64,000 nucleotides of DNA from a virus. The notes under the pieces are model-generated. The model was not told where the DNA came from. It was given only the letters and a program-made list of their open reading frames with translations, and made no database searches. The position numbers were made by a program, and so were the translations under genes. Position 1 is the stretch's first letter. Each line of letters opens with the position of its first letter. The stretch covers positions 1 to 64,000 of the IMG/VR virus record IMGVR_UViG_3300006802_000002. The stretch is one strand, 5' to 3'. Below, one piece after another: positions 1 through 64,000 of the stretch.

Positions 1-318
1 GTGTTCAATAATCTTTATCCTAGTATTAAAGAAGAAGATGTAGTTGTCTTAACTATGTCTAAGAAAGATGCGAGTGTTCTTGCACTTCTTTTGCAGGAAT
101 TTTCAAGTAAAGAAGATGGTTCACTAGTACTGGAAATGGACCCTGAAAGAGTTAATGCAGCAGCTTTAATGGTTGCTTTCATTAATCCTATGTATATGCG
201 AATTTTAAATGCACTAGAAACAAACGGTTTAAAGTACTTTGGTTTTGGTAACTCTCATATTGTTTCTTTAGGTAAAACTCTAGACGATGATGATGAGGAT
301 GATAAGTCCCCTTTTTAA
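1..318 (+). CDS. Small acidic-tailed phage protein, possibly 5'-truncated
   Basis: The frame is open from the first base (GTG) to TAA at 318, 105 codons, so the true start may lie upstream. Near residues 13-30 it has a strand/turn/helix pattern (VVVLTMSKKDASVLALLL) that recurs in small proteins at 3657, 3842, 4949, 5127 and 13658. The C-terminus is an Asp/Glu run ending KSPF, as in acidic tails of ssDNA-binding proteins, but I see no OB fold. Function unknown. Confidence 0.6.
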   Translation: MFNNLYPSIKEEDVVVLTMSKKDASVLALLLQEFSSKEDGSLVLEMDPERVNAAALMVAFINPMYMRILNALETNGLKYFGFGNSHIVSLGKTLDDDDEDDKSPF

Positions 319-351
319 TTATTGATGAATTGGACGAAGAAAGATTTAAAA

Positions 352-454
352 GCGCCCTTAGTTTAATGGCAAAACCCTGGCCTTATAAGCCGGCAGCGAA
401 AGCTATTCACTAGATTGGTGAGTGATGTAGGTTCAAGTCCTACAGGGCGTACCA
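352..454 (+). tRNA. tRNA with UAU anticodon (Ile-like) and a long variable arm
   Basis: Cloverleaf: acceptor GCGCCCT/AGGGCGT (352-358/444-450, one G-U), D-stem GTTT/AAAC, anticodon stem CTGGC/GCCGG with loop CTTATAA giving anticodon TAT (384-386), T-stem GTAGG/CCTAC with loop TTCAAGT, discriminator A and encoded CCA. UAU reads AUA (Ile), useful for an AT-rich phage. The region between anticodon and T-stems is 33 nt (394-426) instead of 4-5. It can form an AGC-GAAA-GCT mini-hairpin followed by ATTCAC/GTGAGT, so the variable arm is of class II size. Such arms are normal for Leu, Ser and Tyr tRNAs, not Ile, so the amino-acid identity is uncertain. Confidence 0.85.
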
Positions 455-493
455 TTTTAAATGTTCAAAACACATTAATGGATAAATTAACTA

Positions 494-2713
494 ATGATTA
501 TTAATTCTGTTACTAGAGAACTTGAGACCTCGGAAGGATTGCAAGTTAAGGGCTTTGGTATTGACGTAAATAATGCTAAGGCTTTTGATATTCTATCCAG
601 TGCGCTCTATAAGAATAAGCCTCTTGCTATTATTCGAGAGCTATCTTGCAATGCCTATGACGCTCATATTGCCGCTGGCAAGAAGGATGTACCTATTTGG
701 GTACATGTTCCTACGTCCCTAGAGCCTTTCTTTAGCGTCCGTGACGAAGGCATTGGGCTTTCCCACGATGATGTTATGTCCCTCTATAGTACCTATTTTG
801 CCAGCACTAAGGCGTCGTCTAATGACTTTGTAGGGGCATTCGGCCTAGGGTCCAAGTCACCATTTAGTTATGTGGATAGCTTTACGGTTACTTCCATTTA
901 TAATGGGGAAAAGCGTATCTATTCTGCCTTTAAGAGTGATAAGGGAACGCCTAGTATTACATGCTTGCATACAGAGAATACTAATCTCCCTAACGGTGTT
1001 GAGATTAATGTTCCTGTTAAAATGGAAGATTTGCATACGTTTAATACTAATGCTACAAATTTCTTTAAGACGTTTACGCCTTCTCCCATTATTAACATTA
1101 GTATTAAGCCCCTGGATATAGTAGATCAGTTTGATAATATTACAGTCCTTAAATCTGCATATGGTGATACAGTAGACGTGGGTATTAAACAGGGCAATGT
1201 TGTGTATCCTGTTGATATGAAAACTTTGATGGGTACAAATAATTATTATAAGTCAAGTGACTACTGCACTATTATTGAAGTGCCTATTGGTAGTGTCGAA
1301 GTAACCGCCGGCAGAGAAGAAATTTCTTACACTAAAAACGTAATCGCGTATCTTAAGGACCTTTTAATTAACACTAAGAAGGCTTTTAAAGACCATATTG
1401 AAACTGATTTGGTTAAGTGTAAGTCTTTGTATGAAGCTTTACAAAACTATAAAAGCTATTACACTTCCTCCTATTTTTATTTTGGTGATGCCTCTAATAA
1501 ATTAACGTATAGGGGAAAACCTTTAGTATATCCAAGTATAGAGTTAAATTTAGGCACAGATTTTACAGATATTGTTGGCTATAAATATAACGTGTCAAGA
1601 TACACTAAGGACAATATTATATATAATTATCGTTATAATTATCATAGTATTAGTGAAATTTTGTTTGATAAATTTAACACTTCTTCTATTACCAGTGTTA
1701 AATTTAATACAGAAGAAATATTAAAAGACGTTAACGGCCTATATCATAGTGTAAAGGACAGCATTGTAATAGTGGACGTACCAATTCTTTCCTCCATTTC
1801 AAACTTCTTAAAAAATAACAATATAGAAAAACGAGCTATTCTGTTATATGGTACTGATATTGAGAATACTCTGAATAAGAAATTGGAAGATGCTTTAGGG
1901 GAAAAGAATTTAGCGTGCAGGAGTATTTTTAAGGTTTCTGAGTTAATCAACACTCCTCCTGTACCCGTAGTCAAGGCAAAAAAGTCTACAGGAACACTTA
2001 AAGGATTTAAACTTGACGAAGTAGAAGACTATTTTAAGGCCAACCCTAACAGAAATGCAATTTCTAACACGGATAGTGTATATCGACCTATTGAACTTAA
2101 GGCCGGGGGCTACTATATAACATCCGGAGTGTACCAACACAAATATGAACTTGCGCCAAATACTAGGTTATATGGCGCAAATGGTCTTAACTCTGCACTT
2201 AAAACGCTTAAAATTATTGATGATAATACGCCCATTTATTTATTCCCAAAGCAAAATTATAAAACGCTTGATAAGTACGCCTCTATTTGGAAAGATTTAG
2301 AAGTAGAATTAAAGACGCTAGTTGATACATATAAGTTGGATAAAGATTTACAAAACTATTTCTCGGGGCAGAATAGCATTGTGGAGGATAAAGATATTCT
2401 AGAAGTGTTTAAAAGAACTAAGTCAATTAAATCCAAGTATGTAGAAGATATTATAAAAGAGTATAATGAGTTTGTAAAAGATAAATCAGTTGACCCTATT
2501 AAAGAGGCAAAATTAGTCTGCATGAAATTCCTGAGGGTTGATTTTGATACTTTACCAGCAGTACAAACGATCTTTACTAAGGGAAGGGACTTAAAAGAAA
2601 AGTTTCCTTTGTTTAAAGATAGGTATTGGTACTCTTATAGTTCGCTAGGTACAGAAGAAGTAAAGTATATCAACGCAATTTCGTATATTGAAGAAAACGA
2701 CATTAAACTTTAG
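494..2713 (+). CDS. rIIA: rIIA-like GHKL ATPase
   Basis: 739 aa. The N-terminal ~200 residues carry the Bergerat (GHKL) ATPase motifs: ELSCNAYDAH (motif N), VRDEGIGLS (DxGxG) and GAFGLGSKSPFSY (GxxGxG lid). This is the pattern of phage rIIA proteins, which are about this long. In T4, rIIA and rIIB are membrane-associated proteins that let the phage grow in lambda-lysogenic (RexAB) hosts; the biochemical activity is poorly known. The rIIB-like gene follows after 11 bp with its own ribosome site (AGAAAGGTATAA), so the pair is co-transcribed. The C-terminal ~500 residues have no motif I recognise. Direct family assignment rests on the GHKL motifs plus the neighbour. Confidence 0.85.
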   Translation: MIINSVTRELETSEGLQVKGFGIDVNNAKAFDILSSALYKNKPLAIIRELSCNAYDAHIAAGKKDVPIWVHVPTSLEPFFSVRDEGIGLSHDDVMSLYSTYFASTKASSNDFVGAFGLGSKSPFSYVDSFTVTSIYNGEKRIYSAFKSDKGTPSITCLHTENTNLPNGVEINVPVKMEDLHTFNTNATNFFKTFTPSPIINISIKPLDIVDQFDNITVLKSAYGDTVDVGIKQGNVVYPVDMKTLMGTNNYYKSSDYCTIIEVPIGSVEVTAGREEISYTKNVIAYLKDLLINTKKAFKDHIETDLVKCKSLYEALQNYKSYYTSSYFYFGDASNKLTYRGKPLVYPSIELNLGTDFTDIVGYKYNVSRYTKDNIIYNYRYNYHSISEILFDKFNTSSITSVKFNTEEILKDVNGLYHSVKDSIVIVDVPILSSISNFLKNNNIEKRAILLYGTDIENTLNKKLEDALGEKNLACRSIFKVSELINTPPVPVVKAKKSTGTLKGFKLDEVEDYFKANPNRNAISNTDSVYRPIELKAGGYYITSGVYQHKYELAPNTRLYGANGLNSALKTLKIIDDNTPIYLFPKQNYKTLDKYASIWKDLEVELKTLVDTYKLDKDLQNYFSGQNSIVEDKDILEVFKRTKSIKSKYVEDIIKEYNEFVKDKSVDPIKEAKLVCMKFLRVDFDTLPAVQTIFTKGRDLKEKFPLFKDRYWYSYSSLGTEEVKYINAISYIEENDIKL

Positions 2714-2724
2714 AAAGGTATAAA

Positions 2725-3573
2725 ATGTCATATCCGTATGTTCTCACTACTGATGCTGTTACCGTCGTTGTTGATGGCAAGGCTCATGTTGTCTACAAGT
2801 CCAACCAGTATTATAGTGCGCTTATTGCTGCCATTAAGAGTTGCGACAAGACTACTATTCTTAATAGTATCTCACTTGCTGAACAGATTAATAAGTTTGG
2901 TAAGGGCAAGGTTTACGTTAAGGATGGCCTAGTGTACTTTAATACTAAGCCTGTGAATAGTGCGGTTTCTGACCATATTATTCGTATGGTTAAGGAAGGT
3001 TTTAATGTAGAGCCTATGCTGTTGTTCCTGCGTAATCTTATGAATAATCCTTCTGATACTTCTAGAGAAGAACTGTATCTGTTTATGCAGAAGGGTAAGA
3101 TGCCCATTACTTCTGATGGTCATTTCCTGGCGTATAAGCGTGTCCGTAATAATTACACGGATATTCACTCAGGTATTTTTGATAATACTCCTGGCAAGGT
3201 TGTCGAAATGCCTAGGGATCAGGTAGACACCAATCGAAATAACACCTGTTCTAAGGGCCTTCACTTCTGTTCTGAGGGATATCTTCCTCACTTCGGCAGT
3301 GGTTCAGGAAATAGAGTTGTTATGGTTAAGGTCAATCCTGCCGACGTTGTTAGCATTCCTTCTGATTACGATAATACCAAGGGCCGTACTTGGAGATATG
3401 AAGTCCTACGGGATGTTACGGATAAGGTAGGTACTTTTAATTCGGCTGTTTGGCAGGATGACACTGAGGATAGTGACAATGATCCTGTGGCTACTTCTAA
3501 GCCCACCTATCACAATGTTCGTGATGCTAAGGGACATTTTGTGAAGGCAAATAGCAAGCGTCGAGTTAACTAA
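2725..3573 (+). CDS. rIIB: rIIB-like protein
   Basis: 282 aa, directly downstream of the rIIA-like gene. It contains the rIIB core: a segment around residues 100-215 with GKMPITSDGHFLAYKRV, DIHSGIFDNTPG, CSKGLHFCSEGYL and VMVKVNPADVVSIPSDY, motifs widespread in phage rIIB-like proteins. The last ~50 residues are polar and basic, ending NSKRRVN. In T4, rIIB acts with rIIA in exclusion of Rex and in lysis timing; I infer the same partnership here from adjacency. Start ATG has AGAAAGG upstream. Followed by a predicted RNA pseudoknot (3579-3626). Confidence 0.8.
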   Translation: MSYPYVLTTDAVTVVVDGKAHVVYKSNQYYSALIAAIKSCDKTTILNSISLAEQINKFGKGKVYVKDGLVYFNTKPVNSAVSDHIIRMVKEGFNVEPMLLFLRNLMNNPSDTSREELYLFMQKGKMPITSDGHFLAYKRVRNNYTDIHSGIFDNTPGKVVEMPRDQVDTNRNNTCSKGLHFCSEGYLPHFGSGSGNRVVMVKVNPADVVSIPSDYDNTKGRTWRYEVLRDVTDKVGTFNSAVWQDDTEDSDNDPVATSKPTYHNVRDAKGHFVKANSKRRVN

Positions 3574-3578
3574 ATTAA

Positions 3579-3626
3579 AAGGGTACCTATTCCCCTGAAT
3601 AGGCTAAGTGTAAGGGGGAGGCCCTT
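3579..3626 (+). ncRNA. Candidate pseudoknotted RNA element after rIIB
   Basis: Between rIIB and the next gene. Outer stem AAGGG/CCCTT (3579-3583/3622-3626) encloses a 7-bp hairpin CCTATTC/GAATAGG (3586-3592/3597-3603) whose loop CCCT is complementary to AGGG at 3613-3616, giving a compact pseudoknot. No U-run follows, so it is not a simple terminator. It could protect the 3' end or control the downstream small genes. Structure read by eye only. Confidence 0.4.
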
Positions 3627-3656
3627 AAAGCCATTTTAATTATTAAAGGAAATATA

Positions 3657-3842
3657 ATGGAATATGTAATACATAGAGACTTCCCTGTAATTCCTCCTGT
3701 TAAAAATGTTGTAATAACGCTAACTCCAGAAGAATTACATAGTTTGCGTATTAGCATGGAGAAGTGTAGTAATCTTGCTTATAAACTCTATGATACTCTT
3801 AAACGTATTGACATCGAGTGTGGAAATAAGGAATATTTATAA
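3657..3842 (+). CDS. Small phage protein of the strand-LT-helix set
   Basis: 61 aa, ATG preceded by AAAGGAAATATA. Central pattern VVITLTPEELHSLRISMEKC: a beta strand, Thr-Pro-Glu-Glu helix cap and an amphipathic helix. It resembles the proteins at 1, 3842, 4949 and 5127, suggesting a duplicated family. Stop overlaps the next start by one base (TAATG), so the two are translationally linked. No known function recognised. Confidence 0.75.
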   Translation: MEYVIHRDFPVIPPVKNVVITLTPEELHSLRISMEKCSNLAYKLYDTLKRIDIECGNKEYL

Positions 3843-4027
3843 TGCGTATTAAGCGATTTGATTATGTTGCTACTGGCACTGAAATTAATCTAACTAATGA
3901 TGAAGTGACTATTCTTAGAGGCATCATTCAGGAACATACTGATAGTATTAAGGATGGTATAATGACCTCTAATCCTCTTGAATATGTTTTCTGCAAGAAG
4001 CTTCTTAAGCGTTTGCCGGTGACTTAG
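3842..4027 (+). CDS. Small phage protein of the strand-LT-helix set
   Basis: 61 aa, start overlaps the upstream stop by one base. Residues ~12-32 repeat the pattern seen in its neighbours (TEINLTNDEVTILRGIIQEH). Ends with a basic segment KKLLKRLPVT. Probably a diverged duplicate of the gene at 3657. Function unknown. Confidence 0.72.
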   Translation: MRIKRFDYVATGTEINLTNDEVTILRGIIQEHTDSIKDGIMTSNPLEYVFCKKLLKRLPVT

Positions 4028-4028
4028 T

Positions 4029-4256
4029 ATGGATATTATTATTAATGACGCTCCACAATACACTAAATTACACACTGTACCTGTTGGTTCTATTGTAACT
4101 TGGAGAGAAGCATGTAAAAGTTTTTACATGGTAATTCCTCAGGTTAATTCCGGAGTGGTTGATTATAATTTAGTAGATATGGCATCTGGTAAATTATTTT
4201 TTGGTGGTAAAGATGCTCTAGTAACTGTTGTGAAGGCTACATTGCATATTAACTAA
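4029..4256 (+). CDS. Hypothetical protein
   Basis: 75 aa, starts one base after the previous stop and ends 8 bp before tRNA-Gln. Mixed alternating hydrophobic pattern suggests a small beta-rich fold (VGSIVTWREACKSFYMVIPQ, then KLFFGGKDALVTVV). No family recognised; the translationally coupled position supports it being real. Confidence 0.65.
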   Translation: MDIIINDAPQYTKLHTVPVGSIVTWREACKSFYMVIPQVNSGVVDYNLVDMASGKLFFGGKDALVTVVKATLHIN

Positions 4257-4264
4257 CTAAGTAT

Positions 4265-4338
4265 TCCCCGGTCGTCTAACGGTAGGACCCCTGACTTTGG
4301 ATCAGGTAATGGAAGTTCGAGCCTTTCCTGGGGAACCA
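4265..4338 (+). tRNA. tRNA-Gln (UUG)
   Basis: Acceptor TCCCCGG/CTGGGGA, D-arm GTC..GAC, anticodon stem CCTGA/TCAGG with loop CTTTGGA (anticodon TTG), T-stem GGAAG/CTTTC with loop TTCGAGC, discriminator A, encoded CCA. Decodes CAA, a codon favoured in AT-rich genes. Confidence 0.93.
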
Positions 4339-4367
4339 TTTAAATACATTTGGAACTAATATATAAC

Positions 4368-4772
4368 ATGCTAAAGATTAAACAAGCCAATACATATCCA
4401 GCCGCAATTAAGTATCAAGTGTATTTTGACGACACAAATGGCACATACGGCTTGTATAATAATCTGGACGAGGCTATAATTGCCGTGTGCAAGCATGAAC
4501 ATGAAGATTTATCAGATCCGCATATTCAGGATGTAGTGACGTTTCAGAATTTGTTAATGCGTGCTGGATTTTATTTAAATAATGATTTTAAGGCTACAGA
4601 CTTCAATGGACCTAATCCTATGAAAGTGTATAGGCAGGCCATGGAACTTAAGCAAAGGCTCATAGAGCATTTCCAGAATGATTTAAAGTATCCTCCTGCA
4701 CGCATGGAGCAAGTTAAGACATTCTTAGAAAATATTCAACAATCAAGTATTAAGGTTCTTAAAAAGACTTAA
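4368..4772 (+). CDS. Hypothetical protein
   Basis: 134 aa from ATG 4368; an upstream in-frame TTG at 4350 would add six residues but ATG is preferred. Likely alpha/beta: N-terminal strand-rich part (YPAAIKYQVYFDDTNGTYGL), then helices including KVYRQAMELKQRLIEHF and a C-terminal ARMEQVKTFLENIQQ helix. No catalytic motif seen. Confidence 0.7.
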   Translation: MLKIKQANTYPAAIKYQVYFDDTNGTYGLYNNLDEAIIAVCKHEHEDLSDPHIQDVVTFQNLLMRAGFYLNNDFKATDFNGPNPMKVYRQAMELKQRLIEHFQNDLKYPPARMEQVKTFLENIQQSSIKVLKKT

Positions 4773-4794
4773 GACAACATTTAGGATTGACTAA

Positions 4795-4959
4795 ATGACG
4801 CAAGATAAGCATGGTAAGCATTTTAATGTTGTTGGTAAAGTAATTCATTTATATGAAGATGAAGGACTAACACAACAACAAATTGCTTTACAATTACGCA
4901 TTTCCCTTAAACAAGTAGACAAAATTATTAGAGAGAACTGTAACTACTATGAAGATTGA
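4795..4959 (+). CDS. Small helix-turn-helix protein
   Basis: 54 aa. Residues ~13-48 read as a helix-turn-helix: VIHLYEDEGLTQQQIALQL followed by RISLKQVDKIIRE, with the Thr-Gln-Gln-Gln cap and a recognition helix after RISLKQ. It is the only compact DNA-binding-type protein in this early part, so a small transcription regulator is plausible. Overlaps the next gene by 11 bp. Confidence 0.6.
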   Translation: MTQDKHGKHFNVVGKVIHLYEDEGLTQQQIALQLRISLKQVDKIIRENCNYYED

Positions 4960-5137
4960 AAAAATGTATCCTAATATTAAAGCTACAGGACTTAAAATTG
5001 AATTGAATAAAGATGATGCTAAACATATTAGAAATTTTATTGACTATCAAGTCAAACATAGGGGCGCAATTATTGGCGCAGGAATGCCAATGAGTGATTT
5101 TTACAATTCATTAAAGGATTTTTGCAATGAAGATTAA
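4949..5137 (+). CDS. Small phage protein of the strand-LT-helix set
   Basis: 62 aa, overlaps both neighbours (11 bp each side). N-terminus MYPNIKATGLKIELNKDDAK aligns by eye with LYPSIKEEDVVVLTMSKKDA of the gene at position 1, so these two are likely paralogues. Function unknown. Confidence 0.72.
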   Translation: MKIEKMYPNIKATGLKIELNKDDAKHIRNFIDYQVKHRGAIIGAGMPMSDFYNSLKDFCNED

Positions 5138-5324
5138 GCATAACCATAAGGAAATCACTAAAAAGTTTAGACAAACTTCTAGTGTTACTATAACTTTTAC
5201 TAGAGAAGATTTACTGGATATTTACTATAGCTCACATTGGCGCTGTGAAAGTGACAATGACGATAGTGTTGCCGTTACAAAGTTTGCCGAACTATTGGCG
5301 AGTATTTCTGTCGAAGAAGAATAA
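5127..5324 (+). CDS. Small phage protein of the strand-LT-helix set
   Basis: 65 aa, ATG overlaps the previous coding end. Contains SSVTITFTREDLLDIYYSSH, again strand then T-R-E-D then helix, and an acidic tail SISVEEE. Stop overlaps the next start (TAATGA). Function unknown. Confidence 0.72.
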   Translation: MKIKHNHKEITKKFRQTSSVTITFTREDLLDIYYSSHWRCESDNDDSVAVTKFAELLASISVEEE

Positions 5325-5557
5325 TGATTAAATTAAAGCGCACAGGTGGACACGTTCAACTAGAAATAGGAGATAATATTGCCCACCTTACTTATAATGA
5401 TGCAGTTACTTTAGGTAATCACCTTATTCAAATAGCAAAGCCATATATGGTGGAAATTACACTTGAACCAACAGAATATAAAGACGTATCTGAAAACGGT
5501 ACAGTTGAAGAACCATCAAAATATTCGATTGAATTGTCCCAATTGCCACGGGACTAA
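5324..5557 (+). CDS. Hypothetical protein overlapping the primase start
   Basis: 77 aa, start overlaps the upstream stop. The first ~45 residues have the family-like pattern NIAHLTYNDAVTLGNHLIQI. The last ~95 bp overlap the primase frame if that gene begins at TTG 5463, so either the tail is dual-coding or primase begins later. No function recognised. Confidence 0.6.
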   Translation: MIKLKRTGGHVQLEIGDNIAHLTYNDAVTLGNHLIQIAKPYMVEITLEPTEYKDVSENGTVEEPSKYSIELSQLPRD

Positions 5558-6287
5558 CACATTTAGTGTGAGTAAAGAAAATGGAGAACTCGTTTATTAT
5601 TGCTTTAGGGCTTCTTGTCATATTGCTGGCAGGATTAGTACTGGCCGTACTATTGATGATGTCAAAGCTATTGCGTTGGGTACAGTGGATTTCAGAGGAC
5701 TTACACGGAATAAAGACGGAATTCAAGACTGTAAACCTGCATTTGAAATTCCTTGGTACTTTCAAAGTATAGCCACTAATAAAGATGCTCACGAATACCT
5801 AAGAAAAAATAACTGCCTAGGGGCGTACTATGACCGTGCTTGTAACATTATGTTTGATCCTCGCCTTAATCGCGTTGTATTCACAATCAGACGACGATTG
5901 GACGGGGTTTGCGTAGATGCAGCGGGAAGACTTTTAAAGTATGCTAAGGGACAGCCTAAATGGCTCCGTTATGCTTCTAGCGATATGCCTTTTATCGTGG
6001 GCAGTAGAGATAACGCCGTTATTGTTGAAGACTGTGCTAGCGCTTGTGCTGTGTATTCTAGTGGGTATAGTGGCGTATCCTTACTTGGTACAAACTTAAA
6101 GAAAGCTTTTATTAGCGAACTTAAGCATTTTAAGAAGTGTTTTGTATGCTTGGATTTAGATGCTTCTAAGAAAAGCATTGAAATGTATAAAGCATTATCT
6201 CCATACACAGACGCACACATTAGATTTATTCCACAAGATTTAAAGTACTGTTCTCCAGAACAAATAAAAAATATTATTGGTGAATAA
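5463..6287 (+). CDS. DNA primase (zinc-binding, TOPRIM)
   Basis: 274 aa. N-terminal zinc ribbon C25-x2-C28 ... C47-x4-C52 (CPNCHG, YYCFRASC) as in T7 gp4-type primases, then a RNA-polymerase domain and a TOPRIM core: VIVEDCASA (catalytic Glu, ~residue 188) and VCLDLDAS (DxD, ~residue 229). It synthesises RNA primers for lagging-strand replication. Helicase is a separate gene overlapping its stop by one base, so the T7 primase-helicase fusion is split here. Start: TTG 5463 with GGTGGA 9 bp upstream; other TTG codons lie just before the zinc ribbon, so the exact start is uncertain and the first 95 bp overlap the preceding gene. Confidence 0.87.
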   Translation: MNQQNIKTYLKTVQLKNHQNIRLNCPNCHGTNTFSVSKENGELVYYCFRASCHIAGRISTGRTIDDVKAIALGTVDFRGLTRNKDGIQDCKPAFEIPWYFQSIATNKDAHEYLRKNNCLGAYYDRACNIMFDPRLNRVVFTIRRRLDGVCVDAAGRLLKYAKGQPKWLRYASSDMPFIVGSRDNAVIVEDCASACAVYSSGYSGVSLLGTNLKKAFISELKHFKKCFVCLDLDASKKSIEMYKALSPYTDAHIRFIPQDLKYCSPEQIKNIIGE

Positions 6288-7510
6288 TGAAAGCAGCATA
6301 TATTAAATTATTACTAGATCATACTTATTACAACTCTATTAAACATAAGCTTGTTGATACTATGTTTGATGGGGAGGAAAGCTTTATTTGGGAAACTATT
6401 AAGTGGGGACATGCCGAATTTAAGCGTGACCTTAGTATTGATGAATTGTATGATTTAATCAAGGCTAAAAATCCAACATTAACAACGGTAGTTAAGACCA
6501 ATATTGCATCTATCATTGATGATATAAAGAACGCAGAAGATATTAAAGAAGACAGCGCTAAGTTTGTTCTTTCAAATCTATGGAAGAACCATGTGGCATT
6601 ACACATTGCTAATTACGGCATTGAACTATCAGAAGGTAAAAAGACAGACCTTCTGGAGCTACGCACAACCATTGAAAGGGTACAAGATGATTGGCTTCCT
6701 GTTGATTTCGTTAAGCCTATCCCTACTGATGTACGCTCTGTAGTACAGGCTTTAAAGGATAGAGCAGGTTGGAAACTTAATATTCCTGCGTTGGCGGATA
6801 AGGTGGGTCCAATGGCAGGGGGAGATTTCGTGTATCTCTTAGCCCGTCCAGAAGTAGGCAAATCGGGTTTCGTAGTTAATATGATTGCTGGTCCTAATGG
6901 ATTTGCTGAACAGGGTGCAAATGTTCATGCAATCTTTAATGAAGAACCTGCAATTAGAACTATGATGCGTGCCATTTCCTCTAATACGGGCATGACTAAG
7001 GCCGAAATTGAGGAGGATATCGACAAGGCTACTCTAGCGTTTGCTAAGGTGGTTAATAATATAACTTTCGTAGACGACGTTACCATGACCCTAGGCCGCC
7101 TGGATGCCTATTGCCGCCGTTTTAAGCCTGATGTATTGGTCCTAGATCAGTTAGATAGGGTAAGCGCCAGCGGGAACTTTGAAAGCTCCCACGAACGTCT
7201 AGGAGAGATTTACAGCAAGTTCAGAGAAATCTGTAAAAGTCATAATGTACTTGGTATTGGCGTTTCTCAAGCAAGTGCAGAGGCGGAAGGTAAGACGGTT
7301 GTTACATATTTCCATTCAGAAGGTTCTAGGACCTCTAAGGGAGCTACTGCGGACCTAGTACTAGGTATCGGTATGTCTCCTGTAACAGAGGAAAGTAGTT
7401 CTGGAGAGAATTTAATAAGATACGTGACAGCCTCAAAAAACAAATTGTCTGGATGGCACGGAACAATAGCTTGTAAAATTGTACCATCTTTATCCAGATA
7501 CGAGGATTGA
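6287..7510 (+). CDS. Replicative DnaB-type helicase
   Basis: 407 aa RecA-fold helicase that would unwind the fork with the adjacent primase. Walker A is LLARPEVGKSGF (~residues 184-195), with Ala where the first P-loop Gly normally is; Walker B is VLVLDQLDRV (~residues 283-292); a downstream RTSKGATADLVLGIG matches the DnaB-family H4 region. The N-terminal ~150 residues are helical, as expected for a primase-interacting or linker domain. Start overlaps primase stop (TAATG). The stop codon overlaps the -35 of the promoter for the following HNH gene, suggesting that element was inserted directly behind helicase. Confidence 0.88.
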   Translation: MKAAYIKLLLDHTYYNSIKHKLVDTMFDGEESFIWETIKWGHAEFKRDLSIDELYDLIKAKNPTLTTVVKTNIASIIDDIKNAEDIKEDSAKFVLSNLWKNHVALHIANYGIELSEGKKTDLLELRTTIERVQDDWLPVDFVKPIPTDVRSVVQALKDRAGWKLNIPALADKVGPMAGGDFVYLLARPEVGKSGFVVNMIAGPNGFAEQGANVHAIFNEEPAIRTMMRAISSNTGMTKAEIEEDIDKATLAFAKVVNNITFVDDVTMTLGRLDAYCRRFKPDVLVLDQLDRVSASGNFESSHERLGEIYSKFREICKSHNVLGIGVSQASAEAEGKTVVTYFHSEGSRTSKGATADLVLGIGMSPVTEESSSGENLIRYVTASKNKLSGWHGTIACKIVPSLSRYED

Positions 7511-7535
7511 TTTTTATATTTTGTTATATTATACT
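7507..7535 (+). promoter_or_regulatory. sigma70-type promoter for the HNH gene
   Basis: TTGATT (7507-7512), 17-bp spacer, TATACT (7530-7535). Predicted start near 7542, inside the 5' arm of the hairpin at 7537-7558. Confidence 0.6.
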
Positions 7536-7536
7536 A

Positions 7537-7558
7537 TTTCCTGTAATTTAACAGGAAA
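7537..7558 (+). promoter_or_regulatory. Hairpin hiding the HNH ribosome binding site
   Basis: TTTCCTGT / ACAGGAAA (7537-7544 / 7551-7558), 8 bp, loop AATTTA. The 3' arm contains the AGGA ribosome site of the gene starting at 7562. Read-through transcripts would form the hairpin; transcripts begun at ~7542 from the 7507 promoter would lack most of the 5' arm. Confidence 0.6.
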
Positions 7559-7561
7559 AAT

Positions 7562-8095
7562 ATGAACATAGAAAAATCCATAGCTCAAGGCGTTATGTTT
7601 TATGGCAAGCCATGTAAAAAAGGGCATAACGGGCTTAGGTATATAAAAAATGATAAAGGGTGCGTGTTCTGTCAAATGGAGCGCTCTAAAAAGTACAAAT
7701 ACACCAGAGATAACTATTTATTACGTAATAAAAATGATCCTTTGTTTAAAGCCAAGCAAAGAAAACATCAGAAAAATTGGAGAATTAATAACCCAAAAAC
7801 ATATTTAATACGACTAGCTAAAATTAGAGCAAAAGAAAATAATATTGATTTTGCAATAACAGAAGAAGATATCAAAATTCCAGAAATCTGTCCTGTGTTT
7901 GGATATGGTATAAAACATAACTCGGGAAGTAAACAAGATAATTCCATATCATTAGACAGAATAGATAATTCTAAAGGCTACACAAAAGATAATATAGCAG
8001 TAATTTCTTGGAAAGCTAACAGACTTAAGAACAATGCGACTATTGAAGATTTACGTAAATTATTAAAATATATGGAAAGTGTCAAAAATGGCTAG
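7562..8095 (+). CDS. HNH homing-type endonuclease
   Basis: 177 aa, free-standing. N-terminus has KPCKKGH ... CVFCQ, a zinc-knuckle-like pair; the HNH core is ICPVFG ... ISLDRIDNSKGYTKDNI ... WKANRLKNNATIEDLRKL. The core closely matches the second HNH protein at 38927 (SLDRIDSSKGYTKDNV). Such proteins nick or cut a target in related genomes and spread by gap repair. It stands between helicase and the gene at 8088, has its own promoter and a hairpin over its ribosome site, and overlaps the next gene by 8 bp. Lower GC and Lys/Asn-rich composition fit a mobile gene. Confidence 0.87.
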   Translation: MNIEKSIAQGVMFYGKPCKKGHNGLRYIKNDKGCVFCQMERSKKYKYTRDNYLLRNKNDPLFKAKQRKHQKNWRINNPKTYLIRLAKIRAKENNIDFAITEEDIKIPEICPVFGYGIKHNSGSKQDNSISLDRIDNSKGYTKDNIAVISWKANRLKNNATIEDLRKLLKYMESVKNG

Positions 8096-8360
8096 AGATA
8101 TTATTTACCTTGACGAAGAAAAGACCATCATTGATTTTCCCAGGAAGATTGGTACGCCTAGGACTTTAGATGATCTCGTATCCAATGGTCGAGGAATTGA
8201 TTGTGCTGCACTGATGTATATTGACAACAATGGTGCCATTAAGTTTCAATGCACTCCTTTAATGGATTGGGGAAATTTAATTAGGTCCTGTAGTTATATT
8301 ATTCATGTTGGTAATGTTATTCAGGATAGATCGCAGACACCTAAAAATAGGTTAGCATAA
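8088..8360 (+). CDS. Hypothetical protein
   Basis: 90 aa from ATG 8088 (GGAAAG upstream); a GTG at 8079 is possible. It overlaps the HNH gene end by 8 bp and its stop overlaps the next start. Contains YLDEEKTIIDFPRKIGTPRT and a cysteine-poor mixed fold. No family recognised. Confidence 0.65.
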   Translation: MARDIIYLDEEKTIIDFPRKIGTPRTLDDLVSNGRGIDCAALMYIDNNGAIKFQCTPLMDWGNLIRSCSYIIHVGNVIQDRSQTPKNRLA

Positions 8361-8578
8361 TGGGTAATCAATTGCGTGCGTTATTTGAAAGCCCTTTAAC
8401 AGAAGAAGTTAAACATCTTATTGATGGCTTTACTAGATATGAAATGTGCCGTCAATGGCGTTTCTCGGGCTTAGGTACTTTTGTATATGGGCCTGTGTAC
8501 GAATATTGGAATAGTAGATTTAGAGAACTTGGGGGATTTTCTCCTGAAATCTCAAAATCCCTCGGCTGGCAATCTTGA
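8360..8578 (+). CDS. Hypothetical protein
   Basis: 72 aa, start overlaps the upstream stop (TAATG). Aromatic-rich middle (FVYGPVYEYWNSRFREL). Unknown function. Confidence 0.62.
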   Translation: MGNQLRALFESPLTEEVKHLIDGFTRYEMCRQWRFSGLGTFVYGPVYEYWNSRFRELGGFSPEISKSLGWQS

Positions 8579-8608
8579 AATACCAATAAAAAGGCTTATA
8601 TTGGAACC

Positions 8609-8905
8609 ATGATTAATAAAGACCCGATTTCAAATCTCCAACATGAGATTGATGGTATTAATAATAAGATAGAACTTATTAGAATTTCCATTCAAAGATC
8701 ACAACAAGAAATGGAAGGCTTTTATAGAATGAAAGCCGACTATGAAAGAGCACTTATAGAATTAAAGCTTGCTGGATTAAAACAAGTAAAAGAATACCCT
8801 GGACTAGAAAGATTGCAGGGAGACAAAGGTATTAATAAGGATACACTTCCTTTTGATCCTGATGAGAACATTAAAGGTAAATTAGTTGGCGATACAACAC
8901 CATAA
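8609..8905 (+). CDS. Hypothetical coiled-coil protein
   Basis: 98 aa. Residues ~9-60 form a heptad-like coiled coil (LQHEIDGINNKIELIRISIQ), followed by an acidic, proline-containing tail. Unknown role; similar short coiled-coil proteins accompany it at 9038. Confidence 0.65.
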   Translation: MINKDPISNLQHEIDGINNKIELIRISIQRSQQEMEGFYRMKADYERALIELKLAGLKQVKEYPGLERLQGDKGINKDTLPFDPDENIKGKLVGDTTP

Positions 8906-9041
8906 CATAACAGCAGATAATTTAGTATCTGTTTTATCTACACCATGGAACCATCACTTTATTACTTATTTTGATGGGAAAGAATGTAGAATAAGAATTT
9001 TATTTTGTTCAATAGAAAGAGTATGGGAGTTACTTAAATGA
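8886..9041 (+). CDS. Hypothetical protein, TTG start
   Basis: 51 aa read from TTG 8886 (AAAGGTAA upstream) to TGA 9041. The frame is coherent (aromatic TPWNHHFITYFDG, basic CRIRILFCSIERVWELL), overlaps the previous gene by 20 bp and the next ATG by 4 bp (ATGA). Without it a 130-bp gap would be left. Unknown function. Confidence 0.5.
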   Translation: MAIQHHNITADNLVSVLSTPWNHHFITYFDGKECRIRILFCSIERVWELLK

Positions 9042-9202
9042 AGTATACATTAGATGTTTTGAACAAGGAATTAGCTTCACATGAGGCTAAGATGGCAGAA
9101 CTACAATCGTCAATGAATGACAAGAATGCGGAATTACAAAAGCTTGGGGCTATTACACAGGAGCTTAAGCTAGCCATTAGAGCTATTAAGACTATGGTGT
9201 AA
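9038..9202 (+). CDS. Short coiled-coil protein
   Basis: 54 aa. Nearly all helical with heptads (LNKELASHEAKMAELQSSMN). Overlaps the previous stop by 4 bp; next ATG follows immediately after its stop. Unknown function. Confidence 0.6.
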   Translation: MKYTLDVLNKELASHEAKMAELQSSMNDKNAELQKLGAITQELKLAIRAIKTMV

Positions 9203-9370
9203 ATGGGACATAATATTAAATTCCCGTATCATGTGAATACATATTTGTATTTAACTAATCCAAAAGATACTTTATTGACTATGTTAGAGATTAGCACATT
9301 CATTGAAGATCAAACTGAAAAATTTAAACAGAATTTATTAGCACATATGAAGGATCAAATTCATGCGTAA
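9203..9370 (+). CDS. Hypothetical protein
   Basis: 55 aa starting directly after the preceding TAA. Begins MGHNIKFPYHVNTYLYLTNP; the second half is helical (EDQTEKFKQNLLAHMKDQI). Overlaps the next ATG by 8 bp. Unknown function. Confidence 0.58.
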   Translation: MGHNIKFPYHVNTYLYLTNPKDTLLTMLEISTFIEDQTEKFKQNLLAHMKDQIHA

Positions 9371-9686
9371 TCGTATCACACTAAAGGGTTTTCGTAAGTG
9401 GCTTATGCGTCAAAAGAATGATAGAGATATGGAGTGTAAGGACGCAAAGAATTGCGCCGTAGCACAATATTTATCCAGTGTGTTTAAGACAAACAGTACT
9501 AGAGTGTATGGCTATAAGGACATGATTTATATGAAAGATGATAGGGTATTCGTTGTAAAATCTCCTAAGATTTTTGATGATTTTATTAAGCGCTTCGACG
9601 GTAATGAAGATTATACAGCGTATGGTGCAAAGATTGCCCTTAAGCAAGTTATGCAAGAACATCAAATTGTGGACGTAAAACACTAA
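9363..9686 (+). CDS. Hypothetical protein
   Basis: 107 aa, basic N-terminus (MRNRITLKGFRKWLMRQKND), Cys at DMECKDAKNCAVAQYL. Short and positively charged; could bind nucleic acid but no fold is recognised. Stop overlaps the next start. Confidence 0.65.
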   Translation: MRNRITLKGFRKWLMRQKNDRDMECKDAKNCAVAQYLSSVFKTNSTRVYGYKDMIYMKDDRVFVVKSPKIFDDFIKRFDGNEDYTAYGAKIALKQVMQEHQIVDVKH

Positions 9687-9757
9687 TGGATATACACGAT
9701 ATTTTAATTTTTATGGGTATTTTATTTTTAGTTAGCATGGGTTTACATTTAATATAA
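9686..9757 (+). CDS. Tiny single-span membrane peptide
   Basis: 23 aa, start overlaps upstream stop (TAATG). Residues 6-23 are a continuous hydrophobic segment (ILIFMGILFLVSMGLHLI). One of several such peptides in the window; role unknown. Confidence 0.5.
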   Translation: MDIHDILIFMGILFLVSMGLHLI

Positions 9758-9767
9758 GGAAATAATT

Positions 9768-9938
9768 ATGACTATTGATAGCACTGTTTTATTAGTTACG
9801 AATAATGTTTGGACTGTTCTAAACGAAGGTAAGAAGCTGCACCCTAGACTTGATAGAGTTAAGATGAAGGAAGAAATCCTTAGCACTGTTGCTGCTGCTT
9901 TAAAGCCTTCTGATACCAGCGTGGATGTTCAGGTATGA
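9768..9938 (+). CDS. Hypothetical protein
   Basis: 56 aa, ATG preceded by AAGGAAATAATT, a good ribosome site. Helical second half (RLDRVKMKEEILSTVAAALK). Overlaps next gene by 4 bp (ATGA). Unknown function. Confidence 0.6.
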   Translation: MTIDSTVLLVTNNVWTVLNEGKKLHPRLDRVKMKEEILSTVAAALKPSDTSVDVQV

Positions 9939-10156
9939 CATTAGAATATCCTGTACAATTAGGTATTCCTCCGACAGCGTGTTATGTGCGAACGGACGAG
10001 CCTGAAATTCTATTAGCGTTTACTAAGTTTTTACTACAGATGAATGATACAACTGCGGCATTCTTTTTAAATATTGTAAATAAGGTTAATCCAGAATGGG
10101 TTGAACCAGCCAAGCAAGTTATACAAAATTGCTTAAGCCTTATTGGTGGGGCTTAA
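9935..10156 (+). CDS. Hypothetical protein
   Basis: 73 aa, coupled to the gene before by ATGA. Contains EPEILLAFTKFLLQM and a hydrophobic helix AAFFLNIVNKV. Unknown function. Confidence 0.6.
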   Translation: MTLEYPVQLGIPPTACYVRTDEPEILLAFTKFLLQMNDTTAAFFLNIVNKVNPEWVEPAKQVIQNCLSLIGGA

Positions 10157-10222
10157 ATGGACGTACTATTTAGCATAGTGATTTGTGTAATTATACTTTT
10201 ATTTGCTGTGGCTTATCTCTAA
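10157..10222 (+). CDS. Tiny single-span membrane peptide
   Basis: 21 aa, ATG directly after the preceding TAA. Almost entirely hydrophobic (VLFSIVICVIILLFAVAYL). Comparable to the peptides at 9686 and 15417. Confidence 0.45.
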   Translation: MDVLFSIVICVIILLFAVAYL

Positions 10223-10350
10223 GGTCGCTAATATAAATTCTTAGAGTACGGGGGTCCCTGATTGTGGTGGGATCGTATAGAATAGCGCGGGATGGGGGCT
10301 ATCTATTTAATAGATAAAGAAATTATTATACTATGTTGAAAGTCATATAA
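10223..10350 (+). ncRNA. Structured leader before DNA polymerase
   Basis: 128 bp without a gene. TAC..GGTCCC / GGGATCGTA (about 10247-10275) forms a bulged stem of nine pairs, and ATCTAT-TTA-ATAGAT forms a second short hairpin near 10300. G-rich runs (GGGGG twice) stand out from the AT-rich surroundings. Either a structured leader controlling polymerase translation or a small RNA; no terminator U-run is evident. Confidence 0.35.
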
Positions 10351-12462
10351 ATGCGAGTAATTTGTGCTGACATTGAAACAACAATCACAATTCTAGATGC
10401 AAAGAAAAAGAAAAAAGACCTATCGCCATTTAATTCAAATAATAAATTAGTTTCTGTTGGTTGGAAATTTATCGAAAACGGAAATATATTGCCGGGAGGA
10501 TATGTATTTTTTCATCATAAAGATTTGCCAAATATAGATGTTGTGAAAAGCTCGAAAGAGTTTCAGACAGCTTTAAGTTCTGCTGATATTTTTGTAGGGC
10601 ACAATGCTAAATTCGACGCTATGTGGCTTGAGCAATGTGGCTTTGTAATCCCTAAAGATATACGTTGTACTATGGTGCGTGAATACGTGCTTAATAGGGG
10701 CGAAAAGGATAGTCTATCTCTTGAGGATTGCTGCATTGCTAATAATGTAGCCCTAAAGAAAAAGGATTTAGTACAGCCCTACCTAGATACTGGAATAATG
10801 TTCGATGAAATTCCTTGGGAAATTGTAGAGGAATACGGCAAGGGTGACGTGCAATCCTGTGCTGAACTATATTTAAATCAAGAGAAATTATATAATTTAG
10901 ATGTGAATAAAGGGTTAATTAAGACCCGTGATATGATGTGTCAATTTACAGATGTTCTGTCTGAAATGGAACAGGCAGGAATTAAAATTGACCAAGCTAG
11001 ACTTAAGCAAGTTGAAAACGAATTCACTAAAGAAAAGACTAACCTAGAGATACGTATTAAAGAACTTATCTCCGAGACCATGGGGGATACTCCTGTTAAT
11101 ATCAATTCCCCAGAACAGTTATCTAAGGTCATTTATTCTAGGTCTCCACGAGATAAAGCAAAGTGGATAAAGACTTTTAATATTGGTTTGAATGTTCAAA
11201 ACAAGCCGCTTAAACGCCCCTATATGGAGCCCTATGAATTCAGAAATAATGTCAGCGCATTGTGTGAAACTGCTTATAAGACAACAGCTAGCCAATGTAA
11301 TAGCTGCACAGGTATGGGATACTTTTTTAAACAGAAAAAGAACGGTGAAAACTTCAAGAAAAGCACTAAATGTCCAAATTGTGAAGGTTCCGGCCTTTCG
11401 TATATTAAAACCGACGAAGTGGCCGGGTTTAAATTAATGCCTACTGGTGTGGATGATTGTGCTACTGGTGGGTTTAGTACAGACAAAGAAACATTAGAAA
11501 AGCTTTTAGATAAATCTAGAGGTAAAAAGAATGATAAAGCTGTAGAATTTCTTACAGCAATTATCAGAGTATCAGCATTAGACACGTACATTAATAGTTT
11601 TGTTAAAGGTATTGAAAGAGGAACACAAGCAAATGGCGTCCTTCATGCAAAGTTTAACCAGACGATTACATCTACCGGAAGATTGTCTAGTACAGACCCT
11701 AACCTTCAAAACCAGCCAAGAGGGAATACCTTTCCTATCAGGGGTGTCTTTATTTCAAGATGGGCAGGAAGTGGTGGAACATTATGCGAAACAGACTTCT
11801 CCCAACTTGAGTTTAGATGTGCTGGACATCTTGCAGAGTGCTCTACAGTACGAAATGACGTTCTCGCAGGATTAGACGTACACAGTCAAACAGCTAAAAT
11901 TCTAACTGATGCTGGACAAGAGACAAATAGACAAGATGCTAAACCTCACACATTTAAACCTTTATATGGGGGATTAAGTGGCACAGACGCAGAAGTTACG
12001 TATTATAAGGCGTTTCTTGATAAGTATACTGGCGTTAAAAATTGGCATGTAAAATTACAAGAAGAAGCCATTAAATATAAGAAAATTACTCTACCTACAG
12101 GAAGGGAATACAGCTTTCCTTGGGTCATTCGTAATAGATGGGGTGGGGCTACCCATAAAACGCAGATTGTAAATTATCCTGTACAGGGGTTTGCAACTGC
12201 CGACATTGTGCCTCTGTCAATGATTTATTTAAAGCGCGAATATAAAAGATTGGGACTGAAAAGCTTGATTTGCCTAACCGTACATGATAGCATTGTTACC
12301 GATGTTTTCCCTGGCGAACTGGAAATTGTTGTAAAACTTCATAAAAATCTACATGGAATTGCAGAGCAAGCCTTGAAAGATTATTACGGAATTACTATGT
12401 ATGTCCCGTTAGACAGTGAAACAAAAGTCGGACCCAATCTAATTGAAATGAAGAAGGTCTAA
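10351..12462 (+). CDS. Family A DNA polymerase with 3'-5' exonuclease and DnaJ-type zinc insert
   Basis: 703 aa replicative polymerase. Exonuclease motif I is ADIETT (residues 6-11, catalytic D7/E9). Polymerase motif A ETDFSQLEFR (~residue 480), motif B QDAKPHTFKPLYGG (~530-543) and motif C TVHDSI (~643) supply the metal-binding and O-helix residues. Between the two domains lies a cysteine module: CNSCTGMG at ~316 and CPNCEGSG at ~341, the CxxCxGxG repeat of DnaJ chaperones. This arrangement was described for the SAR116 phage HMO-2011. The insert sits where T7 polymerase has no equivalent, and may bind DNA or a partner. No thioredoxin-binding loop is obvious. The structured stretch 10223-10350 precedes the ATG. 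Confidence 0.93.
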   Translation: MRVICADIETTITILDAKKKKKDLSPFNSNNKLVSVGWKFIENGNILPGGYVFFHHKDLPNIDVVKSSKEFQTALSSADIFVGHNAKFDAMWLEQCGFVIPKDIRCTMVREYVLNRGEKDSLSLEDCCIANNVALKKKDLVQPYLDTGIMFDEIPWEIVEEYGKGDVQSCAELYLNQEKLYNLDVNKGLIKTRDMMCQFTDVLSEMEQAGIKIDQARLKQVENEFTKEKTNLEIRIKELISETMGDTPVNINSPEQLSKVIYSRSPRDKAKWIKTFNIGLNVQNKPLKRPYMEPYEFRNNVSALCETAYKTTASQCNSCTGMGYFFKQKKNGENFKKSTKCPNCEGSGLSYIKTDEVAGFKLMPTGVDDCATGGFSTDKETLEKLLDKSRGKKNDKAVEFLTAIIRVSALDTYINSFVKGIERGTQANGVLHAKFNQTITSTGRLSSTDPNLQNQPRGNTFPIRGVFISRWAGSGGTLCETDFSQLEFRCAGHLAECSTVRNDVLAGLDVHSQTAKILTDAGQETNRQDAKPHTFKPLYGGLSGTDAEVTYYKAFLDKYTGVKNWHVKLQEEAIKYKKITLPTGREYSFPWVIRNRWGGATHKTQIVNYPVQGFATADIVPLSMIYLKREYKRLGLKSLICLTVHDSIVTDVFPGELEIVVKLHKNLHGIAEQALKDYYGITMYVPLDSETKVGPNLIEMKKV

Positions 12463-12636
12463 ATGGAAAACTTAACTGTAAAATACTACATGGGTTATGA
12501 TAGTGCTTCTCCCAACAACTATGAAATGCTTAATGGTCCCACAATTATTCGTTGTGATATTTCTTTAACTAAGGTACGTAAAGAAGATATTAAAGCTATT
12601 ATTAAACATTTAGAAATTATTGAAGGAAAACTATAA
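12463..12636 (+). CDS. Small hypothetical protein
   Basis: 57 aa, ATG directly follows the polymerase stop. The C-terminal half (CDISLTKVRKEDIKAIIKHL) repeats the strand-LT-x-E/D-D-helix pattern found in the small proteins around 3.7-5.5 kb. Unknown function. Confidence 0.6.
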   Translation: MENLTVKYYMGYDSASPNNYEMLNGPTIIRCDISLTKVRKEDIKAIIKHLEIIEGKL

Positions 12637-12639
12637 AAT

Positions 12640-13515
12640 ATGACTGAGAATTTACCAGTAACTATTGATTTATCGGATGAAGAACTAAATAGACAATTAG
12701 GTATTACTCAAGAGAGTTCAGGTCCAATTGTCCCAAGACTTAAGATTAATTCTTTAGCAGAAGACGAAAATGACAAGCCACTACAAATGGGTACTTTTTA
12801 TATTGATGAAAAGGACCAACCAAGAGCGTATGCTAAAGAAGTTAAAATTCGTATTGTGACTAGAGTATTCCAATATCAGCATTTCTCGCAAGAAGAAAAG
12901 AAGATGTTGGACGAAAGCGTTATGCTTCCAAGTCTATTCGCTGAATTCCCTTCTTCCAGTGGCAAGATTAGATGTGGTAAGCTTTCAAAGAAACAGGCTG
13001 AGGGAGTTACTTTAAGCCCTGAACAAGCTAAAATTCAGAAGGAAGTCAAGTGCCGTATGTTCGTATTCTGCATGGTATCATTTACAGGTACTACAGTAGA
13101 CGGACAAGAGGTTGTGTACACTGATAAGCCTGTTCTATGGGTTCCTAGTCAATCGGCTTTCGTTATTGTTGATGATGTTCTAAAGTCTTTCGATAAGCAA
13201 AAGAGAGCAGCTATTAAATATCCTGTGTCTCTAAAGCTTAAGAAAGAAAAGAATGGTAACGTGATTTATTTTAATCCCGTTCCAACCATCACCAGCGAAC
13301 CCGCAACATTAACTAAGATTGATGAAGAAGCCATTAATTCGGCTAGAGACTTTATCGCAGAAACTAATAAGCGTGTTAAGGCTAACTATGCACGCTCATT
13401 AAACAAGGCTCCAAATACTGCTACAGATAGCGCGGACAATGCTACTGTAGTATCTGTTGGTGCTAAGGTTACTAAGACTACAGATAAAGACTTAGACGAC
13501 GAAATTCCTTTCTAA
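12640..13515 (+). CDS. Probable single-stranded DNA-binding protein
   Basis: 291 aa. The last residues are acidic and end DLDDEIPF, the classic SSB-type tail that recruits partner proteins. The central region (~60-200) is beta-rich with repeated aromatics (KIRIVTRVFQYQHFSQEEKK, VFCMVSFTGTTVDGQEVVY), compatible with an OB fold. Position between DNA polymerase and recombination nucleases fits a replication SSB such as T7 gp2.5. No family motif is diagnostic, so this is an inference from tail and context. Confidence 0.6.
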   Translation: MTENLPVTIDLSDEELNRQLGITQESSGPIVPRLKINSLAEDENDKPLQMGTFYIDEKDQPRAYAKEVKIRIVTRVFQYQHFSQEEKKMLDESVMLPSLFAEFPSSSGKIRCGKLSKKQAEGVTLSPEQAKIQKEVKCRMFVFCMVSFTGTTVDGQEVVYTDKPVLWVPSQSAFVIVDDVLKSFDKQKRAAIKYPVSLKLKKEKNGNVIYFNPVPTITSEPATLTKIDEEAINSARDFIAETNKRVKANYARSLNKAPNTATDSADNATVVSVGAKVTKTTDKDLDDEIPF

Positions 13516-13519
13516 ATTA

Positions 13520-13645
13520 ATTTAGCAGCGCAACGACTTCAAGGCCCCACCATTGTCGCTGGAAGTAGGCGCCTTCCTGGAATACTGACGACACGTTGAA
13601 GAATGCGAAGGGAATGCTGTGGGCTGGACCCTTCGCTAATTTATA
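13520..13645 (+). ncRNA. Candidate small structured RNA
   Basis: Unusually GC-rich for this genome. Outer stem TTAGC/GCTAA (about 13523-13527/13634-13638) encloses hairpin GCGAAGGG/CCCTTCGC (8 bp, about 13607-13637), CTTCAA/TTGAAG, CGAC/GTCG and GGAAG/CTTCC pairs; some are alternatives. No ORF crosses it and no T-run follows. Could be a riboswitch-like leader for the genes at 13658 and 13826 or a stand-alone RNA. Confidence 0.45.
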
Positions 13646-13657
13646 TGAGGATACACC

Positions 13658-13822
13658 ATGGAAGTTTTAAATTCAAATACTGTCGATGTTCGTTTTACTG
13701 TGTCTGAAATGACTGAAATCTTTAATTATTTAATTACGTCTAATAAAAAGAATAAGCCTCAAACTGTCCTAGAATTTGAAGAACTATTAGAAAATGTTCT
13801 ACTATTAGAAAATGTTCTGTAA
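13658..13822 (+). CDS. Small protein of the strand-LT-helix set
   Basis: 54 aa, ATG with GAGGATACACC upstream. Begins MEVLNSNTVDVRFTVSEMTE then a helix, matching the small family around 3.7-5.3 kb. The 3' end holds an 18-bp tandem duplication (CTATTAGAAAATGTTCTA repeated with one change) that doubles the peptide LLENVL. Unknown function. Confidence 0.6.
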   Translation: MEVLNSNTVDVRFTVSEMTEIFNYLITSNKKNKPQTVLEFEELLENVLLLENVL

Positions 13823-13825
13823 ATT

Positions 13826-14725
13826 ATGGCACATTATATTGAAGAAAAATTAAAGTTTTATTTGGATAAGGTTAATACTAATCCAGACATGCTTTCTAAA
13901 GAGTTAATGGACGAAATCCAAAACGCTATTGGAAAAGCGTTGCATAAGCAATTTAATGAGGTACAGGGTAAATTTAGGTTCTCTATGTCTGCTATTGGTA
14001 GGCCCTTGTGTCAATTACAGATGCACAAGAATAATCAGCCAAAGCTAGATAGAGAGTACAATGATACCATTAAAATGCTTTATGGTGACATCATTGAAGC
14101 GTTAATTGTGCCTATCATGAAGGCTGCGGGTATCACAATTCAAAGTGCTCAGGAGCACGTTGTATTAAAGCTTAAGTGGTTGTCTGGGGAATTGGATATT
14201 CCAGGAACTTTAGACCTTGTTATTGATAATCTTGTATGGGATGTTAAGTCTGTATCAGGATGGGCATTTAAGAATAAATTCACCAGCTATGAAAGTGTAA
14301 AAGCGGACGACGCCTTTGGGTATGTGCCTCAATTATATCTTTATGGCAAAGCTAAAGGATTAAAAGTAGGCGGCTGGATACTTATTTGTAAAGAAACTGG
14401 TGAAATTAGAGTAGTTGAATTCCCACAAGACCAAGAAGAAGAACAGAAGCAAGTTCTAGTAGAAGTTACTAATAATGTTAAGGAGATTATAGAAGGGGCA
14501 CCCTTTCGTAGATCATTCCAAGACATTCAGGAAAAGTTTAGAAAGAATTTCACAGGAAGTAGGTACCTCTGCAAAACCTGCGAATTCTGTCCTTATAGAT
14601 TTACCTGTTGGACCGATCTCGTTCACTCTAAAGCCCTACGAAGTGAGGCAAAGGACCCCCCTTGGAGATACTACACTCACATTGAAGGAAACAAGAAAAA
14701 TGAAGATAGCATCAGCCAAAGCTAA
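13826..14725 (+). CDS. Cas4/RecB-like PD-(D/E)xK exonuclease
   Basis: 299 aa. The nuclease core is GELDIPGTLDLVIDNLVWDVKSVSG (D ... D/E-x-K with the V-WDVKS lysine), followed by YVPQLYLYGKA, the QxxxY helix of RecB-family nucleases. A C-terminal cysteine cluster (RYLCKTCEFCPYRFTCW) plus an upstream Cys resembles the iron-sulphur cluster of Cas4 and AddB. Such phage enzymes process DNA ends during recombination and replication. The next gene, another nuclease, overlaps its end, making a nuclease pair. High confidence in fold, moderate in exact role. Confidence 0.8.
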   Translation: MAHYIEEKLKFYLDKVNTNPDMLSKELMDEIQNAIGKALHKQFNEVQGKFRFSMSAIGRPLCQLQMHKNNQPKLDREYNDTIKMLYGDIIEALIVPIMKAAGITIQSAQEHVVLKLKWLSGELDIPGTLDLVIDNLVWDVKSVSGWAFKNKFTSYESVKADDAFGYVPQLYLYGKAKGLKVGGWILICKETGEIRVVEFPQDQEEEQKQVLVEVTNNVKEIIEGAPFRRSFQDIQEKFRKNFTGSRYLCKTCEFCPYRFTCWTDLVHSKALRSEAKDPPWRYYTHIEGNKKNEDSISQS

Positions 14726-15047
14726 AGGCCGTAAGCTACAACAATGGGTACGTGACAAGATTATTGGCATGTATCAAGACTTATCTACAAGAGACGTAAT
14801 TAGCACAGGAATGGGGCAACAAGGGGAAGACGTTAGATTATCCGAGGCTGCATTTAAAAAGTTCCCCTTTAGCGTGGAATGTAAAAATCAAGCTAAAATG
14901 AAGCCTGTATATGATGCCCATTACCAAGCTAAGAAACAGGGTGCTGGAGAACCTTTATTAATTATTAAAATGAATGGTGAAAAGCCTCTAGCTATTATAG
15001 ATGCTGATTATTTCTTTAAAATTTGGAAAGACATTAATGGAAAATAA
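14700..15047 (+). CDS. PD-(D/E)xK-type nuclease, possibly a Holliday-junction resolvase
   Basis: 115 aa from ATG 14700, which overlaps the upstream gene; a longer frame from 14643 runs inside it. Contains KGRKLQQWVRDKI, GQQGEDVRLS (catalytic Asp) and FPFSVECKNQ (E-x-K), the arrangement of small archaeal/phage resolvase-like nucleases. Would resolve branched replication intermediates before packaging. Assignment from motifs only. Confidence 0.6.
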   Translation: MKIASAKAKGRKLQQWVRDKIIGMYQDLSTRDVISTGMGQQGEDVRLSEAAFKKFPFSVECKNQAKMKPVYDAHYQAKKQGAGEPLLIIKMNGEKPLAIIDADYFFKIWKDINGK

Positions 15048-15417
15048 TGAAGACCCAAACTTAGCACCATTACCGGACATTATTGATGATGGTCAAGAGA
15101 CAGGTAAAGTTATTATAGGTTTACCTAAAGGTTCTGTAGGATTAGTAATTACTCCAACTAGAAATAACGAAGGGTATGGAGTAAATGTTGTAGCTAATTT
15201 TAATCCTGATTTACCTGTAACTATTTCTCAGGCTATTTGGGGATTAATTAAAGGTTGTTTAGCTGCTATTAAATATAAGAAGGAAAGCCTATACCGATTA
15301 GCCATTATTGAAACACGTAAAGAAAGAGCGACAGAAATTAATGCGGATGATGTTACTTGGAATAAAGATACTCCAAAACATTATCTAGCAGAAGCTGGCG
15401 TAAAAGGAAACGCATAA
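15037..15417 (+). CDS. Hypothetical protein
   Basis: 126 aa from ATG 15037 (overlaps the nuclease by 11 bp); earlier starts lie inside that gene. Starts acidic (MENNEDPNLAPLPDIIDD), then alternating hydrophobic strands (GLVITPTRNNEGYGVNVVAN). No family recognised. Stop overlaps the next start. Confidence 0.65.
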   Translation: MENNEDPNLAPLPDIIDDGQETGKVIIGLPKGSVGLVITPTRNNEGYGVNVVANFNPDLPVTISQAIWGLIKGCLAAIKYKKESLYRLAIIETRKERATEINADDVTWNKDTPKHYLAEAGVKGNA

Positions 15418-15485
15418 TGTCTGAAGACTTTTATTTTATTGTTGTTATGTTATCTATTTGTATGACTATTATGGTAGTGTTTTAA
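15417..15485 (+). CDS. Tiny single-span membrane peptide
   Basis: 22 aa, coupled to both neighbours by TAATG. Acidic start MSED then a hydrophobic run to the end (IVVMLSICMTIMVVF). Unknown role. Confidence 0.5.
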   Translation: MSEDFYFIVVMLSICMTIMVVF

Positions 15486-16267
15486 TGTATAAAAGATCAC
15501 ATTTAATTATCGGAGACCCCCACAGAAAACCTGATGAAAATCCTAGACGATTTGAATGGTTAGGTAATGCTATCGTAGATTTAAAGCCAGATGTCGTTGT
15601 GTGTATGGGTGATTTTAATGATATGGGTTCCCTGTCCAGCTACGATAAAGGCAAAAAATCTTTTGAGGGCAAGCGTATTGAAGCCGATATTGAGGCTTCC
15701 TATATAGGTCTCAAGCTGATTAGAAGCCCTCTAGAAAGCTATTGGGCACGCCAAAAGAAGGCTAAGGATAGGCTCTATAATCCCGAATTTGAAATGCTTG
15801 GGGGAAATCACGATGAGGCTCGTATTGAGCGTGTGATTAACTCCAATCCAGAACTTGAGGGTTTAATTTCAATTGAAAAACTCGGTTATGAAAAGTATGG
15901 CTGGAATTATACGAGATATACTCAACCTCGTATTATCGATGGCATTGCTTATTGCCATCATTTTGCTTCTGGCATTATGGGCAAGCCTATTGGTGGTAAA
16001 AACATGGCTAGAGCGCTTATTCAAACAAACCTACAATCCTCCACAGTCGGACACGATCATGGATTTCATTACGCATTCCAACCTAGGGCTGATGGGACAA
16101 TGGTACACGGATTATCTGCTGGATGTTATACAGAAGATAACCCAAAGTATGCGGAAGGGGCTGATAAATTCTGGTGGAGAGGCTTAATTCTCAAAACTAA
16201 CGTGCACGATGGTGAATATTCTTTAAAACAGTTTAGTATGGATGAAGTGAAAGCTAATTGGGGTTAA
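15485..16267 (+). CDS. Metallophosphoesterase
   Basis: 260 aa from ATG 15485. Calcineurin-like signature: GDPH (residues 10-13), VVCMGDFNDMG, LGGNHDE, ...YCHHF and VGHDHG, giving the usual two-metal site (D, H, D, N, H, H). It would hydrolyse phosphomonoester or diester bonds; the substrate is not predictable, although phage versions sit among nucleic-acid genes as here. The longer frame from 15458 adds unlikely residues and overlaps the membrane peptide. Confidence 0.85.
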   Translation: MYKRSHLIIGDPHRKPDENPRRFEWLGNAIVDLKPDVVVCMGDFNDMGSLSSYDKGKKSFEGKRIEADIEASYIGLKLIRSPLESYWARQKKAKDRLYNPEFEMLGGNHDEARIERVINSNPELEGLISIEKLGYEKYGWNYTRYTQPRIIDGIAYCHHFASGIMGKPIGGKNMARALIQTNLQSSTVGHDHGFHYAFQPRADGTMVHGLSAGCYTEDNPKYAEGADKFWWRGLILKTNVHDGEYSLKQFSMDEVKANWG

Positions 16268-16268
16268 T

Positions 16269-16673
16269 ATGAATTACTATGAAAATGAATTACATAGTTT
16301 GGCAGAAATGTATAATCACTTAAGGGGTGCTGGATTTAATAATCCTTTTATGTTTTTAAATCTTAATCTAGGGTATTCTCATACAGAAGAAGAAGTTATG
16401 CTAAGGGCAGCTAATATTAGAAAACTTAAAGAAGACCCTAAAATTTGTAAAGATGATCCTGTTGTAGATGCCGTTATTCATAAGTTCTTAGATCGTTCTA
16501 AGCAAGGTATGAAGAAATATAATTCATCCATGCATGATAATAATAAGCCAACATTAGATTGGATTAATGATGCCCAGGAAGAACTTATGGATGGTATCTT
16601 ATATTTGCAGAAATTAAAAGATAAAATTAAAGATATTAAAGAACAAACTAATTTTATGTGGGGTAAGTTATAA
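16269..16673 (+). CDS. MazG-like nucleotide pyrophosphohydrolase domain protein
   Basis: 134 aa. The C-terminal half has RSKQGMKKYNSSMHDN ... DWINDAQEELMDGILYLQKL, the pattern of small phage all-alpha NTP pyrophosphatases (K-G-x-x-K-Y then E-E-x-x-D helix). The N-terminal 60 residues are unassigned. It precedes another MazG-type gene with stop/start overlap, so both probably adjust nucleotide pools. Confidence 0.6.
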   Translation: MNYYENELHSLAEMYNHLRGAGFNNPFMFLNLNLGYSHTEEEVMLRAANIRKLKEDPKICKDDPVVDAVIHKFLDRSKQGMKKYNSSMHDNNKPTLDWINDAQEELMDGILYLQKLKDKIKDIKEQTNFMWGKL

Positions 16674-17170
16674 TGACTTTAATTGTACCAAATCAGTATA
16701 ATAAATCTGAGAACAAGTCTCAGGATGATTTAGCTGTGTTAGCAAGTCAGGGCTTGGTTAATTGGGATACCATGGGCTATTTTGGAGCCCTGTACGAATT
16801 TCATAAGGCGCTACAGGACAAACTAGAAGCCTCTGGGAAGGCCGTACATGGGCGCCACCAGCGGCTAGGGCAGGATTACGTACCTGGGTCTCCTACTGCC
16901 GCCCTACGAGCAAATTTGATTAAAGAAGAAGCTAATGAGTGTATTGAAGCCCTTGCTTCCAAGCCAGCACATTATTGTTTAAAGGAAATCTGTGATTTAA
17001 TTTATGTGGCTGTAGGTACCGCTGTAACATACGGCTGGAAGCTTGATGGAGCCTTTGAGGCTGTACATAAGAACAATATGGAAAAGATTGATAAAGGCAC
17101 TATTCGAGAAGATGGTAAATTACAAAAGCCAGCGAATTGGCCTAATGCTAATGTAAAGGAATTTGTGTAA
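16673..17170 (+). CDS. MazG/PRA-PH-like pyrophosphohydrolase
   Basis: 165 aa. Helical metal-binding core: LIKEEANECIEAL, then KEICDLIYVAVGTAVTYGW (ExxD), then EAVHKNNMEKIDKGT, matching phosphoribosyl-ATP-pyrophosphatase/MazG family proteins. It would hydrolyse (d)NTPs or ppGpp-like nucleotides to monophosphates, feeding the ThyX/ribonucleotide reductase cluster downstream. Overlaps both neighbours by one base. Confidence 0.78.
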   Translation: MTLIVPNQYNKSENKSQDDLAVLASQGLVNWDTMGYFGALYEFHKALQDKLEASGKAVHGRHQRLGQDYVPGSPTAALRANLIKEEANECIEALASKPAHYCLKEICDLIYVAVGTAVTYGWKLDGAFEAVHKNNMEKIDKGTIREDGKLQKPANWPNANVKEFV

Positions 17171-17391
17171 TGTATCTTGTTTGGTGGGACCCATACGTAG
17201 TTGATAACTTCAATAAAATAGGATTTTACGGAATATTTCATACGCTTAAAGAGGCGACCTTGTACAAGGAAGAAAAGGAAGAACAAGAGAAATTATTATA
17301 CAATAAAGATAATGGCAATATAGAAATTACTAAAGTTGATATTTTTGTAATGAAATCCGCAGTATTTGAAAAGGTTAAAAATGACAACTAA
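17170..17391 (+). CDS. Hypothetical protein
   Basis: 73 aa, start overlaps the MazG stop. Aromatic N-terminus (YLVWWDPYVVDNFN) then a charged stretch (LYKEEKEEQEKLLYNKDNG). Unknown function. Confidence 0.62.
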   Translation: MYLVWWDPYVVDNFNKIGFYGIFHTLKEATLYKEEKEEQEKLLYNKDNGNIEITKVDIFVMKSAVFEKVKNDN

Positions 17392-17560
17392 TAAGTACAC
17401 AGCAAAGATTAGCATTGAAATTGATTTAGATGAATACCCAATTCCTTCTGATGGCAAAATTAAGGACCAATTAAAACAAGATATTTACGATGCTTTGTAT
17501 GAGTTAGATACTATTAAAGTTAAGAAGATTGAAATTTCTGGCAGAGATTTAAATGAATAA
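17381..17560 (+). CDS. Hypothetical protein
   Basis: 59 aa from ATG 17381, overlapping the previous gene by 11 bp. Two strands and a helix (YTAKISIEIDLDEY, IKDQLKQDIYDALYEL, IKVKKIEIS): a small ferredoxin-like alternation. Unknown function. Confidence 0.62.
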   Translation: MTTNKYTAKISIEIDLDEYPIPSDGKIKDQLKQDIYDALYELDTIKVKKIEISGRDLNE

Positions 17561-17738
17561 TGAATTGCCAAAGGGGTACGGCACATTTAATGGCGCAATG
17601 GATACAATAACCCCCAAAAAGGATAATAAAAAGGATACAGAATGCTTAAAGGACCATATGAAGAATTCATCTACAAATCAAGATACTCTAGATGGATTGA
17701 GGAAGAAAATAGACGTGAAGATTGGCCTGAAACAGTAA
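17553..17738 (+). CDS. Doubtful small ORF overlapping ribonucleotide reductase
   Basis: 61 aa frame whose last 97 bp lie inside the reductase frame. The upstream part (17553-17641) is otherwise non-coding, and ATG overlaps the previous stop, so a short coupled peptide is possible. Composition is Lys/Asp-rich and unlike a fold. Kept at low confidence. Confidence 0.25.
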   Translation: MNNELPKGYGTFNGAMDTITPKKDNKKDTECLKDHMKNSSTNQDTLDGLRKKIDVKIGLKQ

Positions 17739-19546
17739 AGCGCTATTTTGATTATTTTGAGAAGCATTTAAAAGAAAAGCACAATTACGACATAGGCCCA
17801 GACAGATCATGGATTGAGCCTATGGTTCTTAATCTTGATGTGCTTCCTTCCATGCGCGCTTTAATGACTGCTGGTGATGCTTTAGAGAGAGACGCTATCT
17901 GCGGATATAATTGCGCCTATTTAGCAGTTGATAACCAAAGAGCGTTTGATGAAATTCTAGTTATTCTTATGTCTGGTACAGGCGTAGGATTTAGTGTAGA
18001 GGATGCTAATGTCTCTAAATTGCCTATTGTGTCAGAACACTTTGAGCGGAGTGACACAACCATTAATGTACAAGATAGTAAGGCAGGATGGGGGAGAGCC
18101 CTCAAAGAACTTATTAGCCTCCTATACGCAGGTCAAATTCCTACCTGGAATTTGTCCAGATTGCGTCCAGCAGGTGCAAGGCTCAAAGTTATGGGAGGAC
18201 GTTCAAGCGGCCCTGAACCGCTTAATGACTTATTTAATTACGCAGTCAACTTATTTAAAGGGGCTAAAGGAAGAAGGCTCACAGCCTTAGAATGCCATGA
18301 CTTTATCTGTAAAATCGCTGAAATCGTGGTTGTTGGCGGGGTGCGCCGTAGTGCCCTTATCAGTTTATCAGACTTATCCGACACAAGATTGCAAACTGCT
18401 AAGTCAGGAACTTGGTATACTACTCACGGTCATAGACAGCTTGCCAACAACAGTGCGGTTTACTTTGATGATACCCCTATGGATTTATTCATGGAAGAAT
18501 TCAAAGCCCTTTACCTTTCGGGATCGGGCGAAAGGGGTATCTTTAATAGGGATGCTGCTAGACGCATTGTGGGATGGAACGGAAGAAGGAAAACAGATTT
18601 CAACTTCGGTACTAATCCATGCAGCGAAATCATACTTAGACCCAATCAGTTTTGCAACCTTACTAGTGTCATTGCAAGAGAAACGGATAACTTAGAGAAG
18701 CTTAAAATAAAAGTAAAAGCTGCCACTATTATGGGGACATGGCAAAGTACTCTTACCCATTTTAAATATTTACGTAAAGTGTGGCAGGAGAACACAGAAG
18801 AAGAAAGATTACTAGGGGTATCGCTTAATGGAATTATGGACAATGAGCTACTTTATGGCGAGTATCGTGAGGCTATTTATTCAGAGTTACGACTGGTTGC
18901 GCTACAGACTAATGAAGTATTTGCGAATGCTATTGGTATACCTAAATCTACAGCAATCACCTGTATCAAGCCCGAGGGCACAACAAGTCAACTCGCTGAC
19001 TGTGCTAGTGGATTGCATAAAAGATACGCCCCGTATTACATTAGACGAGTCCGGCAAGATAATAAAGACCCATTAACAGATTTTATGATTGCTCAAGGTG
19101 TGCCTAATGAGCCTGCTATTGGTAATCCTAATGTAACTATCTTTAGCTTCCCTCAGAGAGCACCTAATAACGCATTAACAGCAGAAAAGGGAGCTATCTG
19201 GAACCTTGAACTATGGAAGGATATTCAAAAGAATTATACAGAGCATAAGCCAAGTATTACGCTAACTGTCAATAAAAACGAATGGTTACACGTACAAGCT
19301 TGGCTTTGGGATAATATGAATATCATGTCTGGTATCAGTATTCTTCCTAATATTGCCGATGGAGTTACTTATAAACAAATGCCTTATGAAGAAATTTCTG
19401 AAACAGAGTACTTGAAATTGGCTGCCCAAATGCCTAAATCCTTAGATTGGGACAAACTAAAGGACTTTGAAAAAGAGGATGGAACTACGGGGTCAAGGGA
19501 ATTTGCATGTGTGGGCAATGTTTGTGAAGTTATTGGGAGTGCCTAA
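17642..19546 (+). CDS. nrdJ: Adenosylcobalamin-dependent ribonucleotide reductase (class II, monomeric type)
   Basis: 634 aa. Reduces ribonucleotides to deoxyribonucleotides using a B12 radical, so it needs host cobalamin but works with or without oxygen. Seen: GTGVGFSVE, RPAGARLKVMGG, NPCSEIILRPNQFCNL (active-site Cys and Glu loop), GTTSQLADCASGLHKRYAPY, and C-terminal CVGNVC (C-x4-C), the redox pair spacing of Lactobacillus ribonucleoside-triphosphate reductase. Shorter than that 739-aa enzyme. The start ATG 17642 follows GGATACAGA. Neighbouring pyrophosphohydrolases, ThyX and a deaminase make a dNTP-supply cluster. Confidence 0.92.
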   Translation: MLKGPYEEFIYKSRYSRWIEEENRREDWPETVKRYFDYFEKHLKEKHNYDIGPDRSWIEPMVLNLDVLPSMRALMTAGDALERDAICGYNCAYLAVDNQRAFDEILVILMSGTGVGFSVEDANVSKLPIVSEHFERSDTTINVQDSKAGWGRALKELISLLYAGQIPTWNLSRLRPAGARLKVMGGRSSGPEPLNDLFNYAVNLFKGAKGRRLTALECHDFICKIAEIVVVGGVRRSALISLSDLSDTRLQTAKSGTWYTTHGHRQLANNSAVYFDDTPMDLFMEEFKALYLSGSGERGIFNRDAARRIVGWNGRRKTDFNFGTNPCSEIILRPNQFCNLTSVIARETDNLEKLKIKVKAATIMGTWQSTLTHFKYLRKVWQENTEEERLLGVSLNGIMDNELLYGEYREAIYSELRLVALQTNEVFANAIGIPKSTAITCIKPEGTTSQLADCASGLHKRYAPYYIRRVRQDNKDPLTDFMIAQGVPNEPAIGNPNVTIFSFPQRAPNNALTAEKGAIWNLELWKDIQKNYTEHKPSITLTVNKNEWLHVQAWLWDNMNIMSGISILPNIADGVTYKQMPYEEISETEYLKLAAQMPKSLDWDKLKDFEKEDGTTGSREFACVGNVCEVIGSA

Positions 19547-19698
19547 TGGATACATGGGAAATCACTAAAGCCGATAATGGGGGTTATATACTTGTTGTTA
19601 AAGTATTAAACTCTGTAGGAAAGTCCAAAGAATATACATTCGTGTTTCAGGATAAATCTAAACTCCTGAACCATTTAGCAAAGAGTGATTTAAATTGA
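19546..19698 (+). CDS. Small hypothetical protein
   Basis: 50 aa, start overlaps the reductase stop (TAATG), end overlaps the next TTG start (TTGA). Strand-rich N-terminus (WEITKADNGGYILVVKVLN). Unknown; a reductase-linked role is possible only from position. Confidence 0.55.
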   Translation: MDTWEITKADNGGYILVVKVLNSVGKSKEYTFVFQDKSKLLNHLAKSDLN

Positions 19699-19889
19699 AA
19701 ATTGAATTAAGTGCAACGGATATTCTTCATCATTTAATGGATTATTACCAAGAACAATTTGGCACTAAATTAGGTGCAACTGTTAGAGGTAAACTTTTAA
19801 ACGATCCCTTAAGATGTGTTCTAGAAGTTGATCCTATTATTGAAGATGATGAACCTAAAGAAGAAAAGCCAGAGGACGTAGATTTATAA
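19695..19889 (+). CDS. Hypothetical protein with acidic tail
   Basis: 64 aa, TTG start inside the upstream TGA. Begins KIELSATDILHHLMDYYQEQ, like the strand-LS-x-D-helix proteins near 4-5 kb, and ends in a Glu/Asp/Lys tail. Stop overlaps next start. Unknown function. Confidence 0.58.
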   Translation: MKIELSATDILHHLMDYYQEQFGTKLGATVRGKLLNDPLRCVLEVDPIIEDDEPKEEKPEDVDL

Positions 19890-20104
19890 TGTGGGTAGAA
19901 TTAACTTTTGTGGACACTTCTAGTAATGAAACTGTCCCTAAGCCTAGTAAGCCAGCCAAACGCTTGTTCAATATGGACAGAGTAGAAGAAATATATGACA
20001 CAGAAACTAACGCAAAAGCTACTACAGTCCTATCTTTAATTGGTGGTAAAATTAAATACGTGAAGGAAAGTTACGCAGATATAAAAAAGCTACTTAAATC
20101 ATAA
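19889..20104 (+). CDS. Hypothetical protein
   Basis: 71 aa, coupled on both sides. Contains WVELTFVDTSSNETVPKPSK and VLSLIGGKIKYVKESYAD, short strands with a turn, reminiscent of small regulators but not recognised. Confidence 0.6.
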   Translation: MWVELTFVDTSSNETVPKPSKPAKRLFNMDRVEEIYDTETNAKATTVLSLIGGKIKYVKESYADIKKLLKS

Positions 20105-20373
20105 TGAAATATTATTTTACATACAAAAAATTCAAACAGGCAGAGGCTAAAGTACAAACTTTTGATACTAGAGAAGAAGCCAATGCTAAATGGAAAGAGT
20201 TAACTATATACCCAGGGATTGAGGTTTATAGTCCTGTAGACTATGCAGTTGATGATAATCATTGTGTATCCAAAGCCATTATGTTTTGGAACCAAATGGG
20301 ATTTTATAAACCAGAAACAACTTTTCAAGCTAACCCTAAAAAGACTATTTATTTGCCCACAAGGAAAGCGTAA
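20104..20373 (+). CDS. Hypothetical protein
   Basis: 89 aa, start overlaps upstream stop. N-terminal YYFTYKKFKQAEAKVQTFDT is strand-helix-like. Unknown function. Confidence 0.6.
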   Translation: MKYYFTYKKFKQAEAKVQTFDTREEANAKWKELTIYPGIEVYSPVDYAVDDNHCVSKAIMFWNQMGFYKPETTFQANPKKTIYLPTRKA

Positions 20374-20574
20374 ATGTATTTAGTTTCATATGAAAAAGAG
20401 TCCAACACGCTAACAACTTGGAATACTGATAATCTTATTAATTGGTCTAAGGATTGGGCAAGAGATAAGAAGGGTAATACCTATGAATTTGATGATAGTA
20501 TGTTGTGTTTAGATATGTATGCCATTAGCTGTGCTATGGAAGAAATTGTAGCTAGAAATAAGGATTATTCGTAA
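20374..20574 (+). CDS. Hypothetical protein
   Basis: 66 aa, begins immediately after the preceding TAA. Sequence WSKDWARDKKGNTYEFDDSM is charged; the C-terminal AISCAMEEIVARNKDYS is helical. Unknown function. Confidence 0.6.
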   Translation: MYLVSYEKESNTLTTWNTDNLINWSKDWARDKKGNTYEFDDSMLCLDMYAISCAMEEIVARNKDYS

Positions 20575-20951
20575 TGTCTATGTTAGGACCCTTTGATGAA
20601 TTAGAAAGAGATATTAAGGCCGCTCAGAGAAAATCAGAAGTGGCCTTAACTGATTTACCCCACCCTTTTCTAAAGAGAATTACGCAAATTACGTTTGGGG
20701 AAGACGAACCAACAGAAGAACAATTAAATCAGGTTAGACAGGTTTTAACTTGTTTAGCACATTTTGATTGGCCCGGGGATATGAACAGAGAAGTAACTAA
20801 GATGAAACCTTTATTAGATTTTAGTTATTCTGTTGATAAGCAAGCGTTACAAGCAGGGATAGATTATATTTGTACTCCTATTCCAGCAGGTTCTCCGATT
20901 ACTCCTCCAACGTTACGACAGGGTGTAATTCCCACAACTCCTAGATCATAA
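20574..20951 (+). CDS. Hypothetical protein
   Basis: 125 aa. Acidic middle (GEDEPTEEQLNQVRQVL) and a proline-rich end (CTPIPAGSPITPPTLRQGVI). No motif recognised. The RNA ligase follows after 9 bp. Confidence 0.6.
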   Translation: MSMLGPFDELERDIKAAQRKSEVALTDLPHPFLKRITQITFGEDEPTEEQLNQVRQVLTCLAHFDWPGDMNREVTKMKPLLDFSYSVDKQALQAGIDYICTPIPAGSPITPPTLRQGVIPTTPRS

Positions 20952-20960
20952 AGGTTACAC

Positions 20961-21920
20961 ATGAACATTCCAAGTTGGCATAAGATTTTTACATACGGGG
21001 ATCGCTTTACCAAAGGCATTCTTGATGGGGAAGTAGAAATTACTGAAAAGATTGATGGTAGTCAATTTACATTTGGTAGAACAGATAAGGCCACAGTATT
21101 AATGCGCTCTAAGGGTGCTGAAATTTTCTTTGGCGATGGTAATAAGATGTTTAATAAAGCCAAAGAATATGTTATGTCTATTCAAGCCAAATTGCCCACG
21201 GGCGTATTCTTTCATGGTGAATATCTACAAAAGCCAAAGCATAACACTTTAGAGTACGCTAGAGTGCCTAAGAATAATTTTATGCTATTTGGTGTTACAG
21301 TAAGAGATACCTTAATAGCTAAAGATACTTATAGCTTAGACTATTGGGCACATTATCTTGATTGTGAAGCTGTTCCTATAATTTATAAGGGAAATATGAT
21401 GGATGATTTCCTTATGGACTATGATACTTTACTTAAGCTTATTCCAGAGATTAGCATATTAGGTAATTGCAAGGCAGAAGGTATTGTAATTAAAAACTAC
21501 GCTAAATCCCTTATGGTGGGGGATGTAGCTGTTCCTATTATGCAAGCTAAGATTGTCTGTAATGAATTCAAGGAAAAGCATGGTGTTTCTTGGGGCAAGG
21601 AAAATCCTACTAATATGCAAAAGATTGGGGAAAGCCTAAATTCGGAAGCAAGATGGCTTAAGGCTGTACAATATAAGCGTGATAATAATGAACTTACAGA
21701 AACAGTTAAAGATATTGGCCCATTAATTGGTAGAATTAAGCAGGATATTCTTGAAGAAGAAAAAGAGAATATCAAGGAAATGCTTTATAAGTTATTCAAG
21801 GAAGATATCCTTAGAATGGCGATTAATGGTTTCCCAGAATGGTATAAGAAGAAGCTTGCAGATGATTTATCTGCAAAGCAAGATTTAGTTTATCATCATG
21901 GTATTGGGAGTGAAATTTGA
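20961..21920 (+). CDS. RNA ligase (Rnl2-like)
   Basis: 319 aa nucleotidyl transferase. Motif I EKIDGSQF (K30 is the likely AMP-attached lysine), motif III-like FMLFGVTV, motif IV EGIVIKNY and motif V AKIVCNEFKEK are all present. It joins 3'-OH and 5'-phosphate RNA ends at nicks. Phages use such ligases to repair tRNAs cut by host anticodon nucleases; the five phage tRNAs here make that plausible, but no polynucleotide kinase is visible. The C-terminal ~100 residues are helical. Stop overlaps ThyX start. Confidence 0.85.
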   Translation: MNIPSWHKIFTYGDRFTKGILDGEVEITEKIDGSQFTFGRTDKATVLMRSKGAEIFFGDGNKMFNKAKEYVMSIQAKLPTGVFFHGEYLQKPKHNTLEYARVPKNNFMLFGVTVRDTLIAKDTYSLDYWAHYLDCEAVPIIYKGNMMDDFLMDYDTLLKLIPEISILGNCKAEGIVIKNYAKSLMVGDVAVPIMQAKIVCNEFKEKHGVSWGKENPTNMQKIGESLNSEARWLKAVQYKRDNNELTETVKDIGPLIGRIKQDILEEEKENIKEMLYKLFKEDILRMAINGFPEWYKKKLADDLSAKQDLVYHHGIGSEI

Positions 21921-22555
21921 AAATAGAATATCTTAATCACTTTGGTAATGACCTTATGGTCGCTAATGTTGCAAGGGTCTCGTTTGGTAAATGGAAAGCT
22001 ACACAAGATGCAAAAGATGAAAAGTTAATTAATTATCTTGCAGAGCATAAACATAAATCTCCATTTTTTCATCCTCAATTGCAAGTTAGGGTTTCTTGTC
22101 CTATCTTTGTGGCAAATCAATTAAAGCGGCACCAAATAGGATTTGCCATTAATGAAGTATCCAGAAGATATGTGGATTATGAACCATCTGTGTATGTTCC
22201 TGCACAATTTAGAAATAGACCACAGGATAAAAAACAAGGAAGTGATGGAGATTTTTCATGGGTAGAAAATGCTGATGCCGAGGAAATTTATCAGACGGCC
22301 ATGCATTTATCCTTGAATTTCTACGGAGAGCTAATAAATAAAGGCGTAGCGCCCGAACAAGCACGTTCAATACTTCCTATGGCAGCTTATACTGAATTTG
22401 TTTGGACAGGTTCTTTATACGCATATTTTAATATGTTTAAAATGAGAACTGCGCCGGATGCTCAAAAAGAAACTTGTGAATTAGTTAAGCAACTTGATCC
22501 CATTATGAATGAATATTTTCCCGTCTCTTGGGGAGCACTTAAAAAATATGCGTAA
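21917..22555 (+). CDS. thyX: Flavin-dependent thymidylate synthase
   Basis: 212 aa, TTG start overlapping the ligase stop. The signature KRHQIGFAINEVSRRYV (~residues 70-86) is the ThyX RHRxxSxNExSxRY motif in diverged form; FFHPQLQVRVSCPIFVANQL precedes it. Uses FAD and methylenetetrahydrofolate to make dTMP from dUMP. The C-terminal EFVWTGSLYAYFNM is also typical. A dCMP deaminase-like gene lies ~160 bp downstream and could supply dUMP. Length is normal for the family. Confidence 0.9.
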   Translation: MKIEYLNHFGNDLMVANVARVSFGKWKATQDAKDEKLINYLAEHKHKSPFFHPQLQVRVSCPIFVANQLKRHQIGFAINEVSRRYVDYEPSVYVPAQFRNRPQDKKQGSDGDFSWVENADAEEIYQTAMHLSLNFYGELINKGVAPEQARSILPMAAYTEFVWTGSLYAYFNMFKMRTAPDAQKETCELVKQLDPIMNEYFPVSWGALKKYA

Positions 22556-22730
22556 ACCTAAAAGATATAATGATGATCCATATGATGATATAGATTTATC
22601 ATTTGATATTGGTAAGGGGGATTGTATTCAACTTACCGATCATAAGTATAAACCCATTAAAGTGCGTCCCATTGGATTTCTAGCGGATATAGATAAGAAG
22701 GTTCCGTATAACAATTATGGTAGAGACTAA
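22548..22730 (+). CDS. Hypothetical protein
   Basis: 60 aa from ATG 22548, overlapping the ThyX stop by 8 bp. Asp/Lys-rich (RKPKRYNDDPYDDIDLSFD). Overlaps the next gene by 14 bp. Unknown function. Confidence 0.55.
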   Translation: MRKPKRYNDDPYDDIDLSFDIGKGDCIQLTDHKYKPIKVRPIGFLADIDKKVPYNNYGRD

Positions 22731-23106
22731 GTATTTAAATCTTATTAGAGCACAGGCAGAGGTAAGCCAATTCAAACGCTTTCCTATGGCTGCTTGTATT
22801 GTCTGTAAAGGTGAGGTTATTAGTTGTGAGAGCAATCATTTAAAGACACACCCATTACAAGCTAAATACGCCTCTAAGCCAGATAGAATTCACTTACATG
22901 CTGAGATAGCCTGTCTAGTACGTGCTAGATGGCCTAAAATTAATGCTGTTAATGGTGCTGATATGTATGTGGGTAGATTACTTAAGAATGGGGATTGGGG
23001 TTGCTCTAAACCCTGCCCAGGCTGTTTTGCAGCACTAGAGCATTCTGGCATAGGATCAGTAACGTATTATTCATTAGATAATAAATGGGAAAAGATAGAG
23101 CTATGA
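22717..23106 (+). CDS. Cytidine/dCMP deaminase-family protein
   Basis: 129 aa. Zinc-deaminase signature HAE (H61-A-E63, from HLHAEIACL) plus PCPGC (C100, C103). Probably deaminates dCMP to dUMP for ThyX, although the substrate cannot be read from sequence. Short, single domain. Stop overlaps the next start by ATGA. Confidence 0.82.
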   Translation: MVETKYLNLIRAQAEVSQFKRFPMAACIVCKGEVISCESNHLKTHPLQAKYASKPDRIHLHAEIACLVRARWPKINAVNGADMYVGRLLKNGDWGCSKPCPGCFAALEHSGIGSVTYYSLDNKWEKIEL

Positions 23107-23285
23107 TTGAAATAGAATGGCACCCTAGTACTCAAATAGCAGAATTACATTATAGACCAGACTATAATTCTCCTGTATTTCCAGGAAATAGGACCATTAT
23201 AACTAGAACAATTTGTAAAAAAGATTTAAAAGCACTTATCAGTAAATTACAAAGAGAATTAGATATGTGGGAAGAACACTCATGA
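23103..23285 (+). CDS. Small hypothetical protein
   Basis: 60 aa from ATG 23103 (ATGA with the deaminase stop). Contains NRTIITRTICKKDLKALISK, the strand-T-x-K-D-helix pattern seen in the early small proteins. Unknown function. Confidence 0.6.
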   Translation: MIEIEWHPSTQIAELHYRPDYNSPVFPGNRTIITRTICKKDLKALISKLQRELDMWEEHS

Positions 23286-23542
23286 AAGTAACAGAAGAAG
23301 AAGCTAGAGAATATTTATATCAATTAGAATATGAACGTATTGTGCATCACCAAAGATGGAAGCTGTATTGTGAAGGTGTATTTAAGTACACAGATGGAAA
23401 ACATTATATGTTTCATTTTAATAAACCAAATACAGAATACCAGGATTGTGATCCTTTTAATTGTAACCCTGTAGAATGTTATGAAGTTGAATTAAGAGAC
23501 GTTACTGAAAAGAAATGGTGCTTGGTTGAGAAGCCAGTATAG
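23282..23542 (+). CDS. Hypothetical protein
   Basis: 86 aa from ATG 23282 (ATGA overlap). Begins MKVTEEEAREYLYQLEYERI, aromatic and His-rich middle (YMFHFNKPNTEYQ), C-D-C pattern DCDPFNCNPVECYE. Possibly metal-binding; not assigned. Confidence 0.62.
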   Translation: MKVTEEEAREYLYQLEYERIVHHQRWKLYCEGVFKYTDGKHYMFHFNKPNTEYQDCDPFNCNPVECYEVELRDVTEKKWCLVEKPV

Positions 23543-23741
23543 TTATGTTGGATTATGTCCGCATTGCGGCACTTCCTGGAAAGCTAGCTTAATTCCAAAA
23601 AGGATTAGGTACAATTACGGCCATAGCAAATACTTTTCCAAGATTATAGCTGTGTATGATATGATTGGAGATAGGACAGCACATTATCAGTGTCCAGAAT
23701 GTCATAGCGTATTTCAAAGGAATGAAATAATATATGGATAA
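23526..23741 (+). CDS. Small zinc-ribbon protein
   Basis: 71 aa, TTG start overlapping the previous gene by 17 bp. CPHC (11-14) and CPEC (~57-60) form a zinc ribbon. Unknown role; the next gene also has paired cysteines. Confidence 0.6.
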   Translation: MRSQYSYVGLCPHCGTSWKASLIPKRIRYNYGHSKYFSKIIAVYDMIGDRTAHYQCPECHSVFQRNEIIYG

Positions 23742-23910
23742 AACATTAAATTGGGGCGGATGTTCCACATGCTATAATAAAGGTTACTATTATGCCTTTG
23801 AAAACGATAATGAAGATTATCCATTAGCCCATGCAGCAAAAAAGCACTACTGCGAGTGCTATGTAGGCGTAATCCGTAAACAAGATGAAGAAAGACCAAT
23901 AGAGATTTAA
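23734..23910 (+). CDS. Small Cys-paired protein
   Basis: 58 aa. CSTC (residues 10-13) and CEC near residue 40 suggest a metal knuckle. Ends with a Lys/Glu-rich segment. Starts before the upstream stop. Confidence 0.58.
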   Translation: MDKTLNWGGCSTCYNKGYYYAFENDNEDYPLAHAAKKHYCECYVGVIRKQDEERPIEI

Positions 23911-24069
23911 ATGTTAAAAGTACACTCGATAACTAACACAAAAACTAACATAGATCAAAAAGTAAATGAATGGCTAAAAGAAAATCAAGGTAGAGTAATT
24001 AAAAATATTCAATACTTACCTGAAAATCATAAAGATTTATATAGAGTAATTATTACTTATCAAGCTTAA
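23911..24069 (+). CDS. Cse60-like small protein
   Basis: 52 aa, ATG immediately after the preceding stop. The pattern VNEWLKENQGRVIKNIQYLP ... YRVIITYQA resembles the Cse60 (DUF2758) proteins of Bacillus spores, short soluble strand-helix-strand proteins also found in phages. The 3' end overlaps the 3' end of the convergent Rz1 gene by 17 bp, marking the convergence of the two transcription blocks. Confidence 0.6.
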   Translation: MLKVHSITNTKTNIDQKVNEWLKENQGRVIKNIQYLPENHKDLYRVIITYQA

Positions 24070-24304
24070 TCTCTTTGTGACATATATTTTCTACTGTGTT
24101 ATTGTGCACCAGTAATTGCCTAGCGGTTACTGGTGTAAATTTATCAGCAGGGTCTAGTACAATATACTCTACAATGTCGCAATAATTATTTGCGGGTATA
24201 CTTTTGCAACTCACTAAAAACGGACTTGTCATCAATAGTCCCAATATGGTGAGAAGTCTCAAGTGCTTTCTTATTTTGTTCAGCATTTTGTTTATATACC
24301 TCAT
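24053..24304 (-). CDS. Rz1: Outer-membrane spanin lipoprotein (Rz1-like)
   Basis: 83 aa if started at 24304 (a second ATG at 24286 is possible). Signal/lipobox: RKHLRLLTILGLLMTSPFLVSC, cleavage before the Cys. It is nested out of frame within and downstream of the Rz-like gene (24186-24428), the standard overlapping Rz/Rz1 arrangement. It would span from the outer membrane to Rz during lysis of a Gram-negative host. The stop overlaps the convergent gene by 17 bp. Confidence 0.75.
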   Translation of the reverse strand: MRYINKMLNKIRKHLRLLTILGLLMTSPFLVSCKSIPANNYCDIVEYIVLDPADKFTPVTARQLLVHNNTVENICHKEIKLDK

Positions 24305-24428
24305 TTTTAACTTCGTTCTTGCCCTCTGACTTAGCTTTAAAATAAAACCCAATTAAAGCTGTAATAATAGCTAAAGCGCCTAAAATAAAGGCACTAAATT
24401 TGTTCCACAAGCTAGTTAATAGGAGCAT
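24186..24428 (-). CDS. Rz: Inner-membrane spanin (Rz-like)
   Basis: 80 aa. N-terminal transmembrane segment (FSAFILGALAIITALIGFYF) followed by a charged coiled coil (KSEGKNEVKNEVYKQNAEQN). Rz1 frame overlaps its 3' part. It forms a spanin complex that fuses inner and outer membranes after the endolysin has cut the wall. Overlaps the Tad2-like gene by 17 bp upstream. Confidence 0.75.
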   Translation of the reverse strand: MLLLTSLWNKFSAFILGALAIITALIGFYFKAKSEGKNEVKNEVYKQNAEQNKKALETSHHIGTIDDKSVFSELQKYTRK

Positions 24429-24609
24429 ATATTTCCCAATCTTGATCTAGAATATCTTCTTGTAAAGGTCTCCACATAACTGCCCAATCGTTAGGTTCAT
24501 ATTTATGTATTATACCTTTTATGTAATAAAGATGGTAACCAGTAGGCCATTTCCATCTACGTACTTTTTCGCCTTCTTTCATTAAATCTAAGGCAGTTTC
24601 AAATTTCAT
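24412..24609 (-). CDS. DUF2829 / Tad2-like protein (possible anti-Thoeris sponge)
   Basis: 65 aa. MKFETALDLMKEGEKVRRWK ... WRPLQEDILDQDWEIY matches the Tad2/DUF2829 shape: short N-terminal helix with a GxKVRRxxW turn, strands, and a final W-P-x-Q-x-D-x-x-x-x-D-W. Tad2 proteins block Thoeris defence by sequestering cyclic ADP-ribose-type signals. It lies between the spanins and a membrane protein, an unusual slot, and probably serves immunity rather than lysis. Similarity was judged by eye; the binding residues have not been checked. Confidence 0.72.
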   Translation of the reverse strand: MKFETALDLMKEGEKVRRWKWPTGYHLYYIKGIIHKYEPNDWAVMWRPLQEDILDQDWEIYAPIN

Positions 24610-24612
24610 GTA

Positions 24613-25110
24613 TTATCCTATTGCTAGTATAAATGTAATATATAATACAATACCGTAAGTAATTTCAACTACACTTAAAGGCCCATCAATAAACTTACTC
24701 TTTAATATAGTAACGTCTGGTACATTTTGCAAGTATTTAGTGCATAAATAATGTAATGGGCCAAACATAGCCCCACCCAATACTGCAATAAACCATAAAG
24801 AATATCCAAAATAGGCCAATGGAAGGCCAACTATTAACCCTTGTACCGAGCCTCTAGTAGTTAGTACTAGGGACTTTTTAACGTTTACATCTTCGCTAAA
24901 GGCGTCCCACCACCCCATTAGCATTAAAGCTGGCATATGAAGCATGGCTATAAGGGCTGGAATAAGACCCCCTATAGAAAGGGCTAGGAAGGCCAAGGGA
25001 AGGGTTCCTAGTAATCTGGCTACCTGAGTCCCAAAAGGATTCCAATGCCCTAAAAAGCCCCCTCTAATGCGCCAGAATAAGCCCCCTAGAAAGGCACTTA
25101 GGGCCAGCAC
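24613..25110 (-). CDS. Multi-span membrane protein
   Basis: 165 aa with about four or five hydrophobic segments (LSAFLGGLFW, LPLAFLALSIGGLIPALIA, LIVGLPLAYFGYSLWFIAVL, VEITYGIVLYITFILAIG). Position between endolysin and spanins suggests a holin or lysis helper, but the family is not recognised. Confidence 0.6.
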   Translation of the reverse strand: MLALSAFLGGLFWRIRGGFLGHWNPFGTQVARLLGTLPLAFLALSIGGLIPALIAMLHMPALMLMGWWDAFSEDVNVKKSLVLTTRGSVQGLIVGLPLAYFGYSLWFIAVLGGAMFGPLHYLCTKYLQNVPDVTILKSKFIDGPLSVVEITYGIVLYITFILAIG

Positions 25111-25745
25111 TATACAGCGCCATCCTTAATGGGCTTAATCTTCTGCCAAATTATGTACCCCACAATTAAGGCAACAATGCCTAAAACTGCCCAGGGAGCG
25201 AAGTTAAACATTTGAATTAAAAGGTCATTTACAGGGGCAATTGTATTAGCCACCTGGGATACAACTGCAACTGTAGTTAATTGGGCTACAGGGTCCTTAG
25301 AAACTTCCTTAACGACGGATTTATTAGGTGTGTCATGTACACCAGCCATCTTTAAGGCATCCCTAACAGTGTCCTCAGAATAAGGCATTTCGCCCCTATT
25401 TTCAAACTTGATAATTGCCTTAATAATTTGCTGCATAGTATTATAATTATCTACATCAATTTCTGCATCAGGAGATATATTTAAATACCTAGCAACATAT
25501 TCGGCGTATTTATCAGTAGGATTTTCACTACCGGGGGCAAATCTATTAATAAGTAATCTAACAGTATTTAATTGATAATGTACAGAATAGGTAATTAATA
25601 ACTTAGCACCGGCCCTAATACCATATTCAGGACTTTTAAATTGTTCAAAAGTACCATCAGTATTAGGTGTAACTTTACCTTCCCATTTATTAGGACTAAT
25701 CCTAATATTCATAGGGTTGTTATTACGAATACCTCTTGAAGTCAT
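25110..25745 (-). CDS. Membrane-anchored endolysin-like protein
   Basis: 211 aa. Residues 4-100 read RGIRNNNPMNIR ... F..FKSPEYGIRAGAKLLITY ... INRFAPGSENPTDKYAEYV, the pattern of PRD1 P5-like/phage muramidase proteins (lysozyme-fold family). The C-terminal ~70 residues hold a transmembrane helix (PWAVLGIVALIVGYIIWQKI). It likely cuts peptidoglycan, released or activated at the membrane. No obvious catalytic Glu can be named. Stop/start overlap with the next gene. Confidence 0.65.
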   Translation of the reverse strand: MTSRGIRNNNPMNIRISPNKWEGKVTPNTDGTFEQFKSPEYGIRAGAKLLITYSVHYQLNTVRLLINRFAPGSENPTDKYAEYVARYLNISPDAEIDVDNYNTMQQIIKAIIKFENRGEMPYSEDTVRDALKMAGVHDTPNKSVVKEVSKDPVAQLTTVAVVSQVANTIAPVNDLLIQMFNFAPWAVLGIVALIVGYIIWQKIKPIKDGAV

Positions 25746-25994
25746 TTATTTATCCTTTATAACGTTATCAATTCTTCTATTGAGATTTTCTAAAGCATTC
25801 TTAGTATCTCTTAGACCTTCTGTTATTAAAGACACAATACCATTGAACTCATCGCGTTGTATACATTTAATTTCAAGAATATCTACGCGCCTATGAATTG
25901 GTTTTAAACATAGTTGTAGTATAGTCCAACATCCTGCACATAGCAAGCCAGTCGCAGTTAAAATGACACCAACAGCCACCCAATCCCATACCAT
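25746..25994 (-). CDS. Holin-like protein with coiled coil
   Basis: 82 aa. N-terminal hydrophobic segment (WVAVGVILTATGLLCAGCWT) and a C-terminal coiled coil (LITEGLRDTKNALENLNRRI). Immediately upstream of the endolysin-like gene, so a holin or an anchor is likely. Similar in form to XhlA-type proteins. Confidence 0.55.
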   Translation of the reverse strand: MVWDWVAVGVILTATGLLCAGCWTILQLCLKPIHRRVDILEIKCIQRDEFNGIVSLITEGLRDTKNALENLNRRIDNVIKDK

Positions 25995-26005
25995 CTTATT
26001 ATTCC

Positions 26006-28183
26006 TTATTTTCTGAATATAGGTTCACTATATGGTTGTTTTTGTTTACCGAGGTTTTCGATGTATTTCTGAGCCTGTGAAGTATACAGGTCAGGGTATT
26101 GTGCTAATAATAGATTTTTAGCTTGCTGTGAAGCTGTTCCTACTATAGACGACAATATTTTCTTTTGAATTTCTGTGGCTAGTCCATTCCAATTAGGTAC
26201 ATTTTCTAGCATACGGTTTCCAAGTACGCTTAGAATTTGGCCTTTAGTTTTTGCATAATAGGCGTATTGATCCTCGGTTAAATCTTGTTTAACGTCTGGG
26301 AATAGGCTTAATTCTTCTGATACCTTCTTTGTAGGCATACCTAAATCAGCCATGGTACGCATTACAGGGTTTTTAGATAAGTCTGTGCCTCTATATGGGC
26401 TTACCATACGTACAGCGAAGTCATAGATTTGACCGCCAATGTCATCAGGTTCTACATTACCTAATGGCCCCATGGGCTGCCCAATACGCTTAGGATCGCC
26501 TGTAATATTTACAGCTTGAGGCAATTCACTTCTTCCAATACCAGCACGGTTCTTTAATTGATCCATAATGGTAAGCATTTGACGTTGTTCTGGGTCAATA
26601 GCATCATTAAAATGCTTTACGATAGCTGGAATAGGCATACCTGCTAATTGCCCTAGGAAACGCTTACCATATCTTTCTGGATCAGTAGCAGCTTGTAAAG
26701 CTAGCCCAAGATTACTCATCCATGTTTTTTCAACAAGGTTATAGCCAATCATTAAACCCGCAGCGTGCATGGCATCAATTACGTTCTTATTAAAGTCTTC
26801 ATCTTGGTTTTGTGCTGCTCTTAATAATCTATTAAAGTCTGCTCCAAGACCCATTAATAAGCCCATAGCATCAGGACGAGTATACTTATAAACCCTGTCC
26901 CCATCACGGAATGAATAAGGTTCATAGCCTGCTTCCAATTGTGTGGTACGTTTTTCTGGATCAATTGCAGGGCCAGCACTAATATAGCCATTGGCTTCTA
27001 AATACATTGCAGCTAAAAGCACAGAAGAGCCAAATGTCTGTCTAGCTACAACATTATCGAAATCCATTTTAGTGTATTCTTTAATCTTGGATAATTCATT
27101 TTCAGGAGTACGCTTAAGTACTTCGGCAAAGGTTTTGCCTCCTGTTAATTCTCTTTGTGTATCTTTATAGAGCAATCCCATACCTGGAACACGTTCAAAT
27201 ACCCACCTAAAGATATTGGCAGGAGTATTAATGAATGGTACAAGCACACGACCGAATGGGACTTTATCAATGAAATTAATAACGGCTTTAGTTGTTTCGC
27301 TAGGAGGGCTTGTGAAGTTGGCTTTTTTACCTTCTAGTTCGGCTCTATACATGGATAACTTTTTACCAAAGTCATTAAGGAATTCCATTTCAGGACGATC
27401 AGCTAATCCCATTTGCTCATAGCGTCTATAAAGTTCTTTAGCCTGTAGAATTTGGTTTTGATCCATGGCGTATTTATTAGGATTGCTAACGAAATCAGCT
27501 AGAAACTCAGAGCGAGTGCCTGTCTTTTCTCCATTGGCTTGTGCTCTTTTATAGGCAATAGAGGCTTGTTCCCATAAAGATGCGCGCTTTCCTACTTCTT
27601 GCATCATGGCATCTGTACCAGCAATTAAAGAAGAAGGTACACGAATAATTCTACCAAGAATACGTTCTACATTACTTGCATCTTCTGCTGTACCGATAGT
27701 GCTTCTCACAGGATGGCTTGGGCTTAATTCGTGCCCTGCCTCATTTGCTAATCTAAATGATTTCCACCAAATACCGGCCAATTCTTGTGCGGAAGCTATT
27801 AAACCTAAATCCTTGTCTTTAATAGAATAGCCCATGCCTTTAGCTCGGGATAATACATCCCCTGCTGTGTAGCGTTCAGCTTCATTTAAAGACCCTGTAA
27901 GGCCCTGTCTAATTAAACCTACACCAGAGGCTAGACCACGTTCCATAGTGGTTGTAACGTTCATTAGCGTGGTTTCTAGACCAATGGCAACCTGTGTGGG
28001 TAAACCTGCAAGCATGGCGTTATAAAGTACTTCCATGCCCTTTTTACCTAAAGTTGGTTTAGCTTTTGCAGCTTCTTCTTGACCAGCAAAAAACCTACTA
28101 ATTGATCCAGTATCATTTGGATCAATCATGGCAAGTTGTTGTGCTTCTCTGATTAGCTTATCCACACAAGAGAGTCGCGCCAT
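26006..28183 (-). CDS. Large internal virion protein (C-terminal of the pair)
   Basis: 725 aa. No enzyme motif seen; helix-rich N-terminal part and proline-rich stretches. Its ATG overlaps the end of the upstream 726-aa gene by 26 bp with AAGG ribosome sites, so they are translationally coupled. Size and position (tail end of the virion block) fit the internal-core proteins ejected by podoviruses. May carry cell-wall activity not recognisable here. Confidence 0.65.
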   Translation of the reverse strand: MARLSCVDKLIREAQQLAMIDPNDTGSISRFFAGQEEAAKAKPTLGKKGMEVLYNAMLAGLPTQVAIGLETTLMNVTTTMERGLASGVGLIRQGLTGSLNEAERYTAGDVLSRAKGMGYSIKDKDLGLIASAQELAGIWWKSFRLANEAGHELSPSHPVRSTIGTAEDASNVERILGRIIRVPSSLIAGTDAMMQEVGKRASLWEQASIAYKRAQANGEKTGTRSEFLADFVSNPNKYAMDQNQILQAKELYRRYEQMGLADRPEMEFLNDFGKKLSMYRAELEGKKANFTSPPSETTKAVINFIDKVPFGRVLVPFINTPANIFRWVFERVPGMGLLYKDTQRELTGGKTFAEVLKRTPENELSKIKEYTKMDFDNVVARQTFGSSVLLAAMYLEANGYISAGPAIDPEKRTTQLEAGYEPYSFRDGDRVYKYTRPDAMGLLMGLGADFNRLLRAAQNQDEDFNKNVIDAMHAAGLMIGYNLVEKTWMSNLGLALQAATDPERYGKRFLGQLAGMPIPAIVKHFNDAIDPEQRQMLTIMDQLKNRAGIGRSELPQAVNITGDPKRIGQPMGPLGNVEPDDIGGQIYDFAVRMVSPYRGTDLSKNPVMRTMADLGMPTKKVSEELSLFPDVKQDLTEDQYAYYAKTKGQILSVLGNRMLENVPNWNGLATEIQKKILSSIVGTASQQAKNLLLAQYPDLYTSQAQKYIENLGKQKQPYSEPIFRK

Positions 28184-30338
28184 CGCCTTGTAATCCTTCT
28201 GGGCCGTTCATATCTTTAATAATACGCATTAAATATTCTTCTGGAGACTCATTATAATTAGGCTTTAGCATAGCCAAGCTTCTACCAATTTCACTCTTGG
28301 AGCCATAAAAGCTTTTCATAACATCAGTAAATTTAAGCCTAAATTGAGCGTAAGCCACTAAAGACTTTAATGTTTCTGGATTATCTTTGCCTAATTTCCA
28401 TAATTTTTCATTAAAATCTGAGGCTAAAGTGTGTAATTGTACACCTTCTTTATTGTATTGGTAAAGGGCTCCTGATACAACAGTGCTTAACCTATCACCA
28501 GATACTCCAAGTTTATTCTCAAGAGTTTTAAAGATATTTAAACTAGGATCGCCTAATAATTCCTTAGCAGAAGCTAGTGAAGCTTCTTTAGAAATATGGG
28601 GACGTTCGGTATTAAATCCTTCATTTGCCTCAGATAACCTAATAATTTCTGACCACATTTCAGCAGGAGAATTCATATAGGTCATTTTATCCACTTTACC
28701 AGTAAGCTTTTCTAATCGCTCTACGTGTAAAGGAGTAGGTCCTTCTGGTTTAATTGGTGGTATTTCGTCTATTCCAGGAGGCTTAGGAGGCACAGTAGGA
28801 GGCGCAGATAAATCAATATCACCATTATCTAATAGTTTAATTTCTTTAGGAATGGGTTTAGGTTCATCAGCGTTATCTAAAGCCTGAGCAATAATTGGAT
28901 TTTGCTCTTTAAATGGTGTTTTAGGAGGTTCTGGTTTATTTTGTCCTTTTAGAATTTCATGGGCTTCTTTAGGCGTCATGTTTCTAATTTGATTTAAAGT
29001 ATACCCTCTATCGGCCAAATCTTGTTTCATTTGGCGTGTTACCATAAATGGTATACCCTCGTCTTTGGGAGTCTCTTCTACAGGATTAATAAAGTCTACT
29101 TTATATGGATCATCTGCTACGAATGGCTCTTTCTTAATTCTCTTAGAGACTTTAGCAGGATTTTCTTTAACTACAGGCACAGGTTCTGCATTAGGAGTAG
29201 CATCTGCATCCATATTATAATCAAAAGGCTTATATTCGGATGGTTTAATTAAAGGTTGATTTTCTTTAATGGGTTCTGGAATGCTGCTTTGGCCTTCCAT
29301 TGGACTTAAACCACTGAAATTAGTTTCCCCATATCCTAATTCTTGTTCAGTTCTTTGAAGGGGTGTGGGTTCAGTAATTGTTTCAATGGGTCTAGTAGTT
29401 TCCATTTCTGGAAATTTATTAGCATTGGCAGGTTCAGGAATGGCTTCCCTACGAGTTAACACACTCATAGCATTAGATTGATCTTCTACAGGAGTAGCTT
29501 TATCTAATTGGTATTGGTATGGGGCATTATCTTGTTTAAATACATTAGTGTTTGGTTCAAGAGCATCAGGGCGCTTTAATATACTAAATCCCTTCTTAAT
29601 TGCTCCTGCACCACCTCTAATGACACCACCAAATAGACCCATAGCACCTGCGGCTTCAGCAGTTTCTAGGGGAGAATATTCATCTCTAGTACCAATAGAT
29701 TTTTGTAATACCTGTTGAGAAACATCAGATACAGCACCAGCAGCAGCATCTGATACAGCAGCACCAGCACTTCTAGCTAGAATACCTGCACCTTCACCAA
29801 TAAACTTGGAAGCTACTTTACCTCCTACAGCGCCACCGGCCCATGTAATAGGATCAACAACACCACGCCAAATGTTAGCCCATAGACGACTAGCACGCTC
29901 CCCTAAAGGTCTATTTTCACCTTCCCAGAATGCAGGAAGATTATCAAATTGTTCTCCAAGGAAAGACATTTGTTTAGCTTTAATAGGGTCTACTGTCTGT
30001 GCCTTTACAGCGTCTATTAAAGCCATAGCAGAGTTTGCGCTATTCCAGGTTTGATCTGCTACCCAAGAGCTTAATGCTTCATTAGGATCGGTCTTACCAT
30101 AGTATTCCTGAGCCACCCTAACAAGCATAGGGTGTGCCTTTTGTCCTGCAAACCCTGGAATTTCTATTTCTTGCGGTTGTTGCACAGGACTTACGGCTTG
30201 CTCAATTGCGTCTAAAGAATTAGGAATAGGTTTTGCAGCAGGAACTTGCCCCGCTACATTGGCCTCAATTTGGTCTAATGAAGTAAACGACTTTGTTTGA
30301 GGAGCGCTTACTTTTTTTTCAATATCTGCTAAGTTCAT
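28158..30338 (-). CDS. Large internal virion protein
   Basis: 726 aa. Ala/Gly-rich N-terminal region with hydrophobic helices around residues 150-245, then long proline/lysine-rich linkers (~330-560) and a helical C-terminus. Probably an ejected core or DNA-ejection protein. Overlaps both neighbours slightly. No catalytic motif recognised. Confidence 0.62.
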   Translation of the reverse strand: MNLADIEKKVSAPQTKSFTSLDQIEANVAGQVPAAKPIPNSLDAIEQAVSPVQQPQEIEIPGFAGQKAHPMLVRVAQEYYGKTDPNEALSSWVADQTWNSANSAMALIDAVKAQTVDPIKAKQMSFLGEQFDNLPAFWEGENRPLGERASRLWANIWRGVVDPITWAGGAVGGKVASKFIGEGAGILARSAGAAVSDAAAGAVSDVSQQVLQKSIGTRDEYSPLETAEAAGAMGLFGGVIRGGAGAIKKGFSILKRPDALEPNTNVFKQDNAPYQYQLDKATPVEDQSNAMSVLTRREAIPEPANANKFPEMETTRPIETITEPTPLQRTEQELGYGETNFSGLSPMEGQSSIPEPIKENQPLIKPSEYKPFDYNMDADATPNAEPVPVVKENPAKVSKRIKKEPFVADDPYKVDFINPVEETPKDEGIPFMVTRQMKQDLADRGYTLNQIRNMTPKEAHEILKGQNKPEPPKTPFKEQNPIIAQALDNADEPKPIPKEIKLLDNGDIDLSAPPTVPPKPPGIDEIPPIKPEGPTPLHVERLEKLTGKVDKMTYMNSPAEMWSEIIRLSEANEGFNTERPHISKEASLASAKELLGDPSLNIFKTLENKLGVSGDRLSTVVSGALYQYNKEGVQLHTLASDFNEKLWKLGKDNPETLKSLVAYAQFRLKFTDVMKSFYGSKSEIGRSLAMLKPNYNESPEEYLMRIIKDMNGPEGLQGDGATLLCG

Positions 30339-32066
30339 TTATTTCTTTAATGCTTTTCTAACTTCATCTTCTGAAACATTACGCTTTTCTTTTTTAGCGT
30401 TAGACATAGCTTCTTTTACAGCTTTTTCAAATTCAATACCACTGTCTATTAAGGATTGTGCGTCACTGACAGTAGAATTTAATTCTTTTGACTGTCTAAG
30501 TTGGGCCTTAGTAGGTTTAACGTCTCCAAATGCAGATTTAACAGACTTATCTTCCCCCGTCGATGGTTTATTAGGTTCTTCAATAGGCTTAGGACCTAAT
30601 CCATACTTCTTAGCCTTCTTATCTCCGTATTTAGTATTAAATTCGGCAATAACTTTATCTTTATCGGCACCTTCTGGCATATTTTTAATAGCGTCAGATA
30701 CTGCCTTTAATCTAGTATTCTCGTCTTTTGGTACATCTTTACCAGCATACGGATCAGTCTTAGAACCGCCCTTGCCAGGGTCATTGGCACCCGCCTTATA
30801 TCCTGGAGGAGTTGATGCTGTTCTTGGATCAAGGGCAGTGTTAACACCTTGTGGAGGTTTATTATTAGGCCCTGCTATAACACGACTATACGCTTCTGTG
30901 TCTGTCTTTTTAAGAACTTGTAGTGCAATCCACTCTTCTGTTTGTGGATTAGACATATCAATCCCGGGGAATTGTTTAGCAAATTCTGCAATCATAGAAG
31001 GATCAGCTTTAATTGCTTCTTTAGTTGCGTCTAGTTTTGCAGCAGCATCCGCGTATCTTTGTGCTGGACTTCCGGCAATAGTGGCATCACGAGTAGCTTT
31101 AGCTGCCCTTTCGTGGATTTCAGCAGCTTGTACGGTTGCACCAGCACTGATTTTATGTCCCTCAAGAGTAGCAGCAGCTTGAATTTTAGCAGCATCAATA
31201 TGCCATTGATTTTGCTGTTGAGCATTGGCGATATATTTACCAGCTTCTTCATAATTACCTGAACCTACAGCTTGCCAGAATTTAGCAGGATCGGTTAATT
31301 TACCAGGATCAGCAGCAAGCTTCATAGCATTAGAAATAAGCATAGCTTTACCTGCATCCATAGGAGCACCTGTGGAGCTAGGATTAAAGTCGGTCTTACC
31401 TGTGTCTTGTCCTGAACGAATGGCTTGTACTTGTTCTGGGGTCATGCCGGTACGAGCAGAGATATTCTCAATAGATTTTTGTTGGTATTGTTCAGGAGTG
31501 CTTTTACCAGTAAATAGATTACTTGCGGTAACATCCTTCTTGAATAGACCATTGCCAAGTCCAGGAGCTTGTGCAGGTTGTTGGGGTTGTCCTTGTACAT
31601 TAGCAGAAGGAACATTTCCAGCCATGGGAGCGGCTTGTGCTTGTGGTGTAGTTCCTTGTGTAGGAGTACCTGCTTGTGCTTGTGGATTATCTCCATTAGG
31701 AGCAGCTTGAGCAGATGCAGTGGCTTGTGCTTGGGATTGTGTTTCTTTTAATTTCATATCTGCGTATTGTTGTTGTGCAGACTTAAGAGTAATAGGATCA
31801 GAAATATTATACCCACCAGAAATAAAAGTTCTAGCAACATCTAGTGCTTTAGTGTCCCTAGGATCACCAGAAATTTGTAATGCAAATCCTCTAGCTTGGT
31901 TATCCAGCTTTTGCTGTTCAGCTTTATTGGCTCTATATACTTTTAAGCCTTCGTTAAACGATTTAAGGTCTTCAAGCATAAATTCATTTTCTTGCTTTCT
32001 ATTCTCATCTTGAATAGAAGACATTTTCTTGAAGAAGCCAGTACCGATACCACCTAAACCTGCCAT
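30339..32066 (-). CDS. Virion structural protein
   Basis: 575 aa. Starts MAGLGGIGTGFFKKMSSIQD, then a helical Gln/Ala-rich linker (~115-200) and Ala-rich repeats of helices. The C-terminus is Lys-rich. Context (between the large internal proteins and tail proteins) suggests a core or ejection protein. Confidence 0.6.
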   Translation of the reverse strand: MAGLGGIGTGFFKKMSSIQDENRKQENEFMLEDLKSFNEGLKVYRANKAEQQKLDNQARGFALQISGDPRDTKALDVARTFISGGYNISDPITLKSAQQQYADMKLKETQSQAQATASAQAAPNGDNPQAQAGTPTQGTTPQAQAAPMAGNVPSANVQGQPQQPAQAPGLGNGLFKKDVTASNLFTGKSTPEQYQQKSIENISARTGMTPEQVQAIRSGQDTGKTDFNPSSTGAPMDAGKAMLISNAMKLAADPGKLTDPAKFWQAVGSGNYEEAGKYIANAQQQNQWHIDAAKIQAAATLEGHKISAGATVQAAEIHERAAKATRDATIAGSPAQRYADAAAKLDATKEAIKADPSMIAEFAKQFPGIDMSNPQTEEWIALQVLKKTDTEAYSRVIAGPNNKPPQGVNTALDPRTASTPPGYKAGANDPGKGGSKTDPYAGKDVPKDENTRLKAVSDAIKNMPEGADKDKVIAEFNTKYGDKKAKKYGLGPKPIEEPNKPSTGEDKSVKSAFGDVKPTKAQLRQSKELNSTVSDAQSLIDSGIEFEKAVKEAMSNAKKEKRNVSEDEVRKALKK

Positions 32067-32078
32067 ATTAGTATTCCT

Positions 32079-32627
32079 TTATTGTCCTGGGGGAGTAAAT
32101 AAACCATTTCCTTGGGGTGCTAATGCAGCAGCAGGATCAGGAGGAGCACTTTGACCCATTCCGGGCATTACATTGCCACCTTGTTCAGCATCGTCAAATG
32201 CAGCAGCTACATCGTCAGGAGTACCACCCATCTTAGCTTTAATTAGATTGGTGTTTAATTCTTGCATGAAAGTATCAACACCAGAAGGACCACCATCAGG
32301 AATTAACTTGTATTTAATGCCTGCCTTTTCAGCTAACGTAGCAACCATAAGAAATACATTTTGGTCAATGAGCATCATAACATCAATAGACCAAAGACCT
32401 TGTTGAAATCCTGATACAAGAGTACCTTTAGTAATATCTGCTACTGTAGCACCACTTTCTAATAGCGCAAGCATTTTAGGAAGTCTATCAGGTTTAACTA
32501 AAGTCTTCCAAATAAAATTGACAGCTTCTTGTGGGTCCACATATTGAGGAGGTCTTTCCCAAGGAAATGATCCAGGAGGATGGGCTAAACCTTCACCAGG
32601 AACAGGGGCACTAAATTGTGATGGCAT
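32079..32627 (-). CDS. Virion-associated protein
   Basis: 182 aa. Conserved-looking core LEGAT-like helices (KMLALLESGATVADITKGTL) and a proline-rich tail with APQGNGLFTPPGQ. In the structural operon, no function recognised. Confidence 0.58.
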   Translation of the reverse strand: MPSQFSAPVPGEGLAHPPGSFPWERPPQYVDPQEAVNFIWKTLVKPDRLPKMLALLESGATVADITKGTLVSGFQQGLWSIDVMMLIDQNVFLMVATLAEKAGIKYKLIPDGGPSGVDTFMQELNTNLIKAKMGGTPDDVAAAFDDAEQGGNVMPGMGQSAPPDPAAALAPQGNGLFTPPGQ

Positions 32628-32953
32628 TATTTCATACCCTTTTCTTCATCTTTAGCTTCATACTCATCTAGAAAATCCTTTAATTGACTATTGAAAGGTT
32701 TTCCATTCCACATAAAATTACTATCAAAGCCGCCCTTTTGCGATTGCATAGCATTGCCTTGATTATATTGAGAAGTACCCTCTACAATACCTGTAGGTTG
32801 TGCTTTTCCAGGAGTAGCTTTATTAGAACTAGATTGACCAGCGTTAAAAGAACTATTATCCGTAATGGATTTGCCTTTTAAGCCACCGCCCCCTAGGAAA
32901 GCACTAACGCCCCCAGATATCATATTTTTTGCGAGACTCCAAAACTCAAACAT
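32627..32953 (-). CDS. Small virion protein
   Basis: 108 aa. Gly/Ser/Asn-rich middle and an acidic C-terminus (KDFLDEYEAKDEEKGMK). Start and stop overlap neighbours by one base. Unknown. Confidence 0.58.
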   Translation of the reverse strand: MFEFWSLAKNMISGGVSAFLGGGGLKGKSITDNSSFNAGQSSSNKATPGKAQPTGIVEGTSQYNQGNAMQSQKGGFDSNFMWNGKPFNSQLKDFLDEYEAKDEEKGMK

Positions 32954-34467
32954 TATTTTAAGGCTCCTTGGAACATGCCAGCTAGGAAGTTACCGAATGC
33001 GTTCATGAATGCTGCATCCTGCTCCTGATTAAACAATTCTTTCTTGCCTTGTGTATACAAAGCAATCTGTGCAAGTTTATTAAATCTATCTTCTTTATTT
33101 TCATTTGCGGTAAACGCCCATGCACTTTCGTCTCTATATTGCTGCCATTGTTTATCATACGCAGAATTAGAAATTTGCAGTTTATTAAGTGCGTTTAATC
33201 TATTTTCTTCATTTTGTGCAGCAGTATTAGTAGTATTAATTTGTCTGCGCCATTGTGTGTTAGCTTGCTGAACAACTAAATCATTTTGTGTGTTAAACTT
33301 ATCTCTGCTATCTTGCATGGTTTTATCAAACTTTTCCATAGAGTTTTCTTCACCAGCATTATATTGACTGATAGCAGTTCTTTGTGCAGCATTAAAGGTT
33401 GATACATTGGTTGCAAGATTGGCGTAGAATTCATTTGCTTGGTTCATATTGGAAGCATTAAAATTCTTCGCAGCATTATCCGCAGCTTGATTACTTAGTA
33501 AGAATTGGGACTTCTGTTGTGAATTTACAAGGGCTGCCTGTTGTTTATTATTAAGATTTTGTAAATCCATAGCCACAAGAGCATCGCTATCACCTTTGGC
33601 AATAGGTACAGCAGCATCAATAATAGCTGCCATAATAGCTTGTCCTGCCATTGAGGAATTATCAATACCTCTAGCAGCAAGGATTTGTTGAGCCTTTCTA
33701 GCAGCACCAGAAGCCCATGTTGGGAATTGTCCATCACTTCCAGGCTGTAATAGTTCATTTAATCTGCCACTAACTAAGTGAGAACTATCTATAGCAGCAG
33801 TAGCAGCTTCCATTAAAGCAGCATCTTGTTGCTGTTTATCTATTTGAGTGGCTTGATAAGTATTTACGCCTGTGTTTTGAGATGCCTCTGCCTGTCCTGC
33901 TTGTGCTTTGGATGTTGTAGAAGTACCCAAAGAACCAAGACTATTAGACTGCATAAATTCATTGGAATTTGCAGAAATATCATTAAAGTTTACTTCTGTA
34001 CCAGGAGGCAATACAGGATTAGTAGCTCTAGTATTTGTGCTGTTTATAATAGCACTATTGCGGCTATCTACAGGCTGTTGATATGTTGGTGTAGTAGATG
34101 TTGTAGAGGCTGTAGTAGTTCCGGTGGACTCAGTGCTTCCTGTAGAACCGCCCCCACCACCTTCGTTACCTCCACCTGAACCATTTCCACCATTACCTGT
34201 TTCACCACCATTTCCACCATTACCTGTTTCACCACCATTTCCACCATTATCTACGCCACCATTATCTACGCCACCATTATCTACGCCACCATTATCAGCA
34301 GTCATGGTAGGATTATTGGCAGGGGCTCCCCCAGGCATTGTAGCTAATACTGGATCGGTACCATTAACCCCATTAACCCCTACGGACTGTGATAGCCCAG
34401 GATTAGGGGATTGCGTAGCTAATACTGGATCGGTACTAATAGTACCTAAACCTGCTTCTGTTGCCAT
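32953..34467 (-). CDS. Virion protein with Gly/Asn-rich repeat linker
   Basis: 504 aa from ATG 34467 (an earlier start at 34485 runs into the upstream gene). Residues ~50-120 carry three VDNGG repeats and two NGGETGNG repeats followed by poly-Gly/Ser/Thr. The remaining ~380 residues are Ala/Gln/Asn-rich helices, ending AFMNAFGNFLAGMFQGALK. Likely an internal or tail-associated virion protein. The linker is the most repetitive coding stretch besides the fibre. Confidence 0.6.
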   Translation of the reverse strand: MATEAGLGTISTDPVLATQSPNPGLSQSVGVNGVNGTDPVLATMPGGAPANNPTMTADNGGVDNGGVDNGGVDNGGNGGETGNGGNGGETGNGGNGSGGGNEGGGGGSTGSTESTGTTTASTTSTTPTYQQPVDSRNSAIINSTNTRATNPVLPPGTEVNFNDISANSNEFMQSNSLGSLGTSTTSKAQAGQAEASQNTGVNTYQATQIDKQQQDAALMEAATAAIDSSHLVSGRLNELLQPGSDGQFPTWASGAARKAQQILAARGIDNSSMAGQAIMAAIIDAAVPIAKGDSDALVAMDLQNLNNKQQAALVNSQQKSQFLLSNQAADNAAKNFNASNMNQANEFYANLATNVSTFNAAQRTAISQYNAGEENSMEKFDKTMQDSRDKFNTQNDLVVQQANTQWRRQINTTNTAAQNEENRLNALNKLQISNSAYDKQWQQYRDESAWAFTANENKEDRFNKLAQIALYTQGKKELFNQEQDAAFMNAFGNFLAGMFQGALK

Positions 34468-34922
34468 TATATAAAGTTCTCCCAACCATAAACAGTATTG
34501 GTAGCATCGGTAGTGATAGAACCTACGTTAGTTAATTGTGAACCGTCTACAGCAGGCAATTTACCGCTACTATCTAGTTGAACAATCTGGTTAGCTCCTG
34601 TACCTGCGTTAACATTTAATACAGGATTACCACCAACACCATTAGGAAATCCAATAGTTATTGTACCATTAGTGCAGGTTAATTGTACAGCAGCAAAAGC
34701 TCCCCCAGAGCTAGACACAACTAATCCTGTAGCTCCAGATAGACCATTTAAGCCCATATTAGTGATAGGAGAACCACCACCAGGAGTGCTATCATGGTTG
34801 TGCCCAGAACCAGCGTCCATAGCTGCTTGAAGCTTATTAAACTCCAGATTAAAGGAGTTACTTAGAATAGTTAAGTTAGGGGCTATTTGTGCGGATGCTT
34901 GTCTAGTATATCCAGTAGCCAT
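34467..34922 (-). CDS. Tail-associated protein, fibre-like N-terminus
   Basis: 151 aa. HNHDSTPGGGSPI resembles the HNHDG-T..G segment of phage fibre attachment domains, followed by TTG/VVSSSGGAF strand repeats. Overlaps both neighbours by one base. Probably joins the tail tube to fibres. Confidence 0.55.
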   Translation of the reverse strand: MATGYTRQASAQIAPNLTILSNSFNLEFNKLQAAMDAGSGHNHDSTPGGGSPITNMGLNGLSGATGLVVSSSGGAFAAVQLTCTNGTITIGFPNGVGGNPVLNVNAGTGANQIVQLDSSGKLPAVDGSQLTNVGSITTDATNTVYGWENFI

Positions 34923-36520
34923 TATCGTCTCCCATTAAGCGCATATTCAATAGAAAGAGACCTTACAGTAAAAGGTGCTCCCCCTGTACCATAAAGTACA
35001 AAGCTTGAGGATAGCGCTGACCCTTCTAATTGAACACAGAAACGTACATCTGTGAAGGCATTCGAGTCAAATATAAATCCATTATCATATGTTATAGCAG
35101 GGTCATCATAAGTAGCCGCATTAACAATTCTACCTAATTCTCTATCAACAGGTTGTGTTACAGAACTATCATTAAAATCATATATAGAACCTGTATAGAT
35201 AGTTGTGTTACCTTCTGCATAAATATAAGCACAAAGTCTGTAGAAGGTCTTACGCATACGGGCATCTTCAAATGCCATGTGAGGGCTTTGAAGATACCAA
35301 GACATAGTTACTGTGGTAGAGGCAGTGCTAGCAGTACTAAAGCCTGTAAAATTACTGCCACTCTCCTGTTTATATACATAATTATCAGCAGTATCATTAT
35401 GTGCGTGTACTACTAATTCTGTTTCAGAAGATAAGTATCTACTATCGCAACAATAAATAGAAGCACCTAGGAAATCAAACCATTCCCAATTAACTCCACC
35501 ATCAGAAGATTGACGTAATCCACCGATTAAGCCCCCTTGAGACGATCTGTCCATACTTGATCTAGAAGAAAATATCCTATACTGAGACTTACTTCTAATA
35601 ACTACAGCAGAGGTAGAACCATCCGCATAGTTTTCTATAGAAACTAAATCAATAGCTTTCTTTTGTATTGGTCTACTTAAGTTGGAAATATCTACGTCAC
35701 CAATACGCATGGTACCGGCAACAGTTCTTAGACCATCAGAAGATAGGAATACTAAGTCACCACCAAGTTCTTTAATGCTATCTGGAGCAACACAACCTAT
35801 ATTCATGGTTACAGGACTTAATACCCAATCGGATGCACTTGTGCCTGTGATTTTAGAAATATTATGGCGTCCAAAAATAAATAATTCATCACGCCAAACG
35901 CCATGTCCATGTACCGCAAAACCAACATTAATTGATCCTGCACCAGCGGTAGCATCATAATTATTATCGTCACCAGGAGCACTAAAAGTTAATGTTTGAG
36001 AATTAGCCCCAGATAGCCATAAGTGACGTTTAAATTCTGTAGCAAAAGTTTGTCCCGAGGGAGCATTATTTAAGTCTGAATATACTCCATTAGAATATTT
36101 AGCAGGAGTATTTACACCATCAACAAATGTAGTAGTTGGATATACCCAATTGTATGCTGTACCTCTATATTTACCTGCACCTGTTCTAGCTACTGTTGCT
36201 GTACTAGTTAATTCTGTCCAGGCTGTAGCACTTGTAGATGCAAAAAATACTTTAGTAGAGCGCATGGCAACTACGCCAGTTTCATGTACGAATGTACCTA
36301 GAATTTGCCCAGTCCCAGGTACAGCAGCTTCATTATAGCGAGTGTAGCCTGAAATACGTCTATAACCACCAATTAAAGCGGTTTCAAAGTTAATTCCTCT
36401 AGTAAGAGAGCCGGGACGATTTTCACCTTGCCAAATAAGGTCTTCGTTATTTACAGTCCCGCCCTCAAGCAGAATTTGCTTTGTGCCCCACCTATCTTTA
36501 CTTTTATTCTCTAAAGGCAT
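34922..36520 (-). CDS. Tail nozzle-like (beta-rich) virion protein
   Basis: 532 aa. Mostly beta with repeated W-Y-P and GxY strands (VVAMRSTKVFFASTSATAW, GHGVWRDELFIFGRHNIS), the pattern of tail nozzle/stabilisation proteins of podoviruses. Overlaps the adaptor-like gene upstream by one base. Function inferred from order and composition. Confidence 0.65.
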   Translation of the reverse strand: MPLENKSKDRWGTKQILLEGGTVNNEDLIWQGENRPGSLTRGINFETALIGGYRRISGYTRYNEAAVPGTGQILGTFVHETGVVAMRSTKVFFASTSATAWTELTSTATVARTGAGKYRGTAYNWVYPTTTFVDGVNTPAKYSNGVYSDLNNAPSGQTFATEFKRHLWLSGANSQTLTFSAPGDDNNYDATAGAGSINVGFAVHGHGVWRDELFIFGRHNISKITGTSASDWVLSPVTMNIGCVAPDSIKELGGDLVFLSSDGLRTVAGTMRIGDVDISNLSRPIQKKAIDLVSIENYADGSTSAVVIRSKSQYRIFSSRSSMDRSSQGGLIGGLRQSSDGGVNWEWFDFLGASIYCCDSRYLSSETELVVHAHNDTADNYVYKQESGSNFTGFSTASTASTTVTMSWYLQSPHMAFEDARMRKTFYRLCAYIYAEGNTTIYTGSIYDFNDSSVTQPVDRELGRIVNAATYDDPAITYDNGFIFDSNAFTDVRFCVQLEGSALSSSFVLYGTGGAPFTVRSLSIEYALNGRR

Positions 36521-37251
36521 TAGAAGAACCTACTAGGACCTGTTAAAGCTCTTGGTCTAACTACTCTTGGGTCTTTTGCATCTGTAAATCCAGGAACAAT
36601 TTGACGAAGCATTTGATTAATTCCTTGCTTACTTTCGTCTTTAATTCCTGATGCAGACTCAATATTTTCACGGAACATATAAGCGTAATACATTGCTCTA
36701 TTAATTAACACATCAATAAATTGATCTGGAATGACTGTAGTATCATTATAATTAACTAACTCAGCAGGAACTTCGTAAATAAAATAGTCGATAGTATACA
36801 CTCTATCAGGCCATGGACTTACTATAATAGTGCTACCCGAAGTAGGTCTAGTAACCCATTGTGGCTGAGAATATTGTGTACTATCCGCTTGAGCATCTAC
36901 AGGAAATCTGTAGCGCATATATAAATTATAATCCATATAAGTTAATACAGACTGAACTACAGGAGGAGTAGCTGTATTATCTTTACGAATTTGCATTGTA
37001 TAAAAATCAACGGGAGCTAATGATTGGCTAATAGAATATTCATTAGTGCTGGAGCTTGTAGTAATAGTTTGTGCAACTCTTAAAAAGGGCCAGAATTGAT
37101 AAAGGTGAATAATATCTTTAATGGCTGCATTAACAGCATCTTTAGCCTGTTGATTAAAACCTGTTGCAGAAGCAAAATTAGACTGCGTTAAAGCAGTCTC
37201 ATTAAGCCTAGTTAATACTTTATTGGTTAACTGTAAAAAGGTATAGGCCAT
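36520..37251 (-). CDS. Tail adaptor-like protein
   Basis: 243 aa. Begins AYTFLQLTNKVLTRLNETAL, common in head-tail adaptor proteins of podoviruses (T7 gp11/tail tubular A type). Contains helix AKDAVNAAIKDIIHLYQFW and beta segments. Ends PSRFF. The upstream terminator (37267-37300) separates it from the capsid genes. Confidence 0.65.
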   Translation of the reverse strand: MAYTFLQLTNKVLTRLNETALTQSNFASATGFNQQAKDAVNAAIKDIIHLYQFWPFLRVAQTITTSSSTNEYSISQSLAPVDFYTMQIRKDNTATPPVVQSVLTYMDYNLYMRYRFPVDAQADSTQYSQPQWVTRPTSGSTIIVSPWPDRVYTIDYFIYEVPAELVNYNDTTVIPDQFIDVLINRAMYYAYMFRENIESASGIKDESKQGINQMLRQIVPGFTDAKDPRVVRPRALTGPSRFF

Positions 37252-37266
37252 TAATTAACCTTCAAG

Positions 37267-37300
37267 AAAAAAGGCCGAGGCCAAAAACTGACCCCGGCCT
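37267..37300 (-). terminator. Rho-independent terminator after the capsid genes
   Basis: On the minus strand AGGCCGGGG pairs with CCTCGGCCT (9 bp, one G-U; arms 37292-37300 and 37272-37280) with an 11-nt loop, followed by T5 at 37267-37271. It sits between the capsid operon and the tail genes, so it may cut tail gene expression relative to capsid. Confidence 0.8.
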
Positions 37301-37328
37301 ATAACTAAGGTATTTGTTTTTGTTATTC

Positions 37329-37862
37329 TTAGTTTACGCGAGTTGTGATAGCAGACACGTCCATAAGAACAGCAAATACACGAAGCTTTGCGTCAGGAAC
37401 AGCAGTACCTACAGTGACACGTACAGTAGTACCGTTTGTACTCGAAACAATATAGCCAATAGCACCAGAAGCAGTAGACGAGGCAGTATTTACGGTCCAT
37501 GTTGGAGAGCTTAAGAGAATGCCGGTAGCACTTACGCTTGTAGCTGCAATCATAGTAGTAGCTGGAGCCACTAGAGCGACTGCAATTGTGCCGTTAGTGT
37601 TTGCGGTAGCTGCACGTTGCTTATCTAGACCCGCAAGCAGGACTAAAGTATTTGTAGGAACAGGTAGAACGTCGATAGTATCACCTGAAACTACAGAAGT
37701 TAGTGCAGTGTAGTAGTTGTTTTGATAAGTAGATGCGACTACAGCGGTTGAGCTAAGGTCGAAAATCTTATCAACATTGTACATGACTGGCACATCGCGT
37801 GTGGTCTCATGTAATGGGCTTGAGGTTGAGTTATAACCTAGTGCGACAACAAAGTTAGCCAT
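37329..37862 (-). CDS. Head decoration/fibre-like protein
   Basis: 177 aa. Beta-rich and Thr/Ser/Val/Ala-rich with no charges clustered, typical of capsid decoration or head-fibre proteins. Directly downstream of the capsid gene. Ribosome site GGAAAGGA precedes ATG 37862. Abundant expression expected, followed by the strong terminator. Confidence 0.6.
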   Translation of the reverse strand: MANFVVALGYNSTSSPLHETTRDVPVMYNVDKIFDLSSTAVVASTYQNNYYTALTSVVSGDTIDVLPVPTNTLVLLAGLDKQRAATANTNGTIAVALVAPATTMIAATSVSATGILLSSPTWTVNTASSTASGAIGYIVSSTNGTTVRVTVGTAVPDAKLRVFAVLMDVSAITTRVN

Positions 37863-37881
37863 TTTCTATATTCCTTTCCTA

Positions 37882-38823
37882 TTAAGCACCACGGTTATAG
37901 TAAACTACAGCGAGAGCATCTTGACGTAGTGTCTTACGACCATATAGGTGTAGTCCACGAACAACGTCGGCAAAGCTATCTGGGTCACGGAATGTTTCAG
38001 TCTTAGCAATCTGTGAAACAGTTGCAGTTGAAGACATATGACCAGCTAATAGAATACCATAGTCGGTTGAAGCAGAGCTATCAGGACCGATACCGCCGGT
38101 AGTTAATGAGTTAGACATATAGCAGCTAAAGCCACGAATATCGCCTTCAATAACCTTACCGTTCCACATACCAGTACGTAGTTGAGACTTTGCATCACCA
38201 GTTTGGTTAACCTGCATTAAGCGGCTTTCCTCTTGTTGCATTTGTTCCCAGAAGAATGGGCCAGCAACAAACCAACGGCCATCTGTAGGAACGTTTAGTT
38301 CGTCAAGCTTACGATTGATACGAGCTAGAATGTTCAATGGAGAATAGCCACCTGTTGGAGGGCTAACTCTTACAGCGGTTGGTGAAGAACTTGAACCGAT
38401 AATTGTGGTTGCTTGACCTGCCATATAAGTTAAGATTTCAGAGTCAAAAGCATCCTTAAGCTTGAATGCGGCACGTTCTTGAGCAAGTGACTCCCAATTT
38501 ACGTGTGAGTGCTTTGCTTCAATATCGTCAACCTTGAATGCAAACTTATTGGCCTTATCAACAACCATAGTGATATCGTTGTCGATTAGATCAACTGGAA
38601 TGACTTGTTGACCTCTTACATATGGAGAAACGGTAACGTCTGGTTCTAGTACGATACGTACTGAGTCACCATAGTTAGCGATTTCACCTGCATAGTCAGT
38701 ATTGGTGATTGCTTCGATAACCGAAACTCTACGAAATGTTTTTAATACCTTCTGGCTGAAAATTACTGGCGAGAAGGCGCCGTTAGGAAGGTTTCCATAA
38801 CCGGCCGCGACTGGGAAAGCCAT
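37882..38823 (-). CDS. Major capsid protein
   Basis: 313 aa, preceded by a perfect AAGGAG ribosome site. HK97-type features: N-arm and E-loop-like segment (ITMVVDKANKFAFKVDDIEA), long spine helix (LAQERAAFKLKDAFDSEILT), P-domain (ADVVRGLHLYGRKTLRQDALA). Similar in length to capsid proteins of podoviruses such as HMO-2011. Comes after scaffold in transcription order, interrupted by an HNH gene. Confidence 0.8.
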   Translation of the reverse strand: MAFPVAAGYGNLPNGAFSPVIFSQKVLKTFRRVSVIEAITNTDYAGEIANYGDSVRIVLEPDVTVSPYVRGQQVIPVDLIDNDITMVVDKANKFAFKVDDIEAKHSHVNWESLAQERAAFKLKDAFDSEILTYMAGQATTIIGSSSSPTAVRVSPPTGGYSPLNILARINRKLDELNVPTDGRWFVAGPFFWEQMQQEESRLMQVNQTGDAKSQLRTGMWNGKVIEGDIRGFSCYMSNSLTTGGIGPDSSASTDYGILLAGHMSSTATVSQIAKTETFRDPDSFADVVRGLHLYGRKTLRQDALAVVYYNRGA

Positions 38824-38926
38824 TTAAAATCTCCTTAAAAATCAAATTGTTAATTAAAACTATTTCACTTTTAGGGCTGATTTATTTAGGTGTCCCAGAT
38901 TGGAGGCTAAATAACAAACAGGTATT

Positions 38927-39424
38927 CTAAAGTGCTTTGGCTGCGTGTCTTATTAGGTCCTTAAATTCATTTTCTGAATAATCAGACTTCATTTGATTAA
39001 TAAACCAACACACCCATCTAACATTATCTTTTGTGTATCCTTTAGAGCTGTCTATTCTATCTAGAGAACCCTGATAAGGATTTTTAATACCTGGGACTTT
39101 AGAATATTCTAAAGGTAATCCAGTAAACGTGCATAAACCATTTTGCTTATTCCATAAATCAGTGAGAAATTGGTAATCTATGGAAAATTCATATTTATTT
39201 CTATGTCTAGCCTGTCCTAAGCTATACATAACAAAGCCTTCAAAAGAATTTCTATACTTATTTTTTAAATCTTTTATAAAGGCTTTATTATTTTTTCTAT
39301 ATTCTTTTGAGCTAAGTGCTTGACATTGCTTACAAATTGATCGTTTTCCGTACTTCCCGCCCTTATGTTTATCAAATTCTTCTAAGTCTTTGATTTCGTG
39401 ACAGGAAGTACATTCTTTATTCAT
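38927..39424 (-). CDS. HNH homing-type endonuclease with zinc finger
   Basis: 165 aa. N-terminal C-x2-C pairs (CTSCHEIKDLEEFDKHK ... CKQCQAL) and a core FTGLPLEYSKVPGIKNPYQG SLDRIDSSKGYTKDNVRWVC, close to the HNH core of the protein at 7562. Inserted between scaffold and capsid genes. Its own -35/-10 pair stands just upstream (39433-39461), with the -10 only 8 bp before ATG, so the message would be nearly leaderless. The insertion splits the usual scaffold-capsid pair. Confidence 0.85.
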   Translation of the reverse strand: MNKECTSCHEIKDLEEFDKHKGGKYGKRSICKQCQALSSKEYRKNNKAFIKDLKNKYRNSFEGFVMYSLGQARHRNKYEFSIDYQFLTDLWNKQNGLCTFTGLPLEYSKVPGIKNPYQGSLDRIDSSKGYTKDNVRWVCWFINQMKSDYSENEFKDLIRHAAKAL

Positions 39425-39432
39425 TCAATAAT

Positions 39433-39461
39433 AGTTTACATAATATTTATAGTAAAGTCAA
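39433..39461 (-). promoter_or_regulatory. Candidate sigma70-type promoter for the HNH gene
   Basis: Minus strand TTGACT (39456-39461), 17-bp spacer, TAAACT (39433-39438); -10 ends 8 bp before the ATG at 39424. Confidence 0.45.
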
Positions 39462-39465
39462 CTAC

Positions 39466-40341
39466 TTATTGTGCTTTACCACTTAAATCATAAACAAATC
39501 TACCTTCTCTACGAGCTTGGTCAATAACATCTTCAAACTTTTCAAAGTCTTTTCTTGAAAGTTTTGCTACTTCACTTTCGCGAATAATAGTTTTCTCTTG
39601 ATTATTGCCTAATTCTACAGATGGAGGTGTTTGTACTGCTAATGCTGCATTCACGTTATTAACTTCTTTCTTTGGCTCTGTCTTAAGTGGGGTAGTCTTC
39701 CCTGTGACAGCCATATACATCTTTAATACTTCTGCAATCTTATATGGATCAACACTATCATATACGATTGACTTAAATTCAGAACGTACAGGGTCCATAA
39801 TCCACTTAATAAACTGTGGGTCTTCATTAAAAGACTTCCAATTTGGGACTAGTGTAGTTAGAATAGCAGCAGCTTTTTCTTGTTCTGTTTCTTCATTGGT
39901 AGTTTTTAGGCTATCAATTTGATTTTGTAATGCTTGCATTTGAGACTGTAGGCTTGACGTAGCAACAGTTACGATAATATCGTAAGAGTCTTTGTACTGT
40001 TCTTTCCAAGCAGCAACTTCTTCGGCTGTCTTTGGTAAACCTTCCATAGACTTTGCTACAGTAAGTTTATTAATTTGATCCTGTAATTCTCTTACAGTCT
40101 TCTCAGTCTCTTTTTCTTTTTGCTGACTAAAGCGTCTTAGGTCCCCATATCGCTTCTTCCAAGTATCTTCATTATCTCCTGGATTAAGCTTTGGTTGTTC
40201 CTCTTGCATAGGCTGACCAATTTGTGGTCTACGCTCTTTTACAGCAACTTTAGGAAGCTCGTCATCATTTTCAACTCTATGATAAGGCTTTGCAATAACT
40301 GTTGGTGGGGTATTATTAGTAGCCACCGATGTAATACTCAT
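39466..40341 (-). CDS. Scaffold protein
   Basis: 291 aa, acidic and helical. Contains KEKETEKTVRELQDQINKL (coiled coil) and a terminal EDVIDQARREGRFVYDLSGK, as in podovirus scaffolds that guide capsid assembly. Precedes the capsid gene in transcription. Ribosome site AAGGAG upstream; driven by the promoter at 40371-40399. Confidence 0.72.
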   Translation of the reverse strand: MSITSVATNNTPPTVIAKPYHRVENDDELPKVAVKERRPQIGQPMQEEQPKLNPGDNEDTWKKRYGDLRRFSQQKEKETEKTVRELQDQINKLTVAKSMEGLPKTAEEVAAWKEQYKDSYDIIVTVATSSLQSQMQALQNQIDSLKTTNEETEQEKAAAILTTLVPNWKSFNEDPQFIKWIMDPVRSEFKSIVYDSVDPYKIAEVLKMYMAVTGKTTPLKTEPKKEVNNVNAALAVQTPPSVELGNNQEKTIIRESEVAKLSRKDFEKFEDVIDQARREGRFVYDLSGKAQ

Positions 40342-40370
40342 AAATAGTTCTCCTTAGTGTTAATAGCACT

Positions 40371-40399
40371 ATTCTATAATATAATTAAATTGATGTCAA
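40371..40399 (-). promoter_or_regulatory. Strong sigma70-type promoter for scaffold/capsid genes
   Basis: Minus strand TTGACA (40394-40399), 17-bp spacer, TAGAAT (40371-40376). It begins directly after the stop of the upstream gene. The start region overlaps the palindrome AGTGCTATTAACACT (40356-40370), whose core recurs at 49353, 53733 and 53818. Confidence 0.7.
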
Positions 40400-42229
40400 T
40401 TATTGATCTGTACCTATATCTATTTGAGGACCACCTTCAAGACCTGCATTTCTATCTCCAGCATTCTTTTCATTATCTGCTTGAATAGCGTCTCTTTCTT
40501 CTTGTGATGCAGCATTCTTTTCTAGAGTATTAGCTAATTCATCACTACCTAAACCTGCCCTACGTTCTGCTACAGTAACGTACGCAGGGTCTTCTTTAGC
40601 AAAGAAACCACGTCCTGTAATAGCATCTATAACAGACCCTACTCCAAAATTAGGAGTACGTCCCATTGCATCAGTCCAATCTCTAACGCTTTCATAATCT
40701 GGTAAAGTATCTCTTTGGGTTTCTTTATCCATGTCTAAATCATTAAGATACTTACCTGCTTGTTCAGCAGCTACTTCACCACCAGCAGCCATCTTACGAT
40801 TGTCTAATTGACCCTTACCAGTCAAAGAAGACTGGTCTTTAGACCTACCTAAAGGGCTTTTTCCTAGGTTCCTCCCAATATATCTTGGACCCATACTTTT
40901 AGAGTCTCTATAGGCTGATGGCATGGGATCAATACCTGTGGTATTATCTGGGGGTAATGTACCACCTGACTTTAAACCAACAGGACCGCCCCCAGGCTGG
41001 CTTTGAGATAGATTATTAGGCTTACCTTGACTTTGGTATCCGTATCCCTTTTTATGCTTTAAGTGTGCAACTTTCATGGCTAAAGATGAACCTTCTGGAG
41101 CATTGGATAAGTCTCCACCAGATTTCATAAATAAATCGTCTTCATCTTCTTCGCCATGTTCTAGTTCTTCTACTTCTTCTAGAAGTTCTGCATGTTCTTC
41201 AATTTCTTCAATAGCATGATGTTCTAAGAGTTCTATGGCGGGAGTTTCTTTAATAAGTTGTTTAGTAGTTTTACCTCCAAGAATAGCTTGTGGTTCTACT
41301 TCACCTTCTTCTCCTGGATTTTTACCATCCCCAGGACGTCTAATTTGACCAGCAGCTTCCATAGCAGCTAATCCCTTAAGTGCTTTATCACGAAGGGCAA
41401 TAATAGTTTCTAAACCAAGATAACGGACAACATTAGCAGGTAATACGAATTCACCCTTAGAAAGCATTACAGGTTGGTCATCAGCTACTTCTTCTGGCAA
41501 AGCACCTGGAGGAGGTTCATTAGAGCCACCTTTATTCATTTCAACAGAATTATTGAAATTCTGCATACCTGCTAACCCGCCATCCATCATACCGGGGCGA
41601 TGCTTACCCATTAAATCAATCTCGCCCATATCACCGCCATCCTGTAGACCAATTCTAGATTGATCTGCGGCAGGATCAGCACCACCACTTACAGAACCCC
41701 CATATTCCATTTTAGCTTCATCTTCTAGACCACCTTCTTTTTGGGTTGGTTTAGTTAATAGTCCGCCCTTTTTCATGGCAGGAGTGTTGGTTTGCTGTTG
41801 ATTAGCAACATTTAAAGCCTGTCCAGGAGACATTCCTTTAGATTGATTAGCAGCGGCAGCAGCTTGCATTTGCTGTGGAGGTTGCATATTAGGCATTTCC
41901 CCATTTAATCCTGGGGCGTTTTGTGGTTGCATTGGGCTCTCCTGTTGAACTGGCCCATTAGGGTTATCTTTAGCTTGATTTATACTACCGGATACACCCT
42001 TTACAGGTGCAGTAGCAGCAGCAACAATTTCTCTTGTAATAGTTTCTGTAGGAATTCCTGTCTTCTTATGCACTTCACTAATAAAGGCTTCATCAGACCC
42101 AAATTTCTTTACAATTTGTTCTACTACAGTGTCATATACAATAGGCTTGCCCGCAGAACTTAAAAGCTTTTCATAAAGCTGTTTCGCATTAAGCTCTGTG
42201 GTGTTTTCTTTATTTTGTTGCTTTTGCAT
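40400..42229 (-). CDS. Virion structural protein with portal-proximal role
   Basis: 609 aa. Contains PVMLSKGEFVLPANVVRYLG, a motif common in podovirus/cyanophage minor head proteins encoded between portal and scaffold. Low-complexity Gln/Gly and acidic segments surround it (LLEEVEELEHGEEDEDD). Likely a head-associated protein; exact role unknown. Confidence 0.6.
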   Translation of the reverse strand: MQKQQNKENTTELNAKQLYEKLLSSAGKPIVYDTVVEQIVKKFGSDEAFISEVHKKTGIPTETITREIVAAATAPVKGVSGSINQAKDNPNGPVQQESPMQPQNAPGLNGEMPNMQPPQQMQAAAAANQSKGMSPGQALNVANQQQTNTPAMKKGGLLTKPTQKEGGLEDEAKMEYGGSVSGGADPAADQSRIGLQDGGDMGEIDLMGKHRPGMMDGGLAGMQNFNNSVEMNKGGSNEPPPGALPEEVADDQPVMLSKGEFVLPANVVRYLGLETIIALRDKALKGLAAMEAAGQIRRPGDGKNPGEEGEVEPQAILGGKTTKQLIKETPAIELLEHHAIEEIEEHAELLEEVEELEHGEEDEDDLFMKSGGDLSNAPEGSSLAMKVAHLKHKKGYGYQSQGKPNNLSQSQPGGGPVGLKSGGTLPPDNTTGIDPMPSAYRDSKSMGPRYIGRNLGKSPLGRSKDQSSLTGKGQLDNRKMAAGGEVAAEQAGKYLNDLDMDKETQRDTLPDYESVRDWTDAMGRTPNFGVGSVIDAITGRGFFAKEDPAYVTVAERRAGLGSDELANTLEKNAASQEERDAIQADNEKNAGDRNAGLEGGPQIDIGTDQ

Positions 42230-42434
42230 GTTCGGCCCTCAGTGCTTCTCTGGCTCTTTTAAGCTCTTTTAATTCAGCTATTGCCCCTTGTTGTTTTAAT
42301 AAAGTATCTCCAGAAGCGTTATCATTAAGTTCTCTTAATTTATTAATTCTATAATTTATATAAGCCTCAATACTAATCCACATTTCAGGATTATTAAACA
42401 CCCATAAAATTTCTTCTTTAAGCTTATGATCCAT
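42210..42434 (-). CDS. Small virion-operon protein
   Basis: 74 aa, helical (YINYRINKLRELNDNASGDT), overlapping portal and the following gene. Possibly a portal-associated or assembly factor; unassigned. Confidence 0.58.
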   Translation of the reverse strand: MDHKLKEEILWVFNNPEMWISIEAYINYRINKLRELNDNASGDTLLKQQGAIAELKELKRAREALRAEHAKATK

Positions 42435-44575
42435 TATTGGCCTTGGCCTTTTTCTTGATCTGGTGTGGAATGCCCTTGTTCTCCTGGACCTGGGGCACTT
42501 CCGGTACCAATAGTACCATCACCATTTCCATTGGCCCCTTGGTCATTACCACTTGGAGCAGGATTACCAGTTTGTTGCATTGCCATCATTTGCTTTAGAA
42601 TTTGAGCCTGTTCCATAGCCTCAAGAGAAGTATTAGTAGTCTTATCAGGATCAAGGTCCATACTTCTAGAAATCTCTCTAAGAAGATATGGGAACTTAGC
42701 GTATGGGGCAAGTGTTGGATTACTTACAACTTGTAGGAAGTTAGTAAGTCTCTGGCTCCTTACTTCGTTACGCATTAAGCTATCAGTACCACGAGCGATT
42801 ACTTCAAGATCACCTTTAATCTCTTTGTCAAAGTCAAATTGCATATTGAAGGCAAACATGCTTTCCCCGAGAGGTTGAAGCAAGTAGTCATCAACGTTTT
42901 TAATAACAGTCCTAGTATTGCCAGCAGCAGCGCCCATAACCATACTAATACCACTAGAGGTACGGCCAAGGTTAGGACCAATACTCGCGTTACCATGAGT
43001 AATCGAGGGAATACCTGTAGCTTCATCTGCTAATTCTCTAGCCTTATCAAACATACTAAGGTTGTCTTTAACAACATTAGGAAATGTGTGAGAGTAAATG
43101 CTTTGTCCTGGTTGACCACCATTCTTTTTAAAGATTTTACCAGGATACAATGTCATGTCTTGTCCTGGAACAAGCATAGTTTCATCAATTTCAAAGATTA
43201 ATGAACCACTTAGTACGCCGTTATCTACAGCCATTCTCATAAAGCCATTCATGAGAAGTTGTGTATCTGACATATTCTCTGCTAGACCAACTCCCCAAAT
43301 TAGATATGGTTGTAGTTCATAGGGAACCATATAATAGGGAATACGTTGTGGAGTAAATGGATTAATTACTAAACGTAATACTTCACTGCCGCAAATCCAG
43401 CAGTTTACTGAGATTTCATCTTGATCTGAATATTCAGGAGGAATTTCGATACCTTGAGCAGCAGCAATCTGCCTATCCATCATTCCCCAATATTCAAATA
43501 CTTCATAACGCTCAACAGCGGGCACCATTGGCATGTCCGAAATGACAGGTTCCCACCAAAGTCTATTATAGTTATACCCACTTAAAATACATCTTTCGAT
43601 GTTATCGGAAATAAAATATGGACGCTTTTTAAGCGCTCTCATTTGAGTGCGATTAAGTCTATGACGCTCAATCATGTAACTTAATTGTGTGGTATTAAAA
43701 GCATCTGGATCAGGATATAAATTCCAAATAGAGGTAGCTTCTACAATTGGAATTAATTTCTTTACTGGTTTATACGCGCCAGTATCATCGTCCCATTTTG
43801 GATATTCTTTATAAAGTGCTAATGGGCCTTTCATAGCACCAGTGCCAAATAGCACCATTTCAAACATAGTCATACGAAGATGCTTAGAACCAGAAGACGA
43901 GTCTAGTTGGTCACTAATCTTCTTTTCCATCTTCTTAGCAGCTTTTAATGCTGGTTCAATAGTTACAGAAGAAGGAGTAGGTCCCGGACCTGGACGTACA
44001 TTTTTACCTTGGGTCTCTCTTTTAGTGTCTTCATCTAGAAGATCATTAATAGTAGCTCCAGGCTTTAATCCTTTACCATCCCCAGGATACCCGAATGGGC
44101 TTCCAGGGCCGTTGTACATTTGAGAAGTAGCTGCTTCGATACTTGGATCAGTCTCGACGTGTACAACTTCTGCAATGCCTTCTGGCAGCTTTTTAGGCTC
44201 AATACCAATGGGGAAAGAGTTATTGGCTAATAGTACGTCAATAGTCTGACTAAATGCAGCTAGTACTTTAGTCTTTGTAATTTTAATAAATGCACGGCTT
44301 TTTTCGTTCTCTGTGAAAGCTACTTCTGGCCCGTATAAACCTCTGTAGTTTCTCCATGCGTCTAACCACCTATTTTCTGTAGGTCTACGTGCAGTTAAAG
44401 AACGCTGATAGCGATCCTTAATATATGCTACAACGCCACTTAATGCCTGCGTTTCGGCAGCACTAATTGGTGAAGCAGCAGCATCTAAAGCTACTGTACT
44501 TGTAGGAGTTGGAGGATTTTGAGCAGGAGGTTGAACTACCTGCGGATTGTTAGGTAGCGAGAGTAAACCGCGCAT
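42434..44575 (-). CDS. Portal protein
   Basis: 713 aa. Starts with a proline-rich linker, then RYQRSLTARRPTENRWLDAWRNYRGLYG and DLEVIARGTDSLMRNEVRSQRL near the C-terminal region, typical of podovirus portals that form the dodecameric DNA gate. Adjacent to the terminase genes. The C-terminus is Gly/Asn/Pro-rich. Ribosome site AGGAGTTATT precedes ATG 44575. Confidence 0.82.
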   Translation of the reverse strand: MRGLLSLPNNPQVVQPPAQNPPTPTSTVALDAAASPISAAETQALSGVVAYIKDRYQRSLTARRPTENRWLDAWRNYRGLYGPEVAFTENEKSRAFIKITKTKVLAAFSQTIDVLLANNSFPIGIEPKKLPEGIAEVVHVETDPSIEAATSQMYNGPGSPFGYPGDGKGLKPGATINDLLDEDTKRETQGKNVRPGPGPTPSSVTIEPALKAAKKMEKKISDQLDSSSGSKHLRMTMFEMVLFGTGAMKGPLALYKEYPKWDDDTGAYKPVKKLIPIVEATSIWNLYPDPDAFNTTQLSYMIERHRLNRTQMRALKKRPYFISDNIERCILSGYNYNRLWWEPVISDMPMVPAVERYEVFEYWGMMDRQIAAAQGIEIPPEYSDQDEISVNCWICGSEVLRLVINPFTPQRIPYYMVPYELQPYLIWGVGLAENMSDTQLLMNGFMRMAVDNGVLSGSLIFEIDETMLVPGQDMTLYPGKIFKKNGGQPGQSIYSHTFPNVVKDNLSMFDKARELADEATGIPSITHGNASIGPNLGRTSSGISMVMGAAAGNTRTVIKNVDDYLLQPLGESMFAFNMQFDFDKEIKGDLEVIARGTDSLMRNEVRSQRLTNFLQVVSNPTLAPYAKFPYLLREISRSMDLDPDKTTNTSLEAMEQAQILKQMMAMQQTGNPAPSGNDQGANGNGDGTIGTGSAPGPGEQGHSTPDQEKGQGQ

Positions 44576-44598
44576 AATAACTCCTAATTAAGCTGGAG

Positions 44599-44889
44599 TT
44601 ATTTACCAGCGTTTGCAGCCTTGCCAGTATCGTTATAAAGTTCGCGAATATCGGCCTTTTCAAAGATACTCTTATCAACACCACCACCAGCACCAGCCTT
44701 TTTAGCTTCTGAAACGCCATTTACAGGCACATCAGAGAGGTTAACACCAACTAGCGCCAAACCTCTACCTTCTAGACCTGCACCCTTTTCCTTGGCTTCC
44801 TTAGCGTCTGAAAGGTCACCCTGGGAAGTCTTTGCATACATATCGCCATTAGACTTTTTTTCAAACTTTAGGTCAATATCGTCTTTCAT
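44599..44889 (-). CDS. Small protein between portal and terminase
   Basis: 96 aa, charged N-terminus (KDDIDLKFEKKSNGDMYAKT), GVNLSDVPVNG and Ala-rich tail. Ribosome site AAGGAAATAAA. Unassigned; position suggests a head-assembly or packaging helper. Confidence 0.58.
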   Translation of the reverse strand: MKDDIDLKFEKKSNGDMYAKTSQGDLSDAKEAKEKGAGLEGRGLALVGVNLSDVPVNGVSEAKKAGAGGGVDKSIFEKADIRELYNDTGKAANAGK

Positions 44890-44900
44890 TTTATTTCCTT

Positions 44901-46550
44901 TTAATATCCAAACTGTTTATCGGCAGGAACAAATTTAGGACTCCTAGTGGGGTTGTTCCTGTCTACCATTAACCCACCAATAGTTATAGGACGTGACATT
45001 AAAGCGTATCTGAGAGCATCATAAGCATGATCTTCGGCGTCAGTATCAACATCTTCTACGTCATTTTCGTCTAGAGGAAGTCTAGGTAAAGTCCTAATAA
45101 GGTTAACACAATTATCAAAAATTGTCAAATAAGGCTTTCCAGTCCTTGGATTTATTGCCAATCTTCTATGTAACTCTGCTTTACCAGAAATACGGGAATT
45201 TCTAGCCCCTTGTACAGCCACACGTCCAGAAGGCTTCCAGCGGCATCCCATTTCATTCATAGTTTGACCAATACTTGGCCCCATTTCACCCCTACGAGAC
45301 CATGCAGAAATGTCTAAAATACCGTATGACACATTTTCACCCGACTCTAGCTCTAATAGTTTTAAAGCTACGTCTGGGGCTGTCATGTTCTTAAAGTACA
45401 TTTCTCTATAAACTACAATCTCTTTATCTGGGGTTACAGCCAACCAAAGGATACAGCCAGGACTAGTATAGCCCCAATCTCCACCCCTAAAGCGAGGCCA
45501 ACTAGAAGGAATAGGATAAGATTTAGTAACGTGGATATCTTTATTAAACTCAGGAAATGCTGCACCCTCGAATACATCCCAATCTCCATCTAAGAATTGT
45601 TTACGCTTAGTTTCAGGTAGATTAGCTAGCATTGCTGCGTAGCTTAAGTCATATGTAAGATAAGGATTATCCCACACTTTGGCAGGAATAAATCTACGAG
45701 TAATTACTTCTTCTTTTTCTCCAAGAGGAGTTTTAATATTTACTTTAACTTGGAAGGGAATACCTGGAGGAGCAGGATCAATAAACTGTTCTCTTACCCA
45801 TGTTGATCCAATATTGCCTGGGTTTCCTGTAGCTCTAAGCATAATTGGTACATTAGGATCAGTAGAACGTAAGCTTGAACGTAGCATGTCCAATACTTCC
45901 GCACTATCGTATTGTGGAAGCTCGTCTACACCAATCCAAGAATAAGATTGACCCTGATAACGTAAAACGTCTTTAAGTGTTTCAGCGTATCCGAATTCCA
46001 TACGGGCGCCAGAAGGAAAGTAGAATGTGCTGTCTTGTGCTTTCCATTTAGTGTCTGGGTATGCTTTTAAATAAAGCCCATGAGCCTTGAAAATAAGGTC
46101 TCTTAATTCAGGCATTGTACGACGAATGAGCACGCCTCTAAATGCTCCATGTCCACAATAACGTAATGGATCGATAAGCATTGCGTAGCTTTTACCGCCT
46201 CCTCTAGCACCGCCATAGAATACTTCTCTTTCAGAAGCAGCTAGAAATGCAGTTTGGGGACCTTCATTAGGGCGGAAAATGACATTTTCATCAGGAATAG
46301 CTACTTTAGTAGCAAGTACATCTGCAACTTCTTTAGTAGTTACAGCAACTCCAGTAGATAATAAATCTTTCTCTTTTTGAGCTAACTCATACTCTAATTT
46401 AGCTTGAGCTAATGCTTCTTCTTTAGCTTTTAATTCTTCTTTAGCACGTTTAACAGAAGGTTTAGCAAATGCTTTTGGCTTCTTTAATCCATTTCTATTT
46501 CCTTTAGAAGTTAATTTGACTACTGGAGGAGGTACGTCTTTAAGCGTCAT
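44901..46550 (-). CDS. terL: Terminase large subunit
   Basis: 549 aa. ATPase P-loop GGARGGGKS (residues 113-121), Walker-B-like YSWIGVDELPQYD, coupling/nuclease residues GDWGYTSPGCILWLAV (Asp of the RNase H-type nuclease) and GILDISAW / DAEDHAYDALRYAL downstream. A ~100-residue Lys/Ala-rich coiled-coil N-terminal extension precedes the motor. Powers DNA packaging with portal. Overlaps the gene at 46540 by 11 bp. Confidence 0.9.
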   Translation of the reverse strand: MTLKDVPPPVVKLTSKGNRNGLKKPKAFAKPSVKRAKEELKAKEEALAQAKLEYELAQKEKDLLSTGVAVTTKEVADVLATKVAIPDENVIFRPNEGPQTAFLAASEREVFYGGARGGGKSYAMLIDPLRYCGHGAFRGVLIRRTMPELRDLIFKAHGLYLKAYPDTKWKAQDSTFYFPSGARMEFGYAETLKDVLRYQGQSYSWIGVDELPQYDSAEVLDMLRSSLRSTDPNVPIMLRATGNPGNIGSTWVREQFIDPAPPGIPFQVKVNIKTPLGEKEEVITRRFIPAKVWDNPYLTYDLSYAAMLANLPETKRKQFLDGDWDVFEGAAFPEFNKDIHVTKSYPIPSSWPRFRGGDWGYTSPGCILWLAVTPDKEIVVYREMYFKNMTAPDVALKLLELESGENVSYGILDISAWSRRGEMGPSIGQTMNEMGCRWKPSGRVAVQGARNSRISGKAELHRRLAINPRTGKPYLTIFDNCVNLIRTLPRLPLDENDVEDVDTDAEDHAYDALRYALMSRPITIGGLMVDRNNPTRSPKFVPADKQFGY

Positions 46551-46944
46551 TAATTAGTGCTCTTTGCTTTTCTTTGCGTAATTTTTTTGAAGTGATGCCT
46601 TTTTTAGCTTTTAAATACTTAAGTGTTTCTTTTTTCTTAGTTAAATATAAATGCACATGGGAAACGTACTCGCCTGTGGTTTGTCGCAACCATTCCGCAG
46701 CATCACGATAACTTACACCTTCATCCAAATATTCTAAAGCCTTTTCTAAAGCATAAAGCTTTTCATAATCTGCCTGAAATAGATTTTTATCCTTTGGATT
46801 TCGTGTGTATCCATAAGGAGGTCTATATTCTTTACGCCCTTTATTGTGGGCTCTTACAAAGTGCTCAGGATACTTCTGTTTTATCTTTGGGAGGTAGGAT
46901 AAATATTCCGATTGGTTTGTCACTTTGTACCTGTACTCTATCAA
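46540..46944 (-). CDS. Hypothetical basic helical DNA-binding protein
   Basis: 134 aa. Helical second half: DYEKLYALEKALEYLDEGVS, SYRDAAEWLRQTTGEYVSHV reads like a recombinase-type helix-turn-helix, then a Lys-rich tail. Placed between small and large terminase genes, so a packaging accessory is likely; also overlaps the small terminase by 80 bp. Confidence 0.55.
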   Translation of the reverse strand: MIEYRYKVTNQSEYLSYLPKIKQKYPEHFVRAHNKGRKEYRPPYGYTRNPKDKNLFQADYEKLYALEKALEYLDEGVSYRDAAEWLRQTTGEYVSHVHLYLTKKKETLKYLKAKKGITSKKLRKEKQRALINDA

Positions 46945-47242
46945 TTTTACCTAGACCGCCACGGTCTAAGATTTCTTTAGCAGCAGCTAGCTTACGATCT
47001 TGTCCTGGAAGTTCTGGAGTTTCCATTACTTCAATCATATTAGTTACAGCTTTAGGGGCATGTAGAGCTAAATAATTAGCTGCGCGCTTGATAATCTCAT
47101 CCTTAAGCTTGTCTGTTAGCCAGCTTGAAGTTGTAACACCTACGTAGCCAGCTAAATTTCTGGCTTTAGTTACGTCTCCATTAGCCTCATCAAACAAAAC
47201 ATCTAGGAATTTAAGCTGTTTTTCAGTAAATTCAGCAGTCAT
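46865..47242 (-). CDS. Terminase small subunit-like protein
   Basis: 125 aa from ATG 47242. KQLKFLDVLFDEANGDVTKA ... NLAGY and YLALHAPKAVTNMIEVMETP ... AAAKEILDRGGLGK match the phage small terminase (Nu1-type helix-turn-helix plus oligomerisation helix). Recognises packaging start and regulates TerL. The longer frame to 47281 runs into the upstream gene. Confidence 0.7.
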   Translation of the reverse strand: MTAEFTEKQLKFLDVLFDEANGDVTKARNLAGYVGVTTSSWLTDKLKDEIIKRAANYLALHAPKAVTNMIEVMETPELPGQDRKLAAAKEILDRGGLGKIDRVQVQSDKPIGIFILPPKDKTEVS

Positions 47243-47243
47243 T

Positions 47244-47375
47244 TTACTTCTTTCTGGATTTACCCGCCTTAGACATAGCAATAGCTACGGCTTGTTTCTG
47301 TGGTTTGCCCGCTTTCATTTCAGTTTTAATGTTTTGCGAGACAACTTCCTTGGATTTACCTTTTAAAAGAGGCAT
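47244..47375 (-). CDS. Small basic phage protein (DUF6496-like)
   Basis: 43 aa. [20 protein letters not shown] then [18 protein letters not shown] is a compact pattern common to many phages near terminase genes. Lys-rich; DNA or capsid association plausible. Start overlaps the preceding stop. Confidence 0.65.
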
Positions 47376-47539
47376 TAGCCGAATTGAGCCTTAAAATCTT
47401 GCCCTTTTATCTTAGGTCCAGGCTTAGTTTTACGCATTGGGGGCATTTTAGCAGTATCTTGAAACTTTTTAGTCATTACATCACCACCAGTCTTTAGTTT
47501 TTGTACTGGATGGGCCTTTTTACCATTAATTCCTGACAT
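47375..47539 (-). CDS. Small Lys/Pro-rich protein
   Basis: 54 aa, very basic ([20 protein letters not shown] ... [18 protein letters not shown]). Overlaps the end of the glycosyltransferase by 14 bp and the next start by one base. Similar tiny basic proteins accompany phage terminase genes. Function unknown. Confidence 0.6.
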
Positions 47540-49313
47540 TTTCGTTCTCCTTACAGTATTTACGCCACAAAGTCTTTAAAATTCTAACAAAAAAGTATGG
47601 TTTAACCATAGATAAGTATTCTTTTACATTCTTTTCTCTAATATTTTTACGATATTCTACTAATTTATTATAATCGTTTGCAAATGAAACTGCAAGATTA
47701 ATATATTCTTCTTTAGTTTTAGTAATAAATTCTTCTAATTTACATTGAGTAAGAATTCCTGCACCATAACATCCCATAATTGTGTCACCACGTAAAGTAA
47801 TTACAGGGACGCCCATAGTTAAGGACTCAAAAGTTGTAGTAGAACCATTAAAAGCAAAGGTATCTAACTGTAAATCTACTTTATTATAACAAGATAAGTG
47901 ATTTCCGAAGTTATTATCACCTACATCAAAGATACATTTATCTTTTGGAATGTATTTTAATACTTTATTTTGGAATTCTGGGTTCTTCCAAAGCCCTTTA
48001 TACTTGAAATAAAACTTACAATTACATTTGCTAGATATTTGGTGCCAAGTTTCTAGCACTTTTTCGTTTAGTTTAGCTGGATTATTGAATACGCCAAAGG
48101 TAATATGCCCATTTGTAAGCGCTGGTAAAGCATTTGGCTCAGGCGCTTCTGCAAAATAGGGATGCTGATAGAACCTAGGCATGCCTATAATGCGCTCTAC
48201 ACCGATATCTTTAATATGTCTTGGCGCAAAATGCCTTCCAATTATAAGATAATCCATATTTGGAATAATAGTACGACCTGCGTCAAGATAAGAAATTTGT
48301 ATAGGGGCGGCCCTGTATGCAGCGATAAGAGGGCGATTACTATCAAACAGAGGACATAAATAGACCACAACATCACATTGATCTTCCCTAATCATTCTGG
48401 CAACTTGATCGTCAGATACACCATGAATACTAACGTATTTTACAGAACCTTGTCTATAAGCTTGTGTAATTTCATCTTCTTTTGGAGTATTGGCGTAACA
48501 CACAAACTCTACAAAGTTTCTATCTGTGTTAGTGAATACCGAGATAAAGTTACGACCTACAGGATGGGCGTATAAGTCGCTAGATACAATACCAACCCTA
48601 AGCTTTCTGTTGGGATTTAAATTATTCTTTAATTCACCAAACTTAATGTCTTGCTTTACGAATTTTCTAATCCATTCTTTTTGGGCTTCTTCTACAGCTT
48701 TTACATCTACTTCTGGGCAGTAAAGATAGCAAGTTAATAAGTTCTTAAATACGTCTGGAGAGTTTTCATTATATTTAGCCATTAATTTAGCGTACTTAAT
48801 AGCTTGTGTGTAATCCCCTAGAGCCTTATAAGCCAATCCCATATTGTTTACTGTGTATTCTTGTTCGGGGGCAATGGCTAGGCTAATATTATAATATCTG
48901 ATAGCCGCATTAAAATTATACTTTTTAAATTCTAACACTCCAAGAGTATTAAAACATACAGAGTCATATGGGCACATAGCATTATAGACTTTAGCCCATC
49001 TAATGCCCTCATCGTATCTAGAGCATCTATTACCTGCATCAGCACCATATGATGCAAACATAGCCATAGGGTCTTTGGCTACAGCATAGTAGTTTTTACA
49101 ATGCTCTAAGCAAGCTGGAAAATCAAATAATTGATATGTGACTAATACAAGATTGCACAAAGCTTCTTCTGAATATGGATCATGCTTTAATGCGCTCTCT
49201 AGCTGCTTTCTACATAATTCTTTTAGGCCCTGCTCAAAAGACTTTACAGCAAGGTTAATATCAGCAATTGCTTTTTGCCTATGCTTAAAACTGACTTTGG
49301 CTTTAATCTTCAA
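47526..49313 (-). CDS. TPR-O-GlcNAc-transferase-like glycosyltransferase (GT41)
   Basis: 595 aa, TTG start with AGGAG 6 bp upstream. Residues ~1-230 are tetratricopeptide-like helices (LCRKQLESALKHDPYSEEAL, YTVNNMGLAYKALGDYTQAI). The C-terminal ~365 residues are a GT-B SPINDLY/OGT-type domain: LRVGIVSSDLYAHPVGRN, CDVVVYLCPLFDSNRP, FGVFNNPAKLNEKVLETW and QLDTFAFNGSTTTFESLTMG followed by VPVITLRG, the UDP-binding loop. OGT-type enzymes attach sugars to Ser/Thr of proteins; the phage target is unknown, perhaps fibre or host proteins. It lies beside the fibre genes but has its own sigma70 promoter (49338-49366). Confidence 0.85.
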   Translation of the reverse strand: MKIKAKVSFKHRQKAIADINLAVKSFEQGLKELCRKQLESALKHDPYSEEALCNLVLVTYQLFDFPACLEHCKNYYAVAKDPMAMFASYGADAGNRCSRYDEGIRWAKVYNAMCPYDSVCFNTLGVLEFKKYNFNAAIRYYNISLAIAPEQEYTVNNMGLAYKALGDYTQAIKYAKLMAKYNENSPDVFKNLLTCYLYCPEVDVKAVEEAQKEWIRKFVKQDIKFGELKNNLNPNRKLRVGIVSSDLYAHPVGRNFISVFTNTDRNFVEFVCYANTPKEDEITQAYRQGSVKYVSIHGVSDDQVARMIREDQCDVVVYLCPLFDSNRPLIAAYRAAPIQISYLDAGRTIIPNMDYLIIGRHFAPRHIKDIGVERIIGMPRFYQHPYFAEAPEPNALPALTNGHITFGVFNNPAKLNEKVLETWHQISSKCNCKFYFKYKGLWKNPEFQNKVLKYIPKDKCIFDVGDNNFGNHLSCYNKVDLQLDTFAFNGSTTTFESLTMGVPVITLRGDTIMGCYGAGILTQCKLEEFITKTKEEYINLAVSFANDYNKLVEYRKNIREKNVKEYLSMVKPYFFVRILKTLWRKYCKENENVRN

Positions 49314-49337
49314 GTATAACTCCTATATTGCAAAGAG

Positions 49338-49366
49338 ATTATACTTGAAGATGTGTTAATAGTCAA
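49338..49366 (-). promoter_or_regulatory. Sigma70-type promoter for the glycosyltransferase
   Basis: Minus strand TTGACT (49361-49366), 17-bp spacer, TATAAT (49338-49343, perfect -10). It abuts the stop codon of the gene at 49367 and precedes the TTG start at 49313 by a ~17-nt leader. The spacer holds the CTATTAACAC motif (49353-49362). Confidence 0.75.
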
Positions 49367-50194
49367 TTATAGAATGGTTAAGCGAACTAAACCTTTACCA
49401 CCTACACCGGCTATACCTGCGGAACCTTTACCACCGCCACCCCCGCCACCATCACCACCGTTACCACCATCACTGGCATTGCTATTTCCACCAGCATTAC
49501 TAAATGTGGATACCCCGATGGTTGGGGTAATTTGTCCTCGCACAATTCCTCCAGGACCTAACCAGCCTCCTCCTCCTCCACCACCACCATTACCTATTAC
49601 GTTATTTCCACCACCGCCACCAGGAGAGACACCATTACCACCATTAGCTCCACCATTTCCCCCAGCTTCGTCGTAGTTTCCTGCTCCACCACCACCACCA
49701 CCAACAGAGGAGCCGTTTCCATTGCCCCCAACACCACCAAGCCTATTTACACTTCCTCCTGTGGATATGGTACCACTAGTTCCACCAGTAGAGCCGGAAG
49801 CAGAAGCACCAGGAGGACATACAATAGATACATAGCGCCCTGCTACAATGCCTGTAACTGTGGTACTTGCAGTACTGCCAGAACTTGCTACATAAATATT
49901 AAGCTGTCCATCCATACCAAAAAGAGGTATTTTTAAATATGAAAATGATCCAGCTTGACCACCACCACTATAATTAGTGCTACTTCCGCCGTTACCACCA
50001 CAACCAACTGCCTCAATAACTAAAAACGATTTATTAATTGGAATAGCTACTGAAACAATAGTATTTGTTGTAGTGTAATTTGTTATAGTTGGAGCATCAT
50101 CCGCAGTAGAGCCGCCAGAAGGCCAACCCTTAAAGTTGGAGAATTCTGATAAAGCTCCCCTAGGAAAGCTATAGAACTCAGAGCCAGTTGCCAT
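49367..50194 (-). CDS. Glycine-rich tail or fibre protein
   Basis: 275 aa. The C-terminal ~150 residues are repeated poly-Gly stretches with Asn/Ser (SSVGGGGGGAGNYDEAGGNG, NVIGNGGGGGGGGWLGPGG), suited to a polyglycine-II packed domain as in receptor-binding adhesins of other phages. The N-terminal 100 residues are beta-like (ITNYTTTNTIVSVAIPI, FLVIEAVGCGGNGG). May contact the host or be a glycosylation substrate. Confidence 0.65.
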   Translation of the reverse strand: MATGSEFYSFPRGALSEFSNFKGWPSGGSTADDAPTITNYTTTNTIVSVAIPINKSFLVIEAVGCGGNGGSSTNYSGGGQAGSFSYLKIPLFGMDGQLNIYVASSGSTASTTVTGIVAGRYVSIVCPPGASASGSTGGTSGTISTGGSVNRLGGVGGNGNGSSVGGGGGGAGNYDEAGGNGGANGGNGVSPGGGGGNNVIGNGGGGGGGGWLGPGGIVRGQITPTIGVSTFSNAGGNSNASDGGNGGDGGGGGGGKGSAGIAGVGGKGLVRLTIL

Positions 50195-50616
50195 TAGAGT
50201 TGCCCTGACTCACAAACAATGTGCACGCCGGTATTGGTTGTAGAAGTTGCTTTAAGTTTATTGGTAGAGCCACCAGTACCACCAGGAAGAACTAGACCAA
50301 CCAAGGCAGGAACAGTTGTGTTAAACATAATAGAAGTAGAAGTACCAGTTACAGCAGTTACCGCAGTCTCAGCAATAAGCCTATTTGTAGTGCCATTATC
50401 TGCGCTTACATACCATCTAATAAGACCTACAGAAGATGTGCCTGGAATACTTACAGAAACTCTTGAAATACGCTTACCTACGCCAGAACCAGCAGTAGTA
50501 GCAGGACCAGAAGCTACGTCAGCCATTGCTGTAGCAGCAGTAGCAGAAGTATCCGCAGTACCAATAACTGCATACTCTAGAATTGGAGTAGCTACGAATT
50601 GTGATTGATTAGCCAT
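50194..50616 (-). CDS. Small Thr/Ala-rich virion protein
   Basis: 140 aa with beta-alternation (LIRWYVSADNGTTNRLIAET, VGLVLPGGTGGSTNKLKATS). Likely a fibre or tail decoration protein; similar in style to the proteins at 52454 and 52908. Confidence 0.6.
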   Translation of the reverse strand: MANQSQFVATPILEYAVIGTADTSATAATAMADVASGPATTAGSGVGKRISRVSVSIPGTSSVGLIRWYVSADNGTTNRLIAETAVTAVTGTSTSIMFNTTVPALVGLVLPGGTGGSTNKLKATSTTNTGVHIVCESGQL

Positions 50617-50688
50617 TTATATGTCTCCTAGTTTTATCTTTGGACAAATCCTATATTAATGTTTATACTTAAATACTATAGGGAATGT

Positions 50689-52011
50689 TTAAGTATATTG
50701 AAGCCAGCCGAATAAAGGATCACTACCACCGTTTGCGACAGGAAGCGCACCCGTAACGTCAGTAGTTAAATCTACCTTACCAAAAGCGTTTGTGATACCA
50801 TCAGAGGATCTTAAAACAGTACCAGAAGCAGAAGCTGTTAAGCTAGGTACTCCAGAGCTATTAGTAACTAATGCAGCAGAGTTTACAACAGTAACCTGTG
50901 CAGCAGTTCCTGTAGCACTAGCATATAAAATACCATTAATAGTTAGGGCAGCAGGTAGAGTATATGCAGAAGCTACTACGTTAGTGCCGTCACTTTGTAA
51001 GAAAGTACTTAAAGTGCCTATTGCTGTGGGAATAGTATACGACGAAGTTACTATATCTGTACCATTAGAAGCTAGGAAAGTACCAATAGCACCAATGGCA
51101 GTAGGAACAGTATATGAAGATGTTACTATATTTGTACCATTGCTTCTTAAAAACGTACCTAGTGCACCTATGGCAGTTGGAACTGTATAGCTTGATATTA
51201 CTACGTTAGTGCCGTCAGAGGTTAAAAATGTACCCTGTGTAGCTGCTACGCTAGGATATGTAGCTGTAGTCCATGTAGGAGCAGCAGTACCTTGAGATTG
51301 TAAATGCTGCCCTGTAGTACCGGCAGCGGTTATTCCCAGGTTTGTAGCAGTACCATATACAACACCACCAGAAGAAGCGCTTAAACCATGTCTAGCTAAA
51401 GCTAATGTACCAGCAGTAATAGCTGTAGCATCTAGCGTAATATTTAAATTAGCCGCTGTAACTAATTGACCTTGTGCGTTTACTTGGAAAGTAGCTACAG
51501 CATCTGTTGTACCATATGTACCAGCAGTAACTGTAGTGTTCTTTAAGTAAATAGTTCCAGTAGTTGTGATAGAAGCTGTAGAACCTGTGGAAGAAGTAGC
51601 TAAACCTGTTCCAACGTCTATTTGGGTTACTGTACCAGAACCACCAGCAGGTAAGCTAAAGAAGCCTTTAATACCTCCTGCATCAGTACCATAATATTTA
51701 CTATTACCTGGGGCAGCGCTATCGTTTACAAGTGTAATAGTTCTATCAGAAGTTAAATCGCCACCACCTGTTATAGAACTTGAAGTATTAATAGCTCTAG
51801 TATTTACCACAATGGTACTGGAAACGCTTAATGAAATAGCACCAGTAGTATTGTCTAGAGTTATTAAAGAAGAACCTGATATTAGAGATAGTACACCAGC
51901 ATTTGCAACAGTTACAGACCCTACTCCAGAAGTAGGGGTTACTGTAATTCCTGTACCAGCTACTATTCTAGTTACTGCTGCACTTCCACCGGCTACTGCT
52001 CTTAAGCCCAT
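50689..52011 (-). CDS. Repetitive tail fibre protein
   Basis: 440 aa. N-terminus has coiled/beta segments, then four ~25-residue repeats of the form TFL-x-S-x-GTN-x-V-x-S-x-YT-x-PTA (DNA period 75 bp). The C-terminus reads DVTGALPVANGG, a segment common before phage fibre tips. Truncated compared with long fibres, but the final LFGWLQYT seems intended. Likely trimeric fibre. Confidence 0.7.
   Translation of the reverse strand: MGLRAVAGGSAAVTRIVAGTGITVTPTSGVGSVTVANAGVLSLISGSSLITLDNTTGAISLSVSSTIVVNTRAINTSSSITGGGDLTSDRTITLVNDSAAPGNSKYYGTDAGGIKGFFSLPAGGSGTVTQIDVGTGLATSSTGSTASITTTGTIYLKNTTVTAGTYGTTDAVATFQVNAQGQLVTAANLNITLDATAITAGTLALARHGLSASSGGVVYGTATNLGITAAGTTGQHLQSQGTAAPTWTTATYPSVAATQGTFLTSDGTNVVISSYTVPTAIGALGTFLRSNGTNIVTSSYTVPTAIGAIGTFLASNGTDIVTSSYTIPTAIGTLSTFLQSDGTNVVASAYTLPAALTINGILYASATGTAAQVTVVNSAALVTNSSGVPSLTASASGTVLRSSDGITNAFGKVDLTTDVTGALPVANGGSDPLFGWLQYT
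50945..51245 (-). repeat. Four 75-bp tandem repeats inside the fibre gene
   Basis: GTGCC/GTACC landmarks recur at 50984, 51059, 51134 and 51209 (exact 75-bp spacing). Each codes for TFLxSDGTNVVxSxYTVPTA-type 25-residue units, with one unit more diverged. Confidence 0.75.
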
Positions 52012-52079
52012 TATTGAGGTCCTTTATATAAACCTAATTTATACATTATCCAAATTAGAGGAATGAGCAAATATCTCAT
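52011..52079 (-). CDS. Tiny single-span membrane peptide
   Basis: 22 aa (RYLLIPLIWIMYKLGLYKGP), ATG overlaps the preceding stop and its TAA overlaps the fibre start. Its arrangement implies real translation, but it is short. Confidence 0.45.
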   Translation of the reverse strand: MRYLLIPLIWIMYKLGLYKGPQ

Positions 52080-52258
52080 TACTTACCTTCGACGTTGGGT
52101 AATTCTAACTGAGAGCCTGTGTTTTCTACTAATTTGAGTTCTTTAACTCGCTTAATTACTTCCATGGCAGGACTAGCCATAACCCAAGGAAGATTACCAA
52201 TATGATTAACTAGCTCCTGCATATCTGCATGAGTGAATTGATATACTACATTATCCAT
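52079..52258 (-). CDS. Small hypothetical protein
   Basis: 59 aa: MDNVVYQFTHADMQELVNHI, then IKRVKELKLVENTGSQLELP. Helical; next to tRNA-Pro. Unknown role. Confidence 0.6.
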   Translation of the reverse strand: MDNVVYQFTHADMQELVNHIGNLPWVMASPAMEVIKRVKELKLVENTGSQLELPNVEGK

Positions 52259-52275
52259 ATTTTACCTTTTAAAAT

Positions 52276-52352
52276 TGGTGCGGGCATTAGGATTTGAACC
52301 TAAAACATTATGCTCCCAAAGCATATGCTCTACCAAATTGAGCTACACCCAC
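52276..52352 (-). tRNA. tRNA-Pro (UGG)
   Basis: Minus strand. Acceptor GTGGGTG/TGCCCGC with G-U pairs, anticodon stem TATGC/GCATA with loop TTTGGGA (anticodon TGG), T-arm TAGG..TTCAAAT..CCTA, discriminator A and encoded CCA. It is the only tRNA in the late block; fibre and structural genes are Pro-containing. Confidence 0.9.
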
Positions 52353-52453
52353 TAAATTACTCGTTTTATAAGTTTAACTATTTCTTGTCCAATAGTGTAT
52401 ATCACTACGAAAGGATATAAAATAGTCAGTAATAAATATTTTAAATATTTCAT
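52352..52453 (-). CDS. Tiny single-span membrane peptide
   Basis: 33 aa (YLKYLLLTILYPFVVIYTIG plus a basic tail IKRVI), TAG at 52352-52354 touching the tRNA-Pro 5' end. Begins right after the preceding stop (TAAATG). Confidence 0.45.
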   Translation of the reverse strand: MKYLKYLLLTILYPFVVIYTIGQEIVKLIKRVI

Positions 52454-52798
52454 TTAAGTACCAGGACCAAATGTCATTGAAATTGTACTAGCTTCTCCTG
52501 CTTTGCATCTTATTGCAAATGCACTACCAGGAATATTAAAGATTTCTATAGCTCCAGATTTAAGTCTAGTAGCTCCAGGATTAGCTGGTGTACCTCCACC
52601 AGTGTTTAATGTTGGAACAGTACAAGTTAATCCTGCTGTACTAGTACCCCATACAATAAAAGCATCGTTAGCACCTTCACAAGTTATACGAACTTGAGGA
52701 CCATCTGTAGGTACCGTATAGGCTTCACTTGCAGAACTTGAGCAAGTGAATTCGTATGACCTACTTCCAATTACAGAGAATATTTGAGTCTGGATCAT
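52454..52798 (-). CDS. Small beta-rich virion protein
   Basis: 114 aa, two short strands and many Thr/Ser/Gly (ITCEGANDAFIVWGTSTAGL). Typical of decoration or fibre proteins. Closely spaced with tiny membrane gene downstream. Confidence 0.58.
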   Translation of the reverse strand: MIQTQIFSVIGSRSYEFTCSSSASEAYTVPTDGPQVRITCEGANDAFIVWGTSTAGLTCTVPTLNTGGGTPANPGATRLKSGAIEIFNIPGSAFAIRCKAGEASTISMTFGPGT

Positions 52799-52907
52799 GT
52801 TTTTCCTTATATGCCTCTAGAAGCTCATTAGAAGGCCGTACAGAGGCTTTGGCGTGTTTGGGCTAGGGTGTATAGGGGAAAGGGTTTAGACTTTATTAAA
52901 ATCTTAT

Positions 52908-53252
52908 TTAAACGAGAACTAGAGTGGCTGCAACTGTATCGGTAGAGGGAGCAATGAACCTACCACGTACATAGGGAACTGCTACAGTGACTAGAGTTGC
53001 TCCAGCAGTAGTAGGAGAACTTGATGCAGTGATTGTGGTAGAAATTGTTTGGAAAGGTCCAGCAGAACTATACGAACCTTCTAAGCGAGCAGTAGGTGCA
53101 GTACCTGATGTAATGAATGCCATAAGGTATCTTTGAATATTTCCAGTGACATTGCGAGGTACAGCAAATACAGTACCTACGATATCAGCAGTACTAGTTC
53201 CGTTTGTAGAGTCGATTAGAGAAATAGTTTTTAGAGGTACAGATACAGACAT
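52908..53252 (-). CDS. Small beta-rich virion protein
   Basis: 114 aa, Thr/Ser/Ala/Val-rich (TISTTITASSSPTTAGATLV). First gene of the leftward block, GGAG ribosome site, candidate promoter at 53303-53308. Confidence 0.6.
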   Translation of the reverse strand: MSVSVPLKTISLIDSTNGTSTADIVGTVFAVPRNVTGNIQRYLMAFITSGTAPTARLEGSYSSAGPFQTISTTITASSSPTTAGATLVTVAVPYVRGRFIAPSTDTVAATLVLV

Positions 53253-53302
53253 AAATTTTTAACTCCAGATATAAGAATTCTTTAGTACAGAATACAGAAT
53301 AG

Positions 53303-53308
53303 ATTATA
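53303..53308 (-). promoter_or_regulatory. Candidate late promoter (-10) for the leftward block
   Basis: Minus strand TGC-TATAAT gives an extended -10; no strong -35 is seen. ~45-nt leader to ATG 53252. Confidence 0.4.
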
Positions 53309-54343
53309 GCACAAATTAATTAGAACATAAATATTTAAAAATGCAAGATATTTTCTAATTTTTTATGCTTTTCTCCAGGACACATTAATGAACATTAGAA
53401 TGTCATATATAGGTTCATTTATAATTATTATGTATTTTATAATAGAATTTGTATATTAAGAATATTATGAATTGTTTATTATATTTAAGATATATGTATT
53501 ATATTAAGTATTTTCATATATAACTTCATATAAGAAAGGATTTAAAATATATAATAATATCAATAGATTATATTATAATATTATGTATATATTAGTATTA
53601 TAAGATATTATATATAATATATAATATATATTATCTTATTCTTATACGTAGGAAGAAATTCTAGATTTCAAGGGGTAGTATGAAAAATATTTTATCCTTA
53701 TCTGTAGGTTCATTAATAAAAGGGTTTAAGTGCTATTAACACTTCTGTAGTTTTATTTTTTCTGGGTAAATTCGAGCTAGGGAAGTTATAGGAAATTTGA
53801 ATTTGTTTATATGTGTACTATTAACACTTCTGTATTTAGGTATTTTATAGGGGTATGGTATAACGCACCGTGGCCCGACCGATGGACCAAGCCCCCCAGT
53901 GTATACGCTCATTTATATTTATTAATGGCCCATGCACTCGCGTTAATTACTATAAATGTTTGTTTAAGTATATCGTGAGGCTAGCTTAGAATGTACATAA
54001 ATTAGTTGTAGAATGTATTGATAAGTACATAAAATTCTTGTGGGAAAGCCGGTCAAGGGAGCTGCAATGTATGCAAATATATTAACAACCTATGCAAATA
54101 TATCATACCTTACATATACAAATCTTTATTAGTTAATAAATCCAACCCATTAATAATTAAAAGTTAATATTCAGCTAATAATATATCACGCTAACCCATT
54201 GTTATCATTCAAACACATATTTCGCGTGTATAAGAAAAAATGGCCGTGTCAAAAAGTGTGCCAATGCACTTGACCGGGTATCCTAGGCGTTTCCCTTAGT
54301 TCAGGGTCAAACCCTCTAGAAAACGCTCTAATGAGTTTTTAAA
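53309..54343. other. AT-rich divergent control region with repeats
   Basis: About 1 kb without a convincing gene. Exceptionally AT-rich at 53320-53640. CTATTAACACTTCTGTA occurs at 53733-53749 and 53818-53834. TATGCAAATATAT occurs at 54070-54082 and 54091-54103, a 21-bp spacing (two helical turns). GTCAA..AAGTG / CACTTGAC near 54245-54275 forms a hairpin. This separates leftward late and rightward early genes; operator, origin or ejection-start functions are all possible. Confidence 0.5.
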
Positions 54344-54367
54344 GGCATATATCAATCCGATATAGCC
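54344..54367 (+). promoter_or_regulatory. TATATC-N5-GATATA palindrome upstream of an early promoter
   Basis: ATATATC AATCC GATATA flanked by GG..CC (54344-54367), ending directly at the -35 at 54368. A related palindrome TATATC-TAGTT-GATATA lies at 57463-57479 before another promoter. Either an activator/repressor site or an RNA hairpin. Confidence 0.5.
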
Positions 54368-54396
54368 TTGAAATATTCTTTCAAATACACTAAGGC
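54368..54396 (+). promoter_or_regulatory. Candidate early promoter
   Basis: TTGAAA (54368-54373), 17-bp spacer, TAAGGC (54391-54396), just after the palindrome. Same layout as the 57487 promoter. Confidence 0.45.
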
Positions 54397-54463
54397 ATAT
54401 ACTAGTTAGCATTTGATCCAATTTAATTCTTTCTCGCCTCATTGGGCGCCATATATAGAGACG

Positions 54464-54492
54464 TTGCAAACCGCCCTTAGCCGTGCTACATA
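54464..54492 (+). promoter_or_regulatory. Candidate early promoter, TTGCAA class
   Basis: TTGCAA (54464-54469), 17-bp spacer, TACATA (54487-54492). Faces the gene at 54541. The same -35 and spacer length occur at 57894 and 59017. Confidence 0.45.
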
Positions 54493-54540
54493 ATGGGCAC
54501 CGGGCGACGCTATGCCCTGCCAAAACCCAAAGGGGTACAC

Positions 54541-54654
54541 ATGAATATCTTCAATTTCCGTATGCAAAAGGTCGGAGGGATTATGTTCCTTCGGCTTGGC
54601 AAGCTTTGCGTATCGTTCTGTATCTCTTCTAAACCTTTCTCAAGGGAGAGCTAA
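54541..54654 (+). CDS. Short early peptide
   Basis: 37 aa: begins MNIFNFRMQKVGGIMFLRLG, ends SKPFSRES. ATG preceded by CCAAAGGGGTACAC, a ribosome site resembling the one before 54976. It could be a leader peptide or a small early host-takeover protein. Confidence 0.45.
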   Translation: MNIFNFRMQKVGGIMFLRLGKLCVSFCISSKPFSRES

Positions 54655-54656
54655 TC

Positions 54657-54944
54657 ATGCGTCATATCGAAACCATCGAATTGCAGGGCCATATCTGCAA
54701 AATCATGTACGACCCGCGTCACGGGGAATATGTGGCACGCCTTAATGGCAACAGTGCTACGGACTATTTCACCGATGACAGAGACGACGCTATCGGTACC
54801 GCTAGGCACATGCTCGCGCGTTATGTGTTTACCATCGATTTTAACCTGGGGCGATGCAAGGTTAGTGATCTGCCAAAGTACACTTGGGAAAGCCTGAATA
54901 AGCTACAGGCTATGCCCGGTCACTTTTCCAAGCTTGGCGCTTAA
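54657..54944 (+). CDS. Hypothetical early protein
   Basis: 95 aa, ATG with GGGAGAG upstream. IELQGHICKIMYDPRHGEYV then DRDDAIGTARHMLARYVFTI, alpha/beta. Codon usage is more GC-rich than the neighbouring late genes. Unknown role. Confidence 0.62.
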   Translation: MRHIETIELQGHICKIMYDPRHGEYVARLNGNSATDYFTDDRDDAIGTARHMLARYVFTIDFNLGRCKVSDLPKYTWESLNKLQAMPGHFSKLGA

Positions 54945-54975
54945 TATCTCAACAATCCCAAAGGGGTAACAGAAA

Positions 54976-56454
54976 ATGCATACTTACTTTCCGAAGGCTA
55001 ACAAGTTTCCGGGCCTTTGCGCTTTCTGCAATACGGCTGTAGATGCTTATGCAGGGACATATATCTATGTGAAGAAAGAGGGAGGTGGATTTAATCGCAA
55101 GGGTCGCCCGGAAGGCAGTTCACATATCTTTTGCTTCGCTCATTTCGAGGAGGCAAAACATGGGGAAATTCGCTTTGATCGCAAGGGTCAACCTATCTCT
55201 AAGGATAATCAGGATAATTTGAGCGATGAAACCATAGAACAATGGTTTACCAATAATCAGAATTTAATCTCTAAGCATATGAGCATGGTTAGGCAGCTAA
55301 CGCTTAACGGGTATTCTAAAGAAACTATTAAAGAACATATTTTAAAGGCTGAAAAAGCCTTAGATGAAATCGACGCCAAACCTATCGAGGAAACTAAAGA
55401 TGATGATATGGGCAACCTTGGGGGAATCCTTAAGCGTGCCCTAGAAAGCCATGAGAACGTCGAGGAAGGCAATCAAGACAATTCCGAGGGTTTCCCCTCG
55501 GATGACGCTCAAACTCTCGCAAAGATGATCCAAAAGCTTGCGGGAAAGGCTAGCGTGGATGAAAGGCAGGTAGCGAATATCGTTCGCAATGAAATTGAGG
55601 GGCTTACTCAATTGCTTGTGGACGTTGAAACCCGCATGGATAGCAAGATTGCAGCTATCCAAACCACTCCCCCGACCAAGCTTGAAATTAAACAGGGCAA
55701 TGATATCAAGCTTATCGACACGGGTTTGCAACATGAAATCCTGCCCGATGTTCTCGTGCCTATCTCGCAAGGCTTGCACGTCTTTCTTGTGGGGCCGGCT
55801 GGTTCAGGCAAAACCACTATTGGGGAGCAAATCGCTAAGGCTGTTGATAAGCCCTTTTATTCAACGGGGGCCGTTGATAGCAAATATGCCTTGATTGGCT
55901 TCAAGGATGGACATGGCAACTATCAAAGCACGGTATTCCGTAAGTGTTTTGAAGAGGGTGGCGTATTCCTCTTTGACGAAATGGACGCTAGCAGCGCCAA
56001 TGCCTTGCTATCGTTCAATGCTGCCCTAGCTAACGGTCACTGTGATTTCCCCGACGGTATCGTTACGCGCCACCCTGACTTTGTGGCAATCGCAGCGGCA
56101 AACACTTTCGGGCATGGCGCAGACCGTATCTATGTGGGTCGCAATCAGCTTGATGCCGCTACCTTGGATCGATTTGTAACGGTCGAAATGGGATATGACG
56201 CCAAGCTAGAGCGTGCAATGTGTGGCAATGATCCGCTTGCCGTTCGTTGGGTTGATTATGTGCAGCGTACCCGCAAGGCAGTTACGGACCTGCAAATGAG
56301 GTACGTGGTTAGCCCTAGGGCTTCGCTACAAGGCTCCAAGCTTCTTTCCGCTGGCATGGATAGCGGCAAGGTGGCGAAGGCTACCCTCTATCGCGCTATG
56401 AAGTCGGAGGACATTGCCAAGGTACAGGCACACACTGGAACGTTTAACGTCTAA
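54976..56454 (+). CDS. MoxR/CobS-type AAA+ ATPase
   Basis: 492 aa. N-terminal Cys/His zinc-like segment (CAFCNTAVDAY ... HIFCFAHF). C-terminal AAA+ core: VFLVGPAGSGKTTIGEQIAK (Walker A), GVFLFDEMDASSANALLSFN (Walker B with DE), AIAAANTFGHG sensor and LDAATLDRFVTVEMGY arginine-finger region. MoxR/CobS-type enzymes remodel proteins or insert metals in complex with von Willebrand factor A partners; the next gene is a likely partner. Middle ~110-230 is Glu/Asp-rich. Higher GC than neighbours suggests separate origin. Confidence 0.85.
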   Translation: MHTYFPKANKFPGLCAFCNTAVDAYAGTYIYVKKEGGGFNRKGRPEGSSHIFCFAHFEEAKHGEIRFDRKGQPISKDNQDNLSDETIEQWFTNNQNLISKHMSMVRQLTLNGYSKETIKEHILKAEKALDEIDAKPIEETKDDDMGNLGGILKRALESHENVEEGNQDNSEGFPSDDAQTLAKMIQKLAGKASVDERQVANIVRNEIEGLTQLLVDVETRMDSKIAAIQTTPPTKLEIKQGNDIKLIDTGLQHEILPDVLVPISQGLHVFLVGPAGSGKTTIGEQIAKAVDKPFYSTGAVDSKYALIGFKDGHGNYQSTVFRKCFEEGGVFLFDEMDASSANALLSFNAALANGHCDFPDGIVTRHPDFVAIAAANTFGHGADRIYVGRNQLDAATLDRFVTVEMGYDAKLERAMCGNDPLAVRWVDYVQRTRKAVTDLQMRYVVSPRASLQGSKLLSAGMDSGKVAKATLYRAMKSEDIAKVQAHTGTFNV

Positions 56455-56465
56455 GGCTTTGGCTT

Positions 56466-56494
56466 GAGGAAGCTAGAAAGGCTTCCTCTTTCTT
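56466..56494 (+). terminator. Rho-independent terminator after the AAA+ gene
   Basis: GAGGAAGC / GCTTCCTC (56466-56473/56481-56488), loop TAGAAAG, then TTTCTT (56489-56494). A hairpin with the same loop occurs at 57371. Confidence 0.7.
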
Positions 56495-56529
56495 AAGCTT
56501 TCGACCACTAACCAAAGGGAATTAGGAAC

Positions 56530-57354
56530 ATGGTGCACAAGGTAGAATTCGACAGTCTGGAAAGCCTCTTAAGGTATGTAGAGACTGCGCCACATATTCC
56601 GGGTCGTTTGCGAGTCTCTGAAAAAAACGATCACGAAAGTCTTACTTGGACTGGGGGCTTAACGCTACCCGAAGCTATCCGTTCGGCGCGGTATGGCTGG
56701 AAAGAGGGTTATGACAAGCTAGCGCAATCTATGTCAGCAATTCCTACCGCTATTTCCTTCGCCAAAATTCCTAGCATGGGCTTAGACGTAGCCGGATCAT
56801 TCCCCTTCATTCCGGCCGCAGTAGCCGGTGACCCTCTGAATATGTGGTCTCTTAACGAGGATAGCTCTAAAACAAAGCCAGTTATTCGTATTTATCAGCG
56901 TCTTAGTTATACCGCCAATGTTAACGCTTCAAACATTATGAATTTTGGCGCGGCCGTTCTTAGCCTTGTCGATGGTCTAGAAGATGCTGGTTATAGGACG
57001 GAAATATTCGGGTATCGGTCTAGCGAAACTCTCTATAAAGAGATTAATTTCCAAACAATCAAGCTTAAAGAAGCCTCTGAACCATTGGATGTTAGCCGAT
57101 TGTCTTTTCCGTTTGCTAATCCTGCCATGCTGAGACGCGTTCTGTTTAAACTTTCTGAGGTGCATCCGAACGTTGCCTTTTGCCGCGTGTATGGGAAATC
57201 ATGTGCGGCGGACCCTAAACTATTTGAGCCGAATAGCATCGTCATACCTACCGCTCCCGGGGTAATCCCATGCGGCACTCTTAAGGATGCAGTCGAATAC
57301 GTGAAAGGCTTTGTTAAAGCTTCCCCTTGGGCGGACGCTATCGAATTTGAGTAG
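56530..57354 (+). CDS. AAA+ partner protein, divergent VWA-like (DUF7192-like)
   Basis: 274 aa, ATG after AAAGGGAATTAGGAAC. Core: KPVIRIYQRLSYTANVNASN then IMNFGAAVLSLVDGLEDAGY and RTEIFGY, a strand-(S/T/N)-helix-strand order seen in von Willebrand factor A-type partners of MoxR/CobS ATPases; classic DxSxS is not intact. Position right after the AAA+ gene is the main support. Together they may remodel a host or phage target; the function is not known. Confidence 0.6.
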   Translation: MVHKVEFDSLESLLRYVETAPHIPGRLRVSEKNDHESLTWTGGLTLPEAIRSARYGWKEGYDKLAQSMSAIPTAISFAKIPSMGLDVAGSFPFIPAAVAGDPLNMWSLNEDSSKTKPVIRIYQRLSYTANVNASNIMNFGAAVLSLVDGLEDAGYRTEIFGYRSSETLYKEINFQTIKLKEASEPLDVSRLSFPFANPAMLRRVLFKLSEVHPNVAFCRVYGKSCAADPKLFEPNSIVIPTAPGVIPCGTLKDAVEYVKGFVKASPWADAIEFE

Positions 57355-57370
57355 CCGCTAGCCTCATTAG

Positions 57371-57389
57371 GAAGCCTAGAAAGGGCTTC
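57371..57389 (+). terminator. Hairpin after the partner gene
   Basis: GAAGCC / GGCTTC (57371-57376/57384-57389), loop TAGAAAG as at 56474-56480. Weak T-run follows, so it may be a processing or attenuation hairpin rather than a strong terminator. Remaining sequence to 57658 holds the palindrome, promoter and no gene. Confidence 0.45.
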
Positions 57390-57460
57390 TTAGGCTTTAC
57401 CCTATGCACTCTAGCCAAAAGTATCTAATGCGTTCCTAGCCTCTTTAATGGGGTTTTAGC

Positions 57461-57482
57461 GCTATATCTAGTTGATATATGC
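57461..57482 (+). promoter_or_regulatory. Second TATATC-N5-GATATA palindrome
   Basis: GCTATATC TAGTT GATATATGC (57461-57482), four bases before the -35 at 57487. Resembles the element at 54344-54367, as does the CTCTTTAATGGGGTTTTAG stretch before it, indicating a duplicated early regulatory module. Confidence 0.5.
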
Positions 57483-57486
57483 TGAC

Positions 57487-57515
57487 TTGATATAGCTTTG
57501 CATGTGGTTTAAGTT
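57487..57515 (+). promoter_or_regulatory. Candidate early promoter
   Basis: TTGATA (57487-57492), 17-bp spacer, TAAGTT (57510-57515); drives the gene at 57659. Confidence 0.5.
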
Positions 57516-57658
57516 TAGTTAAAGTTTTACGTATTTGTTTATTAAATGCTTATGTTTGATGTGAGTCACATATCAATAAAATTTAATCTAAATAAATTAG
57601 TTTGTCCTTATTCAATGGTCGAGCTACATCTAATCCTCACACTCAGGAGTTTTGAAAC

Positions 57659-57868
57659 ATGGAAAGATACCTCGTATTCGCTGGCGTGGATTACCCTGGC
57701 CGAAATTTGGCTAAGGGAGGCTTTAGAGACTTCCAAATGGCCTTTGCCAGCCTAGACCATGCTAAGACATACGCTAGGGCTTTTGGAGAGCAGCGGTTTA
57801 GCTGGTCACACGTTGTAGACACTCGCACTAACTCAATGGTCGCGGAGTTTCGAGGGAAGTACGAATAA
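57659..57868 (+). CDS. Hypothetical early protein
   Basis: 69 aa, ATG with AGGAG upstream. RYLVFAGVDYPGRNLAKGGF ... ASLDHAKTYARAFGEQRFSW, alpha/beta. Higher GC than late genes. Role unknown. An overlapping frame at 57546-57755 is rejected. Confidence 0.65.
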   Translation: MERYLVFAGVDYPGRNLAKGGFRDFQMAFASLDHAKTYARAFGEQRFSWSHVVDTRTNSMVAEFRGKYE

Positions 57869-57893
57869 GAAATAAAATTACAAACTTTTTCGC

Positions 57894-57922
57894 TTGCAAT
57901 GTTCGATGAGGTAGCTTAAGTT
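57894..57922 (+). promoter_or_regulatory. Candidate early promoter, TTGCAA class
   Basis: TTGCAA (57894-57899), 17-bp spacer, TAAGTT (57917-57922). Similar flanks to the 59017 promoter (CGCTTGCAA...CGAT). Drives the gene at 57993; a CCCTC/GAGGG hairpin lies in its leader. Confidence 0.5.
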
Positions 57923-57992
57923 TCTAGTCAGCCAAGGGACAAACCCTCAATACCGAGGGAGCCCAATAGGCAACTAACTAGGAGTGTATATC

Positions 57993-58184
57993 ATGAATAA
58001 GTCTCTTTTCCTCGCTTGTGTCACTACCGCTAATGATGTCTTCTACCGTGTGCCGACCGCTGATGGTCGCGTGTCCACCCTCAAGGGGAACAAGCGTGAC
58101 ATTCTTAAGCAGGCTAAGGAATGGGCTCCCGAAGCCCCTGTGATTGCCAGCATGGACGACAAGGGTAATCTGATGATCGGTTAA
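57993..58184 (+). CDS. Hypothetical early protein
   Basis: 63 aa from ATG 57993 (AGGAG 9 bp upstream). NKSLFLACVTTANDVFYRVP then KRDILKQAKEWAPEAPVIAS, a strand-helix-strand small protein. Unknown function. Confidence 0.65.
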   Translation: MNKSLFLACVTTANDVFYRVPTADGRVSTLKGNKRDILKQAKEWAPEAPVIASMDDKGNLMIG

Positions 58185-58187
58185 CCC

Positions 58188-58247
58188 GTTATGCTTAATT
58201 TTGGGGGATGATTATTAAATTAATTGTCCCCCTTAATTAAGCATAAC
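58188..58247 (+). other. Long imperfect hairpin upstream of a small gene
   Basis: Arms 58188-58208 and 58227-58247 pair over 21 nt with two mismatches (13-bp outer stem, then GGGGGA/TCCCCC). Loop is AT-rich. No T-run follows; it lies just 5' of the ribosome site for 58262, so it may regulate or protect that message. Confidence 0.5.
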
Positions 58248-58261
58248 AAAAGGTGAGTACA

Positions 58262-58447
58262 ATGTCTAAAAAAGATTTTATTGTAGTTGCAAATATGCTC
58301 ATAGGCATCCGATGGGCATATGTCGGAGCTAGCAGAGCGGGTACTTTTTATTCTGCTAATGCAGACATTTTAAAAAATAAGTATACAAAATTTAACAAAG
58401 AAAAATTTGTTGCTTTTTGTCTTAAGCAAGATGGAGAAGGCGTTTAA
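58262..58447 (+). CDS. Hypothetical early protein
   Basis: 61 aa from ATG 58262 (AAAGGTGAG upstream). SKKDFIVVANMLIGIRWAYV, then ADILKNKYTKFNKEKFVAFC; winged-helix-like but unassigned. Confidence 0.62.
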   Translation: MSKKDFIVVANMLIGIRWAYVGASRAGTFYSANADILKNKYTKFNKEKFVAFCLKQDGEGV

Positions 58448-58452
58448 TAATC

Positions 58453-58476
58453 TAATAGGACAATTCCGTCCTATTA
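58453..58476 (+). other. Intergenic hairpin
   Basis: TAATAGGAC / GTCCTATTA (58453-58461/58468-58476), 9 bp, loop AATTCC. No T-run. Confidence 0.45.
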
Positions 58477-58494
58477 AATAGCAGGGGAATTAAA

Positions 58495-58641
58495 ATGCTC
58501 ATTACCTATGAATACAAGATGAACGGCGTTTGGTACTCTGTGCAGAACGAAAAGGAACTGAACAATGTTCTGGCTAACCATCACATCCCTCTTAGGGTTA
58601 CTATCATCACTGATTTTGGTGTTGTGATTATGGAGTGTTAA
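58495..58641 (+). CDS. Hypothetical early protein
   Basis: 48 aa with AGGGG upstream. MLITYEYKMNGVWYSVQNEK and VTIITDFGVVIMEC, mostly strands. Unknown. Confidence 0.55.
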   Translation: MLITYEYKMNGVWYSVQNEKELNNVLANHHIPLRVTIITDFGVVIMEC

Positions 58642-58696
58642 TTATGGACCCATGTGGTTGATGGTTTGAATAACTAATTAAATGTTCGCAACACTA

Positions 58697-58725
58697 GGGG
58701 GATTAATTTCCCCCCTTTTTCTTTT
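58697..58725 (+). terminator. Rho-independent terminator
   Basis: GGGGGA / TCCCCC (58697-58702/58709-58714), loop TTAATT, then C and TTTTTCTTTT (58716-58725). Confidence 0.75.
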
Positions 58726-58741
58726 AATAATGGAGAAATAA

Positions 58742-58876
58742 ATGCAAGGTCAATGGCAGTATTATAGTGACACTTATCATGAATGGGTTACTGTAAAGCA
58801 TCCCAACGCTAAATGGTATGCAGGTATTCTTAAAAGAGATTATGGATATCTTATTAGGCAAGTGTATACAGGATGA
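58742..58876 (+). CDS. Small aromatic-rich protein
   Basis: 44 aa, GGAG upstream. WQYYSDTYHEWVTVK and WYAGILKRDYGYLIRQVY. Overlaps next gene by ATGA. Unknown. Confidence 0.5.
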   Translation: MQGQWQYYSDTYHEWVTVKHPNAKWYAGILKRDYGYLIRQVYTG

Positions 58877-58983
58877 CACAAGATTGCTGGGCGTATTGGT
58901 GGGTTAAACGTACTGTAGCTAACCACTATAAAAAGCATAACTATATTATCATAGAGTTCTATAAGAAACATTTTCAAGTATAA
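58873..58983 (+). CDS. Small basic aromatic protein
   Basis: 36 aa: MTQDCWAYWWVKRTVANHYK then KHNYIIIEFYKKHFQV. Coupled to the previous gene by ATGA; its stop precedes the large structured region. Confidence 0.45.
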   Translation: MTQDCWAYWWVKRTVANHYKKHNYIIIEFYKKHFQV

Positions 58984-59016
58984 ACAAAAATTTACGAAAA
59001 AGACTGAAAATACCGC

Positions 59017-59045
59017 TTGCAACGGCCGATAGTTTCGATTATGTT
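59017..59045 (+). promoter_or_regulatory. Candidate promoter of the large structured RNA
   Basis: TTGCAA (59017-59022), 17-bp spacer, TATGTT (59040-59045); predicted start ~59052, seven bases before the first long stem. Same class as 54464 and 57894. Confidence 0.5.
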
Positions 59046-59051
59046 TGGTTT

Positions 59052-60420
59052 GTCAGACGGCGGAACCTAGAAAGTAGCGAAGCGACACAAGAGCCTTCCA
59101 AGCTTTCTAGGTACTGCCAGAGACAACGGCCGATGCGACGGGTAACTTAAATCACGCATCAAGAGACGGGCTAGGTACTCTTTAAATTCTCTAGCTAATA
59201 TCCCGAGTAAGGTGGGCGAATACCTTAAGGGGCCTTTCCTGTAGCAGTACAGGCATCTAGTCCGGTAATAGGCTAGGTTTAAAATAGGTGGGTTGGCTAG
59301 AGATAGCCGTTGCCTGGATCAGCAAAAACAAATTCGATTTGTTTATTAGGGAATTAATAAGCATTGGGTACGGATTGAGCTACCCGATAAAGAAGTTCCT
59401 GTTACAATTATCCAATGCTTATTAACCCTTAATGAAGCCTATCACGATATGAATTATCCTTAGCCACATCACATAGCATACTACTAAGATGATAGAAATG
59501 TTTTGGTAGGCTTCATTAAGGGTTAATTAATAAATTACTTAAAAGGCATGCCTCCTCCGTCCTAATTAAGTATGTAACAATTAATTAACCCTTACATTAC
59601 CCCTTGAGGACTACATTATACATGTGGTTTCACGCCTAAAAGACTGTTGTGCTATTTAAGAATGTCTAGATAGCAAAGGGCGACAGGAATAGGGAGATTA
59701 TTGTCCCCATATTTGGGGGATAAACAGCGGTAAAGGCATTGAAGCGAGGGTTTAGTCACTCTCGGGGAGCCTTTCGACAGGGCTTAGCTAACCCTGGAAG
59801 TCACTCCTAAAGACTATGGGAGTGGAGCCGCATATTAGATTGGGAAGTCCCTGTGGAAACTATGGGATAGCAGATAATGGTAATACGAGCCCTCGAAAGC
59901 GGCGTTACCTTCCCTCTGTTATTGCCGTGCGGCGGGTGGTTTTAATGTTACAGGATTACGTATTTAGAAATAAATACAGACAACATATGGCATTCAATAC
60001 CCCATATGGAAACGTTAAAAATATTCTGCGGGGTTAAAAGCCCTTATGTATAGGTGGGAGGATACAATGCCCATAATACATAATAGTAGAGCCTGGGACG
60101 GCAACCTTATTTACCCCTTAATAGGAAACTTAAGAAGCCCTATTAATTCCCCAAGTTTTCGGTTATCTTGCGGGTAGCAAAACCGTCAATATAGCGCGCT
60201 TATGTTTATAGATCAGGGGTGAGCCTGTAGACATAAGACAAACCATGATGAATGGGTTTAATAGGATATGCGTATTCCTCCAATCCGCTCTCTATCCCGC
60301 GCTATTATTTTATGGGCCTTCTTTAATGCTAAGATTACTTGTGTACATCCCAAGTAAGCTAAAGGTAAATCCCTTTACAGGCCCTTTAATTATCGCCAGG
60401 GTAGTGATACCCTTCAAATA
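59052..60420 (+). ncRNA. Candidate large structured non-coding RNA
   Basis: About 1.37 kb without a convincing ORF but full of stems: 59059-59074/59103-59118 (16 nt, one G-U, one mismatch), 59238-59253 with a GCAG loop, 59295-59308 with GAGA tetraloop, 59326-59344 (8 bp), 59354-59367/59412-59425 (14 bp), 59422-59441/59507-59526 (20 bp), 59520-59531/59580-59591, 59802-59807/59819-59824, 60118-60125/60139-60146, 60199-60211/60225-60237 (13 pairs with two G-U), long-range 60191-60198/60298-60305, 60335-60341/60351-60357, and 60398-60413 with GTGA tetraloop. G-U pairs and GNRA loops favour RNA rather than DNA structure. Size, ornateness and position near tRNAs resemble GOLLD/ROOL-class phage RNAs, but similarity was not checked. 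The only sizeable frame across it (59816-60037) has no family features. Confidence 0.65.
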
Positions 60421-60430
60421 ACATAGGCTT

Positions 60431-60643
60431 ATGGCAAGCTTAAACAATACATTTATTTGGGCGGTATTCATGATTACTTTAGCATTTCTTCTATGTATTC
60501 GTATGCACTACCTAGAAGATAACTCTTGTTATGTGCATGAACTTTATTCTCCTAAAGAATATTTAATAGAGAATAAACAAGCTATCATGGATTACGCTAG
60601 AAATAACTTTATGACTGTTGCAATGTTTACTGTGAGATTTTAA
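60431..60643 (+). CDS. Small membrane protein
   Basis: 70 aa. N-terminal hydrophobic segment NTFIWAVFMITLAFLLCIRM, then a soluble helix. ATG overlaps the end of the structured region. Unknown. Confidence 0.55.
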   Translation: MASLNNTFIWAVFMITLAFLLCIRMHYLEDNSCYVHELYSPKEYLIENKQAIMDYARNNFMTVAMFTVRF

Positions 60644-60723
60644 TGCCTAATATTATAGAGATCAGCGCAGCACTTGTTATGTTAGGTATTGCATTCTTTG
60701 TTGCTGCCCCAATGTTACATTAA
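60643..60723 (+). CDS. Tiny single-span membrane peptide
   Basis: 26 aa: PNIIEISAALVMLGIAFFVA plus APMLH. Coupled by TAATG with the gene upstream, next ATG follows its stop. Confidence 0.48.
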   Translation: MPNIIEISAALVMLGIAFFVAAPMLH

Positions 60724-61050
60724 ATGACCCTACAAATAACTCCCGATAATCTTTGGAATTCTTTTAAAAATAGGTGGCAAATGCGTATGACCGATCTAGA
60801 GACTACTCCCGACATTCAGAAGCGCATGGACGATACCCTAGCTTCTGAGAAGCCTTATAAGGGTCGCATTACGAATTGGGAAAAGGTCCAGCATAGTGGC
60901 GCTAAGGGGCTTGGGTATATCATTACTGGAGTTTACGTAGACCATCCTAGTTTCCGTGGTGAAACGGGCTATACGTCCTACGTCACTAAGCATGACGAAA
61001 AGACTGGTGAAATTGAAACTAAGAATTCTAGATATACGCTAGTTCTTTAG
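60724..61050 (+). CDS. Hypothetical protein
   Basis: 108 aa. LWNSFKNRWQMRMTDLETTP then a Gly-rich basic half (WEKVQHSGAKGLGYIITGVY). More GC-rich than typical. Immediately upstream of tRNA-Leu. Unknown. Confidence 0.62.
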   Translation: MTLQITPDNLWNSFKNRWQMRMTDLETTPDIQKRMDDTLASEKPYKGRITNWEKVQHSGAKGLGYIITGVYVDHPSFRGETGYTSYVTKHDEKTGEIETKNSRYTLVL

Positions 61051-61063
61051 ATTTGTTTTTAGT

Positions 61064-61148
61064 GCCCGCATGGCGGAATTGGGAGACGCGCCTCGCTTAA
61101 GACGAGGTATCGTAAGGTGTGGGGGTTCAAGTCCCTCTGCGGGCACCA
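61064..61148 (+). tRNA. tRNA-Leu (UAA)
   Basis: Acceptor GCCCGCA/TGCGGGC, anticodon stem CCTCG/CGAGG with loop CTTAAGA (anticodon TAA), class II variable arm, T-arm GGGG..TTCAAGT..CCCT, discriminator A and encoded CCA. Decodes UUA/UUG, common in AT-rich genes. Confidence 0.93.
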
Positions 61149-61164
61149 ATTTAAAGGCTTGCAC

Positions 61165-61623
61165 ATGAATATATTTTATCTTGATGACGATATTAATAAA
61201 TCTGTGCAATATCTTGTGGATAAGCACGTTGTTAAAATGCCGTTAGAGACAGCACAATTGTTGTCTTCTGCTATTTATCTTAATGGTGGGCAAGGCCCAT
61301 ATAAACCAACACATTTAAAGCATCCGTGTACTTTGTGGGTTGCTTCTGATGAATGCAATTACATTTGGTTGTCTAACTACGGTCTAGCTTTATGTAAAGA
61401 ATATACTTTCAGATATCACAAGCAACATGCTTGTGAGAGAGTTATTCTTGACATGCCTGCTGTTCCTGTGTTTAAAACTATAAATAAGTTTACCCTTCCC
61501 CCACAATGTATGCCTGATGAATATAAACAAAGCAACACTGTAGAGGCTTACAGGGCCTATTACAGAGGCGCTAAGAAGCATATACATAAGTGGACAGGTA
61601 GACCTGTTCCTGATTGGATTTAA
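61165..61623 (+). CDS. Conserved phage protein (pyrimidine-dimer-glycosylase-like family)
   Basis: 152 aa from ATG 61165 (MNIFYLDDDINKSVQYLVDK). HVVKMPLETAQLLSSAIYL, KHPCTLWVASDECNYIWLSN, PQCMPDEYK and KWTGRPVPDWI match a widespread phage family often annotated as pyrimidine-dimer DNA glycosylase-like. The catalytic role is uncertain; the family is better defined by NIFYLD-x-KHVVKM than by biochemistry. Confidence 0.65.
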   Translation: MNIFYLDDDINKSVQYLVDKHVVKMPLETAQLLSSAIYLNGGQGPYKPTHLKHPCTLWVASDECNYIWLSNYGLALCKEYTFRYHKQHACERVILDMPAVPVFKTINKFTLPPQCMPDEYKQSNTVEAYRAYYRGAKKHIHKWTGRPVPDWI

Positions 61624-61738
61624 CATATTGCGCGTATTATTCAGTTACGTATAGCAATTTCGCTATAGGATAATAACAAATAAACAATAGTGTGACATTC
61701 ATGCACTCACGCCGCGCTGTAATTTAGGAGATATTAAA

Positions 61739-61918
61739 ATGGTCACTCCATTTACAAGAGGCTGGCAAGATTTTTGGAAGTTTTATCATTTTGAAAAAGA
61801 TAATCTTGCTAGCCCTTATAACGCGAATAGTGAAAAGGACTTAGATTGGGTATCGGGTATGCTGGACGCTCAACGTACTTGTATACGTTTATACTTTAAG
61901 CCCATTAACTTGTATTAA
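61739..61918 (+). CDS. Small hypothetical protein
   Basis: 59 aa with AGGAG upstream. MVTPFTRGWQDFWKFYHFEK then KDLDWVSGMLDAQRTCIRLY. Unknown. The gap 61624-61738 holds a TATAGC-AATTTC-GCTATA hairpin. Confidence 0.58.
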   Translation: MVTPFTRGWQDFWKFYHFEKDNLASPYNANSEKDLDWVSGMLDAQRTCIRLYFKPINLY

Positions 61919-61922
61919 ATAA

Positions 61923-62000
61923 GGCCCCTTAGCTCAGTTGGATTAGAGCAGTGAATTTCTACTTCACGGGTCACAGGTTCAAGTCCTGTAGGGGTCACCA
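61923..62000 (+). tRNA. tRNA-Arg (UCU)
   Basis: Acceptor GGCCCCT/AGGGGTC (one G-U), D-arm GCTC..GAGC, anticodon stem GTGAA/TTCAC with loop TTTCTAC (anticodon TCT), T-arm CAGG..TTCAAGT..CCTG, discriminator A and encoded CCA. Decodes AGA. Confidence 0.93.
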
Positions 62001-62018
62001 CTTCTTTAACTTTAAACA

Positions 62019-62279
62019 ATGGTCGAAACAATGAATACTATGGTAGGGCGTGTTATTCAGACTAATATTGTGTCTAATCCTGATTTTAGTAATGCTATTC
62101 AGCTTAAGTCAGGTATTCCACAAGTGTTACTTGGTGGTAATAAGTCAGGCTTTCTAAAGGTCAAGAAGTACGGCAATGGAGCGCAGGGCGATAAGAATGC
62201 CCGTTGGCGCCGCAAGCCTATGCTTAAGATGCTGTATGCAGCTTGGAAGTCTAAGGGCGGGGGTAAGAAGGATGGTTGA
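62019..62279 (+). CDS. Hypothetical basic protein
   Basis: 86 aa (start 62031 also possible). TMVGRVIQTNIVSNPDFSNA; C-terminal Lys/Arg/Gly-rich NARWRRKPMLKMLYAAWKSK and GGGKKDG. Likely nucleic-acid-associated; unknown. Confidence 0.6.
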   Translation: MVETMNTMVGRVIQTNIVSNPDFSNAIQLKSGIPQVLLGGNKSGFLKVKKYGNGAQGDKNARWRRKPMLKMLYAAWKSKGGGKKDG

Positions 62280-62358
62280 AGATATTATTGATCTTATCAC
62301 TGTGATTACAGGGTGTATTGTATTTCTGTATACGACTTATCAAATTTGGAGAGATTAA
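62272..62358 (+). CDS. Tiny single-span membrane peptide
   Basis: 28 aa (EDIIDLITVITGCIVFLYTT), overlaps both neighbours. Unknown. Confidence 0.5.
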   Translation: MVEDIIDLITVITGCIVFLYTTYQIWRD

Positions 62359-62528
62359 TGTTTAACACTCGCCTTAAGGAAATTCTTGATCGTAATGGCT
62401 ATCCACATGCTAGGGATGGTCTAGATAAACTTACTACGTACCATGAGAATATCGCCATTACCGCATGGAACAATTGGGGACGTAATAGTAAGATTACTTC
62501 TCTTATTCAGGTAGATTTGGAACGATAA
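62358..62528 (+). CDS. Small hypothetical protein
   Basis: 56 aa from ATG 62358 (TAATG overlap). FNTRLKEILDRNGYPHARDG then WNNWGRNSKITSLIQVDLER. Soluble helical protein, unknown. Confidence 0.58.
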   Translation: MFNTRLKEILDRNGYPHARDGLDKLTTYHENIAITAWNNWGRNSKITSLIQVDLER

Positions 62529-62530
62529 AT

Positions 62531-62620
62531 ATGCATTACGATGTTATTGGTACAGCTTTAGCATTTGCTCTGTACCCTACTTTCTTCTATTTATATATTA
62601 AATTCCATGACTTAAAGTGA
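62531..62620 (+). CDS. Tiny single-span membrane peptide
   Basis: 29 aa (VIGTALAFALYPTFFYLYIK). Follows two bases after the upstream stop. Confidence 0.48.
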   Translation: MHYDVIGTALAFALYPTFFYLYIKFHDLK

Positions 62621-62633
62621 AAGGAAACTAATC

Positions 62634-62822
62634 ATGGGCTTTTTTCATATGGCTTTTGAGTACACGATTGCATTGTCAGCCCTGCTCACTCACGGAATTG
62701 TGACCAAGCTTCCAATTAAAAAGCTTGAGCATGGGCTTGCGGTCCTGGCATTATTGGGCGCTGTCATTACCTCTAGCATGATGTCAGCCGAGCATATCAC
62801 TAACTCAGGAATGATTGTGTAA
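62634..62822 (+). CDS. Two-span membrane protein
   Basis: 62 aa, AAGGAAA ribosome site. FEYTIALSALLTHGIVTKLP and LAVLALLGAVITSSMM hydrophobic segments. Stop overlaps next start. Unknown. Confidence 0.58.
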   Translation: MGFFHMAFEYTIALSALLTHGIVTKLPIKKLEHGLAVLALLGAVITSSMMSAEHITNSGMIV

Positions 62823-63052
62823 TGAAAATCTGTCCTAGGCGTCCTTTAAAGGTTCCCAAGGATTTCGGTACTAGATTAGCTCCTATTGATCCAACGTTTA
62901 CCTTACCTGCGTATGGTATAAATAGAAATGCAAAAGAGATTACAGAATTTTTTTACAGAACAAAGTACAGATTTTGGGATAAACCAGAAGCTAAGTACGC
63001 TAGAGGCAGAGACCCGTGCTATTACAAGAATGATCCTACTTACAACCTATAG
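62822..63052 (+). CDS. Hypothetical protein
   Basis: 76 aa. Pro/Lys-rich N-terminus (KICPRRPLKVPKDFGTRLAP) and aromatic second half (EFFYRTKYRFWDKPEAKYAR). Unknown. Confidence 0.6.
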   Translation: MKICPRRPLKVPKDFGTRLAPIDPTFTLPAYGINRNAKEITEFFYRTKYRFWDKPEAKYARGRDPCYYKNDPTYNL

Positions 63053-63063
63053 AAAGATTTAAA

Positions 63064-63378
63064 ATGCGTAAGTCACATACTCTTGAAAACGGGCATAAGA
63101 TCAATATTGCCGACGCTAAGTTTTTTATTCTAAAGAACACTGATACTGGTGCTAGCGTTCTACTGCTTGCAAATGATAGGGAGCAGCTTGACAAATATCT
63201 TGCATCCGTAAATCGTCGTGCGGAAGCTACTAATAAGCCGTTTATTACTGTCGGCGTTGAGTTTGATGAGTGTACTACTGATGATCTTGCGGAAATGCTT
63301 TCCATGGGGAATTTAATTGCTTCTGGTAAGTATCAAGACATTCGTATGTTTACTGACGAAATTCTTAACTCTATTTAA
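63064..63378 (+). CDS. Hypothetical protein
   Basis: 104 aa, GAAAGATTTAAA ribosome-site region. Resembles the next gene in layout: strand ADAKFFILKNTDTGASVLLL then NDREQLDKYLASVN. Likely alpha/beta and paralogous. Unknown. Confidence 0.65.
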   Translation: MRKSHTLENGHKINIADAKFFILKNTDTGASVLLLANDREQLDKYLASVNRRAEATNKPFITVGVEFDECTTDDLAEMLSMGNLIASGKYQDIRMFTDEILNSI

Positions 63379-63395
63379 CATAAAAGATTTTTAAA

Positions 63396-63686
63396 ATGGC
63401 TAAGGCTTATATCGTTTATAATGCTAAGAATAATACGCCGTTTATGTGTCTTATGGTTAATGATCGTAGTCAGGCCGACACTTTCCTTGATGTACAGGCA
63501 GCAACGGCTGCTGATGCTGGTTTCCCTGAACTTGCCAAGGAAAATGCTAAGTATTATGCAGATAATAATCTCATTAAGGAAATTGATGAGACTACGGAAG
63601 ATACGAATTTGCAGCTTGCTTTCCTCCATCTTGTTTCTAAGAATAGTTTTATGGACTTGCGCGGCAAGTCCTTTGATGTCGTTTAA
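63396..63686 (+). CDS. Hypothetical protein
   Basis: 96 aa. KAYIVYNAKNNTPFMCLMVN then DRSQADTFLDVQAATAADAG, similar in order to the gene at 63064 (strand, ND-R-x-Q-x-D, helix). A duplicated pair is plausible. Unknown function. Confidence 0.65.
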   Translation: MAKAYIVYNAKNNTPFMCLMVNDRSQADTFLDVQAATAADAGFPELAKENAKYYADNNLIKEIDETTEDTNLQLAFLHLVSKNSFMDLRGKSFDVV

Positions 63687-63700
63687 CAGGAGTATTTAAA

Positions 63701-64000
63701 ATGAACGCCGTTAATGCTAATAAGTCTGACGCTATGCGTAAGCTTGGTTGGTCTATGTTCCTTGTGCATGATCCCCTGCTTAATGAGAACGATGTTCTTC
63801 CTCAGAATACCAAGGACTATCTTGTGATTAAGAGTGATAGCATTGACAAGATTAAGTTTATTAATACTAATCTTGTTACTTACGCTGAACTTAATAAGAA
63901 CGGATTTCATGACAAGCTCCAGAATACTGTTAGGGAACTTGATCCTTCCAATCCGAAGGATGTTTTGTTTAGTGTTATGTCTTCGATTAATAGGCGTGTG
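63701..64000 (+). CDS. Hypothetical protein, 3'-truncated by the window
   Basis: 100 codons from ATG 63701 (CAGGAG ribosome site) to the window end. DYLVIKSDSIDKIKFINTNL and KLQNTVRELDPSNPKDVLFS; alpha/beta. Continues beyond the window, possibly joining the genome's next segment. Confidence 0.6.
   Translation, partial: MNAVNANKSDAMRKLGWSMFLVHDPLLNENDVLPQNTKDYLVIKSDSIDKIKFINTNLVTYAELNKNGFHDKLQNTVRELDPSNPKDVLFSVMSSINRRV

Follow-up and report, generated by a model that had tools for sequence, protein, structure and literature searches.

The plus strand of positions 59052-60415 very likely encodes a large structured noncoding RNA of ~1,370 bases, an assignment that is computational and in which the ends are inferred. 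It is supported by conserved synteny, by compensated base changes exceeding those of column-shuffled alignments and by conserved loops carried on covarying stems. That the segment forms a single continuous RNA of about 1.37 kb, as opposed to a leader or two RNAs, is likely. The RNA is apparently unreported. The window analyzed comprises positions 1-64000 of a 64,916-base IMG/VR virus record, which we assign to a 65-kb podovirus and distant relative of the HMO-2011 group. Phages of this group are common in the sea. The terminase is closest to that of Pelagibacter phage HTVC033P (54.5%), followed by HMO-2011-type phages (about 45-50%), and the phage also encodes an SU10-type portal, internal virion proteins, DNA polymerase A, ribonucleotide reductase and a rIIA-like protein. 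The RNA locus is bounded by a stop codon at 58983 and by the start of the next conserved gene (about 60470).

The 1.37-kb stretch 59052-60420 contains no credible ORF. Its three forward frames are interrupted by 42, 27 and 25 stops; of the 23 indels relative to the homologue in a related phage (contig L004), 14 are not multiples of three. The MFE of the stretch is -442.1 kcal/mol, compared with -376.8 ± 11.3 kcal/mol across 24 dinucleotide-shuffled versions (z = -5.8). The corresponding z was -2.8 and -3.2 for two equally long neighbouring stretches and -7.2 for the L004 copy of the RNA. Folding of the reverse complement also beat its shuffles (z = -4.3). When the window and L004 were searched against Rfam 15 with cmscan to E = 10, no match to GOLLD, ROOL, OLE, HEARO or an intron was obtained; at the gathering score and to E = 10, only chance matches were found besides tRNAs. 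The RNA thus very likely lies outside every Rfam 15 family.

Contig L004 was found by a protein-neighbour search through a 63% identical pyrimidine-dimer glycosylase, and a further contig, L084, through a 65% identical AAA ATPase. Because the proteins in their shared stretches are identical, the two appear to be contigs of one related phage. The RNA homologue was located by blastn at L004:2559-4806, in a syntenic location. A tRNA-Leu gene (61064) and a tRNA-Arg gene (61923) lie downstream of the RNA on the same strand in the window, and in L004 a tRNA-Leu likewise lies downstream of the RNA copy. Whereas coding DNA of neighbouring genes is about 67-78% identical in this phage pair, blastn identity across the RNA ranges from 94% (59148-59347) down to unalignable, with the strongest conservation at 59200-59340, in the 5' half. 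Loops and core strands are invariant in the alignment, while stems drift yet stay complementary, and length changes are mostly confined to loops and one linker.

To obtain a consensus fold, window positions 59001-60430 were aligned with L004 minus its insert and analyzed with RNAalifold. The consensus energy was -275.3 kcal/mol, compared with -163.5 ± 10 (best -183.5) for 28 alignments in which columns were permuted within 60-column blocks and conservation classes. Forty pairs were changed on both sides in a compensated manner and none was broken; the shuffled alignments gave 21.8 ± 4.2 such pairs, with a maximum of 33. Since only two distinct sequences are available, no R-scape-grade significance can be claimed for this covariation. 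The reverse-complement alignment also folded better than its shuffles (-225.8 vs -147.9), and the lower energy of the plus strand (-275.3 vs -225.8) indicates that it is the better RNA, in agreement with gene direction. At least two both-side changes were found in helices 59065-59075/59102-59112, 59422-59450/59498-59526, 59610-59616/59622-59628, 59745-59751/59758-59764, 59778-59782/59792-59796, 59801-59809/59817-59826, 60045-60050/60077-60082, 60264-60268/60293-60297 and 60315-60318/60380-60383. The MFE fold of the window sequence alone was rejected as a structure model, as 119 of its 452 pairs break in L004. Stems 59358-59370/59409-59421 and 60335-60341/60351-60357 look good by eye and are not conserved in L004.

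These results bear on an initial annotation made from the sequence alone, which had proposed a large structured phage RNA; that reading is supported. Its claim that the stretch lacks a credible ORF held, as did its claim of many stems and long-range pairing, which the comparison confirmed for, among others, the 5' hairpin, the 28-pair helix and the 10-bp long-range helix (Table 1) and not for every stem. Both GNRA loops that it listed, GAGA and GTGA, are present, and only the GAGA loop is kept in L004. Its argument that G-U pairs favour RNA over DNA palindromes applies to the four-way junction, where 9 of 68 cells hold G-U pairs that the opposite strand would have as A-C. It had left undecided whether the RNA is GOLLD, ROOL or new, which the absence of a family match at E ≤ 10 answers as far as Rfam 15 goes. 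Absent covariation or a conserved protein frame had been named as refuting outcomes; both were examined and both favoured RNA, the covariation coming from two sequences.

Table 1. Features of the RNA and of the region preceding it, in window coordinates.
Feature	Position	Strand	Remarks
Conserved leader	58983-59045	+	A-rich stretch, TTGCAA (59017-59022), N17, TATGTT (59040-59045)
5' domain	59052-59698	+	Contains the near-invariant core
5' hairpin	59065-59112	+	11-bp stem 59065-59075/59102-59112; 3 both-side changes; conserved interior GAAGCGACACAAGAGCCUUC
Near-invariant 5' core	59160-59335	+	About 96-98% identity with L004
Hairpins of the 5' core	59238-59253, 59255-59278, 59295-59308	+	Predicted fold; 59295-59308 is the GAGA hairpin
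Long-range helix	59223-59232/59600-59609	+	10 bp; closes the 5' domain; identical in both phages; p 0.82-0.91
Long helix	59422-59450/59498-59526	+	28 pairs, all kept; both sides changed in 2
Variable linker	59699-59726	+	Between 5' and 3' domains; ~28 nt in the window
3' domain	59727-60415	+	Begins with the four-way junction
Four-way junction	59727-59831	+	Closing stem 59727-59731/59827-59831; arms 59732-59774, 59778-59796 (loop CUUAGCUAA) and 59801-59826
3'-domain helix	59922-59937/60091-60104	+	Hairpins 60030-60044 (1 both-side change) and 60045-60082 (2 both-side changes)
Conserved 3' core	60105-60190	+	88-90% identity with L004
3'-terminal stems	60243-60255, 60264-60297, 60315-60383, 60398-60413	+	Both-side changes 1, 3, 3 and 1, respectively; GTGA loop in 60398-60413

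Within the 5' domain, the stem below the GAGA loop (59300) shows a U-A to G-U change in L004, and the GTGA loop at 59404 is replaced there by TCGC. The strand 59504-59530 can pair alternatively with 59422-59444 or with 59581-59592, and both pairings are conserved. An element UUAACCCUU/AAGGGUUAA occurs in three copies here, such that 59519-59530 forms mutually exclusive conserved helices with 59422-59432 or 59581-59592; these alternative pairings could represent a conformational switch. A similar ambiguity concerns 60148-60187, which has three alternative conserved partners, namely 59199-59220, 59642-59688 and a local one. The fold model is therefore unsettled where conserved strands have several conserved partners, and switching at such places remains a possibility.

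The linker is ~550 nt longer in L004 and includes two ORFs (L004:3447-3973), whereas the window copy has none. The first, behind a good ribosome-binding site, encodes 85 amino acids; the second is a Gly/Ser/Trp/Arg-rich repeat ORF. Relatives of the 85-aa protein are encoded close to a pyrimidine-dimer glycosylase gene on further phage contigs (L043:2035-2292, L044:2131-2875 and L057:127-972), so the ORF was probably inserted into the linker. The order of an 85-aa ORF followed by a Ser/Gly/Arg/Trp-repeat ORF is shared by L004, L044 and L057. For the 85-aa family only a weak DUF6897 hint was obtained, and Pfam searches with the linker ORFs gave neither a nuclease nor a reverse transcriptase. The idea that a linker ORF encodes an Sm-like RNA-binding protein found little support, with a poor structure model (pLDDT 42) and no PDB relative.

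The four-way junction is the best-supported domain. All 34 of its pairs are kept in L004, with 10 changed on both sides; none of 500 shuffles scored as high, and neither did any alignment in which the partner was slid. The apical loops UUAGUC (59752) and AAGACUA (59810) are identical in both phages and could kiss. In the third loop (CUUAGCUAA in the window, CCUAGCUAU in L004) the palindromic UAGCUA centre (59785) is kept while the stem covaries. Near the 3' end, pairing of 60393-60397 with 59215-59219 is possible.

The ends of the RNA are less well defined. The initial annotation had given the RNA its own promoter at 59017; the hexamers are present there, matching 8 of 12 consensus bases, and promoter function is unproven. 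Promoter-like sites are not enriched in the region (8 found vs 7.8 expected from shuffles), and no copies of the putative promoter above chance were found elsewhere in the window. The A-rich stretch and -35 block (58981-59023) are nearly identical in L004, whereas the -10 element is not conserved, and a small ORF upstream of the leader (58873-58983) is absent from L004. Positions 59011-59019 can pair with 59204-59214 (p about 0.55). The leader may be a promoter or the 5' end of the RNA itself. At the 3' end (60415) no terminator was found, and within 60 nt another gene begins. Because of the missing terminator and the weak promoter, a discrete transcript is not shown.

Further homologues were sought in phage records by blastn, in IMG/VR using protein neighbours and RNA motifs, and in GTDB, and no distinct copy of the RNA beyond the window and L004 was found in these collections. 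RNA-motif matches other than L004/L084 proved upon inspection to be chance or coding. Run over 1.33 Mb of related loci, a covariance model built on the four-way junction recovered only the window and L004, and it gave no match in the whole records of HTVC033P, ctYwJ313, HMO-2011 and phiM6, whose annotated stretches also lack a kb-scale gap. Exact-pattern scans are liable to miss diverged homologues, and metagenome assemblies were outside the search scope. Noncoding RNA also goes unmentioned in a published account of HMO-2011-type phages (PMC9038755).

Several other features of the window were observed. Positions 352-451 (L004 9278-9387; 99% identity) are a tRNA by Rfam (57 bits) that ARAGORN missed, with an odd combination of a CUUAUAA anticodon loop (anticodon UAU) and a variable region of ~33 nt folding into two hairpins. 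A near-perfect 60-nt hairpin (58188-58247) directly follows ORF 57984-58184. The stretch 53540-53660 matches several places in L004 and L084 on both strands, indicating short inverted or direct repeats. On the minus strand, 47526-49310 encodes a TPR and glycosyltransferase-41 protein (O-GlcNAc-transferase-like) that is 78% identical in the related phage and without a relative in the phage collection.

How such an RNA might work can only be inferred. GOLLD and ROOL are of phage origin, are often found near tRNAs and form RNA cages, a homo-14-mer in GOLLD and a homo-octamer in ROOL, with bridging kissing loops and the variable linker enclosed (PMC12286853). In the explanation that we prefer, segment 59052-60415 encodes one large noncoding RNA that folds on its own; comparison of the two phages supports a 5' domain containing the near-invariant core and a 3' domain that the variable linker connects to it. 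By analogy with GOLLD and ROOL, the RNA would start at a phage promoter immediately before it and would accumulate free, released from the downstream mRNA, and loop-loop contacts would assemble it into a homo-oligomeric scaffold or cage, the dispensable linker being looped out. Taken as a whole, we consider this explanation as likely to be wrong as right, and give the inferred GOLLD/ROOL-like homo-oligomer an even chance at best. The linker does tolerate the two-ORF expansion in L004. Dense tertiary or quaternary contacts would be expected to keep a core near-invariant against 67-78% coding identity; the position of this core at the 5' side is a point against a GOLLD-like explanation. The loop evidence for oligomerisation is merely suggestive and the support weak, because the UAGUC/GACUA kissing pair occurs in 20% of shuffles (P = 0.20) and two loop palindromes occur in 2.3% (P = 0.023).

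The closest competitor, which we consider possible and less likely than not, is a structured RNA that acts as a monomer or together with a protein, for example as a decoy, as a ribozyme or in regulating transcription or translation of the host. The same fold and covariation evidence fits, very high conservation of the 5' core would suit a binding or catalytic site, and there are precedents in OLE, which binds proteins, and raiA, a monomer (PMC12286853). On the other hand, no protein family is conserved beside the RNA apart from small phage ORFs of an ordinary kind and unknown function, and known ribozymes or protein-binding RNAs were unmatched in Rfam. If the segment were instead part of the mRNA for the genes from 60470 onward, as a giant structured leader or as two distinct RNAs, this would account for the absent terminator at 60415, the next gene within 60 nt and the weak upstream promoter, and indel-rich stretches could separate modules. 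We consider this unlikely, since distant parts are tied together by 59223-59232/59600-59609 and, less surely, by 59215-59219/60393-60397; to our knowledge, no leader is anywhere near 1.37 kb.

Still less probable is a DNA element, i.e., a replication origin, packaging or recombination site with RNA-like palindromes. The reverse complement does beat shuffles in both tests, but the conserved multi-branched fold is better on the plus strand, G-U pairs occur in the four-way junction, and no GC-skew turn was found. A decayed mobile element or self-splicing intron can be practically dismissed. The ORFs inside the L004 RNA recall introns with peripheral ORFs; however, Rfam intron models were unmatched, the flanking ORFs are intact, the location is the same in both phages, and the L004 ORFs are by Pfam neither nucleases nor reverse transcriptases. 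A bolder version of the cage reading, which we think improbable, is that of a new, unrelated giant phage RNA family forming an RNA-only cage, with room for translated genes in its linker, as in L004; if true, a single molecule would serve as the cage and, looped within it, as an mRNA.

Giant ornate RNAs form a small group so far, and its phage members have no assigned function. A further family, apparently unrelated, longer and with ORFs in the linker of a relative, would point to more than one origin of such RNAs in phages. With its clear domains and early covariation map, the RNA offers a compact test case for whether cages are common among large natural RNAs. Like group I and II introns it has a large RNA fold with ORFs in a loop (in L004 only), but no catalytic core was matched and no exon is interrupted. 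OLE and HEARO are also large structured bacterial RNAs, and HEARO is linked to an ORF; their Rfam models were unmatched, OLE is not typical of phages, and the ORF embedded in L004 has no nuclease match while the window copy has no ORF. With ROOL the RNA shares an ornate phage structure near tRNAs, a variable linker and multiple long-range helices, although the Rfam model was unmatched and the RNA is twice as long as ROOL env-120 (659 nt). It is not assigned to GOLLD or ROOL because the covariance models fail and because its conservation is strongest on the 5' side, unlike GOLLD, which is universally conserved in its 3' region and less in its 5' region. The GOLLD covariance model was unmatched at E ≤ 10, and GOLLD is about 0.8 kb long, compared with about 1.37 kb here. 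Nevertheless, both RNAs are phage-encoded, longer than 800 nt and near tRNA genes, the present RNA has candidate self-complementary loops, and in both a variable linker separates two regions and may hold extra genes, tRNAs in GOLLD and two ORFs in the L004 copy.
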